NCBI GenBank assembly: GCA_028868695.1
Contig: JAGWTZ010000024.1
Span: forward strand, 1-41,238
Length of the DNA: 41,238 bases
DNA from: Alphaproteobacteria bacterium
GTDB lineage: Bacteria; Pseudomonadota; Alphaproteobacteria; Rhizobiales; Aestuariivirgaceae
Reading direction: 5' to 3'
This document shows positions 1 through 41,238 of this stretch, in pieces (the stretch's first letter is position 1; each line of letters starts with the position of its first letter). A program made the position numbers and the translations under genes. The notes under the pieces are model-generated. The model did not search any database, had not been told where the DNA came from, and was given only the letters and a program-made list of their open reading frames with translations.

Positions 1-240
1 CCACCCGAGGTGATCCATCTCACTTCCCACATGGGGGAAGCCTGATGGGGGACACCAGAGGCCTTGCCATAGCAGCCCGGGTCTTAGTGCCCGAGGAAGT
101 TCAACCTGGCTCCCGGTGGAGATGGTGCACGATACACCTTCCAGCAGGCCTGCCACTCCCTTGCATCCGGGTTCACCGTCATGAACCGGACCCCAGTGCG
201 AGGGAGCGGAAGGCAGCTAGCACATCCTAGGAATAAAAGC
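1..240 (+). ncRNA. Possible structured RNA, family not recognised
   Basis: No convincing reading frame is present, but several stems can be read on the plus strand: CTTCCC (23-28) with GGGAAG (35-40), CGGG (78-81) with CCCG (90-93), GGTG (124-127) with CACC (135-138), and a longer hairpin in which CTCCCTTGCA (156-165) pairs with TGCGAGGGAG (197-206) around an inner GGTTC/GAACC stem (170-174/183-187). The long stem contains one T-G position that is a legal G-U wobble only if the plus strand is transcribed. I could not match it to RNase P RNA, SRP RNA, tmRNA or a riboswitch; a 6S-like RNA is possible but unsupported. The 5' end may lie outside the window. Confidence 0.25.
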
Positions 241-273
241 AAGTTAAATCTGCTCCCACCCTATTCCCCATCT

Positions 274-358
274 CTCTCCATCGGCGGGCTTGACCCGCCG
301 ATCCAGCCTGAATGTCTGGCTCCCGCTGGATGGGCGGTTCAAGCCCGCCCATGGAGAG
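274..358. repeat. Compound palindromic intergenic repeat
   Basis: The outer arms CTCTCCAT (274-281) and ATGGAGAG (351-358) enclose three hairpins: CGGCGGG/CCCGCCG (282-288/294-300), CCAGC/GCTGG (303-307/325-329) and GGGCGG/CCGCCC (332-337/345-350). The cruciform-like layout is that of REP/BIME-type intergenic palindromes rather than a gene. Confidence 0.6.
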
Positions 359-379
359 GAAGAGACTGAGCCTGTGGCC

Positions 380-462
380 AAGCGGGGTTCCGTGTCGCGC
401 GCAGACCCATAATTGCTTTGCCATGATGGGCGGGCTTCGCCCGGCGCTTGCACGGAATGACG
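380..462. repeat. Dispersed repeat, copy A (AAGCGGGGTTCC ... GGAATGACG)
   Basis: It starts with AAGCGGGGTTCC (380-391) and ends with GGAATGACG (454-462). The same two end sequences bound the copies at 16349-16401 (inverted) and 16741-16796, while the interiors differ. The interior here holds a GGGCGGGC/GCCCGGCG-like hairpin. The ends are conserved and the core is not, which suggests a non-autonomous REP-like family. Confidence 0.5.
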
Positions 463-477
463 GGAGCAAAACCCATG

Positions 478-500
478 CCCTTCTCCCCTTGGGAGAAGGG
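478..500. repeat. Perfect 10-bp-stem hairpin repeat
   Basis: CCCTTCTCCC (478-487) pairs perfectly with GGGAGAAGGG (491-500) over a 3-nt loop. It is followed by a TGGGGA tract, as in common intergenic palindromes of alphaproteobacteria. There is no T-run on either side, so a terminator is less likely. Confidence 0.55.
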
Positions 501-540
501 TGGGGATGGACGTCTAGGTTTGCGCGTTGAATGTCTGAAC

Positions 541-605
541 CCATCGCCCCTCAGCCGGCTACGCCGGCAGCTCCCCGTCCGGGGAGCAGGAGGGCGCGGC
601 GATGG
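541..605. repeat. Nested palindrome just downstream of dksA (possible terminator)
   Basis: The outer arms CCATCGCC (541-548) and GGCGATGG (598-605) enclose GCCGGC/GCCGGC (554-559/563-568) and GCTCCCC/GGGGAGC (570-576/581-587). It ends 11 bp beyond the dksA stop codon, so in RNA it could fold at the 3' end of the dksA transcript and stabilise or terminate it. No T-tract follows on the minus strand, so classical intrinsic termination is not certain. Confidence 0.5.
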
Positions 606-615
606 ACCGCCGCAT

Positions 616-1032
616 TTACTCGTCCCGGTACACCCGCTCGCGCTTTTCGTGGCGTTCCTGGGCTTCGATGGACAGGGTGGCGATGGGCCTGGCGTCGAGG
701 CGGCGCAGGCTGATGGGGTCGCCGGTTTCCTCGCAATAGCCATAGGAGCCATCATCGATTCGCTTCAGTGCGGCATCGATCTTGGAGATCAGCTTGCGCT
801 GCCGGTCCCGGGTGCGCAGTTCCAGCGAACGGTCGGTCTCGGAGGAGGCACGGTCCGCCACATCGGGCAGCACGTGGTTTTCATCTTGAAGGTGCGAGAT
901 CGTTTCCTTGCTCTCGCGCAGGATGTCGTCCTTCCAGTTCAGGAGCTTGGCGCGGAAATAGGCCAGCTGCTTTTCATTCATGAAGGGTTCCTTCTCGGAA
1001 GGAACATAGTCTTGTTCAAGAACATCAGACAT
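616..1032 (-). CDS. dksA: RNA polymerase-binding transcription factor DksA
   Basis: A cytoplasmic factor that enters the RNA polymerase secondary channel and, with ppGpp, resets rRNA and stress promoters. The 138-residue product has the DksA layout: an N-terminal helical hairpin carrying the functional DxxDxA tip motif (D57, D60, A62) and a C-terminal TraR/DksA globular region (YGYC at 97-100, then RRLDARP). Of the four zinc cysteines expected from E. coli DksA, only C100 remains; the other positions are T103, S121 and A124, so the fold must be stable without zinc. The chosen ATG at 1032 is preceded by a GAGAG stretch; an internal ATG at residue 18 is an alternative. It is monocistronic and divergent from the lipoprotein gene. 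Confidence 0.93.
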   Translation of the reverse strand: MSDVLEQDYVPSEKEPFMNEKQLAYFRAKLLNWKDDILRESKETISHLQDENHVLPDVADRASSETDRSLELRTRDRQRKLISKIDAALKRIDDGSYGYCEETGDPISLRRLDARPIATLSIEAQERHEKRERVYRDE

Positions 1033-1335
1033 GAAACACTCTCAATCCGTCGGGCAAGGGCGCCAGTTGGCGGCGGCTTATAGCCATGCAACCCGGCGGC
1101 AGCAATAGTTGCAAAACATGACGATTTAAGGTTAGCCGGCGGCGATTCGGGGCTGCCCGCCAGCCGGGCCTGGCCGCCCGGCCCCCTGCCCCATGCAAGC
1201 CCCCGGCCAGCCGCCGCACGCGGCAGAAAACCGCCGGTTGTGCCGGAATGGCACAGCACAATCGCATCAGGCTTAACGCAATCTTAGAATTATCCAGCCA
1301 TTTTGAAACGATCGCGACGTGTGTGGATGTGTGAA
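1033..1335. promoter_or_regulatory. Divergent intergenic region dksA / lipoprotein, with a CtrA-like motif
   Basis: No gene is seen here. The region must contain promoters in both directions. A TTAA-N7-TTAG sequence at 1273-1287 differs by one base from the CtrA consensus TTAA-N7-TTAA and lies about 50 bp before the lipoprotein start. The middle (1140-1220) is very GC-rich with no clear hairpin pair. The regulatory assignment is inference only. Confidence 0.25.
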
Positions 1336-2667
1336 ATGCGTATTCTGTTTGGTTTGGCAATGGTAGTGACAGGCACCGCCCTTTCCGGCTGTGTCAGCAG
1401 CACGTTTGACAGCCTGTCGAGTTTGAGCACAAGTTGCACAACGAGCGTGACAGCGGTGAACTGCACCAGCCCAACGCCCAAACCCGCGACAGTGCCCACC
1501 ACCACCACGACCACGGGCCCGGGCACCACCACCACGGCCCCCACACAGAACACCGGCAACACCACCAGCCTCAGCACGGGTGACACCACCATTGCGCTGG
1601 AAGGCTCCACGGCCATCACCACCAACACCAATCCCGCACTTTCCAAGCTGGGCTTCACGCCAACCAACACGCCGGGCACTTCCAACCAGCAAATCTGGTT
1701 TGACACCAAGACCGCCAGCAACGGCGCGTGGCCTGTTTCAAAGCTGATGTCCTACAGCGACTATGGCACTTGCATCAATGATGGCGGGGCTGACCCGCTC
1801 AACCCCGGCCTTTGCAAAAATGGCACCGGCGGCCATGGCCTGGGCGGCAACTACAAGCTCTACCGCTACTATGACAAGGGCACCAAGATTGACGAGGAGC
1901 TACAGGTCTGGACCTGGGGCAACTCCTACGCCACCCAATATCGTGACGTGACGGCCAGCGGCACCGACCCGCAGCACCAGGCCTGGTCTTTCGGCGGCAA
2001 CTACACGCCCGTGGCCTCCATGCCCACCGCCGGCATCATGAACTATACCGGCCAATGGGGCGGCACCGCCAAGACCTCAAATTTCTATGATAACCTGACC
2101 ACCGGCACGGTGGGCCAGACCATGTCCTTCAACAACAACTGGCGCGTCTCCGGGACGTCTTCCCTGACCGCCAACTTCGGCACCGGCCAGTTTGCCGGCA
2201 CGCTCACGCCCTGGCTCTGGGAAGGCGTGAACAAGGACGGCAACTTCAGCCAGGTGGACGTGGCTGCCGCCCAGGCCTTCGCCGCGCAATGCGCCGTGAG
2301 CGCCCCGGCCTGCAACCCCGCCAGCCCCTCCTTCAACATGGCGCAATATAACAACCTCGCCAACTACAACGCCGCTTACATGAACGTGTCGGTGATCCTC
2401 GCCGGTTCCATCAAGACCGACGCCAAGAACACCACCAAGCCCAACCAAGTAGTGGGCACCGCCTCGATGGACCCGACCGCTGGCTGGATCACCTCGGCCA
2501 ACAACCCGATGTTCGCCGGCTTCTTCGGCCCGGCCGCCAAGGAAGTGACCGGTGCCTTCGCCTTTGACGCCACCATCCCGGCGCCGAATGGCGGCCTGAT
2601 CCCCATCAACAATGACCGCCGCGCCTATATCGAGATGAGCGGCATCTTCAACGCCACATCCCCCTGA
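1336..2667 (+). CDS. Surface-lipoprotein candidate with TbpB-like C-terminal motif
   Basis: The 443-residue product begins with a short hydrophobic signal and a lipobox L16-S17-G18-C19, so it is predicted to be cleaved and lipidated at C19. A Thr/Pro-rich linker (about residues 45-85) follows, then a Gly/Asn/Thr/aromatic-rich, probably beta-rich body. Near the C-terminus GFFGPAAKEVTGAF (about 395-408) resembles the closing strand motif of TbpB/factor-H-binding-protein barrels (G-F-x-G-P-x-A-x-E-x-x-G-x-F). The gene lies 8 nt before a Slam-type gene, and Slam clients typically sit next to their Slam. ATG 1336 was chosen because it gives a clean signal peptide; ATG 1327 or TTG 1303 would add a charged extension. 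The ligand is unknown: binding of metal, haem or a host factor is possible but not shown. Confidence 0.72.
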   Translation: MRILFGLAMVVTGTALSGCVSSTFDSLSSLSTSCTTSVTAVNCTSPTPKPATVPTTTTTTGPGTTTTAPTQNTGNTTSLSTGDTTIALEGSTAITTNTNPALSKLGFTPTNTPGTSNQQIWFDTKTASNGAWPVSKLMSYSDYGTCINDGGADPLNPGLCKNGTGGHGLGGNYKLYRYYDKGTKIDEELQVWTWGNSYATQYRDVTASGTDPQHQAWSFGGNYTPVASMPTAGIMNYTGQWGGTAKTSNFYDNLTTGTVGQTMSFNNNWRVSGTSSLTANFGTGQFAGTLTPWLWEGVNKDGNFSQVDVAAAQAFAAQCAVSAPACNPASPSFNMAQYNNLANYNAAYMNVSVILAGSIKTDAKNTTKPNQVVGTASMDPTAGWITSANNPMFAGFFGPAAKEVTGAFAFDATIPAPNGGLIPINNDRRAYIEMSGIFNATSP

Positions 2668-2675
2668 GGCCTGGC

Positions 2676-4085
2676 TTGCTGAAACCGGGGTTCATCAAAC
2701 TGCAGTTCGGGCGCAACGTCTCTTGCGCCCTTCTTGCGCTTGTGGCGGCCACGGGGCTTTTTGCCGCCGCCCCGGCACTGGCCGACCCGCCGATGAACCA
2801 GCAGGAGTATGACAAGTTCTCCGCTTCGGATGAAAACCAGCGCGTCCACATCCTGATCAAGCTGGCGCAGGCCGGTTTTGCCGACACCGCGGAAATGCTG
2901 TTGCGCAAGTTCCCCCTGCAGGGGCCCAATGCCGCCAACCGCACGCTTTTCATTGAAGGGCTGATTCTCGAAAAGCGCGGCCACCTTTCCGATGCCGCCG
3001 CGAAATTCCGCACCGCCTTGGGCAATGACCCGCGCCTGACGCTGGTGCGCATCGAACTGGCCCAGGTTCTGGCAAGGCTCGATGACACCGATGCCGCCAA
3101 GCATCACCTGCGCCTGCTTGAGGCCGAGGCGCAGGACGCCCAGCAGGCGGCTGGCATTCGCTCCTTCATCGACAGCCTGGATGCTCACCACCCGCTCACT
3201 TTCTCAGGCTTCATCTCGCTCGCCCCCAGCACCAACATCAACCAGGGCTCTTCACACTCCACCATGTGTTCGCCCGGCGTGGCGGGTGTGCTCGGCGTGG
3301 GCTGCACCGGCGACATCGCCCCCTCCAGCCAGAAGACCAGCGGCATCGGCATCATGGGTGGTGCCAATATCGGTTACCGCCGCCATATCGGCGACCATTT
3401 CGAGGCGGTGCTGGCCGGCGGCGCCACCGGCGCCATCTATCCCAGCATCAACGCCACCAGCCTGGGCTTCAGCCAATCGGCCGAGCTGCGCTATGACCTG
3501 CCGGATGGCTATGTCGGCTTTGGCGGCGTCGGCACCCAGGCCATGGACCCCGTGCAGGTCTCGATGTCCTACAACAGCTATGGCCCGCGCGTGTCCTTCG
3601 CCAAGCTGATCTCTCCGCAGAACCAGCTGAGCGGCAGCGCGCTCTATGAATGGCGCCACTATCCGCAGAGCCCCACCTCGGAAGGCACGGCGCTGCAGAT
3701 CACCGCCGTTCTCACCCACGCCATTGACCAGACCGCCAATGTGGCGCTGATCACCGGCTATGAAAACGTCAACCAGCAGCTCTCCTTCAACTCCTACCAG
3801 GACGCCACCATCGGCTTCGGCTTCTACAAGGAATTGAGCCACGGCTTCACCGTTCAGGGCCAGGCCACGGCGCGCTTCGCCGGCTTCAAGGACATCAACC
3901 CCTTCCAGGCCTATGCCCGCATGGACCAGAACTACACCGGCTCCATCACCCTGACCAAGCGTGACTGGAACTGGGTGGGCTTTGCGCCCTCGCTGAACTA
4001 CACCTACACCCGCAATGTCTCGAACATGGCGCTCTATGACTTTGACAGCCACAGCCTGGATTTCCGCCTCACCAAGGAATTCTGA
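2676..4085 (+). CDS. Slam-type surface lipoprotein assembly modifier (DUF560)
   Basis: A predicted outer-membrane protein that moves lipoproteins to the cell surface. The 469-residue product has a signal peptide ending ALA (about residue 36), an alpha-helical TPR-like domain (about 45-165, with EGLILEKRGHLSDAA and IELAQVLARLDDT repeats), and a long stretch of alternating polar/aromatic strands beginning LTFSGFISLAPSTNIN (about 170) and ending in a terminal Phe, the usual barrel insertion signal. This is the domain order of neisserial Slam. Translation probably starts at TTG 2676 with GAGG upstream; the next ATG would remove the signal peptide. It almost certainly shares a transcript with the lipoprotein gene, its likely client. 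Confidence 0.8.
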   Translation: MLKPGFIKLQFGRNVSCALLALVAATGLFAAAPALADPPMNQQEYDKFSASDENQRVHILIKLAQAGFADTAEMLLRKFPLQGPNAANRTLFIEGLILEKRGHLSDAAAKFRTALGNDPRLTLVRIELAQVLARLDDTDAAKHHLRLLEAEAQDAQQAAGIRSFIDSLDAHHPLTFSGFISLAPSTNINQGSSHSTMCSPGVAGVLGVGCTGDIAPSSQKTSGIGIMGGANIGYRRHIGDHFEAVLAGGATGAIYPSINATSLGFSQSAELRYDLPDGYVGFGGVGTQAMDPVQVSMSYNSYGPRVSFAKLISPQNQLSGSALYEWRHYPQSPTSEGTALQITAVLTHAIDQTANVALITGYENVNQQLSFNSYQDATIGFGFYKELSHGFTVQGQATARFAGFKDINPFQAYARMDQNYTGSITLTKRDWNWVGFAPSLNYTYTRNVSNMALYDFDSHSLDFRLTKEF

Positions 4086-4139
4086 GGCCTTGCCGCGCCT
4101 GCTTGTCTCGCGCGGCCCAACTGGCTAAACCCCCTGCCC

Positions 4140-5000
4140 ATGCGCTTCAAATCCGGCAAGGACTTCAGGAATCTCGGCTCAAAATCGGTGACGGTTCTGG
4201 GCATGTCTGGCGTGGGCAAGACCACGCTTGCGGCCCTGCTTCAGCAGGAAAGCTGGTTCCAGTATTCGGTCGATTACCGCATCGGCACCAAATACATGGA
4301 CGAGGCGATCTCCGACAACTTCAAGCGCGAGGCGATGAAGGTGCCATTCCTGCGTGACCTGTTGCGCAAGGATTCGATCTACATCCGCTCCAACATCACT
4401 TTCGACAACCTTGCCCCCCTTTCCACCTATCTCGGCAAGCCCGGCAGCGAGGGCAAGGGCGGCATCACCTTTGCCGAATACAAGAAGCGCCAGAACCAGC
4501 ACCGCGACGCCGAGATCCACTCGCTGCTCGACGTGCCCTTCTTCATGGAGCGGGCACGCGACATCTATGGCTACCAGAACTTCATTTGCGATTCAGGCGG
4601 CTCGCTCTGCGAGGTGGTGGACCCGGACAACGCCAATGACCCGGTTCTGAAATGCCTCTCCGAGAACACCCTGCTGCTCTACATCGAAGGCACGCCGGAA
4701 CACACCAAGATGCTGGTGGAGCGTTTCCGCAAGAACCCCAAGCCGATGTATTACCAGCCCGCCTTCCTTGAGGCGAAATGGGCCGAATACAAGCAGCTGA
4801 ACGCCATCAAGCATGACAGCGATGTGGACCCCGACGGCTTTGCCGTGTGGGGCTTTGAGCAGCTGCTGCACCACCGAATGCCGCTCTACCGCAAGATCGC
4901 GCAGAATTTCGGTTACCAGATTCACATGGGCGCGGTGCCTGCCGTCAAATCCGAAGCGGATTTCGCAGACCTCATCGCCGCCACCATCGACAAAGCCTGA
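4140..5000 (+). CDS. P-loop ATPase of unknown role, paired with metA
   Basis: A 286-residue soluble protein with a Walker A motif GMSGVGKT at residues 21-28 preceded by a beta strand (SVTVL). Further on it has [10 protein letters not shown] (about 155) and a hydrophobic strand LLLYIEG (about 178) that could be a Walker B-like or nucleoside-kinase core strand. I recognise it only as a P-loop NTPase/kinase-like protein; no substrate can be named. The stop is 5 nt before the metA start, so the two are co-transcribed and probably translationally linked, which points to methionine or homoserine metabolism or its regulation. No Shine-Dalgarno sequence is obvious before ATG 4140. Confidence 0.7.
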
Positions 5001-5005
5001 CATCA

Positions 5006-5923
5006 ATGCCCATTCGCATCCCCAACAATCTTCCCGCCCGCCAGATCCTTGAGAAGGAAGGCGTGATGGTGATGACCGAGGCCACCGCCAACCGCCAGGA
5101 CATCCGGCCTTTGCGCATCGGCCTGCTCAACCTCATGCCCAACAAGATCAAGACCGAGACGCAATTCGCCCGGCTGATCGGCGCAACGCCGCTGCAGGTG
5201 GAGCTGACCCTGATAAAGACTGGCAGCCACACGCCCAAGAACACCTCGCAGGAGCACATGCTGGCCTTCTATGAAGCCTGGCATGACATCCGCGACCAGT
5301 ATTTCGACGGCCTGATCATCACCGGCGCGCCGGTGGAGCTGCTGCCTTTTGAGGGTGTGAATTATTGGCAGGAGCTTTCAGAGCTTTATGCCTGGACGCA
5401 AAGCCACGTGCATTCCACCTTCAACATCTGCTGGGCGGCACAGGCAGCACTGTATCATTTCCACGGCGTGCCCAAGCATGCCCTGCCGCAAAAGGCTTTC
5501 GGCATCTACGAGCACAAAATCCTCAGCCCGTCTTCGGTTTATCTCCGCGGCTTCTCGGATGATTTCTGCATGCCGGTTTCGCGCTGGACGGAAGTGCGCA
5601 AGGCCGAACTGCCGCCCAAGGCCGGCCTTGAGATCCTGCTCGAGTCCGATGACGTGGGCCTGTGCCTGATCAATGACCCGAAGAACCGCCAGCTCATGAT
5701 GTTCAACCACATTGAATATGACACCGAGAGCCTGGGTGATGAATACCGCCGCGATGTGGCGGCCCAGAAGCCGATCAACAAGCCGGCCCATTATTTCCCC
5801 GGTGATGAGCCTTCGGCCAAGGTGCTGAACCGCTGGCGCGCCCATGCGCATTTGCTGTTCGGCAACTGGATCAACGACGTCTATCAGACCACGCCGTTTG
5901 ACCTGACCAAGATCGGCCAATAG
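5006..5923 (+). CDS. metA: Homoserine O-acetyltransferase (MetA family)
   Basis: It acylates the hydroxyl of L-homoserine, the first committed step of methionine synthesis, in the cytoplasm. The 305-residue product aligns by position with E. coli MetA: catalytic C142 (in FNICWAAQ) and the H235/E237 pair (in MMFNHIEYD). Residue 111, in [10 protein letters not shown], is Glu; in characterised MetA enzymes Glu111 selects acetyl-CoA whereas Gly111 selects succinyl-CoA. The enzyme is therefore predicted to make O-acetylhomoserine although many databases would label it a succinyltransferase. It follows the P-loop ATPase gene by 5 nt. No SAM riboswitch is evident upstream of the pair. Confidence 0.93.
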
Positions 5924-5992
5924 CCGGCATTAGCGGAAGCCCTTGTTTTTCGGCCTTTTCCGCCCCAACTATGGGCGAGGAAAGGTGCCGCT

Positions 5993-7426
5993 GTGAGCTG
6001 GAACGGATTGGTGGATGGAGGCCGCATTGCGGCGGGCGGGCTCTTGGATTTTGCCAGCGGCATCACTGCGCCCAGCTTGCGCCTGGGCGTCACCGGCCTT
6101 TCGCGCTCCGGCAAGACGGTGTTCATCACCGCGCTGGTGCACGCGCTTTTGAAGCAGGCGCGGCTGCCGGTGTTTGAGGCGCAGAATGAGGGCCGCATCC
6201 TGCGCGCCTATCTAGAGCCCCAGCCTGATGATGACCTGCCGCGCTTCGCCTATGAGCAGAATCTGCAGGGCCTGATGGGCGAGGCCCGCGCCTGGCCGCA
6301 AAGCACCAGGCAAATCAGCCAGCTGCGCCTCACCATTGAATATGCGCCGGAAAGCTTCTTTGCCCGCACTTTCGGTAGCGGCAAGCTGCATGTCGACATT
6401 GTGGACTATCCCGGCGAATGGCTGCTGGACCTGCCCCTGATGCACCAGACCTATCAGCAATGGTCGCACGCCATGGTGGCTGCCAGCCGCGCCGCGCCGC
6501 GCGCCGCACTGGCGGCAAACTGGCACGCACAGCTGGGCACGATGGCTGCCAGCGCCCCTGCCGATGAGGGCGAGGCATTGAAGGCGGCTGGCCTGTTCAC
6601 CGCCTATCTCGCGGCGGGCCGCGCCAGGCAGACAGCCCTTTCCAGCCTGCCGCCCGGCCGCTTCCTGATGCCGGGGGATCTGGAAGGCTCACCCCTGCTT
6701 TCCTTTGCACCGCTGGATGTGACGCCGGACCAGCAGTTTGCCGCAGGCAGCCTCGGCGCGCTGATGGAGCGGCGCTACAATTCCTATGTGTCACGCGTGG
6801 TGAAGCCGTTCTACTTCGGCCACTTCGCGCGGCTGAACCGGCAGATCGTTCTTGTCGATGTGATGAGCGCGCTCAATGCCGGTGTCCACGCCGTGAATGA
6901 CCTGCGCGCCGCATTGGTGGATGTGATGGGCTCCTTCCGCCTGGGCGCAAACACTTTCGCTTCCACCCTGTTTGGGCGGCGCATCGACAAGGTGCTGTTC
7001 GCCGCCACCAAGGCGGACCTGCTGCATCACCAGAGCCATGACCGGCTTCAGGCCATCCTGCGCCTGCTGGTGGAGGAAAGTGCCCGCAAGGCTGAATTCC
7101 AGGGCGCGGCCATTGATGCCCTTGCCCTTTCAGCCATCCGCGCCACGCGCGAGGCCACGGTAAAGCAGAAAGGCTCTGAATTCGCCTGCATCGCCGGTGT
7201 GCCTGAGGCCGGCGAAGTGATTGGCGCCGACCAGTTCGATGGTGTGGCCGAGGCCGCCATTTTCCCCGGCGACCTGCCGCTCTACCCCGAGGCCGCCCTG
7301 CAGGGCCTTGCGCAAGGCACGCTGCAATTCGTGAAATTCCGCCCGCCACTTTTGGCTGGCGAAACCTTCCCGCACATCCGGCTGGACCGGGCCATCGAAT
7401 TCCTGTTGGGAGATTGTTTCCCGTGA
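5993..7426 (+). CDS. ycjX: YcjX family P-loop protein (DUF463)
   Basis: A 477-residue predicted nucleotide-binding protein of the YcjX family, GTPase-like proteins linked with phage-shock and stress genes in enterobacteria, with no firmly known reaction. A Walker A motif GLSRSGKT lies at 35-42 and a Walker B/switch-like DYPGEW at 138-143, followed by LLDLPLM. A later ATKADLL segment (about 337) resembles the base-recognition (T/N)KxD motif of GTPases. Translation starts at GTG 5993, preceded by GAGGAAAGG. Its stop overlaps the start of ycjF (GTGA), so the two products are probably made together. Confidence 0.88.
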   Translation: MSWNGLVDGGRIAAGGLLDFASGITAPSLRLGVTGLSRSGKTVFITALVHALLKQARLPVFEAQNEGRILRAYLEPQPDDDLPRFAYEQNLQGLMGEARAWPQSTRQISQLRLTIEYAPESFFARTFGSGKLHVDIVDYPGEWLLDLPLMHQTYQQWSHAMVAASRAAPRAALAANWHAQLGTMAASAPADEGEALKAAGLFTAYLAAGRARQTALSSLPPGRFLMPGDLEGSPLLSFAPLDVTPDQQFAAGSLGALMERRYNSYVSRVVKPFYFGHFARLNRQIVLVDVMSALNAGVHAVNDLRAALVDVMGSFRLGANTFASTLFGRRIDKVLFAATKADLLHHQSHDRLQAILRLLVEESARKAEFQGAAIDALALSAIRATREATVKQKGSEFACIAGVPEAGEVIGADQFDGVAEAAIFPGDLPLYPEAALQGLAQGTLQFVKFRPPLLAGETFPHIRLDRAIEFLLGDCFP

Positions 7427-8484
7427 CCAGCCACCCCAACCCGCCGCGTAGCCCGCAGGCATTCCGCATCAAGGGCGATGAGCCGCAGCGCAAGCAGGCC
7501 CACGCACCCCGGCGCAGCCAGCCGCGCATTGAATTTGCCGCAGCACCTGAAGCAAGCCCGCTGGTTGAGGCGCCGATGGCTGAAGCCAACGCCGCGCGCC
7601 GCCGCACGCCTTGGGCCTATTTGCTGCTTGTCTCCCTGCTCTCGCTGCTGGGCCTCTGGTTCAGCATGACGCTGGCCAAAATGATCGCCGATCTTTTCGC
7701 CTGGTCGCTCACCCTGGGCTGGATTTCGGTGGCGCTGGCAGCACTGGCGGGCCTCGCCCTGCTGGTGATTGTGTCACGCGAAATATGGAGCCTGTGGCGC
7801 CTGCGCCAGATCGAACACCTGCAAGTCGATTCCGCCCGCGCCATCAACCAGAATGACACCGCCGCAGCCACCGCGGCAAGGCGTGAACTGAAGCAGCTTT
7901 ATACCGGGCGGCCAGACATGGCCTGGGCCTTGCGCAGCTGGGCCGAACATGAGGGCGACATCATCGACCCGCCTGCCGCCATGCGTTTGGCCGAGCGCAT
8001 CCTGCTTGAGCCGCTGGATGAAGCCGCACACCGCATCATTGCCCGCCGTGCCCGGCGCGTGACCTTGCTCACCACCGTCACCCCCACGGCGGCGCTGGAC
8101 ATGCTGCTGGTGGGCGCGCAAAACCTGTTCATGATCCGCGAGCTGGCCGAGCTTTATGGCAGCCGCCCTTCCTTCATTGCCACGCTGCGCCTCACCCGCA
8201 TGGTGATCACCCATCTCGCCGTGGCGGCGGGCTTGGCGCTGTCGGACAATTTCCTGCATCTCTTTGTCGGCAAGGGTCTGCTGGGCCGCCTCTCCGCCCG
8301 CTTTGGCGAGGGCGCCATCAACGGCATTCTCACCGCGCGCATTGGCCTTGCGGCCAGCGATGTCTGCCGCCCCATCGCCCGCGAAAGCTCAAAACGCGAA
8401 ACCCTGGCCTCGCTGGCCAAGGAAATCGCCACATTCGCCAAGGACGCGGAAGCCGAAACCCCGGAAGTTGAGCAAAAAGCTTAA
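7423..8484 (+). CDS. ycjF: YcjF/TIGR01620 family membrane protein (DUF697)
   Basis: A 353-residue inner-membrane protein of the YcjF family. After a polar, basic and Pro-rich N-terminus (about 1-60) come two hydrophobic spans (about 65-90 and 98-122), then a cytoplasmic helical region (RRELKQLYTGRPDMAWALRS) and a C-terminal DUF697-like part with Gly/Ala-rich helices (about 220-320). The GTG at 7423 overlaps the ycjX stop as GTGA; the TTG at 7414 is less likely. No E. coli-style psp genes lie nearby. The function is unknown; the conserved pairing suggests a membrane anchor or effector for YcjX. Confidence 0.85.
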   Translation: MTSHPNPPRSPQAFRIKGDEPQRKQAHAPRRSQPRIEFAAAPEASPLVEAPMAEANAARRRTPWAYLLLVSLLSLLGLWFSMTLAKMIADLFAWSLTLGWISVALAALAGLALLVIVSREIWSLWRLRQIEHLQVDSARAINQNDTAAATAARRELKQLYTGRPDMAWALRSWAEHEGDIIDPPAAMRLAERILLEPLDEAAHRIIARRARRVTLLTTVTPTAALDMLLVGAQNLFMIRELAELYGSRPSFIATLRLTRMVITHLAVAAGLALSDNFLHLFVGKGLLGRLSARFGEGAINGILTARIGLAASDVCRPIARESSKRETLASLAKEIATFAKDAEAETPEVEQKA

Positions 8485-8601
8485 TGCCGCGATAACCATT
8501 TGCTGAACTTCGGCCGGCGCATTCACCAACTCGCATCCAGTTCAATCTACAACCCGCACAAGAACGCCAGCGCCGGGCCGGCAAGCCCGCGCTGCCAACT
8601 T

Positions 8602-9834
8602 ATGGTGATGGGTTTGCTCAAGGTTCTGGACGGGGCCGAACTGAATGCAGCGCAGCCGGCATTTGCGCCGGTGCCGCGGCCTGCGCCTGCCACGGCGCAA
8701 GACTGCCGCCTGGTTCTGCTTTCCACCGGGAAATCCCTGCTGCGCCTTGAACAGGGCTGGAAGCAGCTGGAAGCCAGCAGTGCTGTTGCGCCCACGGCAT
8801 TCCAAAGCTTCGAATGGGTGAAGGCCTGGCATGAGGTTTACGGCCAGCCGGACAGTGCCCGCGAATTGCAGCTTCTGGCGGGATACCGCAATGACGAACT
8901 GGTGTTCCTCTGGCCGCTGATCAAGCAGCGCCGCCATGGCTTGACGGTTCTGACCTGGGCGACCGAACCCATCGCCCAATATGGCGACCTGCTTTGCCAC
9001 CGCGAGGAAACCGCCAGTGACTGGATCAATTGGTCCATTGCCTATCTGCGCCAGCAGGCGGAGGTTGACCTGCTCTACTTGCGCCATGTGCGCCAGACCA
9101 GCAATTTCGCGCCATATGCACAAAGGCATTTCCGCGATGGCCAGCTCAACGAGCGCGCCGCGGCGATGGACCTCTCGCAGTTCAAAACGGATGCGGACTA
9201 TGACGCGCGCTATGACTCGCGCCAGCGCAAGCACCGCAAGAAGGCGCGCAAGGCGCTGGAGGAAATGGGCGCCTTCGCCTATGGCCCTGTAACCGATGTG
9301 GCGGCTGTCAAAAGCGCCATTGCCGCCGCCACGCGCGAGAAGCTGGCCTGGCTGGAGGAACGCGGCAAGTTCAACACCACCATTGCCTGCCCCGGCCACC
9401 AGCTGTTTCTCGAAAAGCTGTCGCGGCTGGATGCAAGCGGCCTGCACCTGACCCTCACCCAGATCAGCCTTGGCGAAAAGCCCATCTCATGGGAGTTCTG
9501 CTTCGCCTATAACGGCGTGCAATATTGCTACATGACGGCGCATGAAAATGCCCTGACAGACTATTCGCCCGGCCGCGTGCATTTCGACCTCGCCCAGCGC
9601 CACTGGCTGGCCCAGGGGCAGAAATCCTATGACCTGATGGTGCCTTATGATCCTTACAAGGAATCATGGTCCTCGGCCCTTGAGCCGGTGAATGACTATT
9701 ACCTGCCGCTCACCGCCAAGGGCTCGCTCTATGGCAATCTGGTGATCGGCTGGCTGCGCCCGCAGGCCCGCGGCATCTACATGCGCCTGCCGCCGCGCGT
9801 GCTGCGCGTGCTCAAGAAGCTGCTGCGGCAATAA
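8602..9834 (+). CDS. GNAT-like acyltransferase of the CelD/BioF2 type
   Basis: A 410-residue protein resembling the large GNAT family related to BcsL/CelD and FemAB-type transferases (the BioF2-like acetyltransferase domain). A central segment from YDSRQRKHRKKARKALE (about 195-215) through TLTQISLGEKPISWEFCF (about 290) to PGRVHFDLAQRHWLAQG (about 325-345) and YDLMVPYDPYKESW (about 350) matches the usual order in this family. Such proteins are implicated in envelope polysaccharide acylation, but the substrate here is unknown. The frame is open from 8500, but Met codons at 8602 and 8608 begin a more natural N-terminus; neither has a strong ribosome-binding site. It follows ycjF on the same strand with a 117-nt gap. 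Confidence 0.7.
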   Translation: MVMGLLKVLDGAELNAAQPAFAPVPRPAPATAQDCRLVLLSTGKSLLRLEQGWKQLEASSAVAPTAFQSFEWVKAWHEVYGQPDSARELQLLAGYRNDELVFLWPLIKQRRHGLTVLTWATEPIAQYGDLLCHREETASDWINWSIAYLRQQAEVDLLYLRHVRQTSNFAPYAQRHFRDGQLNERAAAMDLSQFKTDADYDARYDSRQRKHRKKARKALEEMGAFAYGPVTDVAAVKSAIAAATREKLAWLEERGKFNTTIACPGHQLFLEKLSRLDASGLHLTLTQISLGEKPISWEFCFAYNGVQYCYMTAHENALTDYSPGRVHFDLAQRHWLAQGQKSYDLMVPYDPYKESWSSALEPVNDYYLPLTAKGSLYGNLVIGWLRPQARGIYMRLPPRVLRVLKKLLRQ

Positions 9835-9889
9835 CCATTGGATCATGACTTGGGGCGAGAATGACTTTTCCTGGAAAAGCCATTCCGCT

Positions 9890-10933
<1,044 letters not shown>

Positions 10934-11254
10934 TTAGAATTGCTTTTCGGGAACCTTGACGCGCAGGCCATCCAGCGCGTCCGTCACCTTGATCTGGCAG
11001 GACAGGCGGGAATTTTCACGCACATCAAAGGCGAAATCCAGCATGTCTTCTTCCATGGGGTTGCGCGCGCCCGCCTTTTCCACCCATTCCGGCTCGACAT
11101 AAACATGGCAGGTGGCGCAGGCGCAGGCCCCGCCGCAATCGGCGTCGATGCCCGGAACCTGGTTCTTCACCGCGGTTTCCATCACCGTCATGCCGGCCAC
11201 GCCATTGGCGGAAATCTCGCTGCCGTCATGCTGGATGAAAGTGATTTTGGCCAT
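10934..11254 (-). CDS. Adrenodoxin-type [2Fe-2S] ferredoxin
   Basis: A 106-residue electron carrier. Four cluster cysteines are visible as C40-x5-C46-x2-C49 and C86, with the conserved [19 protein letters not shown] context of vertebrate-type (adrenodoxin/FdxB) ferredoxins rather than plant-type; C44 is an extra cysteine in the cluster loop. It is the first gene of a two-gene unit with the FNR2-type reductase. In alphaproteobacteria such ferredoxins feed cytochromes P450 or haem-modifying oxygenases; no such acceptor gene lies in the window. Confidence 0.93.
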
Positions 11255-11401
11255 TGCTCAAGTCCCTGGAGAGGTCATTCATGCTGCTTGCAGCAGGCGC
11301 TGCAACCGGGGCCCTGCCCCGGCGGGGAATGCTCTAGGTGATCGCAACCGCAAACGCAACTGGCCAGCCCAAGGGCCAGCCATGCCGCCCTTTCAGGCCA
11401 G

Positions 11402-11743
11402 TCAGGCCGCCTTGGCGGCCCGCCGGAAGCTCTTGATGGCGCCGCGCAGCGCATGCTCAAGATCGCTGCCCAGCTGCTTCCACTGGCGGGCCAGCGCTTC
11501 AATCTGCTGGGCGCCCACCACGGCGGCGGCGCCGCGCAAGGTGTGCATTTCAAAGGGAAGTTCGAGCTTCGTCCAATCCGCCTTTTCCAGCCGGCTAAGC
11601 TGGCCTGCGAACAGCTGCAGGATTTCCTGGCCCAGTGCCGCGTCATTGAGGGTTTGATGATCGAGGATCTGCCGGTCAAACACCGCCATGTGATCAGTCT
11701 TGGTCAAAAGCTGCAGCTCGGCAACTTTCAGTTGTTTGTTCAT
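11402..11743 (-). CDS. Stand-alone HPt (histidine phosphotransfer) domain protein
   Basis: A 113-residue all-helical protein consisting almost entirely of one HPt domain. The phosphorylatable histidine is H67 in HTLRGAAAVVGA, matching the HxL(K/R)G...G signature. It would relay phosphate between a hybrid histidine kinase and a response regulator, neither of which is in the window. The frame is open upstream to 11794, but MNKQLKV at 11743 gives a compact HPt protein. It is divergent from the giant GPR-like gene, with 332 bp between the two starts. It is much shorter than ChpT and lacks that protein's kinase-like ATPase half. Confidence 0.8.
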   Translation of the reverse strand: MNKQLKVAELQLLTKTDHMAVFDRQILDHQTLNDAALGQEILQLFAGQLSRLEKADWTKLELPFEMHTLRGAAAVVGAQQIEALARQWKQLGSDLEHALRGAIKSFRRAAKAA

Positions 11744-12075
11744 TCCAGTCAGCCCTTTCCGGCGCGAAGCAACCCCAGCAACGCTGCCTGGCACCTTGGC
11801 ACAGCCGCTCTAAAAACCAATTTCCTGAATCGATTCAATTTGCTCCACAATTTTAACCAAATCTTCAAATAGCGGCAGCGGAACCGGCCTTTCGGGTTCA
11901 AGCCAGGGCCAAAATCGGTTAACATGAATGAAGGATTTTCCCGGGGTCATGAGGCCCTTCCGGGCCTGTGGGGTGCAGTTTTCACCGCAAGGCGCCTGGA
12001 AGTTTGAACCCGGAAAACACCCGCGCGGGGCCAGCTTTGGCGCCGCAGGGGCGAATTTGAGAGGGTGCGCGCAAC
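11744..12075. promoter_or_regulatory. Divergent promoter region with GANTC and CtrA-like sites
   Basis: No gene is seen. A perfect 12-bp palindrome TGAATCGATTCA (11826-11837) contains two adjacent GANTC sites, the target of the cell-cycle methylase CcrM. Just after it, TTAACCAAATCTTCAA is a near match to the CtrA consensus TTAA-N7-TTAA, and GGTTAACATG occurs closer to the giant gene. Together they suggest cell-cycle-timed expression of one or both divergent genes. This is inference from motifs. Confidence 0.35.
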
Positions 12076-15000
12076 ATGGCAAAACAACCAACCGACAACC
12101 GCCGCCGCGGCAGGATTCCGTCTTTGGACGCCCCCGCGCCCGAAGCGGCCGCCGAAGCGCCGCAGCCGCAGCTGCGCTCCAAGCCCGCCAATGAGAATGA
12201 TCCGGGCACGGCCATGATGCTGTCGCGCCTGCGCCGCCCGCCCTCCTATGACGTGATCTGGGCCTCGGCCATCCTGTCCGGCATATGGGCCGCGGGCTGG
12301 TTCTGGGTTTACAAGGATGTCTTCGCCAACCAGCCCAACACCACGGCGGCGGAATTCCTGCAGGCGCTTGCCCTGTTGTTCCTGCCGGTGCTCGGCATGC
12401 TGTCGATCGCCTATTTCCAGTGGCGCGCCCAACAGCTGCGCCAGGTGTCGGAAGTGCTGATGCATCAGGCCATGCGCCTGATCCGCCCGCAGGACATCGC
12501 CACCGATGGCCTTTCCTCCATCGCCCAGGCCGTGCGCCAGGAAGTGGACTTGCTGGTGGGTGGCGTTGAACACGCCTTCCAGCGCGCCACCGCGCTTGAG
12601 GAAATCGTGCACAAGGAAATCGCCGCCGTTGAGCGCGCCTTTGGCAGCAACGAAGACCGCATCCACAGCCTGGTGAACGGGCTGGAAACCCAGCGCGCCG
12701 CCCTGCAGCAAACCTCCAGCCTGGTCAGCGCCGACGCGCAGCCGATGCTGCAGCGCCTTGAATCCAACACCCAGAACCTAGGCCAGGTGGTCAACATGGC
12801 GCTTTCCACCTTTGGCCGACTTGAGGACGGCCTGAAGAATTCCACCGGCGAACTGGCCCGCACCATCGAGGAAGTCTCGCAGCGCGCCGCCGAAACCGGC
12901 CAGGAAATCAGCGGCCACTCGGCCCAGTTCGAACGCATGTCCACCATGCTGGTGGGCGATTTCCGCAACTTCTCCACCCAGCTTCAGGACCATATCCAGA
13001 CGCTGAACTTCACCGCCAACACGCTGGGCACTGAAACCCGCAAGTTCGGCACTGAAGTGAAGGGCATGGAAACAACGCTGGTGCAGCTGCTGCGCCAGAG
13101 CTCTGACCAGCTGGTCAGCGCCCATTCCGAAGTGGCCCAGACGGTTGAACGCGTCACCGGCCACGCCACCAACAGCGCCAAGCAGACCGCCAATGAACTG
13201 CTGCAGACCTTCGGCCAGATCGGCGAGACCATCTCCTATCAGTTGAAGACAACCTCGTCTGACACCGCCGGCCTCATCGAACGCACCGGCCTTGAAACCG
13301 CCAGCCGCATTGAACAGGCCCACGCGCTGGTTTCAAACGGCCTGCAGAACGCCGCCACCGACTACGTGCAGCGCCTGACCCAGGCCCGCAACGAGCTTTC
13401 CAACCACGTTGACCAATCCACCGGCAAGATGATGACCGACTTTGAAGCCTCGGCCATGCGCTTCAATGACCGCTTCCTGCAAACCGGCAACCAGCTGGTT
13501 TCCAGCCTCGATCAATCAAGCAACAACCTGGTGGCCCAGCTTGGCGCCTCGGGCTCCGGCCTGATGGGCAGCATCCAGGCTTCGGCGGAGCGCTATGCCG
13601 CGTCACTGACCGATGCCTCCGCCCTGCTCAACGAAACCGCCGAGACTGCCGCCGCCAACTTGAGCCGCACCACGGCCAATTCATCGAAGGCCGTCATTGA
13701 GGCGCTGGCCGAGCATTCGGCCCATATCAGCGCCACATCGGATGCAGCCGCCAAGGCTGTCAACCAGGCCTCGGCCGAGCATGCCCAGAGCATTCAGGGC
13801 GCGCTGCATGAGGCCGCTGGCCGCATGACCTCCACCGCCGACGAGCTTGCCGCGAAGATGACCCAGTCTTCCGCCTATCTCGCGCAGAACATGCAGGCCA
13901 CGCTGACCGAGCAGGCCGACCGGCTGCACGGCACCGCCGAGCAGCTCAATGCCCAGGTGGGCCGCACCTCGGCGCTGGTCTCGCAGAATCTCGAGAATGT
14001 CGGCGCCAATGTGAATGACCTGCTGGTCGCCACCAGCGGCACCATTGCCGCGCATTTGAAGGAAACCTCGGAAATCGTCAGCCGCCAGATGCAGGACTCG
14101 GGCCTTGCCCTGGCCCAGAACATCGAAAGCTCCGGCGGCAACGTCACCGACCGCCTGATCAGCATCTCGGGCGAGTTCATGCAGAAATTCGCCTCCACGC
14201 GCGATGGCCTGCTGACCTCGTTCCTCGGCGCCTCGGGTGATCTCACCTCGAAGCTGCAAGACACATCGGCCACCGTTTACAGCCGCCTGCAGCGCGCCGC
14301 GGATGATGTTTCCGCACAGCTTGAAAGCGTCAACGCCCAGATCATCGAGAAGCTTGACGGCACGGTGGGCCACTCCTCCGACCGCATCGCCGCGGTGACC
14401 GAAGGCCTGACCACCAAGCTCGACACCTCCTCCACACAGCTGGGCAGCCTGTTGGCCGCCACCGAGCGCCGCCTCGGCAACCAGCTTGAGCAGGCCTCGA
14501 CCGAGCTTGAAGCGCTGTTCAATGAAAACACCCGCATGCTGACGCAGCAGCTGGAGCAAAGCTCCAACACCGTCACCACCTCCTTTGCGGAAACCGCGGT
14601 TCTCGCCGCCCAGAAGCTGGACACCGCTGGCGCCGACGTGACCAGCAAGATCGACACCTCCAGCCAGGCCATGTTCAGCCGCCTGCATGGCACCACACAG
14701 GAACTGGGCAAGCGCTTTGACGTGGCCACCGAGCACCTTGAGCTTGTGACCACCGAAATCTCCAAGCGCCTTGATGGCCAGGGCAAGCGCTTTGTCGAAA
14801 TCCTCGACCAGGCCTCGGGCCAGATCTTCAACGACCTTGGCAAGGCGCGCGATGCCTTCTCCGAAGGCCTGGGCGAAACCACGCTGCAGATTTCCGGCCG
14901 CTTCGAGCAGGAAACCGGGCTGCTGGTGGGCCGCATCGACAAGGCCGTGGCCGAGTTCGACAGCGCCGCCACCTCCTCCAGCGGCAAGCTGGACGAGGCC

Positions 15001-16269
15001 GCCGACAAGTTCGCCAAGCATGTGGCCAACACCAACAGCTATCTCACCAACCAGCTGGCCGCCGCCGCAGGCGACATCGACACCCGCCTCGAAAGCGTGT
15101 CGATGCAGCTGACCGGCAAGCTCGAGATGACGGGCAGCCGCATTTCCGAGCGGCTGGATGATGTCTCGGCGCTGGTCGACAAATCCATCGACAAGTTCAA
15201 CCTTGAAATGGAGCACATGCTGCAAAGCCGGCGTGATGCGCTGGAAAGCCTGGTGGCCGACGCCAACCGCCGCGCCGGCGAGGTGGACAAGACCATGAAC
15301 GCCTATATTGCCATGATCGAGGAAAGCCTTGGTGCCGCCGAAAGCCGCGCCCAGCACATCGGCCGCCTGGTCTCGGACCAAAGCTCCGCCGCGCTGGCCC
15401 GCCTCGAGGAAGAGCTGCGCAAGCTTGAAACCAGTTCGACAGGCCAGGTGGCCCAGGCCGCCCGCGCCCTGCGCGAGCAGCATGAGCGCGCGCTGGCCAA
15501 CATGAATGAGATGCTGTCTTCCACGGCGTCCGACTTCCAGCAGACCGCGCAGGACATGCGCATCACCGCCCAGCAGGTGGTGAAGGACATTGACGCCGCG
15601 CGCGGCGAGTTGAAGCGCGCCGTCGTTGACCTGCCGGAGGAAACCCGCAGCAATGCCGACAACATGCGCCGCGTGGTGGCTGACCAGATCAGCGCCCTCA
15701 ACGCGCTGGCCGAAGTGGTGCGGAAGCAGACGGGCTCGCTCGATTATTCGGGCCCCGGCTTCATGCAGCCGCCGCGCGCCGCGCCGGCCGCCCGCTTTGA
15801 GCCGGCCTATGAAGCCCCGGCCCCGGTGCGCGCGCCTTCCGCCGCCCCGGCACTGGCGCGCGAACCGGCACCAGCCTCCAGCGCCAAGCTCGCCAGCCTG
15901 GCCAAGGAAGTGGAAACCTACAACGCCAAGCTCAACACCTCGGCCCGCGATGTGGTGGAGGCCATTGAGGGCCAGCTGCCACGCGATCTCGAGAAGCGCT
16001 ATGTGGCCTCCGACAAGTCGGTCTACACCCAGCGCCTCTATGAAAGCCGCAGCCGCAAGCTGATCAAGGCGCTGGAAGGCCGCTACGCCGAAGAGCGCCT
16101 GCTGCGCAGCCGCATTCAGGCCTACAATCGCCTGTTTGAAAAGCTGCTGGACTCGGTGTCCGAGACCGACGGCAGTGAGCAGGTGATGGAGCAGGTTCTC
16201 GCCTCCGAACAGGGCCGCATCTATGTGATGCTGGCCGAAGTGGCCGGCCGCCTGCCCAGCCAGAATTGA
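12076..16269 (+). CDS. GPR/RgsE-like growth-pole ring protein, giant apolipoprotein-like coiled coil
   Basis: A 1397-residue membrane-anchored protein. A basic, Pro/Ala-rich N-terminus precedes two transmembrane helices (about 58-78 and 94-114). About 1,100 residues of continuous amphipathic helix follow (about 120-1215), rich in Ala, Gln, Ser and Thr, with repeated units such as L-x-x-T-S-x-x-V-x-x-x-L, i.e. an apolipoprotein A1/E-like coiled-coil rod. After a Pro/Ala linker (about 1225-1275) comes a compact helical C-terminal domain (about 1290-1397). This architecture matches the large apolipoprotein-like proteins that form a ring at the growing pole of Agrobacterium (GPR) and Sinorhizobium (RgsE), though those are longer (about 2,100 residues). 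The assignment rests on architecture, not alignment. A terminator follows at 16297. Confidence 0.65.
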   Translation: MAKQPTDNRRRGRIPSLDAPAPEAAAEAPQPQLRSKPANENDPGTAMMLSRLRRPPSYDVIWASAILSGIWAAGWFWVYKDVFANQPNTTAAEFLQALALLFLPVLGMLSIAYFQWRAQQLRQVSEVLMHQAMRLIRPQDIATDGLSSIAQAVRQEVDLLVGGVEHAFQRATALEEIVHKEIAAVERAFGSNEDRIHSLVNGLETQRAALQQTSSLVSADAQPMLQRLESNTQNLGQVVNMALSTFGRLEDGLKNSTGELARTIEEVSQRAAETGQEISGHSAQFERMSTMLVGDFRNFSTQLQDHIQTLNFTANTLGTETRKFGTEVKGMETTLVQLLRQSSDQLVSAHSEVAQTVERVTGHATNSAKQTANELLQTFGQIGETISYQLKTTSSDTAGLIERTGLETASRIEQAHALVSNGLQNAATDYVQRLTQARNELSNHVDQSTGKMMTDFEASAMRFNDRFLQTGNQLVSSLDQSSNNLVAQLGASGSGLMGSIQASAERYAASLTDASALLNETAETAAANLSRTTANSSKAVIEALAEHSAHISATSDAAAKAVNQASAEHAQSIQGALHEAAGRMTSTADELAAKMTQSSAYLAQNMQATLTEQADRLHGTAEQLNAQVGRTSALVSQNLENVGANVNDLLVATSGTIAAHLKETSEIVSRQMQDSGLALAQNIESSGGNVTDRLISISGEFMQKFASTRDGLLTSFLGASGDLTSKLQDTSATVYSRLQRAADDVSAQLESVNAQIIEKLDGTVGHSSDRIAAVTEGLTTKLDTSSTQLGSLLAATERRLGNQLEQASTELEALFNENTRMLTQQLEQSSNTVTTSFAETAVLAAQKLDTAGADVTSKIDTSSQAMFSRLHGTTQELGKRFDVATEHLELVTTEISKRLDGQGKRFVEILDQASGQIFNDLGKARDAFSEGLGETTLQISGRFEQETGLLVGRIDKAVAEFDSAATSSSGKLDEAADKFAKHVANTNSYLTNQLAAAAGDIDTRLESVSMQLTGKLEMTGSRISERLDDVSALVDKSIDKFNLEMEHMLQSRRDALESLVADANRRAGEVDKTMNAYIAMIEESLGAAESRAQHIGRLVSDQSSAALARLEEELRKLETSSTGQVAQAARALREQHERALANMNEMLSSTASDFQQTAQDMRITAQQVVKDIDAARGELKRAVVDLPEETRSNADNMRRVVADQISALNALAEVVRKQTGSLDYSGPGFMQPPRAAPAARFEPAYEAPAPVRAPSAAPALAREPAPASSAKLASLAKEVETYNAKLNTSARDVVEAIEGQLPRDLEKRYVASDKSVYTQRLYESRSRKLIKALEGRYAEERLLRSRIQAYNRLFEKLLDSVSETDGSEQVMEQVLASEQGRIYVMLAEVAGRLPSQN

Positions 16270-16296
16270 CAAGAAGCGACAGCACCAACTTCAAAG

Positions 16297-16326
16297 CGGC
16301 GGGCCAGTTCCCGCCGTTTCCTTTTT
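16297..16326 (+). terminator. Intrinsic terminator of the GPR-like gene
   Basis: CGGCGGG (16297-16303) pairs with CCCGCCG (16310-16316) over a 6-nt loop and is followed by TTTCCTTTTTG. It lies 28 bp after the stop codon. Confidence 0.75.
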
Positions 16327-16348
16327 GTGGCGGGGCAACCTTGCGGGC

Positions 16349-16401
16349 CGTCATTCCAGCCAAGGCGAAGCGCAGCGCAGCCGCGCGCTGGAACCCCGCT
16401 T
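16349..16401. repeat. Dispersed repeat, copy B (left flank of GIY-YIG gene)
   Basis: CGTCATTCC (16349-16357) and GGAACCCCGCTT (16390-16401) are the exact reverse complements of the ends of copies A and C. It therefore lies inverted relative to copy C on the other side of the GIY-YIG gene. The internal GCGAAGCGCAGCGCAGCCGC is itself partly palindromic. Confidence 0.55.
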
Positions 16402-16423
16402 CAAACCGTGCTGGATTTGACTG

Positions 16424-16741
16424 ATGGAATACGAAAAGCTGCCCGCAGTTTATATCATGGCCAGCCGCTACCGCGGCACGCTTTACACCGGCGTAACCAG
16501 CGACCTGTGGACGAGGGTCAGCAACCACAAGGCTGAAGCCTTTGGTGGCTTCACGGCAAAATACAATGTCAAACTCCTCGTCTGGTATGAACACCATGAG
16601 ACCATGGCCGTGGCCATCAAGCGCGAAACACAAATCAAGGCTTGGAAGCGTCAGTGGTAAATTGAATTGATCGAAAAATCCAACTGGCATTGGCATGACT
16701 TGCATGGCGCAATTGAGCGCCGCCCATTCGGAAGCAGCTGA
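16424..16741 (+). pseudogene. GIY-YIG endonuclease-domain gene interrupted by an in-frame stop
   Basis: Codons 1-78 encode a small GIY-YIG domain: VYIMAS (9-14), LYTGVTSDL (20-28), a basic R-x-x-x-H-K segment, and the conserved Glu in KRETQIKAWKRQW. A TAA follows at 16658-16660. Reading on in the same frame gives IELIEKSNWHWHDL, which matches the usual C-terminal ending of this family (I-x-L-I-E-x-x-N-x-x-W-x-D-L), and a stop at 16739-16741. A single A-to-T change turning Lys AAA into TAA would explain it. The short form may keep the catalytic core, so loss of function is not certain. Inverted repeat copies B and C sit on either side. Proteins of this URI-like class are of unclear role. Confidence 0.75.
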
Positions 16742-16796
16742 AGCGGGGTTCCAAATCCACTGCTCCGCTGTTGCTGCGCAGCGGTTTGGAATGACG
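16741..16796. repeat. Dispersed repeat, copy C (right flank of GIY-YIG gene)
   Basis: It runs from AAGCGGGGTTCC (16741-16752) to GGAATGACG (16788-16796), the same orientation as copy A and opposite to copy B. Its first base is the last base of the ancestral GIY-YIG stop codon (16739-16741), so gene end and repeat are contiguous. The interior contains a GCTCCGCTGTTGCTGCGCAGC-like imperfect hairpin. Confidence 0.55.
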
Positions 16797-16849
16797 ATGC
16801 TAGGCAGCCTTGCTGGAATGGCGCTGAAATAAATGCTATCTGCAGCCCC

Positions 16850-17824
16850 ATGCCCAAGCTTTCAATCTCCGCCCAGTCTTTCCCCATTGCCGGCACCTTC
16901 ACCATTTCGCGCGGATCGAAAACCGCGGCGGATGTCATTCTGGTGGAGCTGGAGCAGGATGGGCTGAAGGGCAAGGGCGAGGCCGTGCCCTATGCGCGCT
17001 ATGATGAAACCGTGCCGCAATGCCTGGCCGCGCTGGAAGCCGCGCGGCCCGCGATCGAACGCGGGCAGTTGGACGCCAGCGCCTTGGCCCTGCCCAAGGC
17101 GGCGCAGAACGCGCTGGATTGCGCCGCCTGGGATTTGCGCGCCAAGCAAGGCGGCAAGCCCGCCTGGGCCCTTGCTGGCCTGGCCGCGCCGGTGCCGCAG
17201 GTCACCGCCTACACCATCAGCCTTGATGCGCCTGAGGCCATGGCCGCCGCTGCCGCCAAGGCCGCCCACATGCCCTTGCTGAAATTGAAGCTGGGCCGCG
17301 AGGGTGATGAACAGCGCCTCGCCGCCATTCGCGCCGCAGTGCCGCGCTCAAGGTTGATCGTTGATGCCAATGAAGGCTGGCGCGACAATGTGCTGGAAGT
17401 GATGCTGGCCGCCTGCCGCCTGCATGGCGTTGAACTGGTGGAACAGCCCTTGCCCGCCGGCGACGATGAGGCGCTGCGCCACACCCGCCATGATGTGCTG
17501 ATCTGCGCTGATGAAAGCGCCCATGACGCGCAATCCCTCGCCGCCTTGCGCGGCAAATATGACGCCGTGAACATCAAGCTCGACAAGACCGGCGGCCTCA
17601 CCGGCGCGCTGGCCATGGCGCGCGAAGCCAGGGCACAGCACTTCAAGATCATGGTGGGCTGCATGCTGGCCACGTCATTGGCCATGGCCCCGGCCTTCCT
17701 TGTGGCGCAACTGGCGGATTATGTGGACCTTGATGGCCCGCTGCTGCTGGCCAGGGACCGCAGCCCCGCCATTGCCTATCAGAACGGCCTCATGTCGCCG
17801 CCGCGAAGCGCACTCTGGGGCTGA
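16850..17824 (+). CDS. dgcA: Dipeptide epimerase (L-Ala-D/L-Glu epimerase), enolase superfamily
   Basis: It probably epimerises L-Ala-D-Glu from murein turnover to L-Ala-L-Glu so that it can be degraded. The 324-residue product shows the muconate-lactonising subgroup layout: an N-terminal capping domain (1-120), the K-x-K acid/base pair in LLKLKLG (about 143-149), metal ligands in DANEGW (about 170), EQPLPAG (about 196) and ADESAH (about 218), the second catalytic lysine in NIKLDKTGG (about 241), and the C-terminal VDLDGPLLL. ATG 16850 directly precedes a natural MPKLSIS start. Its last 35 nt overlap, tail to tail, with the MFS gene. The family also contains epimerases for other dipeptides, so the substrate is the likely rather than the proven one. 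Confidence 0.85.
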   Translation: MPKLSISAQSFPIAGTFTISRGSKTAADVILVELEQDGLKGKGEAVPYARYDETVPQCLAALEAARPAIERGQLDASALALPKAAQNALDCAAWDLRAKQGGKPAWALAGLAAPVPQVTAYTISLDAPEAMAAAAAKAAHMPLLKLKLGREGDEQRLAAIRAAVPRSRLIVDANEGWRDNVLEVMLAACRLHGVELVEQPLPAGDDEALRHTRHDVLICADESAHDAQSLAALRGKYDAVNIKLDKTGGLTGALAMAREARAQHFKIMVGCMLATSLAMAPAFLVAQLADYVDLDGPLLLARDRSPAIAYQNGLMSPPRSALWG

Positions 17825-18974
17825 GCTTCACGAGATTGTAGAGCGCAACGCCCAGGCCAAGCGCGGCCAGCCCCGCCGTGAACAGGAAGGTGAGGCCGCC
17901 GAAGCGCGCATAGAGCGGGCCTGAAACATAGCTCACCGAAGACAGCATCAACCCGCCCGCTATGGCGGTGTAAAGCCCTTGCGCCGTGTTGCGCAGCTTC
18001 GGCGGCACATGCAGCCGGATGAAATGCATCAGCGACAAATGCGCCGTTGCAAACGAGATGGCGTGCAGAAGCTGCAGTGCGAAGATCACATAGAAATTGG
18101 TGGCAACACTCATGCCCGCCCAACGCATGGTGGCACCGAACAGGCCGATGCACAGCATGCGCTCCACCCCGACGCTTCTCAGCACCCGGTTGGAAAAGAA
18201 GAAAAGGGTGACTTCACCAATGATCGCCGCCGCCCACAGCACGCCGATGTCGAAGGTGTTGAAGCCCAGCGTTGTCCAATGCAGTGCGCTGATGCTGTAA
18301 AGCACGCCATGGCTGCAATTGGCCAGGCTGGCCGCCAGCAGGAACACGGTGAAGCGCGAGGCAAACAGGAATTTCAGCGCGTCGCCCAGATCCAGTGCCG
18401 AAGTGTGGCGCGGGTTGGGGGCGTGCGGCGGCTCCGGCGGCAGGATATAGGTGGCAAGAACCGTGACGCCTTGCGCGGCGGTGATCAGGTACATCGTCGC
18501 CCCCGCCGGCAGCAGCGTGAGCATTGCGCCTGAAACCACGCTGCCCGCCAGAAAGCTGAGCGAGGCCCAAAGCCTCAGCCGGCCATAATCAAGGCCCAGG
18601 CGGCTGGCGCTATCCACGCTGAAGCCTTCAATCAGCGGAAACACCGGCGCAAACAGCAGTGCCGCCGCCATGCCAACCCCCATGATCAAGGGATAGGTCG
18701 TCATCAGGGACAGGGCACCGTAAGCCACAAACGCGCCAATGGCGCAGCCGCGCACCACCAGCGTGCGGTTGCCGCTATAGTCGGCAATTGTTGCAAACAG
18801 TGGCGCGCCAATCACCCGCACCAGCATGAGGGCGGCCACCACGGCGGAAATCTGCGGCACGCTGAGGCCGCGCGCGCCCAGCCACAATGGCAGGAACGGC
18901 AGCTGGATGCCGCTGCCGATCACCAGCAGGGCATAGCTCAACGAAAATCTAAAACCAAAGGCGCGGGCCGTCAT
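17790..18974 (-). CDS. MFS transporter (MFS_1-like, NupG/HsrA-type)
   Basis: A 394-residue polytopic inner-membrane protein with about 12 hydrophobic segments, starting FSLSYALLVIGSGIQLPFLPLWL (about 8-30). A loop 2-3 MFS-type motif appears as GAPLFATIADYSGNR (about 58-72), and the central charged loop follows EPPHAPNPRHTSALDLGD (about 190-207). It resembles the subfamily with 3-phenylpropionate/nucleoside-type permeases; the substrate cannot be inferred. The frame is open to 19034 but ATG 18974 (MTARAFGFRFS) begins right before the first helix. The 3' end overlaps dgcA by 35 nt in convergent orientation, so the two mRNAs are mutually antisense there. Confidence 0.82.
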   Translation of the reverse strand: MTARAFGFRFSLSYALLVIGSGIQLPFLPLWLGARGLSVPQISAVVAALMLVRVIGAPLFATIADYSGNRTLVVRGCAIGAFVAYGALSLMTTYPLIMGVGMAAALLFAPVFPLIEGFSVDSASRLGLDYGRLRLWASLSFLAGSVVSGAMLTLLPAGATMYLITAAQGVTVLATYILPPEPPHAPNPRHTSALDLGDALKFLFASRFTVFLLAASLANCSHGVLYSISALHWTTLGFNTFDIGVLWAAAIIGEVTLFFFSNRVLRSVGVERMLCIGLFGATMRWAGMSVATNFYVIFALQLLHAISFATAHLSLMHFIRLHVPPKLRNTAQGLYTAIAGGLMLSSVSYVSGPLYARFGGLTFLFTAGLAALGLGVALYNLVKLSPRVRFAAAT

Positions 18975-19172
18975 CGTCTCAAAGGGAGGGCGCCAGCGCC
19001 GCATGGCATGCCGCGGCGGGGCGCAGGGTGGCAAAAATCAGCAAAAATGGCGCAAATCAGGGGCTGCTTCGCGCCAGTGCAGCCAAGCTAAACGAAAGAT
19101 TCACCACTTTCCACGATAAAGGGCGCAAGTGGCATCTGTGTCTGATGCATGTCAGTTGCGTGGAGTTCTCGT

Positions 19173-20039
19173 ATGGTTCGCTTGGAACAGCCTTTCCCGG
19201 AATCGCTGGATGAAATTCTCGAGGCCGTGAAGGAAACGCCGCGCGGCCGCTGGTTCCTTGAGGGCTATGAGGCCCGCCTGCGCCAGAAAGACACCGGCAG
19301 GATCCTTGAATCCATCGCCAAGCTGGAAAATCACATTCAATCCCTGGGCCCCACCAATGCCGACACGGCGCTGGTGAAGCGCGCCCGCGAGGCCATTGCC
19401 ACGGCCCGCCGCTCGATTGCCGCCATCCCCGACAAGCCCGCAAGCCTCTCCGTGGAAGGCCAGATGTTCGCCAGGCTGGCCAGCCTTTCCAAGGATGCCT
19501 TCGGCAAGGACGCAGGCCTTGGCGCCGGGGTGGAAACCGCCCTCAAGCTGGTGGCCGATCTTGACCGCGAATTCTCCGGCCCTGCTTCGGCCCCGGCCCC
19601 GCTGGCCTTCGCCGCCGCCCCGGCACCTGCCAGTGCGCCTGAATTCTTCAAGCAGGACGAAGCGGTGTTTGAACCGGCCCCGGCCGTCAAGCCGCCAAGC
19701 CCGGCCCCCAAGCCCGAACCCGCCGCCGAAAACAGCACGCGGGGTGCCAAGCTGGTGATCAAGCGCGTGGCCCCGGCTGCTGCCGCGGAGGCGCCCGCCG
19801 CTGCCCCAACCTTGATGGAAACCATCGCCACCGAAGAAGCGCCAGCCCCGCAAGCGGCCATTGAACCCGCCCCTGCCCCGCTGGCTGTTGAGCCGCCCGC
19901 CTTGCAGCAAGCCGCACCTGCGCCGGAAGAAGCTGAAATTCCGCAAAGCCGCATCGTCATCATTCGCCGCAAGGCCGAAGACCTGACGGATGTGCCATTG
20001 CTGGGGCCAGAAAGCACCGAGCCCGCCAGCGCCGCCTGA
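19173..20039 (+). CDS. Uncharacterised Pro/Ala-rich protein with N-terminal RGRWFL motif
   Basis: A 288-residue protein I do not recognise by function. The N-terminal helical part (1-125) carries ETPRGRWFLEGYEARLRQKDT and ILESIAKLE, a pattern I associate with hypothetical proteins of alphaproteobacteria. A predicted helix pair containing VEGQMFARLASLSKDAFG (about 100) follows. From about 130 on it is a low-complexity Ala/Pro/Glu linker with two short strand-like islands, GAKLVIKRVAP (about 195) and SRIVIIRRKAEDL (about 260), that look like a repeated peptide. No signal peptide is seen. ATG 19173 has GGAG upstream; ATG 19149 is the alternative. A terminator follows at 20073. Confidence 0.7.
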   Translation: MVRLEQPFPESLDEILEAVKETPRGRWFLEGYEARLRQKDTGRILESIAKLENHIQSLGPTNADTALVKRAREAIATARRSIAAIPDKPASLSVEGQMFARLASLSKDAFGKDAGLGAGVETALKLVADLDREFSGPASAPAPLAFAAAPAPASAPEFFKQDEAVFEPAPAVKPPSPAPKPEPAAENSTRGAKLVIKRVAPAAAAEAPAAAPTLMETIATEEAPAPQAAIEPAPAPLAVEPPALQQAAPAPEEAEIPQSRIVIIRRKAEDLTDVPLLGPESTEPASAA

Positions 20040-20072
20040 CAACGCCGCACCAAAACTGAACTCCATCCCGCC

Positions 20073-20101
20073 ATGCCCGCGAAAGCGGGCATTGCCTTTT
20101 T
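20073..20101 (+). terminator. Intrinsic terminator (also resembles a REP palindrome)
   Basis: ATGCCCGC (20073-20080) pairs perfectly with GCGGGCAT (20085-20092) over a GAAA tetraloop and is followed by TGCCTTTTT. It lies 33 bp after the upstream stop codon. Confidence 0.8.
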
Positions 20102-20236
20102 GCGGCTGGCCAAACCTTGGCAGCTGGCGTGGCCTTGTTAAAAATTGCTACCCTGGGGCGCAACCCGCCCGCTGTCTTAAGGCCCCATTTACCTTGTTGG
20201 GACAGGGTGGTGTCAGGGACGAGGTTCGTTAATAAA

Positions 20237-21520
20237 GTGTTTCGCACATCCATCAGCCGCCGCCGGTTCATGCAGCTTGCCGCCACCCTGCCGCTTGGCC
20301 TGCCGGCCCGCGCCCTGGCGCAGGACCCTGCTTCGGTGGGCTCCATCACCTCGATTGCGCCGCGCATTGCCATGCAAGGCAAGCTCGCCACCAAGACTGA
20401 GATTCTCGCGGGCCAGGGCCAGGCACCCATGTTGACGCTGGGTTCGATGGAGGCGCTGAAGGGCGCCATCTCCATGTATGATGAGATCGTGGCGGGCGGC
20501 GGCTGGCCCGTCTTGCCGCCCGGCCGCTACGACAGCACCGCCAAGCCCGCAGCCCTCACCCTGCTGCGCCAGCGCCTCGTTCGCGAAGGCTATCTCGATT
20601 TCGACACGCTCACCTCGCCACAGGCGGGCCGCATGGACGCCGGCATGATCGCCGCCATCCGCTCCTTCCAATATAATCACGGCGCGCTGCCCACCGGAAA
20701 AGTGGATGAGCGCACGCGACAGGAAATGAACATCTCAGCCGAGGCGCGGCTCTATACCTTGCAGGAAAACCAGCCGCGCGTCATGGAACACATGCGCGAC
20801 CTTGGCCCGCGCTACATCGCCGTCAACATTCCCGGCGCGCAGCTTGAAACCGTCGAGCTTGGCCAGCTCTATTCGCGCCACAACGTGGTGGTGGGCAAGC
20901 TTGACCGCCCGACCCCTTCGCTGAAAAGCCGGGTGAGCGACATTCTCTTCAACCCGACCTGGAACTCACCGGCCTCCATCGTGCAGAAAGACATCATTCC
21001 CAAGATGATGGAAGACCCGGGCTATCTCCAGAAGATGAACATCCATGTGCTGGATGGTGTGAATGGACCGGAGATCGACCCCGCTTCCGTCAACTGGCAG
21101 CTGACCCCGCCGGACCGTTTTGTGTTTGTGCAGGATCCCGGCGACCACAACGCCCTGGGCACGGTGAAGATCAACTTCCCCAACAAGTTCATGGTCTACA
21201 TGCATGACACGCCGCACCGCGAGCTGTTCGCCACCAATGACCGCTGGGAAAGTTCGGGATGCGTGCGCGTTGACAAGGTGAAGCATCTGATTACCTGGGT
21301 GATGAACGGTCAGGACGGCTATGACGAAACCAACTTCGATCCGATCATCGCCACGCGCCAGCCGCAGCAGGTGAAGATCCACAACGCGCCGGATGTGCGC
21401 TTCATGTATCTCACCGCCTGGGCCACCGAAGATGGCCGCGTGAACTTCCGCCCCGATGTGTACAAGCTGGAGGGCAAGGGCTTCATCCTGGGCCAGCCGG
21501 AACCGCTGTTGGCGGGCTGA
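20237..21520 (+). CDS. Tat-exported L,D-transpeptidase (YkuD, YcbB-like)
   Basis: A periplasmic enzyme that forms 3-3 peptidoglycan crosslinks or attaches proteins to murein. A twin-arginine signal SRRRFMQLAATLPLGLPARALA lies at the N-terminus, a peptidoglycan-binding (PG_binding_1-like) segment AAIRSFQYNHGALPTGKVDERT is around 140-165, and the YkuD catalytic region has HDTPHRELF and SSGCVRV (about 323-345), with the nucleophilic Cys in SxGCVR. The frame is open to 20117; GTG 20237 was picked because it leaves a short Tat n-region, with GAGG 13 nt upstream, while GTG 20207 and 20210 remain possible. Polar-growing Hyphomicrobiales rely heavily on L,D-crosslinks, consistent with the GPR-like gene upstream. 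Confidence 0.88.
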   Translation: MFRTSISRRRFMQLAATLPLGLPARALAQDPASVGSITSIAPRIAMQGKLATKTEILAGQGQAPMLTLGSMEALKGAISMYDEIVAGGGWPVLPPGRYDSTAKPAALTLLRQRLVREGYLDFDTLTSPQAGRMDAGMIAAIRSFQYNHGALPTGKVDERTRQEMNISAEARLYTLQENQPRVMEHMRDLGPRYIAVNIPGAQLETVELGQLYSRHNVVVGKLDRPTPSLKSRVSDILFNPTWNSPASIVQKDIIPKMMEDPGYLQKMNIHVLDGVNGPEIDPASVNWQLTPPDRFVFVQDPGDHNALGTVKINFPNKFMVYMHDTPHRELFATNDRWESSGCVRVDKVKHLITWVMNGQDGYDETNFDPIIATRQPQQVKIHNAPDVRFMYLTAWATEDGRVNFRPDVYKLEGKGFILGQPEPLLAG

Positions 21521-21543
21521 ACCCTGGCCGCACAACCGCAAGG

Positions 21544-21557
21544 TTGACCCAAATCAA
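21544..21557. promoter_or_regulatory. FNR/FixK-like box upstream of ppk2
   Basis: TTGACCCAAATCAA fits the Crp/Fnr-family pattern TTGA-N6-TCAA (FNR consensus TTGAT-N4-ATCAA, one mismatch in the half-sites). It lies 70 bp before the ppk2 start and 36 bp before the PHO-like box. Function is inferred from the match only. Confidence 0.45.
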
Positions 21558-21592
21558 TGACAGGAAGGGAGGCGCGGCGGCAATTTCTCCCC

Positions 21593-21610
21593 TCGTCACA
21601 AAACTGTCAT
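21593..21610 (+). promoter_or_regulatory. PHO-like box upstream of ppk2
   Basis: TCGTCAC (21593-21599), AAAA, CTGTCAT (21604-21610): two 7-bp repeats in 11-bp register with an A-rich spacer, as in PhoB sites (CTGTCAT-N4-CTGTCAT). The second half is perfect; the first keeps the core GTCA. The site ends 16 bp before the ATG. Confidence 0.5.
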
Positions 21611-21626
21611 TTGGGGGAAGCCGTTC

Positions 21627-22601
21627 ATGTCCGACAAGCCATCACCAGAACCGCAGACGGCCCATGCTGCCACGGCCGTTGCCTCCGCTAAGCCAACTGC
21701 GCCGATACCAGCCGCCGAACATGCCAGGACCCCAAGCCAGCTGCGCCACGACCCCGAGGCCGTGCGCCACGCCTTTGAGACTGGCGAGTTCCCCTACAAG
21801 AACCGCCTGGGCACCAAGGCCTATGAAGAGGAGATGGAGGAGCTGAATGTCGAGCTTCTCAAGGCGCAAAGCTGGATCAAGGAATCGGGCGAGCGCGTGG
21901 TGGTGATCTTCGAGGGCCGCGACGCCGCAGGCAAGGGCGGCACCATCAAGCGCTTCATGGAGCATTTGAACCCGCGCGGCGCGCGCATCGTGGCGCTTGA
22001 AAAGCCTTCCGAGCGCGAGCGCGGCCAGTGGTATTTCCAGCGCTATATCTCGAACCTGCCCTCGGGTGGCGAAATGGTGTTCTTCGACCGCTCCTGGTAC
22101 AACCGCGCCGGGGTGGAGCGGGTGATGGGCTTCTGCACGCCCAATGAATATCTCGAATTCATGCGCCAGTGCCCGGAGATTGAGCGCATGCTGGTGCGCT
22201 CGGGCCTCCGCCTGCACAAATACTGGTTCTCGGTGACGCGCGAGGAACAGCTGCGCCGCTTCAATTCGCGCGAGCATGACCCGCTGAAGCAATGGAAGCT
22301 TTCGCCCATCGACAAGGCCTCGCTCGACAAGTGGGATCAATACACCGAGGCCAAGGAGGCGATGTTCTTCTACACCGACACCGCCGATGCTCCCTGGGTG
22401 ATCATCAAGTCCGACGACAAGAAGCGCGCCCGCATCAATTGCATGCGCCACTTCCTGTTCGATCTGCCCTACCCCAACAAGGACAAGAAGGTGGTGTTTG
22501 CGCCAGACCCGTTGATCGTTGGCGCCTCAAGCCATGTGATCGGCAGGGATGATGGCATCCTCGGCAAAACCCTGCGCCCGGGCAACGGCAAGCAGAAATA
22601 G
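21627..22601 (+). CDS. ppk2: Polyphosphate kinase 2
   Basis: It transfers phosphate between polyphosphate and nucleoside diphosphates, so it can regenerate ATP/GTP from stored polyphosphate. The 324-residue product has a disordered Pro/Ala-rich N-terminus (1-50), then the PPK2 core with Walker A GRDAAGKGG (97-105), a lid segment RGARIVALEKPSERE (117-131), and Walker B-type FFDRSWYNRAGVE (152-164). Single-domain length fits class I PPK2. GGGGGAAG precedes the ATG by 6 nt. The upstream region holds an FNR-like and a PHO-like box, suggesting response to low oxygen and low phosphate. Confidence 0.95.
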   Translation: MSDKPSPEPQTAHAATAVASAKPTAPIPAAEHARTPSQLRHDPEAVRHAFETGEFPYKNRLGTKAYEEEMEELNVELLKAQSWIKESGERVVVIFEGRDAAGKGGTIKRFMEHLNPRGARIVALEKPSERERGQWYFQRYISNLPSGGEMVFFDRSWYNRAGVERVMGFCTPNEYLEFMRQCPEIERMLVRSGLRLHKYWFSVTREEQLRRFNSREHDPLKQWKLSPIDKASLDKWDQYTEAKEAMFFYTDTADAPWVIIKSDDKKRARINCMRHFLFDLPYPNKDKKVVFAPDPLIVGASSHVIGRDDGILGKTLRPGNGKQK

Positions 22602-22644
22602 CGGAACCCCCTAATCCGCACGCATTCTGCTAACGTAAGTGGGC

Positions 22645-23511
22645 ATGATGCTGTTGCTGGCAATTCCTGGCCTGGCGCTGGTTGCGCTGGGCCTGCTCTA
22701 TCATTTCCTGGCGCTGGAAACATTCAACCTGCTTGTCCCCAAGGATGGTGAGGCGCGGCGCATTGCCAGCGGCATCGCCTATGGTGCCGGCCCTCGCCAG
22801 AAGCTGGACCTTTATGCCCCCCGCGCGCCAGAAACCGGCCCATGGCCCGTGGTGGTGTTCGTGCATGGCGGATCATGGAGCAGCGGCAACAAGAACGCCT
22901 ATGCCTTTGTCGGCCGCGCCTTGGCAGCGCAAGGCTTTTTGGCACTGGTGATTTCCTACCGCCTGCACCCCAGGCACCCTTACCCCGCTTTTGTGGAAGA
23001 CACCGCGCAGGCCTTGGCCTGGGCCACGCGCCATGCGGCGGAACATGGCGGAGACACCAGCGCCCTCTTTGCGCTGGGCCATTCCGCCGGGGCCTATAAT
23101 GTGGCGCAGGCTGTGCTCGACATGGCCCATTTCGAAAAACTGGGCATCGCCGCGCCGCCGCTCAGGGCCGTGGCCACCCTGGCCGGGCCGTTTGACTTTT
23201 TGCCGCTCGACAGCCCCATTTCCACTGAGGTTTTTGGCCGCGTGCCCAACCTGCCCGCCACACAGCCTATCAATCACGCGGGCAGCCATGCGCCGGAGTT
23301 TCTCATTCTTCATGGCGCGGCCGACACCACTTGCCTGCCGCGCAATTCCATAAGCCTGGATCAGTCCCTGCGCGAGGCGGGCGCGAAATCAACGTTGAAG
23401 ATTTATGATGGCATCGGCCATGCCGCCATCATGCTGGCCATGGCCAAGCCGCTGCGCCACATGGCGCCCACGCTGGAAGATGTGACCGGTTTTTTCCGCA
23501 GCCGCCTTTAG
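22645..23511 (+). CDS. Alpha/beta hydrolase (carboxylesterase/HSL-like)
   Basis: A 288-residue serine hydrolase with an N-terminal membrane segment (about 4-24), suggesting inner-membrane anchoring with the catalytic domain outside or peripheral. The oxyanion motif HGGSW appears at about 76 and the nucleophile elbow GHSAGAY at about 145, with an acid in HGAADTTCLP (about 225) and the catalytic His in DGIGHAA (about 256). This is the layout of the BD-FAE/arylformamidase-like esterases, but the substrate is unknown; kynurenine formamidase is not excluded, although kynU is far away. ATG 22645 was chosen, with AAGTGGG upstream; GTG 22639 is possible. The stop overlaps the convergent LacI gene by 4 nt. 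Confidence 0.82.
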   Translation: MMLLLAIPGLALVALGLLYHFLALETFNLLVPKDGEARRIASGIAYGAGPRQKLDLYAPRAPETGPWPVVVFVHGGSWSSGNKNAYAFVGRALAAQGFLALVISYRLHPRHPYPAFVEDTAQALAWATRHAAEHGGDTSALFALGHSAGAYNVAQAVLDMAHFEKLGIAAPPLRAVATLAGPFDFLPLDSPISTEVFGRVPNLPATQPINHAGSHAPEFLILHGAADTTCLPRNSISLDQSLREAGAKSTLKIYDGIGHAAIMLAMAKPLRHMAPTLEDVTGFFRSRL

Positions 23512-24533
23512 GGCAGATTGTCCCGCATGAAGATGTCGATACGGATGCGCTCTTGCGATTCAATCACCGGGGCATTGTCGGCCCGCGCCATCAGCACGCG
23601 TACGGCCGAGCGCACTTCGTGGCCGGGGTCCTGGTTGATGATCACATCAATGGTGCCGCGGATCAGCGCGCGGCGCGAGCCTTCCGTCACTTCATGGGCG
23701 ATGAACACAATGTGTTTGGCGCGCCCACCCACTTCCAGCGCCGCGGTGATGCCCGCCGTGCCGCCGCCCACGTTATAGATGCCCAGGAGATCAGGGTGCT
23801 CGCGCAACAGCTGCCGCGCCAGCTCTTCGCTGCGCTCGGTGTCATCGCGCGATTCCCGCACCGGCAACACGAGGAGATCGGGAAACTCATGCGCCATCAC
23901 CTGCTCAAAGCCGAACTGGCGCTCGATATGGTCGCGCAAGGCGAGCGAGCCTGCAAACAGCCCCACCTTGCCCTTGCGCCCCGAGAGGAAGCGGCCCATC
24001 AGGCCAGCCGCGGTGCGCCCGGCGGAGGAATTGTCGATGCCGGCATAATGCGTGCGCTTGGAGCCGGGCACGTCTGACACCAGCGTCACCACCGAAACGC
24101 CTTTGGCCACGAGTGCATTGATGCTTTCGCGCACGGCCGGATGATCCAGCGCGACCACGGCCACACCGTCAATGCCTTCTTCCAGCCCGTCCAGAACCTT
24201 GGCGAGCAGCGGGCCGTCAAACACGTCCACGCGCTTGACCATGATGGCCACGCGCTCGGCACCCATGCGCTTGGCGGCGGCTTCAACCTCGTCTGAAATG
24301 CGGTTCATGAACTCGCCCGCCGTGTTGGGCAGCACAAACCAGAAGCGGTATTCGCGGCCCCGCGCCAACCGGGCGGCAATCCGGTCCGGCTGGTAGTTCA
24401 GCTCGCGGATGGCGGATTCAACCCGCTCAATGGTGCGGGCCTTCACGCCGGGGCGTCGGTTCAGCACACGGTCAATGGTGGCTACAGAAACTCCGGCCTT
24501 TTGGGCCACGTCTTGAATGGTAATTTTTGCCAT
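23508..24533 (-). CDS. LacI-family transcriptional regulator
   Basis: A 341-residue repressor-type regulator. The N-terminal helix-turn-helix and hinge read ITIQDVAQKAGVSVATIDRVLN (4-25), then VESAIRELNYQPDRIAARLARG; a periplasmic-binding-protein-like ligand domain occupies about 62-341. It is divergent from hyuA with only 63 bp between the two starts, so it very probably controls the hyuA-hyuB-phyH operon and itself. The ligand domain (FWFVLPNTAGEFMNRI) is of the sugar-binding type, hinting that the inducer may be a polyol, sugar or derived amide rather than a simple hydantoin. Confidence 0.92.
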   Translation of the reverse strand: MAKITIQDVAQKAGVSVATIDRVLNRRPGVKARTIERVESAIRELNYQPDRIAARLARGREYRFWFVLPNTAGEFMNRISDEVEAAAKRMGAERVAIMVKRVDVFDGPLLAKVLDGLEEGIDGVAVVALDHPAVRESINALVAKGVSVVTLVSDVPGSKRTHYAGIDNSSAGRTAAGLMGRFLSGRKGKVGLFAGSLALRDHIERQFGFEQVMAHEFPDLLVLPVRESRDDTERSEELARQLLREHPDLLGIYNVGGGTAGITAALEVGGRAKHIVFIAHEVTEGSRRALIRGTIDVIINQDPGHEVRSAVRVLMARADNAPVIESQERIRIDIFMRDNLP

Positions 24534-24596
24534 AATGCTGTTGAAGCGAATCCATCAAGACTTGTCAAACGCCAATCATTCAGTCATCAACACCTC

Positions 24597-26675
24597 ATGG
24601 CAAATCCCCTCAAACTGGCTGCCGATATCGGCGGCACCTTCACTGACATTGTTCTCGAACAAGGCAAGAAGCGCTGGAGCGGCAAGGTGCTCACCACCGT
24701 TCATGCGCCGGAAGTGGCGGTGCTGGAAGGCCTGCAGCAGGTGATTGCCGAAGCCGGCTTCAAGCCTTCAGACGTGGATGTGTTCATCCATGGCACCACG
24801 CTGGCCACCAATGCCTTGATTGAGCGCAAGGGCGCCAAGACAGCTTTCATCACCACGCAAGGCTTCCGCGATGTGATCGAGCAGGGATATGAAAAGCGCT
24901 TCGATCATTATGACCTTATGATCGACCGCGCCGTGCCTCTCGTGCCGCGCCACCTGCGCCTTGCCCTGCGCGAGCGCCTGGCGGTGAACGGCGATGTGCT
25001 GATCCCGCTGGATGAAGCCGCCGTTCCTGCGCTGGCCAAGACGATCCGCGAAGAAGGCGTGAAGGCCGTGGCCATTGGCCTGATGCATGCCTATGCACAC
25101 CCGCAGCACGAAAAGCGCGTGGCGGAGCTGTTGAAGCCGCTGCTGCCGGAGGATGTGACCATCTGCCTGTCTTCCGAAGTGGCGCCGGAAATCCGCGAAT
25201 ATGAGCGCTTCTCAACGACCGTGGCCAACGCCTATGTGCGCCCGCTGATGGCGAGCTATCTCTTCCGCCTGCGCGACGGCCTGGCCAGGATCGGGCTTGA
25301 TGCGCCGCTTTACCTGATGATGTCTGGCGGTGGCCTGACTACGCTGGAAACGGCAGCGCGTTTCCCCATTCGTCTCGTCGAGTCCGGACCTGCTGGCGGC
25401 GCCATTCTCGCCAGCCGCATGGCACAGAGCCTGAAGCTGCCGGAGGTGCTCTCCTTCGACATGGGCGGCACCACGGCCAAGATCTGCCTGCTGTCTCATG
25501 CCGAGCCTGAACGCGCCCACCGCTTTGAGATTGCGCGTGCGTATAAAGACATGAAGGGTTCTGGCATTCCGGTGCGCATTCCCGTGATCGAAATGGTGGA
25601 GATTGGCGCCGGCGGTGGCTCCATCGCCCGCGTCGACAAGCTGGGGCGTTTGACTGTGGGCCCGGATAGCGCGGGCTCCACCCCCGGCCCGGTGTCTTAC
25701 GGGCGCGGCGGCGAGATGCCCACCGTGACAGACGCCAATGTCTGCCTCGGCAAGATTGACCCTGAGTTCTTTGCCGGCGGCAAGGTGAAGCTGAATGTCG
25801 AAGCCGCCCAGAATGCCTTCGCCACGCATATCGGCGAGAAGCTGAACCTCAAGGATTTCTGGCCCGCCGCGGGTGTCGCCGAAATCGTCGAAGAGAACAT
25901 GGCCAACGCCGCGCGCGTGCACGCCATTGAGCGCGGCAAGGAAATTGCCGCTTGCGTGATGATCGCCTTCGGCGGCGGTGCGCCGCTGCACGCCTGCCGC
26001 CTCGCCGAGAAGATTGGTGTTTCAAAAGTGATTGTGCCGCAAGGTGCGGGCGTGGGTTCAGCCATCGGCTTCCTGCAGGCGCCGGTGGCCTATGAAATCA
26101 CCCGCAGCTTTGCCGTGAACCTTGATGCCTTCAACGCCGCAAAGGTGAATCAACTTCTCAAGGAAATGAGCCAAGCCGCTGAATCTGTTGTGAAACCTGC
26201 CATGCAGTCGGGCAAGCCTTCGCTCACCATCAAGGCTGATTGCCGCTATGTTGGCCAGGGGCACGAAATCCCCATCTCGATACCCGTCCGTACACTGACG
26301 AATGCCGATGGCGCGAAGCTGAAGGCGGAATTCGAGAAGGCCTACAAGGCTGTCTATGGCCTGGTGATCCCCAACCAGCAGGCCGAGGCGATCACATGGT
26401 CGGTCACCTGTTCCTCGCCTGTGCCCAAGGTGGAAGTGGCGAAGAAGGCCGCAAGGCGGGCAGCACCCAAGCCCTTGCGCACCCGCCGCATCTTTGACGC
26501 CGCAGCGGGAAAGCAGATGAACGCGCCTGTCTATTGGCGCTTCGATATGAAGCCCGGCGCCGCGATCAAGGGCCCGGCCATTATCGCGGAACATGAAACA
26601 TCGACGATTGTCGGCAGCCGCTTCAAGGCGGAGATCAACAGCCTCGGCCAGATCGTGATGGAGAAGGTGAAATGA
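24597..26675 (+). CDS. hyuA: Hydantoinase/oxoprolinase family protein, subunit A
   Basis: A 692-residue ATP-dependent amidohydrolase subunit (N-methylhydantoinase A / 5-oxoprolinase / acetone-carboxylase-like superfamily). The N-terminus carries the actin-like phosphate loop ADIGGTFTD (about 9-17), followed by HGTTLATNALIER (about 65), a second phosphate loop SFDMGGTTAKICLL (about 285), the glycine-rich EIGAGGGSIA (about 338) and GGGAPLHACRLAEKIG (about 462). ATG 24597 was chosen because the earlier Met (24501) lies inside the divergent regulator's coding region. The stop overlaps the hyuB start (ATGA), indicating obligate partners. Whether the substrate is a hydantoin, a lactam or another cyclic amide is unresolved. 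Confidence 0.93.
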   Translation: MANPLKLAADIGGTFTDIVLEQGKKRWSGKVLTTVHAPEVAVLEGLQQVIAEAGFKPSDVDVFIHGTTLATNALIERKGAKTAFITTQGFRDVIEQGYEKRFDHYDLMIDRAVPLVPRHLRLALRERLAVNGDVLIPLDEAAVPALAKTIREEGVKAVAIGLMHAYAHPQHEKRVAELLKPLLPEDVTICLSSEVAPEIREYERFSTTVANAYVRPLMASYLFRLRDGLARIGLDAPLYLMMSGGGLTTLETAARFPIRLVESGPAGGAILASRMAQSLKLPEVLSFDMGGTTAKICLLSHAEPERAHRFEIARAYKDMKGSGIPVRIPVIEMVEIGAGGGSIARVDKLGRLTVGPDSAGSTPGPVSYGRGGEMPTVTDANVCLGKIDPEFFAGGKVKLNVEAAQNAFATHIGEKLNLKDFWPAAGVAEIVEENMANAARVHAIERGKEIAACVMIAFGGGAPLHACRLAEKIGVSKVIVPQGAGVGSAIGFLQAPVAYEITRSFAVNLDAFNAAKVNQLLKEMSQAAESVVKPAMQSGKPSLTIKADCRYVGQGHEIPISIPVRTLTNADGAKLKAEFEKAYKAVYGLVIPNQQAEAITWSVTCSSPVPKVEVAKKAARRAAPKPLRTRRIFDAAAGKQMNAPVYWRFDMKPGAAIKGPAIIAEHETSTIVGSRFKAEINSLGQIVMEKVK

Positions 26676-28303
26676 GCAAGCAAGCCCTCGAAGCCATCCG
26701 CACCCAGGTGATGTGGAACCGCCTCATCGCCGTGGTGGAGGAGCAGGCGCAGTCCCTGCTGCGCACCGCCTTCGGCACCATCACGCGCGAGGCGGGCGAT
26801 CTTTCGGCCGGCGTCTATGACACGGATGGCCACATGATCGCCCAGGCCATGACAGGAACCCCCGGCCATGTGAACACCATGGCCACTGCCGTGCGCCATT
26901 TCTTCAAGCACTATCCGCAGTCTGTGATGAAGCCCGGCGATGTCTACATCACCAATGACCCTTGGGAAGGCACCGGCCATCTGTTCGACTATGTGATGAT
27001 GACGCCGGTTTTCCTTGGCAAGAAGCTGGTGGCCTTCTTCGCCTCCACCTGCCATTTGATCGACGTGGGCGGCATTGGCTTTTCGGCCAAGGGCAACTCC
27101 TCCTTTGAAGAAGGCATGTATGTGCCGCACATGATGTTGCGCAAACAGGGCGTGCTGAATGATGACCTGATGAAGGTGATCCTTGGCAACACGAGAAACC
27201 CCGTGGAAGTGAAGGGTGACTTGCTCTCCCTCGTTTCCGCCAATGACACGGGCGCGCGCCGCCTGATCGAGATGATGACGGAATTCAAGCTGCCCTCGCT
27301 CGACAAGCTGGCCAAGCACATTCTCACCCAATCCGAAAAGGGCATGCGCGAAGCGATCAAGACGCTGCCGGAGGGCGAATGGTCCTATGCCATGCCGCTG
27401 GATGGTTATGAAAAGCCTGTGGTGATCAAGGCCAAGCTCAAGATCAGGGGCGGCAAGGTGACGGTGGATTACCGCGGCACATCGCCCGTCTCCATCTTCG
27501 GCATCAACAGCCCGCGCACCTATACTGAGGCCTACACGGTGTTTGCGCTCAAAGCAGTGGTGGCTCCGCATGTGCCCAACAATATCGGCTCGCTTTCCTG
27601 CTTTGACATCGAGACAGATCCGCACACGATTGTTGATCCCATCCGCCCCTCGCCGGTCACATCACGGCACGTCACTGGCCAGATGCTGGCTGACGTGGTG
27701 TTTGGCTGCCTGTGCCAGGCCCTGCCCGGGAAAGTGCAGGCTGAAAGCGCGGGCTCCATCTGGATGCTGATGTTCAATTCAGCCCATGGCCGCGTGGCGG
27801 CGGATGAATTGAAGCACGCCCAGGAATTCGCAACGCTGGCCATTGGCCTCGGCGGCCTTGGCGGCAGGCCCGGCAAGGATGGCCTCTCCTGCGTGGCCTT
27901 CCCTTCGGGCATTGGCGGCATCCCCATCGAGATCATTGAAGGCCAGTGCCCGCTGTGGTTTGAGGAGAAGCAGTTCCTGCCCGGCAGCGGCGGCGAAGGC
28001 GAGTTCCGCGGCGGCCTTTCGCAGCGCTTTGTGGTCAAGAACCGCGAGGCCAACCCCTTCACCATCTCGGCAGCCACCTTCGACCGCATCCGCAACCCCG
28101 CTTCAGGCCGCAATGGCGGCAAGCCAGGAAGACCCGGCGTGGCCAAGCTCGGCTCTGGCAAGCACTTGCCGGACAAGGGCATCCACCTTGTGCCGGCGGG
28201 AGATTCGCTCATCATCGAACTGCCCGGCGGCGGCGGCTTTGGTGATCCATCGAAGCGTAGCGCGGCGTTCCGCGAAGCGGATAAAAAGGCCGGCGTGGTG
28301 TGA
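26672..28303 (+). CDS. hyuB: Hydantoinase B/oxoprolinase family protein, subunit B
   Basis: A 543-residue partner of subunit A. Family features: TREAGDLSAGVYDTDGHMIAQ (about 37-57), GTPGHVNTM (about 62), the conserved YITNDPWEGTGHL (about 90-102), SCHLIDVGG-like TCHLIDVGGIG (about 127-137), and the C-terminal PAGDSLIIELPGGGGFGDP (about 508-526), typical of HyuB. It begins 4 nt inside hyuA. Together the two subunits probably open a ring amide with ATP hydrolysis. The gene is followed after 5 nt by a short palindromic repeat and then by phyH in the same direction. Confidence 0.94.
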   Translation: MSKQALEAIRTQVMWNRLIAVVEEQAQSLLRTAFGTITREAGDLSAGVYDTDGHMIAQAMTGTPGHVNTMATAVRHFFKHYPQSVMKPGDVYITNDPWEGTGHLFDYVMMTPVFLGKKLVAFFASTCHLIDVGGIGFSAKGNSSFEEGMYVPHMMLRKQGVLNDDLMKVILGNTRNPVEVKGDLLSLVSANDTGARRLIEMMTEFKLPSLDKLAKHILTQSEKGMREAIKTLPEGEWSYAMPLDGYEKPVVIKAKLKIRGGKVTVDYRGTSPVSIFGINSPRTYTEAYTVFALKAVVAPHVPNNIGSLSCFDIETDPHTIVDPIRPSPVTSRHVTGQMLADVVFGCLCQALPGKVQAESAGSIWMLMFNSAHGRVAADELKHAQEFATLAIGLGGLGGRPGKDGLSCVAFPSGIGGIPIEIIEGQCPLWFEEKQFLPGSGGEGEFRGGLSQRFVVKNREANPFTISAATFDRIRNPASGRNGGKPGRPGVAKLGSGKHLPDKGIHLVPAGDSLIIELPGGGGFGDPSKRSAAFREADKKAGVV

Positions 28304-28308
28304 TTTCA

Positions 28309-28329
28309 CCCTCCCCCCTGTGGGGAGGG
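28309..28329. repeat. Short palindromic repeat between hyuB and phyH
   Basis: CCCTCCCC and GGGGAGGG flank a 5-nt loop, making a strong hairpin in the 47-nt gap between two co-directional genes. The same palindrome occurs twice more at 37406-37426 and 37510-37530. It may act as an mRNA stabiliser or attenuator that separates phyH expression from hyuAB. Confidence 0.6.
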
Positions 28330-28350
28330 AGACTTGACGGAGACTATGTG

Positions 28351-29166
28351 ATGAACGCCTTGAACCTTACCCCCGAACACATCGCCCAATACCGCGCTGA
28401 TGGCGCGACCGTTGTGCGCGGCGCTTTCACCCCGGCGCAAATGAAAACGCTGGAAGCCGGCATTGAGCGCAACATGGCCGAGCCTTCGGCGCTGGCCATG
28501 GTGGCCAGCCGGCCGGAAGACCCCGGCTATTTCATCGAGGATTTCTGCAACTGGCAGCGCATTCCCGAATTCAGGGATTTCATCTTCAACTCGCCCGCCG
28601 CGGAAATTGCCGGGCAGTTGATGGGCGGCCATGAAGTGCGGCTCTATCATGACCATCTGCTGGTCAAAGAGCCCAAGACTGCGGCCAAGACCCCCTGGCA
28701 TCAGGACCAGCCCTATTACAACATCGACGGCTTCGACAATATTTCCATGTGGCTGCCGGTGGACCCGGTGAATGAGCAGAGCACGCTCAAATTCGTGGCG
28801 GGTACGCACAAGCAAGGCTGGCTGATGCCGCGCAGCTTCATGAACAATGAGGCCAAATGGTTCCCCGAAGGCACGCTCAAGGATTTGCCGGACATTGATG
28901 CCCATCCGGAGCAGTTCAAGATCCTCGGCTGGGCGCTGCAGCCGGGCGATGCCGTGTTCTTCCACATGCTCACCGTGCATGCCGCCGCTGGCGTGACGGG
29001 CGGCAACCGCAGGCGCGTGCTCTCGGTGCGCTTCATCGGCGATGACACCACCCACGCCCCGCGCCAGTGGCGCACCTCGCCGCCCTTCCCCGGCCTTGCC
29101 GAACGCCTGGCCCCCGGCGCGAAGATGGAAACCGAGGAATTCCCGGTGCTGTGGCGCGCCGGCTGA
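28351..29166 (+). CDS. Phytanoyl-CoA dioxygenase (PhyH) family protein
   Basis: A 271-residue Fe(II)/2-oxoglutarate-dependent dioxygenase of the PhyH superfamily. The iron-binding HxD is H117-D119 in WHQDQPYYN, the distal His is H210 in LTVHAAAG, and the 2-oxoglutarate-binding arginine lies in the following NRRRVLSVRF (about 219-228). Other family landmarks are SMWLPVDPVN (132-141) and LKFVAGTHKQG (146-156). GGAG sits 10 nt before ATG 28351. The operon position suggests that it hydroxylates the HyuAB substrate or a breakdown product; bacterial PhyH enzymes act on diverse small molecules, so no substrate is named. Confidence 0.9.
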   Translation: MNALNLTPEHIAQYRADGATVVRGAFTPAQMKTLEAGIERNMAEPSALAMVASRPEDPGYFIEDFCNWQRIPEFRDFIFNSPAAEIAGQLMGGHEVRLYHDHLLVKEPKTAAKTPWHQDQPYYNIDGFDNISMWLPVDPVNEQSTLKFVAGTHKQGWLMPRSFMNNEAKWFPEGTLKDLPDIDAHPEQFKILGWALQPGDAVFFHMLTVHAAAGVTGGNRRRVLSVRFIGDDTTHAPRQWRTSPPFPGLAERLAPGAKMETEEFPVLWRAG

Positions 29167-29179
29167 GCCGCGTTCGCCA

Positions 29180-29193
29180 TTGACTTGCGTCAA
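29180..29193. promoter_or_regulatory. FNR/FixK-type palindrome upstream of the DUF411 gene
   Basis: TTGAC-TTGC-GTCAA, a perfect 5-bp inverted repeat with a 4-bp spacer, fits Crp/Fnr-family sites (TTG-N8-CAA). It lies 58 bp before the DUF411 start codon, about the distance for a class II activator if transcription starts near 29228. Inferred from sequence only. Confidence 0.45.
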
Positions 29194-29251
29194 GGCCCCG
29201 CTGCTTTGGGTTTGCGATAAACAGCCGGACTGTTTGATACGAGGTGCGCCC

Positions 29252-29707
29252 ATGAACCGCAGATCAGCCTTGTTGCTTTTGGCCAGCGCAGCCCCGGCGG
29301 CCTTGATTCCGCTAGACGCGCGGGCCTCCGCGCTGCCCAAGCTCACTGTTTACCGCGACCCCGGCTGCAGCTGTTGTGAAGGCTGGGTGCGCCACATGCA
29401 GGCCGCGGGCTTCGCCGTATCCATTGCTGATGACGCCAATCTCGACGCGCGCCGCGAAGCGTTGAAAGTCCCCGCCAGCATGGCAAGCTGCCATATCGCG
29501 CTGGCGGACGGCTTCGCCTTCGTTGGCCACATTCCTTCCAATGATGTGGTGAAGTTCCTCATCGAACGGCCCGCCGGTGCCATTGGCCTTGCCGTGCCGG
29601 GCATGCCCGCGGGCTCACCAGGCATGGGCCCGGAGGGAAGCGGCGGCCCCTATCATGTGATGCTGCTCTCAGCCGCGGCGGCGCCAGCGGTTTACGCCAC
29701 GCACTAG
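29252..29707 (+). CDS. DUF411 family exported metal-binding protein
   Basis: A 151-residue small protein with an N-terminal signal peptide (MNRRSALLLLASAAPAALIP..., cleavage near 26). The mature part starts with a beta strand and the metal-ligand cluster C39-x-C41-C42 in DPGCSCCEGW, followed by SMASCHIALADGFAFVGHIP (about 76-95, one more Cys and two His) and the conserved YHVMLL near the C-terminus. DUF411 proteins are often found with copper-resistance genes. Here the gene is convergent with an arsenic operon (13-nt gap). GAGG precedes the ATG by 7 nt. A Crp/Fnr-like box upstream suggests oxygen- or redox-linked control. A periplasmic role in copper or other soft-metal handling is inferred. 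Confidence 0.85.
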   Translation: MNRRSALLLLASAAPAALIPLDARASALPKLTVYRDPGCSCCEGWVRHMQAAGFAVSIADDANLDARREALKVPASMASCHIALADGFAFVGHIPSNDVVKFLIERPAGAIGLAVPGMPAGSPGMGPEGSGGPYHVMLLSAAAAPAVYATH

Positions 29708-29720
29708 GTCGCGGGCAGGC

Positions 29721-30140
29721 TCACACCCGGCGGCCTTCCGCATCAATGAGCAAGCTGCCATCTTCCTTGTACAGGGGCCCTGGTGGCAGATGGTCCAGCA
29801 AATCCAACACGGTCTCACTGGGGCGGCAAAGCTTCACACCCTTGGCTGAACACACAATGGGGCGGTTGACCAGCACGGGGTGCTTCAGCATTTCGGCCAG
29901 GATGCGGGCCTCGGTCACGCCTTCGTCCAGCAGCCCCAATTCCCTGGCGGGCGATTTCGTCTCGCGCAGCGCCGAACGCGGCGTGAGGCCGGCTGCCGCG
30001 AACAGGCCGAGGAGTTGCGGTTCCGTCCAGCCGGTCTTGAGATATTCAATCACGATGGGCGTTTCACCCGCCGCCAGAATGATGGCCAGCACATTGCGCG
30101 ATGTGCCGCAATCGGGGTTGTGATGGATGACGATGCTCAT
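29721..30140 (-). CDS. arsC: Arsenate reductase, glutaredoxin-coupled (ArsC family)
   Basis: It reduces arsenate to arsenite using glutathione and glutaredoxin. The 139-residue product carries the active-site HNPDCGTSRN (7-16, Cys11), the family strand IEYLKTGWT (33-41), an arginine-containing LVNRPIV (about 90-96, anion-binding Arg) and the usual GVKLCRP segment. It is the last gene of the arsR - LMW arsC - aqpS - arsC operon, 3 nt after aqpS. The operon thus encodes two unrelated arsenate reductases. Confidence 0.95.
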   Translation of the reverse strand: MSIVIHHNPDCGTSRNVLAIILAAGETPIVIEYLKTGWTEPQLLGLFAAAGLTPRSALRETKSPARELGLLDEGVTEARILAEMLKHPVLVNRPIVCSAKGVKLCRPSETVLDLLDHLPPGPLYKEDGSLLIDAEGRRV

Positions 30141-30143
30141 GGG

Positions 30144-30800
30144 TCAAGCCTTCTCTTCGGCGAACACAAGCGGCACCAGCGCCAGCGCCACGCCCATCCC
30201 CACAAGCTGCGCCACAATGAAGGGCAGCACGCTGCCGGGCGCAATGCCAGCAAAGGTGTTGGAAAAGGCGCGCGCAAAAGTGACGGCCGGGTTGGCAAAG
30301 CTGGTGGAAGAGGTGAACCAATAGGCCGCAGTGATGTAAAGCCCGACCAGCATCGGGATGGCCGGGGCGTTGAAGCGCAAGCCGCCGAAGATGGTGAGCA
30401 GAAGCCCAAGGGTGGCGGTGGCCTCGGCAATCCATTGGCCAGCGCCCCAGCGCTGTTTCACCGAAACTTCCAGGATCGAAAGATCAAACATCGCATGCGC
30501 CAGCCACACGCCCACCACCGCGCCAGTCACTTGCGCGATGATGAAGGGCGCCAGCCGCGCCCAAGCCATGCGGCCTGTGAGGCACATCGCCAGCGATACG
30601 GCGGGGTTGAAATGCGCGCCCGAAACCGGCCCCAGAATGGTGATCAGCACAAACAGGATGGCGCCAGTGGGAAGCGTGTTGCCGAGCAGTGCCAGCGCGA
30701 CATTCCCACCCGCCAGTTGCTCACCCATGATGCCGGAACCAATCACGGTGGCCAGCAACAGGCCTGTGCCGAGAAATTCGGCGATGAGGGATTTTTGCAT
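30144..30800 (-). CDS. aqpS: Aquaglyceroporin AqpS-like channel (MIP family)
   Basis: A 218-residue inner-membrane channel with six hydrophobic helices. Both half-helix motifs are intact: N65-P66-A67 (HFNPAVS) and N170-P171-A172 (FANPAVT). The residue after the second NPA is V173 where most aquaporins have the selectivity-filter arginine, a change I recall from AqpS of rhizobia, where the channel lets arsenite leave the cell. No ArsB or Acr3 pump gene is in the operon, so this channel is the likely exit for arsenite made by the two reductases. ATG 30800 opens directly into the first helix. Confidence 0.9.
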   Translation of the reverse strand: MQKSLIAEFLGTGLLLATVIGSGIMGEQLAGGNVALALLGNTLPTGAILFVLITILGPVSGAHFNPAVSLAMCLTGRMAWARLAPFIIAQVTGAVVGVWLAHAMFDLSILEVSVKQRWGAGQWIAEATATLGLLLTIFGGLRFNAPAIPMLVGLYITAAYWFTSSTSFANPAVTFARAFSNTFAGIAPGSVLPFIVAQLVGMGVALALVPLVFAEEKA

Positions 30801-30843
30801 GTCAGAAGCCCTATGGTTTTTGTGAATGTGAAGCAGGCCGCGT

Positions 30844-31344
30844 TCAGCCCTGCGCCTTGCCAATGGCCACAAGCTGCTGCTTGAGCGCCATCGCATCCAG
30901 CTTGCCGAACGGCAGGTTGATGAAAATTCCAACGCGGTTGCGCAGCTGCTTGAAGGCCATGGTGAACGCGCGCTCCTTGTCGATGTCGCTGCCTTCGACA
31001 GCGGCCGGGTCTTCCACGCCCCAATGCGCCGTCATCGGATGGCCCGGCCAAATCGGGCAGGTTTCGCCGGCGGCGTTGTCACAGACAGTAAAGATGAAAT
31101 CCATCTGAGGTGCGCCGGGCTTGGCATAGACATCCCAGCTCTTGGAACTGTAACCATCCGTGGGATAGCCAAACTCTTTCAGTGTTTGCAGCGCAAAGGG
31201 GTTGACCACCCCCTTTGGCTGGCTGCCCGCCGAATAGGAATTGAACCGCCCTGCGCCATCCTTGCGCAGGATGCCTTCGGCCAGAACCGATCGCGCGGTG
31301 TTTCCAGTGCACAGGAAGAGGACGTTGAACGGACGGTGATCCAT
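30844..31344 (-). CDS. Arsenate reductase, low-molecular-weight phosphatase type
   Basis: A 166-residue protein of the LMW tyrosine-phosphatase fold that reduces arsenate via a cysteine cascade. The P-loop is C12-TGNTA-R18 in LFLCTGNTARS. Further cysteines occur in VCDNAAGETCPIWPG (about 83-97), as in rhizobial and thioredoxin/mycothiol-type ArsC enzymes, and the general-acid region reads WGVEDPA. ATG 31344 shares its A with the arsR stop (TGATG), so translation is coupled. It lies upstream of aqpS by 43 nt. A true protein phosphatase is unlikely in this operon. Confidence 0.9.
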   Translation of the reverse strand: MDHRPFNVLFLCTGNTARSVLAEGILRKDGAGRFNSYSAGSQPKGVVNPFALQTLKEFGYPTDGYSSKSWDVYAKPGAPQMDFIFTVCDNAAGETCPIWPGHPMTAHWGVEDPAAVEGSDIDKERAFTMAFKQLRNRVGIFINLPFGKLDAMALKQQLVAIGKAQG

Positions 31345-31694
31345 CAGCAGCATTCCTTGGTCGGGCAACAAGCGGAAATTTCCTGGGCCAGCGGAGCACA
31401 GAGCTCGGGCCGGCCGTTGCAGCAATCCCTGAGCAGGTGAAGCACCACGCCGTGAACGGCCTCAAGATTGACGCGGTAAATGATCGAACGGCCCTGACGC
31501 TCATGCTTCAGGAGCCCGGCGCGCGTGAGAATGGCGAGATGGGTGGAAAGCGTGTTTTGCGGCACCTTAACGAGGCGGGCCAACTCCCCCGCCGCAATGC
31601 CCTCCGGCTCATGCCGCACCAGAATGCGAAAGGCTTCCAGCCGCGTCTCTTGCGCAAGGGCGGCAAGAATCTCGATGGTTTCACTTGATTCCAT
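31344..31694 (-). CDS. arsR: ArsR/SmtB-family arsenic-responsive repressor
   Basis: A 116-residue winged-helix repressor. The recognition region is VPQNTLSTHLAILTRAGLL (about 44-62) followed by the wing HERQGRSIIYRV. The C-terminal end is unusually cysteine-rich: C91-C92, C99, then CC..CC in the last ten residues (SACCPTKECC). The CC...C group resembles the As(III) site of the AfArsR/Acidithiobacillus type rather than the alpha-3 CxC(xx)C site of the E. coli repressor; the terminal CC pairs are additional. ATG 31694 follows directly on the palindromic operator at 31695-31714. Confidence 0.93.
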   Translation of the reverse strand: MESSETIEILAALAQETRLEAFRILVRHEPEGIAAGELARLVKVPQNTLSTHLAILTRAGLLKHERQGRSIIYRVNLEAVHGVVLHLLRDCCNGRPELCAPLAQEISACCPTKECC

Positions 31695-31714
31695 ATATCG
31701 AGATATACAGATAT
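31695..31714. promoter_or_regulatory. ArsR operator candidate
   Basis: ATATC (31695-31699), GA, GATAT (31702-31706) is a perfect short palindrome, and a second GATAT lies at 31710-31714. It abuts the arsR start codon in an AT-rich island that stands out from the GC-rich surroundings, the usual look of an ArsR/SmtB operator over the promoter -10 or the leader. Confidence 0.55.
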
Positions 31715-31791
31715 TTATAGGCGCGGCAAGATCCTTTGCCCGCACTCCACTCTTCTGAAATCAGCATTGCCTTGCGGCATTTACTGCGATC

Positions 31792-33027
31792 TCAGGTCAC
31801 CGCGGCCTTGGCCTTGAACTTGGGCTTGTCCCACAGCCGCTTGGACAGCACGACATAGAGGTGCTCCACCGCGTCATAGACATCGGCATAGCCAACATAG
31901 AGCGGCGTGAAGCCGAAGCGCATCAAATTCGGCGCGCGGAAATCGCCAATCACCTTGCGCGAGATCAGCGCCTGCATCACGGCATAGGCCTCCTCATGCG
32001 CCAGGCACACATGGCTGCCGCGCGCCGCCCAATCGCGCCCGCCATGCACGGAAATGCCAAACTTGCCACAGCGCTCTTCGGCGAGTTCTGCAAACATCTG
32101 GCACTGCCGCGCCGCTTTGGCATGCAGCTTCACCATGTCCACGCCGCGGTAAGCATCCATCGCCGCATCCAGCGCCACCATGTTGAGCATGGGCTGCGTG
32201 CCGCATTGCAGACGGGTGACGCCCGGTGCCGGCTCAAAGCTTTGCGCGAAAGCGAATGGCTTGGCATGGCCCCACCAGCCCACCAGGGCAGGCATCACCT
32301 CATTCTGCAGCCGCGGGTGAATGAAGGCGAAGGCCGGGGCACCAGGGCCGCCATTGAGATATTTATAGGTGCAGCCGATGGCAAAATCGGCATCCACTTC
32401 CATCAGCCGCCCCGGCACAGCGCCCGCCGAATGCGCCAGATCCCAGATCACCAGCGCGCCTTTCTCATGCGCCCTGGCGGTGATGGCCTTCATGTCATGG
32501 CGGCGGGCCGAGCGGTAATCCACCTCAGTCACCATCACCACGCCCACCTCTTCGGTGATGGCGTCCAGCACTTGCTCCGGCTCCACCACCTTGAGGGTGT
32601 GCCCATCCGCCATGAACTGGCTGAGGCCTTGCGCCACATAAAGGTCGGAAGGGAAATTGCCCGAATCCGAGAGAATGATCTTGCGTTCATGCCGTTTCTG
32701 AACAGCTGCCGACAGCACCTTGAAAAGATTCACGGAAATGGTGTCGGCAACCGCCACGCTGCCCTCCTCCGCGCCAATCACCCGGGCGATCTTGTCGCCG
32801 ATCTTGCGCGGCAGGTGAAACCAGCCATGCTTGTTCCAGGAGGTGATGAGATCGCGCCCCCATTCCACCTCCACCGCATGCTTTACGCGCGCCGGCGCCG
32901 CCTTGGGCATCACCCCCAGCGAGTTGCCGTCGAGATAGATCATTCCGCGAGGAATGGAGAACAGCTTGCGCTTGCGTGCGAAGGGGTCAGCCCTGTCGAG
33001 CTTCAGGGCTTCCTTGCGAGTGATCAT
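31792..33027 (-). CDS. kynU: Kynureninase
   Basis: A PLP enzyme that cleaves L-kynurenine to anthranilate and alanine. The 411-residue product has the N-terminal YLDGNSLGVMP (about 31-41), the phosphate-binding SDSGNFPSDLY (about 121), DLAHSAGAVPG (about 198) with the PLP-ring Asp, and the Schiff-base lysine in GCTYKYLNGGPGAPAF (about 220-235), followed by QSFEPAPGVTRLQCGTQP. ATG 33027 is preceded by GGAGG. It stands alone: no tryptophan 2,3-dioxygenase or obvious formamidase lies next to it. The extra upstream ORF to 33114 is not needed. Confidence 0.96.
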   Translation of the reverse strand: MITRKEALKLDRADPFARKRKLFSIPRGMIYLDGNSLGVMPKAAPARVKHAVEVEWGRDLITSWNKHGWFHLPRKIGDKIARVIGAEEGSVAVADTISVNLFKVLSAAVQKRHERKIILSDSGNFPSDLYVAQGLSQFMADGHTLKVVEPEQVLDAITEEVGVVMVTEVDYRSARRHDMKAITARAHEKGALVIWDLAHSAGAVPGRLMEVDADFAIGCTYKYLNGGPGAPAFAFIHPRLQNEVMPALVGWWGHAKPFAFAQSFEPAPGVTRLQCGTQPMLNMVALDAAMDAYRGVDMVKLHAKAARQCQMFAELAEERCGKFGISVHGGRDWAARGSHVCLAHEEAYAVMQALISRKVIGDFRAPNLMRFGFTPLYVGYADVYDAVEHLYVVLSKRLWDKPKFKAKAAVT

Positions 33028-33112
33028 GTTGTCCTCCCGGTCCGGCGCCTTTTGGAATCGCGCCTGTTGTCGTTGTATTAAATTCGCCACAAACCGCACT
33101 AATGTGCAAGCC

Positions 33113-34249
33113 ATGCGGCGGTTGTGGATTGCGGTTTTGGCCTTTTTGGCTTGGGGTGGCGTTGGGTTGGCCGGGGGGCTGACGCCGGGCGAGGTTTACC
33201 TGCTGGTGAAGCATGCCCGGCCCGCCGTGAAAGAGCCCGATGGCTGGGCCTCTGACCTGCTCGATGTGCTGCAGGTGCAAGGCCTGCCCGCCAGCCGCGA
33301 GAACATTTGCGCCACCATTGCCGTCATCGACCAGGAATCCAATTTTGTCGCCAATCCGGTTGTGCCGGGGCTTGGCAAGCTGGCCGAAAAATCCCTGCGA
33401 GAGAAATTTGGCCGCGTGCCCTTCCTCAGCGGCATGGTGATGGATTGGCTGGACGCCCACCCCAAGGGCGAGACCAGCTACCTCCAGCGCATCCGCGCCG
33501 CCCGCACCGAGCGCGACCTTGACCTCACCTACCGTGCGCTGGTCAATGACTTCGGCACAGCTTCCAACATGTCCCTCGTGGTGCAGAGCGGCCTGCTCAA
33601 CCGCCTGATTGAGGAGCACGACAACATTTCCACCATCGGCTCGATGCAGGTTTCCGTTCGCTTTGCGCTGGATGAGGCGCGGGCCCGCCGCTACCTGCCC
33701 ATGACCCTGAGCGATGACTATGCGGTGCGCGACGAACTCTATACCCGCCGGGGCGGCATGTACTACGGCGTGAAGCAACTCTTGGCCTATGACAGCGGTT
33801 ACAGCCAGAAGATCTTCCGTTTCGCTGATTTCAATGCCGGGCGCTATTCCAGCCGCAACGCCGCCTTCCAGCATGTCATCAGCCTGCTGGCGAAGCAGAA
33901 GCTGGCGCGCGATGGCGACTTGCTGCTCTATGACAAGAAGGGCCAGGCACTGGGCGCGGTGAGCGGCACGGAAAAGGCCCTGCGTGGCCTGAACAGCAGC
34001 GCCGGGCTTGGCCTGTCCGAAGCCCAAATCCGCGCTGACCTGCTGCACGAAAAAGAAGACAGTTTCGCCACCAGCCAGACCTATCTGGCAGTGAAGAACC
34101 TTTACTTGCGCAAAACCGGCAAGCCGGCGCCTTTCGCGGAACTGCCGGGCATTGACCTTTCCAGCCCCAAGCTCAGCCACAAGATGACCACAGCGTCCTA
34201 TGCCACAAGTGTGGACCGCCGCTACAGCGCCTGCATGGCCGTGAAGTGA
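33113..34249 (+). CDS. DUF1615 family exported protein
   Basis: A 378-residue protein with an N-terminal signal sequence (MRRLWIAVLAFLAWGGVGLAGG). I recognise the DUF1615 pattern: LTPGEVYLLVKHARP, then CATIAVIDQESNFVANPVVPGLG (about 65-87), SIGSMQVSVRF-like TIGSMQVSVRFALDEA (about 178-193), and RRGGMYYGVKQLLAY (about 211-225) with FRFADFNAGRYSSRNAAFQ. The ESNF...GSMQV...DFNAGRY series recalls lytic transglycosylase (SLT) motifs E-S / G-x-M-Q / A-Y-N-G, so a periplasmic muramidase-like fold is an inference. It is divergent from kynU with 85 bp between the starts; the functional link is unknown. Confidence 0.82.
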   Translation: MRRLWIAVLAFLAWGGVGLAGGLTPGEVYLLVKHARPAVKEPDGWASDLLDVLQVQGLPASRENICATIAVIDQESNFVANPVVPGLGKLAEKSLREKFGRVPFLSGMVMDWLDAHPKGETSYLQRIRAARTERDLDLTYRALVNDFGTASNMSLVVQSGLLNRLIEEHDNISTIGSMQVSVRFALDEARARRYLPMTLSDDYAVRDELYTRRGGMYYGVKQLLAYDSGYSQKIFRFADFNAGRYSSRNAAFQHVISLLAKQKLARDGDLLLYDKKGQALGAVSGTEKALRGLNSSAGLGLSEAQIRADLLHEKEDSFATSQTYLAVKNLYLRKTGKPAPFAELPGIDLSSPKLSHKMTTASYATSVDRRYSACMAVK

Positions 34250-35122
34250 CTAGCGCGGGACAAACCCGTCCTTGATCCCGAGATAACCATTCACCGGCGG
34301 CACCGCCCAGCCCTTGGGCGCGGCGGGCGGCGCATAGATCTCCACCAGCAGCGGCGCACATTTGGAGGCATCGCTGGAATGCTCGGCCCCGCAATCACCA
34401 CCGGGGCAGGCCGAAAGCGCGCCCAGCAAATCAATCTCAGCGAAGAACTCGATGAAATCCCCCGGCCGCACCGGCGTGGCCTTCATGAAATATTGCCCCG
34501 TGTCACGCGTGAAGCCCGTGCACATGAACACATTGAGCACATCATGGACGAAAGGCTCCGCCTCGCGCTGGCTGCGGCCCGTGGCGGTGGCGAAGGCGCG
34601 GGTGAGGTTGCTGTGGCAGCAGTGGTGGTAATCCCCGCCCGACAAAAGGTGGTGCGTATAGGGATCGCAGCGCGTGCCGATCACGTCATGCACGCCGCCG
34701 CCAAACTCATCAAAGCCATACCAATCCAGCGTGTCTTCGGTGATGGTGGCCATGGGGCGCAGGTAAGGCAGGTTGCTCCACATCCGGTCTCCGGTGGAAA
34801 GATGCGTGCCATGTAGCGCGCGCGTCTTGCCGGAGAAAAAGCGCTCGGCATGATTGGCCTTGGCCCACAGGTTGAGATCACCCACCTGCGGGCTTTCAAC
34901 CGAGACAATGCGGAAGAAGTGCCCTGCGGGCACTTCAAAGGTTCGCGCCTCACGCGGCGGCACCAGCACTTCGCCCGTCTTGCGCCAGCCTTCCCGCGCG
35001 GCGCGGTAGGCGGCGAGGTCGGGCTGCTTCAGGTCATCCACAGGATAGCAGATGACCGGCTTCACCGCCTTCTTTTGCGCAGCATCAACAGGGGCTTTGT
35101 GTTCGGGGTTCGTGAGCTTCAT
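34250..35122 (-). CDS. DUF1989 / urea-carboxylase-associated family protein
   Basis: A 290-residue protein of the family annotated as urea carboxylase-associated. Family features: [23 protein letters not shown] (about 66-88), [10 protein letters not shown] (about 107-116), and a Cys/His-rich [16 protein letters not shown] (about 162-177) that may bind metal, then [10 protein letters not shown]. Biochemistry is unknown. Its ATG overlaps the tdh stop (ATGA), and tdh overlaps kbl the same way, so it belongs to the threonine-degradation operon; a role with glycine or aminoacetone products, or in nitrogen salvage, is possible. No urea carboxylase or transporter lies nearby, so the family name should not be taken as function. 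Confidence 0.85.
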
Positions 35123-36144
35123 GACCAATCCAGCACAACCTTGCCACACGCACCCTGCTTCATCAACGCGAAGCCTTGCGCATAGTCCGCTGCCTTCATG
35201 CGGTGGGTGATCACCTTGCGCACGTCGAGGCCGGATTGCAGCATGGCGATCATCTTGTACCAGGTTTCAAACATCTCGCGGCCATAGATGCCCTTGATGG
35301 TGAGAGACTTGAAAATCACCCGGTTCCAATCAACAGGCGTGGGGCGGGATGGAATGCCCAGCATGGCGATCTTGCCGCCCATGATCATGTGATCCACCAT
35401 CTGGTCAAAGGCCTGTGGCGCGCCAGACATTTCAAGCCCAATGTCAAAGCCCTCGGCCATGTGCAGCCGGGCCATCACATCGCGCAGGTTCTCGCGCGAC
35501 ACATTGACGGTGACGGCATCCGTCACCTGGTTGCAAAGCTCAAGGCGGTAGTCATTCACGTCGGTGACCACAATGTGCCGCGCGCCCACATGGCGGCAGA
35601 CGGCCGCGGCCATGATGCCGATGGGGCCGGCGCCAGTGATCAGCACATCCTCGCCAATCAGTTCGAATGAAAGCGCGGTATGCACCGCATTGCCCAGGGG
35701 ATCGAGAATGGCGCCGATTTCATCATCCACTTCCGGCGGCAGGTGAATGGCGTTGAAGGCGGGGATCTTGAGATATTCCGCAAAGGCACCCGGCACATTG
35801 ACACCCACGCCCTTGGTTTCAGGATCAAGGTGGAAATGCCCGGCCCGCGCCATGCGGCTTTTCATGCCGATGAGATGCCCCTCGCCCGACACGCGGTCTC
35901 CCACCCTCACAGTGCGCACGTGGGCACCCACGTCCACCACGCGCCCCGCAAATTCATGCCCCACTACCATGGGCACCGGAATGGTCTTCTGCGCCCATTC
36001 ATCCCATTTCCAGATATGCAAATCCGTGCCGCAAATGCCGGTTTTCGCCACCTGGATGAGAATGTCATCCGGCCCCATCTCCGGCTTTGGCTCATCACGC
36101 AGGATGAGCCCTTCGGCGCGTTCGGCCTTGACCAATGCTTTCAT
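35119..36144 (-). CDS. tdh: L-threonine 3-dehydrogenase, lacking the structural zinc cysteines
   Basis: It oxidises L-threonine to 2-amino-3-ketobutyrate with NAD+. The 341-residue product matches E. coli Tdh throughout: catalytic zinc ligands C38, H63 and E64 ([17 protein letters not shown]), NAD-binding [10 protein letters not shown] (about 172), and [14 protein letters not shown] near the C-terminus. In the lobe that holds the structural zinc, E. coli has C93, C96, C99 and C107; here these are G93, S96, A99 and D107 ([20 protein letters not shown]), so no structural zinc can be bound. It overlaps kbl upstream and the DUF1989 gene downstream by ATGA. Confidence 0.96.
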
Positions 36145-37328
36145 GCAATCACTCCCAGCTTCTTGCCCGCCCTGGCAAAGGCAGCGGCGGCTTTTTCAAT
36201 GTCGTCAGTGGAATGCGCCGCCGACATCTGCGTGCGGATGCGCGCCTTGCCCTGCGGCACCACGGGATAGAAAAAGCCTGTGACGTAGATGCCTTCATCA
36301 TAAAGTGTGCGCGCCATGTCCTGCGCCAGCTTGGCCTCGCCCAGCATGACCGGGATGATGGGGTGCTCTCCCGGCAGCAGGTTGAAGCCAGCAGCACTCA
36401 TCCGCGTGCGGAACAGCTTGGCATTTTCAAACAGCCGTGCGCGCAAATCATCGCCTTGCTCTGCCAGATCAATGGCCTTGATGCTGGCGGCCACCAGTGG
36501 CGGCGGCAGCGCATTGGAAAACAGATAGGGCCGCGCCCGCTGGCGCATGAGATCAATGATCGGCTGTGAAGCGGCGATATATCCACCCGCCGAGCCGCCC
36601 AGCGCCTTGCCCAGTGTGCCCGTGAGAATATCGGCCTTCACGCCCGCCCGCGCCGGTGTGCCAGCCCCCTTGGGGCCGATGAAACCAGTGGCATGGCAAT
36701 CATCCACCATCACCAGCGCGTCAAACCTGTCGGCCAGCGCACGGATGGATTTGAGATCAGCGAAGTACCCATCCATCGAGAACACGCCATCGGAGGCGAT
36801 CACGATGCGGCGCGCGCCCGCGGCCTTGGCTTCCTTGAGCCGCGCCTCAAGCTCATTCATGTCATTGTTGGCATAGCGGTAACGCTTGGCCTTGGAGAGG
36901 CGGATGCCATCAATGATCGAGGCGTGGTTGAGGGCATCGGAGATGATCGCATCCTGCTCGCCGAACAACGGCTCGAACACCGCGCCATTGGCATCAAAGC
37001 AGGCGGCGAAGAGAATGCTGTCCTCCATGCCGAGATAGCTGGCGATGCGCGCCTCCAGCGCCTTGTGCAAATCCGTGGTGCCACAAATGAATCGCACCGA
37101 GGCCATGCCCAGGCCGTGGCTGTCCAGCGCGTCTTTCGCGGCGGCAATGAGGGCCGGATGATCAGCCAGCCCAAGATAGTTATTTGCACAGAAATTCAAT
37201 ACGTTGCGGCCACCAGTGACAGCAATGTGTGAAGATTGCGGCGAGGTGATTTCACGCTCCACTTTCCACAACGATTGATCGCGGATGGCTTGCAGTTCTG
37301 CAGTCAGCGAAGTGGTGAACGCGCTCAT
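36141..37328 (-). CDS. kbl: 2-amino-3-ketobutyrate coenzyme A ligase (glycine C-acetyltransferase)
   Basis: A PLP enzyme that splits 2-amino-3-ketobutyrate with CoA to glycine and acetyl-CoA, completing the route started by Tdh. The 395-residue product (E. coli 398) shows [14 protein letters not shown] (about 46-59), [11 protein letters not shown] (about 76), [17 protein letters not shown] (about 133-149), the [12 protein letters not shown] segment (about 208) and the PLP lysine in [15 protein letters not shown] (about 237-251). AGGAG precedes ATG 37328. The frame upstream to 37406 is not used. The first gene of the coupled kbl-tdh-DUF1989 operon; an inverted repeat pair lies upstream. Confidence 0.96.
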
Positions 37329-37405
37329 GGCTTGCTCCTGTAGCGGGGAGACTAGCGGAACGAAAGTGAGGGAGGGAGTGAAATGATTGGAACGATCACG
37401 ATTCA

Positions 37406-37530
37406 CCCTCCCCCTTGTGGGGAGGGCCGGGGTGGGGGTCGAGTGGAGTCATCCGTCTGGCCTATACCAAATTGGCAGTTCAAAATCCGGAGCGGCCCCC
37501 ACCCTTGATCCCTCCCCACAAGGGGGAGGG
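37406..37530. repeat. Inverted pair of palindromic repeats between the molybdoenzyme and kbl genes
   Basis: The palindrome CCCTCCCC...GGGGAGGG occurs at 37406-37426 and, reverse-complemented, at 37510-37530. Extending the arms, GGGTGGGGG (about 37430-37438) pairs with CCCCCACCC (37496-37504). The arms can form a long stem over an approximately 55-nt loop, or two separate hairpins. A third copy lies at 28309-28329. The pair probably ends or modulates read-through from the molybdoenzyme operon into kbl. Confidence 0.65.
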
Positions 37531-37544
37531 AGAATATCTGAGCG

Positions 37545-37799
37545 TTAGCCTCCCGGCACCCGCAGCATCAGGTAAATCTCCGCGCCTTCCGGCAGCGGCG
37601 TGTCCCACTGGTCACGGTAGATCTTGCCATTGATGGAAACCGCCACGCCGCGTTTGATGTGCGGCTCCATGCCGGGATATTGCTCCGAAAGCTTGCGGAA
37701 CAGCTCACGTATCGTGCCGGCCTGCATGGAAATGGAAGGGGCGCCGCCGGCATGTGGCCGCAGCGCCCCCCAGAGATGGACTTCGTGTGTTGCGTTCAC
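37545..37799 (-). CDS. MoaD/ThiS-like sulfur carrier protein
   Basis: An 84-residue beta-grasp (ubiquitin-like) protein ending in VPGG, the C-terminal Gly-Gly that is adenylated and thiocarboxylated in sulfur carriers. Other landmarks are the first strand EVHLWGALRPHAGG, the helix IRELFRKLSEQYPG (about 30-43) and the strand VAVSINGKIYRDQ followed by LPEGAEIYLMLRV. Its GTG start overlaps the stop of the molybdoenzyme large subunit (GTGA), so it is made with it. It may supply sulfur for the molybdopterin dithiolene or for the terminal sulfido ligand of the enzyme; a dedicated E1-like activator is not in the window. Confidence 0.8.
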   Translation of the reverse strand: MNATHEVHLWGALRPHAGGAPSISMQAGTIRELFRKLSEQYPGMEPHIKRGVAVSINGKIYRDQWDTPLPEGAEIYLMLRVPGG

Positions 37800-40129
37800 T
37801 TCGCCTTCGACTTGATCGACTTCAGCACGCGCGGCGGGCTCATCGGAACATGCGTCTGGCGCACGCCCGTGGCGTTGGTGACGGCAATGCCAAGGGCGGC
37901 CAGCGGCGGAACAATGGAAGTCTCGCCCACGCCGCGCACACCATAGGGATGGTTCGGATTGGGGATTTCCAGGATCTGCGTGTCAATCATCGGCAGGTCG
38001 GAGCACACCGGAATGCGGTAATCGAGGAAGCCCGCGTTCTGCAGCCGACCATCCTTGCCATACACATACTCCTCATTCAGCGCCCAGCCGATGCCTTGCG
38101 CGGCACCGCCCTGGAACTGGCCTTCAACGTAAGAAGGATGCAGCGCCTTGCCGGCGTCCTGGATCACGGTATAGCGCTTCACCAGGCTGCGGCCGGTTTC
38201 CGGATCGGTCTCCACGTCGGCGATATGCGTGGCGAAGGAAACGCCAGCGCCATCGGCCGTGATTTCGGCATGGCCAGCGACAGGCCCGCCGGTGTTGCCG
38301 GCCTGGGCTGCGATTTCCTTCAGCGTCAGCGGCGGGCGGTTGCCATGGTGCACGCCCTTGGCATGGGCCGCGCCATCCTTCCACTCCACTTCACCGACAG
38401 GGATTTCCCACGTCTTGGCGGCGCGCTCACGCAGCACCTTGATGGCGTTGCGTGTGGCGAAGATCGCGGCCATGGACGACGAGAAGGTGCCGCGGCTGCC
38501 ATCCGTCATGTCATTGTGGCCCAAGGTGGCGGTGTCCGCCACGTTGCTGCGCACGCTTTCATACGGCAGGCCCAGCTCTTCGGCCACGGCCATGGCGATG
38601 GAAGCGCGCGAACCGCCTACGTCCACCGTGCCCTGGGCCACATTGACGAAGCCGTCGGGCGTCACGTTCACGTCGACGCAGGTCTGGCCACCAAAGTTGA
38701 ACCAGAAGCCGCAAGCCATGCCGCGGCCCTGGTTCTTGCCCAGGGGCGCCTTCATGTGCGGATGGTTCTTGGCGGCGGCCAGCGTCGGGCCAATGCCGAT
38801 CGGGCCATAGACCGGGCCATAGGAAGACTTGGTGCCTTCCTTGGCCGCGTTCTTGATGCGGAAATCAACCGGGTCCATGCCGATGGCCTTGGCCAGCTCA
38901 TCCACCGCGCTTTCAACGGCGAAAGCCGCGATGGGCGAAGAAGGCGCGCGGTAGGCCGCGGTCTTGGGGCGGTTGACGATCACATCCTTGGAAACCGTCT
39001 TGACGTTCTTCAGGTCATAGCAGGCAAAGGCCGTCATGGCGCCCAGTTCGGCCCACATGCCGGGGAAGGCGCCGCCATGGAACCGCAGTTCGGCAAAGGC
39101 GGCGGTGATGGTGCCATCCTTCTTGGCGCCGATCTTCACATCCATCGAGGCGGAAGAGGTCGGCCCCGTGCAACGGAACACTTCTTCGCGCGTCATGGTG
39201 ATCTTGACGGGCCGGTTGGCCTTGCGCGACAGCGCCAGCGCCAGCGGCTCAACCCACAGATGGGTCTTGCCGCCAAAGCCGCCGCCGATCTCGGAAGACG
39301 TGGTGCGCAGCTTGCTGGCTTCCATGCCGAGCAACTGGGCGCACTGGTTGCGGAACACGAAATGGCCCTGCGTGCACATCCACATCTCCGCCATGCCATC
39401 GGGAGAGACGGAGGCGGAAACCGAATGCGGCTCGATATAGCCTTGGTGCGTCTGCTCGGTCTTGTAGGAGCGGCTGATCACCACATCCGCATCGCGGAAA
39501 CCGGCATCAACATCGCCATGGCCATATTCGGCGCGCTTGCACCAGTTGGAGGGCTTGGTGGGCTTGGGTTCAACGCCTTCGGTGAACACATTGTCGTGGA
39601 TCAGCGGGGCGCCAGGCTTCAGGGCCTCATCTACATCGGTGACATGCGGGAGCAACTTGTACTTCACGTCAATGAGCTTCAGCGCCTTGCGGGCGGTTGC
39701 GGCATCAACGGCAGCGACGGCGGCCACGGCGTGGCCATCATACAGCGCCTTCTTGCGGGCCATGCAGTTTTCGAGAATGTCGAACATGTTCCGGTCCCCG
39801 CCGGTGTGGTCCGGCAGATCGGCAGAGGTGATCACCGCCTTCACGCCCGGCAGCTTTTCGGCCTTGGACGTGTCGATCTTCACAATCTCCGCATGGGCAT
39901 GCGGCGAGCGCAGCACCAGGCCCACCAATTGGCCGGGGAAGTTGAAGTCGGCGCCATAGCGGGCGCGGCCCGTCACCTTGTCAATGCCGTCCGGGCGGCG
40001 GGGGCGCGAGCCGATAACCTTGAAATCACGCTTCACAAGGTCCGAGTTATGGGTGCCGTTCACATGCGGCTCGCTTGTGGTGGGTGCTGCTGCTTCCGAC
40101 GGGTTGTTGTTTTCGTTGAGAGTGACCAT
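37796..40129 (-). CDS. Molybdenum hydroxylase, molybdopterin-binding large subunit (xanthine dehydrogenase family)
   Basis: A 777-residue catalytic subunit of a cytoplasmic molybdenum-cofactor hydroxylase. An acidic/Asn-rich N-terminus precedes the a/b hammerhead domain (RPDGIDKVTGRARYGADF, about 45-62). Cofactor landmarks are EIGGGFGGKTHLW (about 280-292), the QGTVDVGGSRASIAMAVAEELG region (about 505-526) and the catalytic glutamate in GVRGVGETSIVPP (about 738-750). The active-site loop reads AYRAPSSP (about 397-404), not the AYxCSFR of form I CO dehydrogenase nor AYxGAGR of form II, so it is not a CO dehydrogenase; the substrate is probably an N-heterocycle or aldehyde. It lies between the Fe-S subunit (3-nt gap) and the sulfur carrier gene (4-nt overlap). 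Confidence 0.93.
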   Translation of the reverse strand: MVTLNENNNPSEAAAPTTSEPHVNGTHNSDLVKRDFKVIGSRPRRPDGIDKVTGRARYGADFNFPGQLVGLVLRSPHAHAEIVKIDTSKAEKLPGVKAVITSADLPDHTGGDRNMFDILENCMARKKALYDGHAVAAVAAVDAATARKALKLIDVKYKLLPHVTDVDEALKPGAPLIHDNVFTEGVEPKPTKPSNWCKRAEYGHGDVDAGFRDADVVISRSYKTEQTHQGYIEPHSVSASVSPDGMAEMWMCTQGHFVFRNQCAQLLGMEASKLRTTSSEIGGGFGGKTHLWVEPLALALSRKANRPVKITMTREEVFRCTGPTSSASMDVKIGAKKDGTITAAFAELRFHGGAFPGMWAELGAMTAFACYDLKNVKTVSKDVIVNRPKTAAYRAPSSPIAAFAVESAVDELAKAIGMDPVDFRIKNAAKEGTKSSYGPVYGPIGIGPTLAAAKNHPHMKAPLGKNQGRGMACGFWFNFGGQTCVDVNVTPDGFVNVAQGTVDVGGSRASIAMAVAEELGLPYESVRSNVADTATLGHNDMTDGSRGTFSSSMAAIFATRNAIKVLRERAAKTWEIPVGEVEWKDGAAHAKGVHHGNRPPLTLKEIAAQAGNTGGPVAGHAEITADGAGVSFATHIADVETDPETGRSLVKRYTVIQDAGKALHPSYVEGQFQGGAAQGIGWALNEEYVYGKDGRLQNAGFLDYRIPVCSDLPMIDTQILEIPNPNHPYGVRGVGETSIVPPLAALGIAVTNATGVRQTHVPMSPPRVLKSIKSKAK

Positions 40130-40132
40130 GGC

Positions 40133-40606
40133 TTAGGCTCCGCGCATTTCTTTGGCTGCGGCCTGGACGGCGCGCACGATCTTGTCATAGCCGGTGCAGC
40201 GGCAGAGATTGCCAGCAAGGCCAAACCGGATTTCCTCTTCCGTCGGGTCGGGGTTCTTGCGCAGCAGCGCATCGGCCGCCATCAGGAAGCCCGGCGTGCA
40301 CACGCCGCATTGCAGGGCGGCATGGTCGATGAAGGCCTGCTGCAGCGGGTGCAACTTTTGGCCTTCGGCCATGCCTTCAATGGTTTCCACCTTCTTGCCA
40401 TTCATTTCCGCACCCAGCACAAGGCAGGAGCAGACGAGACGGCCATCAAGGATCACCGAGCAAGCGCCGCAATCGCCCGTGCCGCAGCCTTCCTTGGCGC
40501 CGGTGAGGCCCAGGCGGTTGCGCAGCACATCCAGCAGCACTTCACCCTCATCGCAGGTGAATTCCACCGCATCGCCATTGACAGTCGTTTTGACGAGAAC
40601 ACCCAT
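40133..40606 (-). CDS. Molybdenum hydroxylase [2Fe-2S] subunit
   Basis: A 157-residue electron-transfer subunit with two [2Fe-2S] clusters. The plant-type N-terminal cluster is C41-C46-C49-C61 (GCGTGDCGACS ... SC; C59 is extra), and the second cluster is C100-x2-C103 ... C135-x-C137 (LQCGVCTPGF, NLCRCTGYDKIV). The order is that of CoxS/XdhA small subunits. It passes electrons from the molybdenum centre to the FAD subunit encoded just upstream (2-nt gap). Confidence 0.96.
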   Translation of the reverse strand: MGVLVKTTVNGDAVEFTCDEGEVLLDVLRNRLGLTGAKEGCGTGDCGACSVILDGRLVCSCLVLGAEMNGKKVETIEGMAEGQKLHPLQQAFIDHAALQCGVCTPGFLMAADALLRKNPDPTEEEIRFGLAGNLCRCTGYDKIVRAVQAAAKEMRGA

Positions 40607-40608
40607 TA

Positions 40609-41238
40609 TTATTTTCCTCCGGCGCGGGCATAGGCAGTTTCAGCAGCGCGGCGGGCAAGAACGCCAGCCACTTCGGTGCGGAACTCAACAGTGCCGCGCT
40701 TGTCATCAATCGGTTTGCAGGCGGCCGAACAGGCGGCAGCCAGCTTGGCCTTGGCGGCTTCATCGAGCTTGGTGCCGATGATCGCCTTGGCGGCGTCCTT
40801 CACCAGCACGGCGGTGACGGCGACAGCCCCCAGCGCCACGCGGGCCTTGGTGATCACGCCCTTGGCGTCAATCGTCAGGTTCACGCCACAGGAGACAACC
40901 GCGATGTCCATTTCGGTGCGCGGAATGAAGCGCAGATAGGCATCGCCCGAACGCGCTTCCTTCTTCGGCAGTTCAATGGCGGTGATCAGTTCACCCTTCT
41001 TCAGGTTGGTGCGGCCAACGCCGGCCGGCACATCTTCAATCGCCAGCTTGCGCGTGCCCTTGGGGCCGGTGATGACAGCCTTGGCACCTGCAGCAATCAT
41101 GCCCGGCACGCTGTCCGCTGCGGGCGAGGCATTGCACAGGTTGCCCGCCATGGTGCAGCGGCCCTGCACCTGCTTGGAGCCGATGAGCTGCGCGCCCTCG
41201 ACCACGCCGGGCCAGGCCTTGAGCAATTCCTTGTTCTC
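40609..41238 (-). CDS. Molybdenum hydroxylase FAD-binding subunit (partial at window end)
   Basis: Only the C-terminal 209 residues are inside the window; the start lies beyond 41238. Visible are the FAD-domain segment GRCTMAGNLCNASPAADSVPGMIA, typical of CoxM/XdhB subunits (T-x-G-G-N/G-N-L-x-x-x-S-P-x-x-D), and the C-terminal CO-dehydrogenase flavoprotein domain (RFIPRTEMDIAVVSCGVNLTID, KARVALGAVAVTAV). It donates electrons from FADH2 to NAD+ or another acceptor. It is the first known gene of the molybdoenzyme operon; anything upstream, such as further maturation factors, is out of view. Confidence 0.93.
   Translation of the reverse strand, partial: ENKELLKAWPGVVEGAQLIGSKQVQGRCTMAGNLCNASPAADSVPGMIAAGAKAVITGPKGTRKLAIEDVPAGVGRTNLKKGELITAIELPKKEARSGDAYLRFIPRTEMDIAVVSCGVNLTIDAKGVITKARVALGAVAVTAVLVKDAAKAIIGTKLDEAAKAKLAAACSAACKPIDDKRGTVEFRTEVAGVLARRAAETAYARAGGK

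Follow-up and report, generated by a model that had tools for sequence, protein, structure and literature searches.

We identify a gene pair which very probably encodes a type 11 secretion (Slam) exporter together with the lipoprotein it displays at the cell surface, near the beginning of a 41,238-nt stretch of DNA (analysed as a whole and referred to below as the window). This identification is based on matches to the TbpB_B_D and SlipAM families, on barrels in the models of both proteins, and on the fHbp, TbpB, and hemophilin folds retrieved with the lipoprotein. Both genes belong to an already known kind of exporter/cargo pair, and it is from this family membership that surface display would follow. 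New in this analysis are a fixed genomic site that is cleanly emptied where the pair is missing, a genome devoid of TonB-receptor matches, and a CtrA-box-like element found in 17 of 17 upstream regions.

In a 2025 survey (PMC12282271), every Slam/T11SS exporter counted as experimentally verified belongs to a single animal-associated cluster, and a passage of PMC8406197 gives no characterised proteins, as of 2021, for the other nine T11SS clusters, which are rich in water and soil organisms. A compact pair from a putatively free-living lineage, in a genome with no detectable TonB receptor, provides a clean test case for the role of Slam outside hosts, and its promoter element points to a concrete candidate regulator, CtrA.

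The lipoprotein and its putative exporter

Coordinates of the two genes, their domains, and the upstream elements are summarized in Table 1. The lipobox LSGC, Thr/Pro linker, and closing GFFGP...GAF motif described in the earlier note on this DNA are all present in the 443-aa lipoprotein: its N-terminus reads MRILFGLAMVVTGTALSGC, with the lipobox at residues 16-19 and the predicted lipidated residue at Cys19 (read by eye), and AGFFGP...GAF lies close to the C-terminus, after the Thr/Pro-rich spacer. A lipobox-type match occurs in all 17 lipoprotein sequences listed, and two cysteines follow soon after Cys19 in each of the 12 aligned lipoproteins (alignment A2, taken from a subset of the locus kinds). 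All 12 also match TbpB_B_D at E<=0.01, the window's own protein exceeding the Pfam cut-off, while the NCBIfam slam_lipo equivalog (NF041636), which covers one named subgroup and not the whole cargo class, scores 25.3 bits, under its cut-off of 80. Among the regions for which conservation was calculated, residues 172-224 rank highest, with 57% mean pairwise identity. No histidine is common to the 12 aligned sequences (L068 has none at all), which gives no support to heme ligation via a conserved histidine.

Table 1. Features of the gene pair and its upstream region (positions in the window).
Feature	Position	Strand	Basis
Inverted repeat TGTGCC-N5-GGCACA, possible operator (weak)	1239..1255	.	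Perfect 6-bp arms in 4/17 upstream regions
CtrA-box-like element TTAACGCAATCTTAG	1273..1287	+	63 nt before lipoprotein ATG; TTAAC-N6-TTA
Lipoprotein of 443 aa, presumed to be surface-displayed Slam/T11SS cargo	1336..2667	+	Lipobox LSGC; PF01298 34 bits, cut-off 26; fHbp/TbpB/hemophilin fold matches
Signal peptide and lipidated Cys19 codon (predicted by eye)	1336..1392	+	Met1, Arg2, Leu16, Cys19 invariant in 12/12 aligned sequences including window
Disordered spacer rich in Thr and Pro, residues 20-75, including Cys34 and Cys43	1393..1560	+	pLDDT <50 for residues 1-70
Handle/pedestal beta domain, residues 83-221	1582..1998	+	Model strands
C-terminal 8-stranded barrel, residues 234-441	2035..2658	+	Eight main model strands; PF01298 best stretch 366-413
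Probable Slam/T11SS outer-membrane translocon, 469 aa	2676..4085	+	PF04575 84.6 bits, cut-off 22; sole SlipAM match in genome
Periplasmic TPR domain, residues 42-171	2799..3188	+	Model helices; PF24575 29.2 bits, under cut-off 35.2
14-stranded outer-membrane barrel, residues 174-468	3195..4079	+	14 main model strands; porins, OmpG included, among top fold matches

The structure model of the lipoprotein (mean pLDDT 70.4, only fair) consists of a single handle followed by the C-terminal barrel, whose eight strands were counted by hand with the short strand 304-308 left out. The protein had been proposed to be TbpB-like; the TbpB_B_D domain bears this out in part, and the two-lobe form of TbpB was rejected because the model shows one lobe. 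By title, the best 50 of 76 PDB fold matches with E<=0.001 are fHbp, TbpB, or hemophilin/HphA, fHbp ranking first among those listed and TbpB and hemophilin next, with TM-scores of 0.23-0.31 (query length) and 0.20-0.58 (target length) and large rmsd. A phmmer search of the lipoprotein against PDB sequences returned a chance match alone (E 8.8).

The exporter reading frame begins 8 nt past the lipoprotein stop codon on the same strand, its first in-frame start codon being TTG at 2676. Its SlipAM (DUF560) match, which spans residues 176-469, lies far above the cut-off, as anticipated from its proposed Slam type, and the model displays the TPR helices and the barrel that had been predicted, the barrel having 14 strands (counted by hand; short strands 196-199 and 210-213 left out). 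The TPR profiles themselves are no more than suggestive, TPR_Slam and TPR_19 (22.4 bits, cut-off 25) both falling below threshold; the exporter alignment gave 17 matches against PDB sequences at E<=1, all in the TPR part and titled mostly as TPR-repeat or designed helical proteins. A Slam match and an 8-stranded C-terminal barrel, the two features whose absence had been named beforehand as speaking against the pair, were thus both found. By analogy with the family, the precursor would be exported via Sec, lipidated at Cys19, and transferred to the outer membrane, where the exporter would recognise it through its C-terminal barrel and flip it to the cell surface, the spacer acting as a tether. 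An Rfam search of the window at gathering scores produced no matches.

Occurrence and genomic site in the genus

Both proteins were matched in 18 of 37 genus genomes, and in 17 of these 18 the genes are adjacent in the same order and strand (the exporter being cut by a contig end in several), which argues that the pair is not a chance arrangement and, with the 8-nt gap, upholds the two-gene unit proposed earlier. In the remaining genome, G026, each gene lies at a contig end. The lipoprotein was matched in 19 genomes, one or both genes in 20, and neither in 17; G010 carries the exporter only (at a contig start) and G032 the lipoprotein only (at a contig end). The pair occupies a fixed site, dksA-pair-P-loop-metA, and this site is cleanly empty in 15/15 pair-less genomes fetched, with dksA, P-loop, metA, and ycjX still present (the other two of the 17, G013 and G035, gave no P-loop match and a partial one, respectively). 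Compared with the window proteins, median identity is 39% for the lipoprotein and 46% for the exporter (39-62% within the genus), compared with 68-84% for the four flanking genes. The pair therefore evolves faster than its neighbours, which fits the expectation for surface proteins.

The genus tree comprises 30 of the 37 genomes, and titles of relatives are mostly Hyphomicrobiales/Rhizobiales, in agreement with the rhizobia-like affiliation previously suggested. A wider contig scan returned no confirmed loci with the single exporter as query and 19 loci with the exporter alignment; no recognisable lipoprotein was found in the available DNA upstream of the exporter at L077, L134, and L145 (only 357 and 582 nt at the latter two).

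The upstream region and CtrA

The motif TTAAC-N6-TTA is located at -61 to -65 from the lipoprotein start in 17/17 upstream regions (window plus 16 relatives, leaving out G009, which has broken reading frames, and G026, which is split over two contigs), and is absent at 15/15 pair-less loci. Its first half-site and spacing match the CtrA consensus TTAA-N7-TTAA as quoted in PMC9437464. CtrA is encoded in the genome (NCBIfam 421.9 bits, cut-off 350), and perfect TTAA-N7-TTAA sites occur ~145 nt before a gcrA gene and ~140 nt before a Tad/Flp pilus-type gene. Judged from these sequence data, control of the lipoprotein promoter by CtrA is about an even prospect. Slightly short of even is the chance that TTAAC-N6-TTAG is instead a promoter or the site of another regulator, with no CtrA control: the second half-site departs from TTAA in all 17 regions (TTAG or TTAT, the last base being G in 15, T in 2, and never the consensus A), the spacer is also partly conserved, which CtrA is not known to require, and most of the scanned genes near perfect sites are untelling (an RpoD, an HU/IHF-like, a PLD-like, an SDR, and three without a match), whereas the first half-site, the spacing, the CtrA gene, and the gcrA and pilus-type sites speak against it.

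Upstream of this element, the inverted repeat has perfect arms in the window, L044, L045, and L059 (L044 and L045 being closely related) and imperfect arms in the other 13 regions. Among the matches listed from open-licence literature, a scope outside which most subscription papers fall, no title joined the CtrA regulator with T11SS. The text of PMC5481527 contains both CtrA and 'surface lipoprotein'.

Possible role and relation to known systems

Searches with PF00593 and PF07715 revealed no TonB-dependent receptor in the genome (99.67% complete), though each profile matches in 3 of 14 controls, including E. coli and Caulobacter; TonB-coupled iron or heme capture was accordingly set aside as unlikely, as was TbpB/hemophore-style feeding. 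Across the genus, a Plug match is present in 6/20 genomes with one or both pair genes and in 4/17 without (Fisher p=0.72), indicating no association. Given the lack of a detectable receptor and the CtrA-box-like element, we favour binding or coating over iron/heme feeding. Our guess, which stands a little below an even chance, is that the lipoprotein serves adhesion or surface coating: it may bind or coat at the surface, adhering to particles, glycans, or other cells, and its synthesis might be under cell-cycle control. The fuller proposal, that a Slam-displayed, CtrA-switched lipoprotein without a TonB-dependent receptor is a cell-cycle-timed adhesin or coat of free-living bacteria, is possible but rather doubtful; if true, it would part the Slam machinery from its best-known role, nutrient piracy. 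Since the lineage is thought to be free-living according to a passage of PMC8555084 (the window appearing to belong to that family) and no TonB-dependent receptor is detectable, a ligand other than a host protein becomes more plausible.

Ligand capture without a TonB receptor, whereby a metal, vitamin, or sugar would be concentrated and enter by porins and an ABC transporter, is unlikely: it agrees with the absence of detectable receptors, and the conserved handle core (172-224) could form a binding face, but no transporter gene was seen among the conserved neighbours, and dksA, P-loop, metA, and ycjX stay where the pair is gone. Still less probable is retention of the lipoprotein on the periplasmic face, with the SlipAM protein displaying another cargo. 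In E. coli, an Asp following the lipidated Cys retains lipoproteins in the inner membrane, and two relatives (L066 and L070) have Asp at this place; against this, the two genes are adjacent, the C-terminal barrel resembles known cargo, and a six-frame TbpB_B_D search of the 37 genus genomes gave 13 matches in 13 genomes, all inside the pair's lipoprotein gene and none elsewhere (the search missed the window's own gene and is thus insensitive). Nutrient piracy, in which the lipoprotein would take an iron source and pass it to a TonB-dependent receptor as TbpB and hemophilin do, is established for several T11SS cargoes (in passages of PMC12282271), accords with the receptor gene in 120 of 185 lipoprotein-bearing clusters (PMC5449769, likewise in part) and with the TbpB and hemophilin fold matches, and is nevertheless highly improbable here, given the receptor-less genome despite responding controls, the absence of a Plug match from 14 of the 20 genus genomes with one or both pair genes, a conserved neighbourhood in which no receptor gene was seen, and the lack of a histidine common to the 12 aligned lipoproteins.

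Like known T11SS/Slam systems, the pair combines a SlipAM barrel, N-terminal TPR helices, and an adjacent TbpB_B_D lipoprotein; it differs in its Hyphomicrobiales-type genome, the lack of a detected TonB receptor, and its low identity even in-genus. TbpB of Neisseria and Pasteurellaceae, exporter-dependent in the literature, is likewise lipidated with a TbpB_B_D barrel, but has two handle-barrel lobes rather than one, and no TbpA-type receptor was detected here. Hemophilin, which has a heme-coordinating histidine, is soluble (signal peptidase I), whereas the lipoprotein here carries a lipobox, and other ligands are possible for it. The handle plus C-terminal barrel is shared with hemophilin/HphA and, by class description, with three classes in PMC12282271: 'haemophilin-like 2' and 'disordered N-terminus 1', both mostly lipidated and the latter with a long disordered N-terminus, and 'Sphingomonas surface protein', which has Pro-Thr repeats and several barrels as opposed to one. 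The top fold match, fHbp of Neisseria, is also a lipoprotein with a C-terminal barrel, and its export depends on the exporter (stated in PMC8406197); the lipoprotein here is longer, has a spacer of Thr/Pro or Gly/Ser, and matches Pfam FHBP_C in only 1 of the 12 aligned sequences.

By description, the cargo of marine cluster 3 T11SS (Rhodobacteraceae/Roseobacteraceae) is also alphaproteobacterial and lipidated with a single C-terminal 8-stranded barrel; TonB receptors are rare near that locus (passages of PMC12282271), so that T11SS loci poor in TonB receptors have been described before. Its DUF1194, thymidylate synthase, and glyoxalase genes were not seen beside the pair. NilC of Xenorhabdus nematophila, host-associated in contrast to the lineage here, is similarly described as a lipoprotein with a C-terminal 8-stranded barrel, for which, with NilB as partner, glycan adhesion is proposed in a passage of PMC9100927.

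Identity and predicted fold of the lipoprotein and its exporter

Both genes of the pair were recovered as an earlier note had described them: the lipoprotein carries the lipobox LSGC, a Thr/Pro spacer, and an AGFFGP...GAF motif, and the exporter gene follows it after an intergenic gap of 8 nt (see table). Pfam assigned the exporter to SlipAM (PF04575; 84.6 bits, cut-off 22) and the lipoprotein to TbpB_B_D (PF01298; 34 bits, cut-off 26); the TPR_Slam score of the exporter (29.2 bits) lies below its cut-off of 35.2. No other SlipAM match occurs in the genome (3,093,592 bases, 99.67% complete). Given this family membership, the pair is a real and well-supported new member of the type 11 secretion system (T11SS; Slam); among the papers listed by literature searches, none was found to study this machinery in the lineage. 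By the same membership, the lipoprotein would be exported by Sec and then lipidated, after which the exporter would recognise its C-terminal barrel and flip it to the cell surface, where, by analogy, we infer that it ends.

Features of the window
Feature	Positions	Strand
Near-palindromic halves, intergenic-looking	230-360	
TTAAC-N6-TTA element	1273-1287	
Lipoprotein gene	1336-2667	+
Lipoprotein spacer (residues 20-75)	1393-1560	+
Exporter gene	2676-4085	+
P-loop protein gene	4140-5000	
1397-aa ORF	12076-16269	
959-aa ORF	37754-40633	

The lipoprotein model, built from a 12-sequence alignment (the window and 11 relatives; mean pLDDT 70.4, pTM 0.72), comprises a poorly predicted N-terminus (residues 1-70, pLDDT < 50), a beta handle (residues 83-221), and a C-terminal barrel of eight main strands between residues 234 and 441. 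Foldseek against the PDB returned 1113 matches at E<=10 and 76 at E<=0.001; the titles of the 50 matches listed were all fHbp, TbpB, or hemophilin/HphA (best E 7.9e-09), with TM-scores among them of 0.23-0.31 by query length and 0.20-0.58 by target length. A PDB sequence search with the lipoprotein gave no convincing relative. The description of the protein as TbpB-like thus needs refinement: the predicted architecture is a single handle and a single barrel, whereas TbpB has two lobes. The exporter model (15-sequence alignment; mean pLDDT 83.6, pTM 0.73) consists of helices (residues 42-171) followed by 14 main strands between residues 174 and 468, and its listed fold matches are outer-membrane barrels of a general kind (OmpG and FadL, for example), along with PelB and BcsC, which export exopolysaccharide and cellulose.

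Two cysteines occur in the spacer shortly after the lipidated Cys in all 12 aligned sequences and may form a disulfide in this otherwise disordered region. In E. coli, Asp after the lipidated Cys leads to inner-membrane retention; lipoproteins with Asp directly at this position were seen at two relatives' loci (L066, 2785-4056; L070, 3598-4842).

Distribution, genomic site, and divergence

Searching with the exporter alignment gave 19 records. The majority are metagenome assemblies whose titles name Hyphomicrobiales, Rhizobiales, or Alphaproteobacteria, with one each titled Aestuariivirga sp., Hyphomicrobiaceae, and Proteobacteria, and one complete genome (Sphingomonas sediminicola). A search for the pair in 61 genomes, 37 from the window's genus and 24 from elsewhere in the order, found the exporter in 19/37 genus members, the lipoprotein in 19/37, and both in 18/37; the sole match among the other 24 was a weak, TPR-only exporter match (G041). 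The genes are adjacent, in the same order and on the same strand, in 17 of the 18 genomes having both, and lie at two contig ends in genome G026. Across the order SlipAM is patchy, matching 21 of 297 sampled genomes, four of them from the window's genus. Twenty-one loci from that search were viewed for plus-strand ORFs only; the exporter was on the plus strand in 11, and visual inspection placed an ORF that is lipoprotein-like or has the barrel motif immediately upstream in nine of these. No such ORF was seen in the 357 nt of upstream sequence at locus L134 or the 582 nt at L145, and L077 likewise showed no recognisable lipoprotein upstream of the exporter. Both genes are split into two frames in one genus member (G009, 66% complete; L057, 2429-5086), through either sequencing error or decay.

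Among 20 genus loci compared, 17 have dksA upstream on the opposite strand; on the downstream side, 16 have the P-loop gene and 15 have metA. Where a neighbour is missing, the locus mostly runs into a contig end. A FAD-oxidoreductase-like gene, so labelled from sequence alone, separates dksA from the pair in 13/18 lipoprotein-bearing loci, the window not among them. At the pair-less loci (15 of 17 pair-less genus genomes), P-loop and metA are adjacent in 15/15, and the pair is absent between P-loop and the gene directly upstream, which is the FAD gene (13) or dksA (2). Nine of these 15 (L106-L108, L110-L113, L116, L118) showed a second, diverged FAD-oxidoreductase-like match beside the first (24-26% identity). 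The P-loop protein, which had no above-cut-off Pfam match, is retained beside metA whether or not a genome carries the pair.

In a tree of the three downstream neighbours, rooted only by midpoint and covering 30 of the 37 genus genomes, one group (support 0.86) consists entirely of genomes with the pair (11) and another (support 0.997) of 12 that lack it; the remaining seven are mixed. Inheritance with losses fits this tree; gains are also possible. The pair is fast-evolving relative to its flanking genes: measured against the window's own proteins, the lipoprotein has a median identity of 39% (n=12) and the exporter 46% (n=14), against 84% for dksA (n=11), 75% for P-loop (n=14), 73% for metA (n=14), and 68% for ycjX (n=13). 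Within the lipoprotein, identity is lowest in loop 299-352 (24%) and the spacer (29%) and highest in the handle core 172-224 (57%).

Upstream element and candidate role

All 17 upstream regions (the window and 16 relatives) carry a TTAAC-N6-TTA element that precedes the ATG of the lipoprotein by 61-65 nt. No longer stretch of invariant columns occurs in their alignment than the one within this element, though isolated invariant columns are found elsewhere. None of the 15 pair-less loci has the element in the 250 nt upstream of the P-loop gene, so it accompanies the pair; three non-genus loci (L072, L074, L127), scanned briefly, showed none. It resembles the CtrA site TTAA-N7-TTAA (PMC9437464) apart from a consistently imperfect second half (TTAG/TTAT; last base G in 15, T in 2). 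The genome encodes CtrA and contains 36 perfect sites versus 20 of the reversed pattern. Flanks were inspected at 15 of the 36, with nine nearby genes scanned per profile library, yielding gcrA (above the Pfam but below the NCBIfam cut-off), one Tad/Flp pilus-type gene, and one histidine kinase; the others were not telling (RpoD, HU/IHF-like, PLD-like, SDR, and matchless ORFs). Of the two genomic occurrences of the tighter form TTAACNNAANNTTAG, one is at this promoter. CtrA control of the pair is a fair guess, not more.

No TonB-dependent receptor was detected in the 99.67% complete genome by PF00593 or PF07715 (Plug), each of which matched 3/14 control genomes (E. coli, Caulobacter, Bacteroides). 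We prefer a surface-binding or coating role for the lipoprotein, both for want of a detected receptor partner and because genes for motility and the cell surface are frequent among CtrA targets. Motility and chemotaxis are named in this connection in PMC9437464. Known cargo often works with TonB-dependent receptors (PMC5449769; PMC12282271), a gene for one being present in 120/185 lipoprotein-bearing clusters (PMC5449769); with none detected here by the two profiles, the usual scheme of capture and hand-over is unlikely. There is precedent for this, as TonB receptors are also rare at marine cluster 3 T11SS loci (PMC12282271). Among the 37 genus genomes, Plug matched 10 and not the other 27, in 6/20 with one or both pair genes versus 4/17 without (Fisher p = 0.72).

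An Rfam scan of the window gave no match, and the near-palindromic halves, noted by eye, read tccatcggcgggctt / aagcccgcccatgga. Pfam gave nothing at E<=1e-6 for the 959-aa ORF, which is overlapped on the opposite strand by a 777-aa ORF; either could be real. The 1397-aa ORF scores 114.9 bits (cut-off 90) against the Apolipoprotein A1/A4/E repeat family and would encode a very long protein, either amphipathic-helix or coiled.
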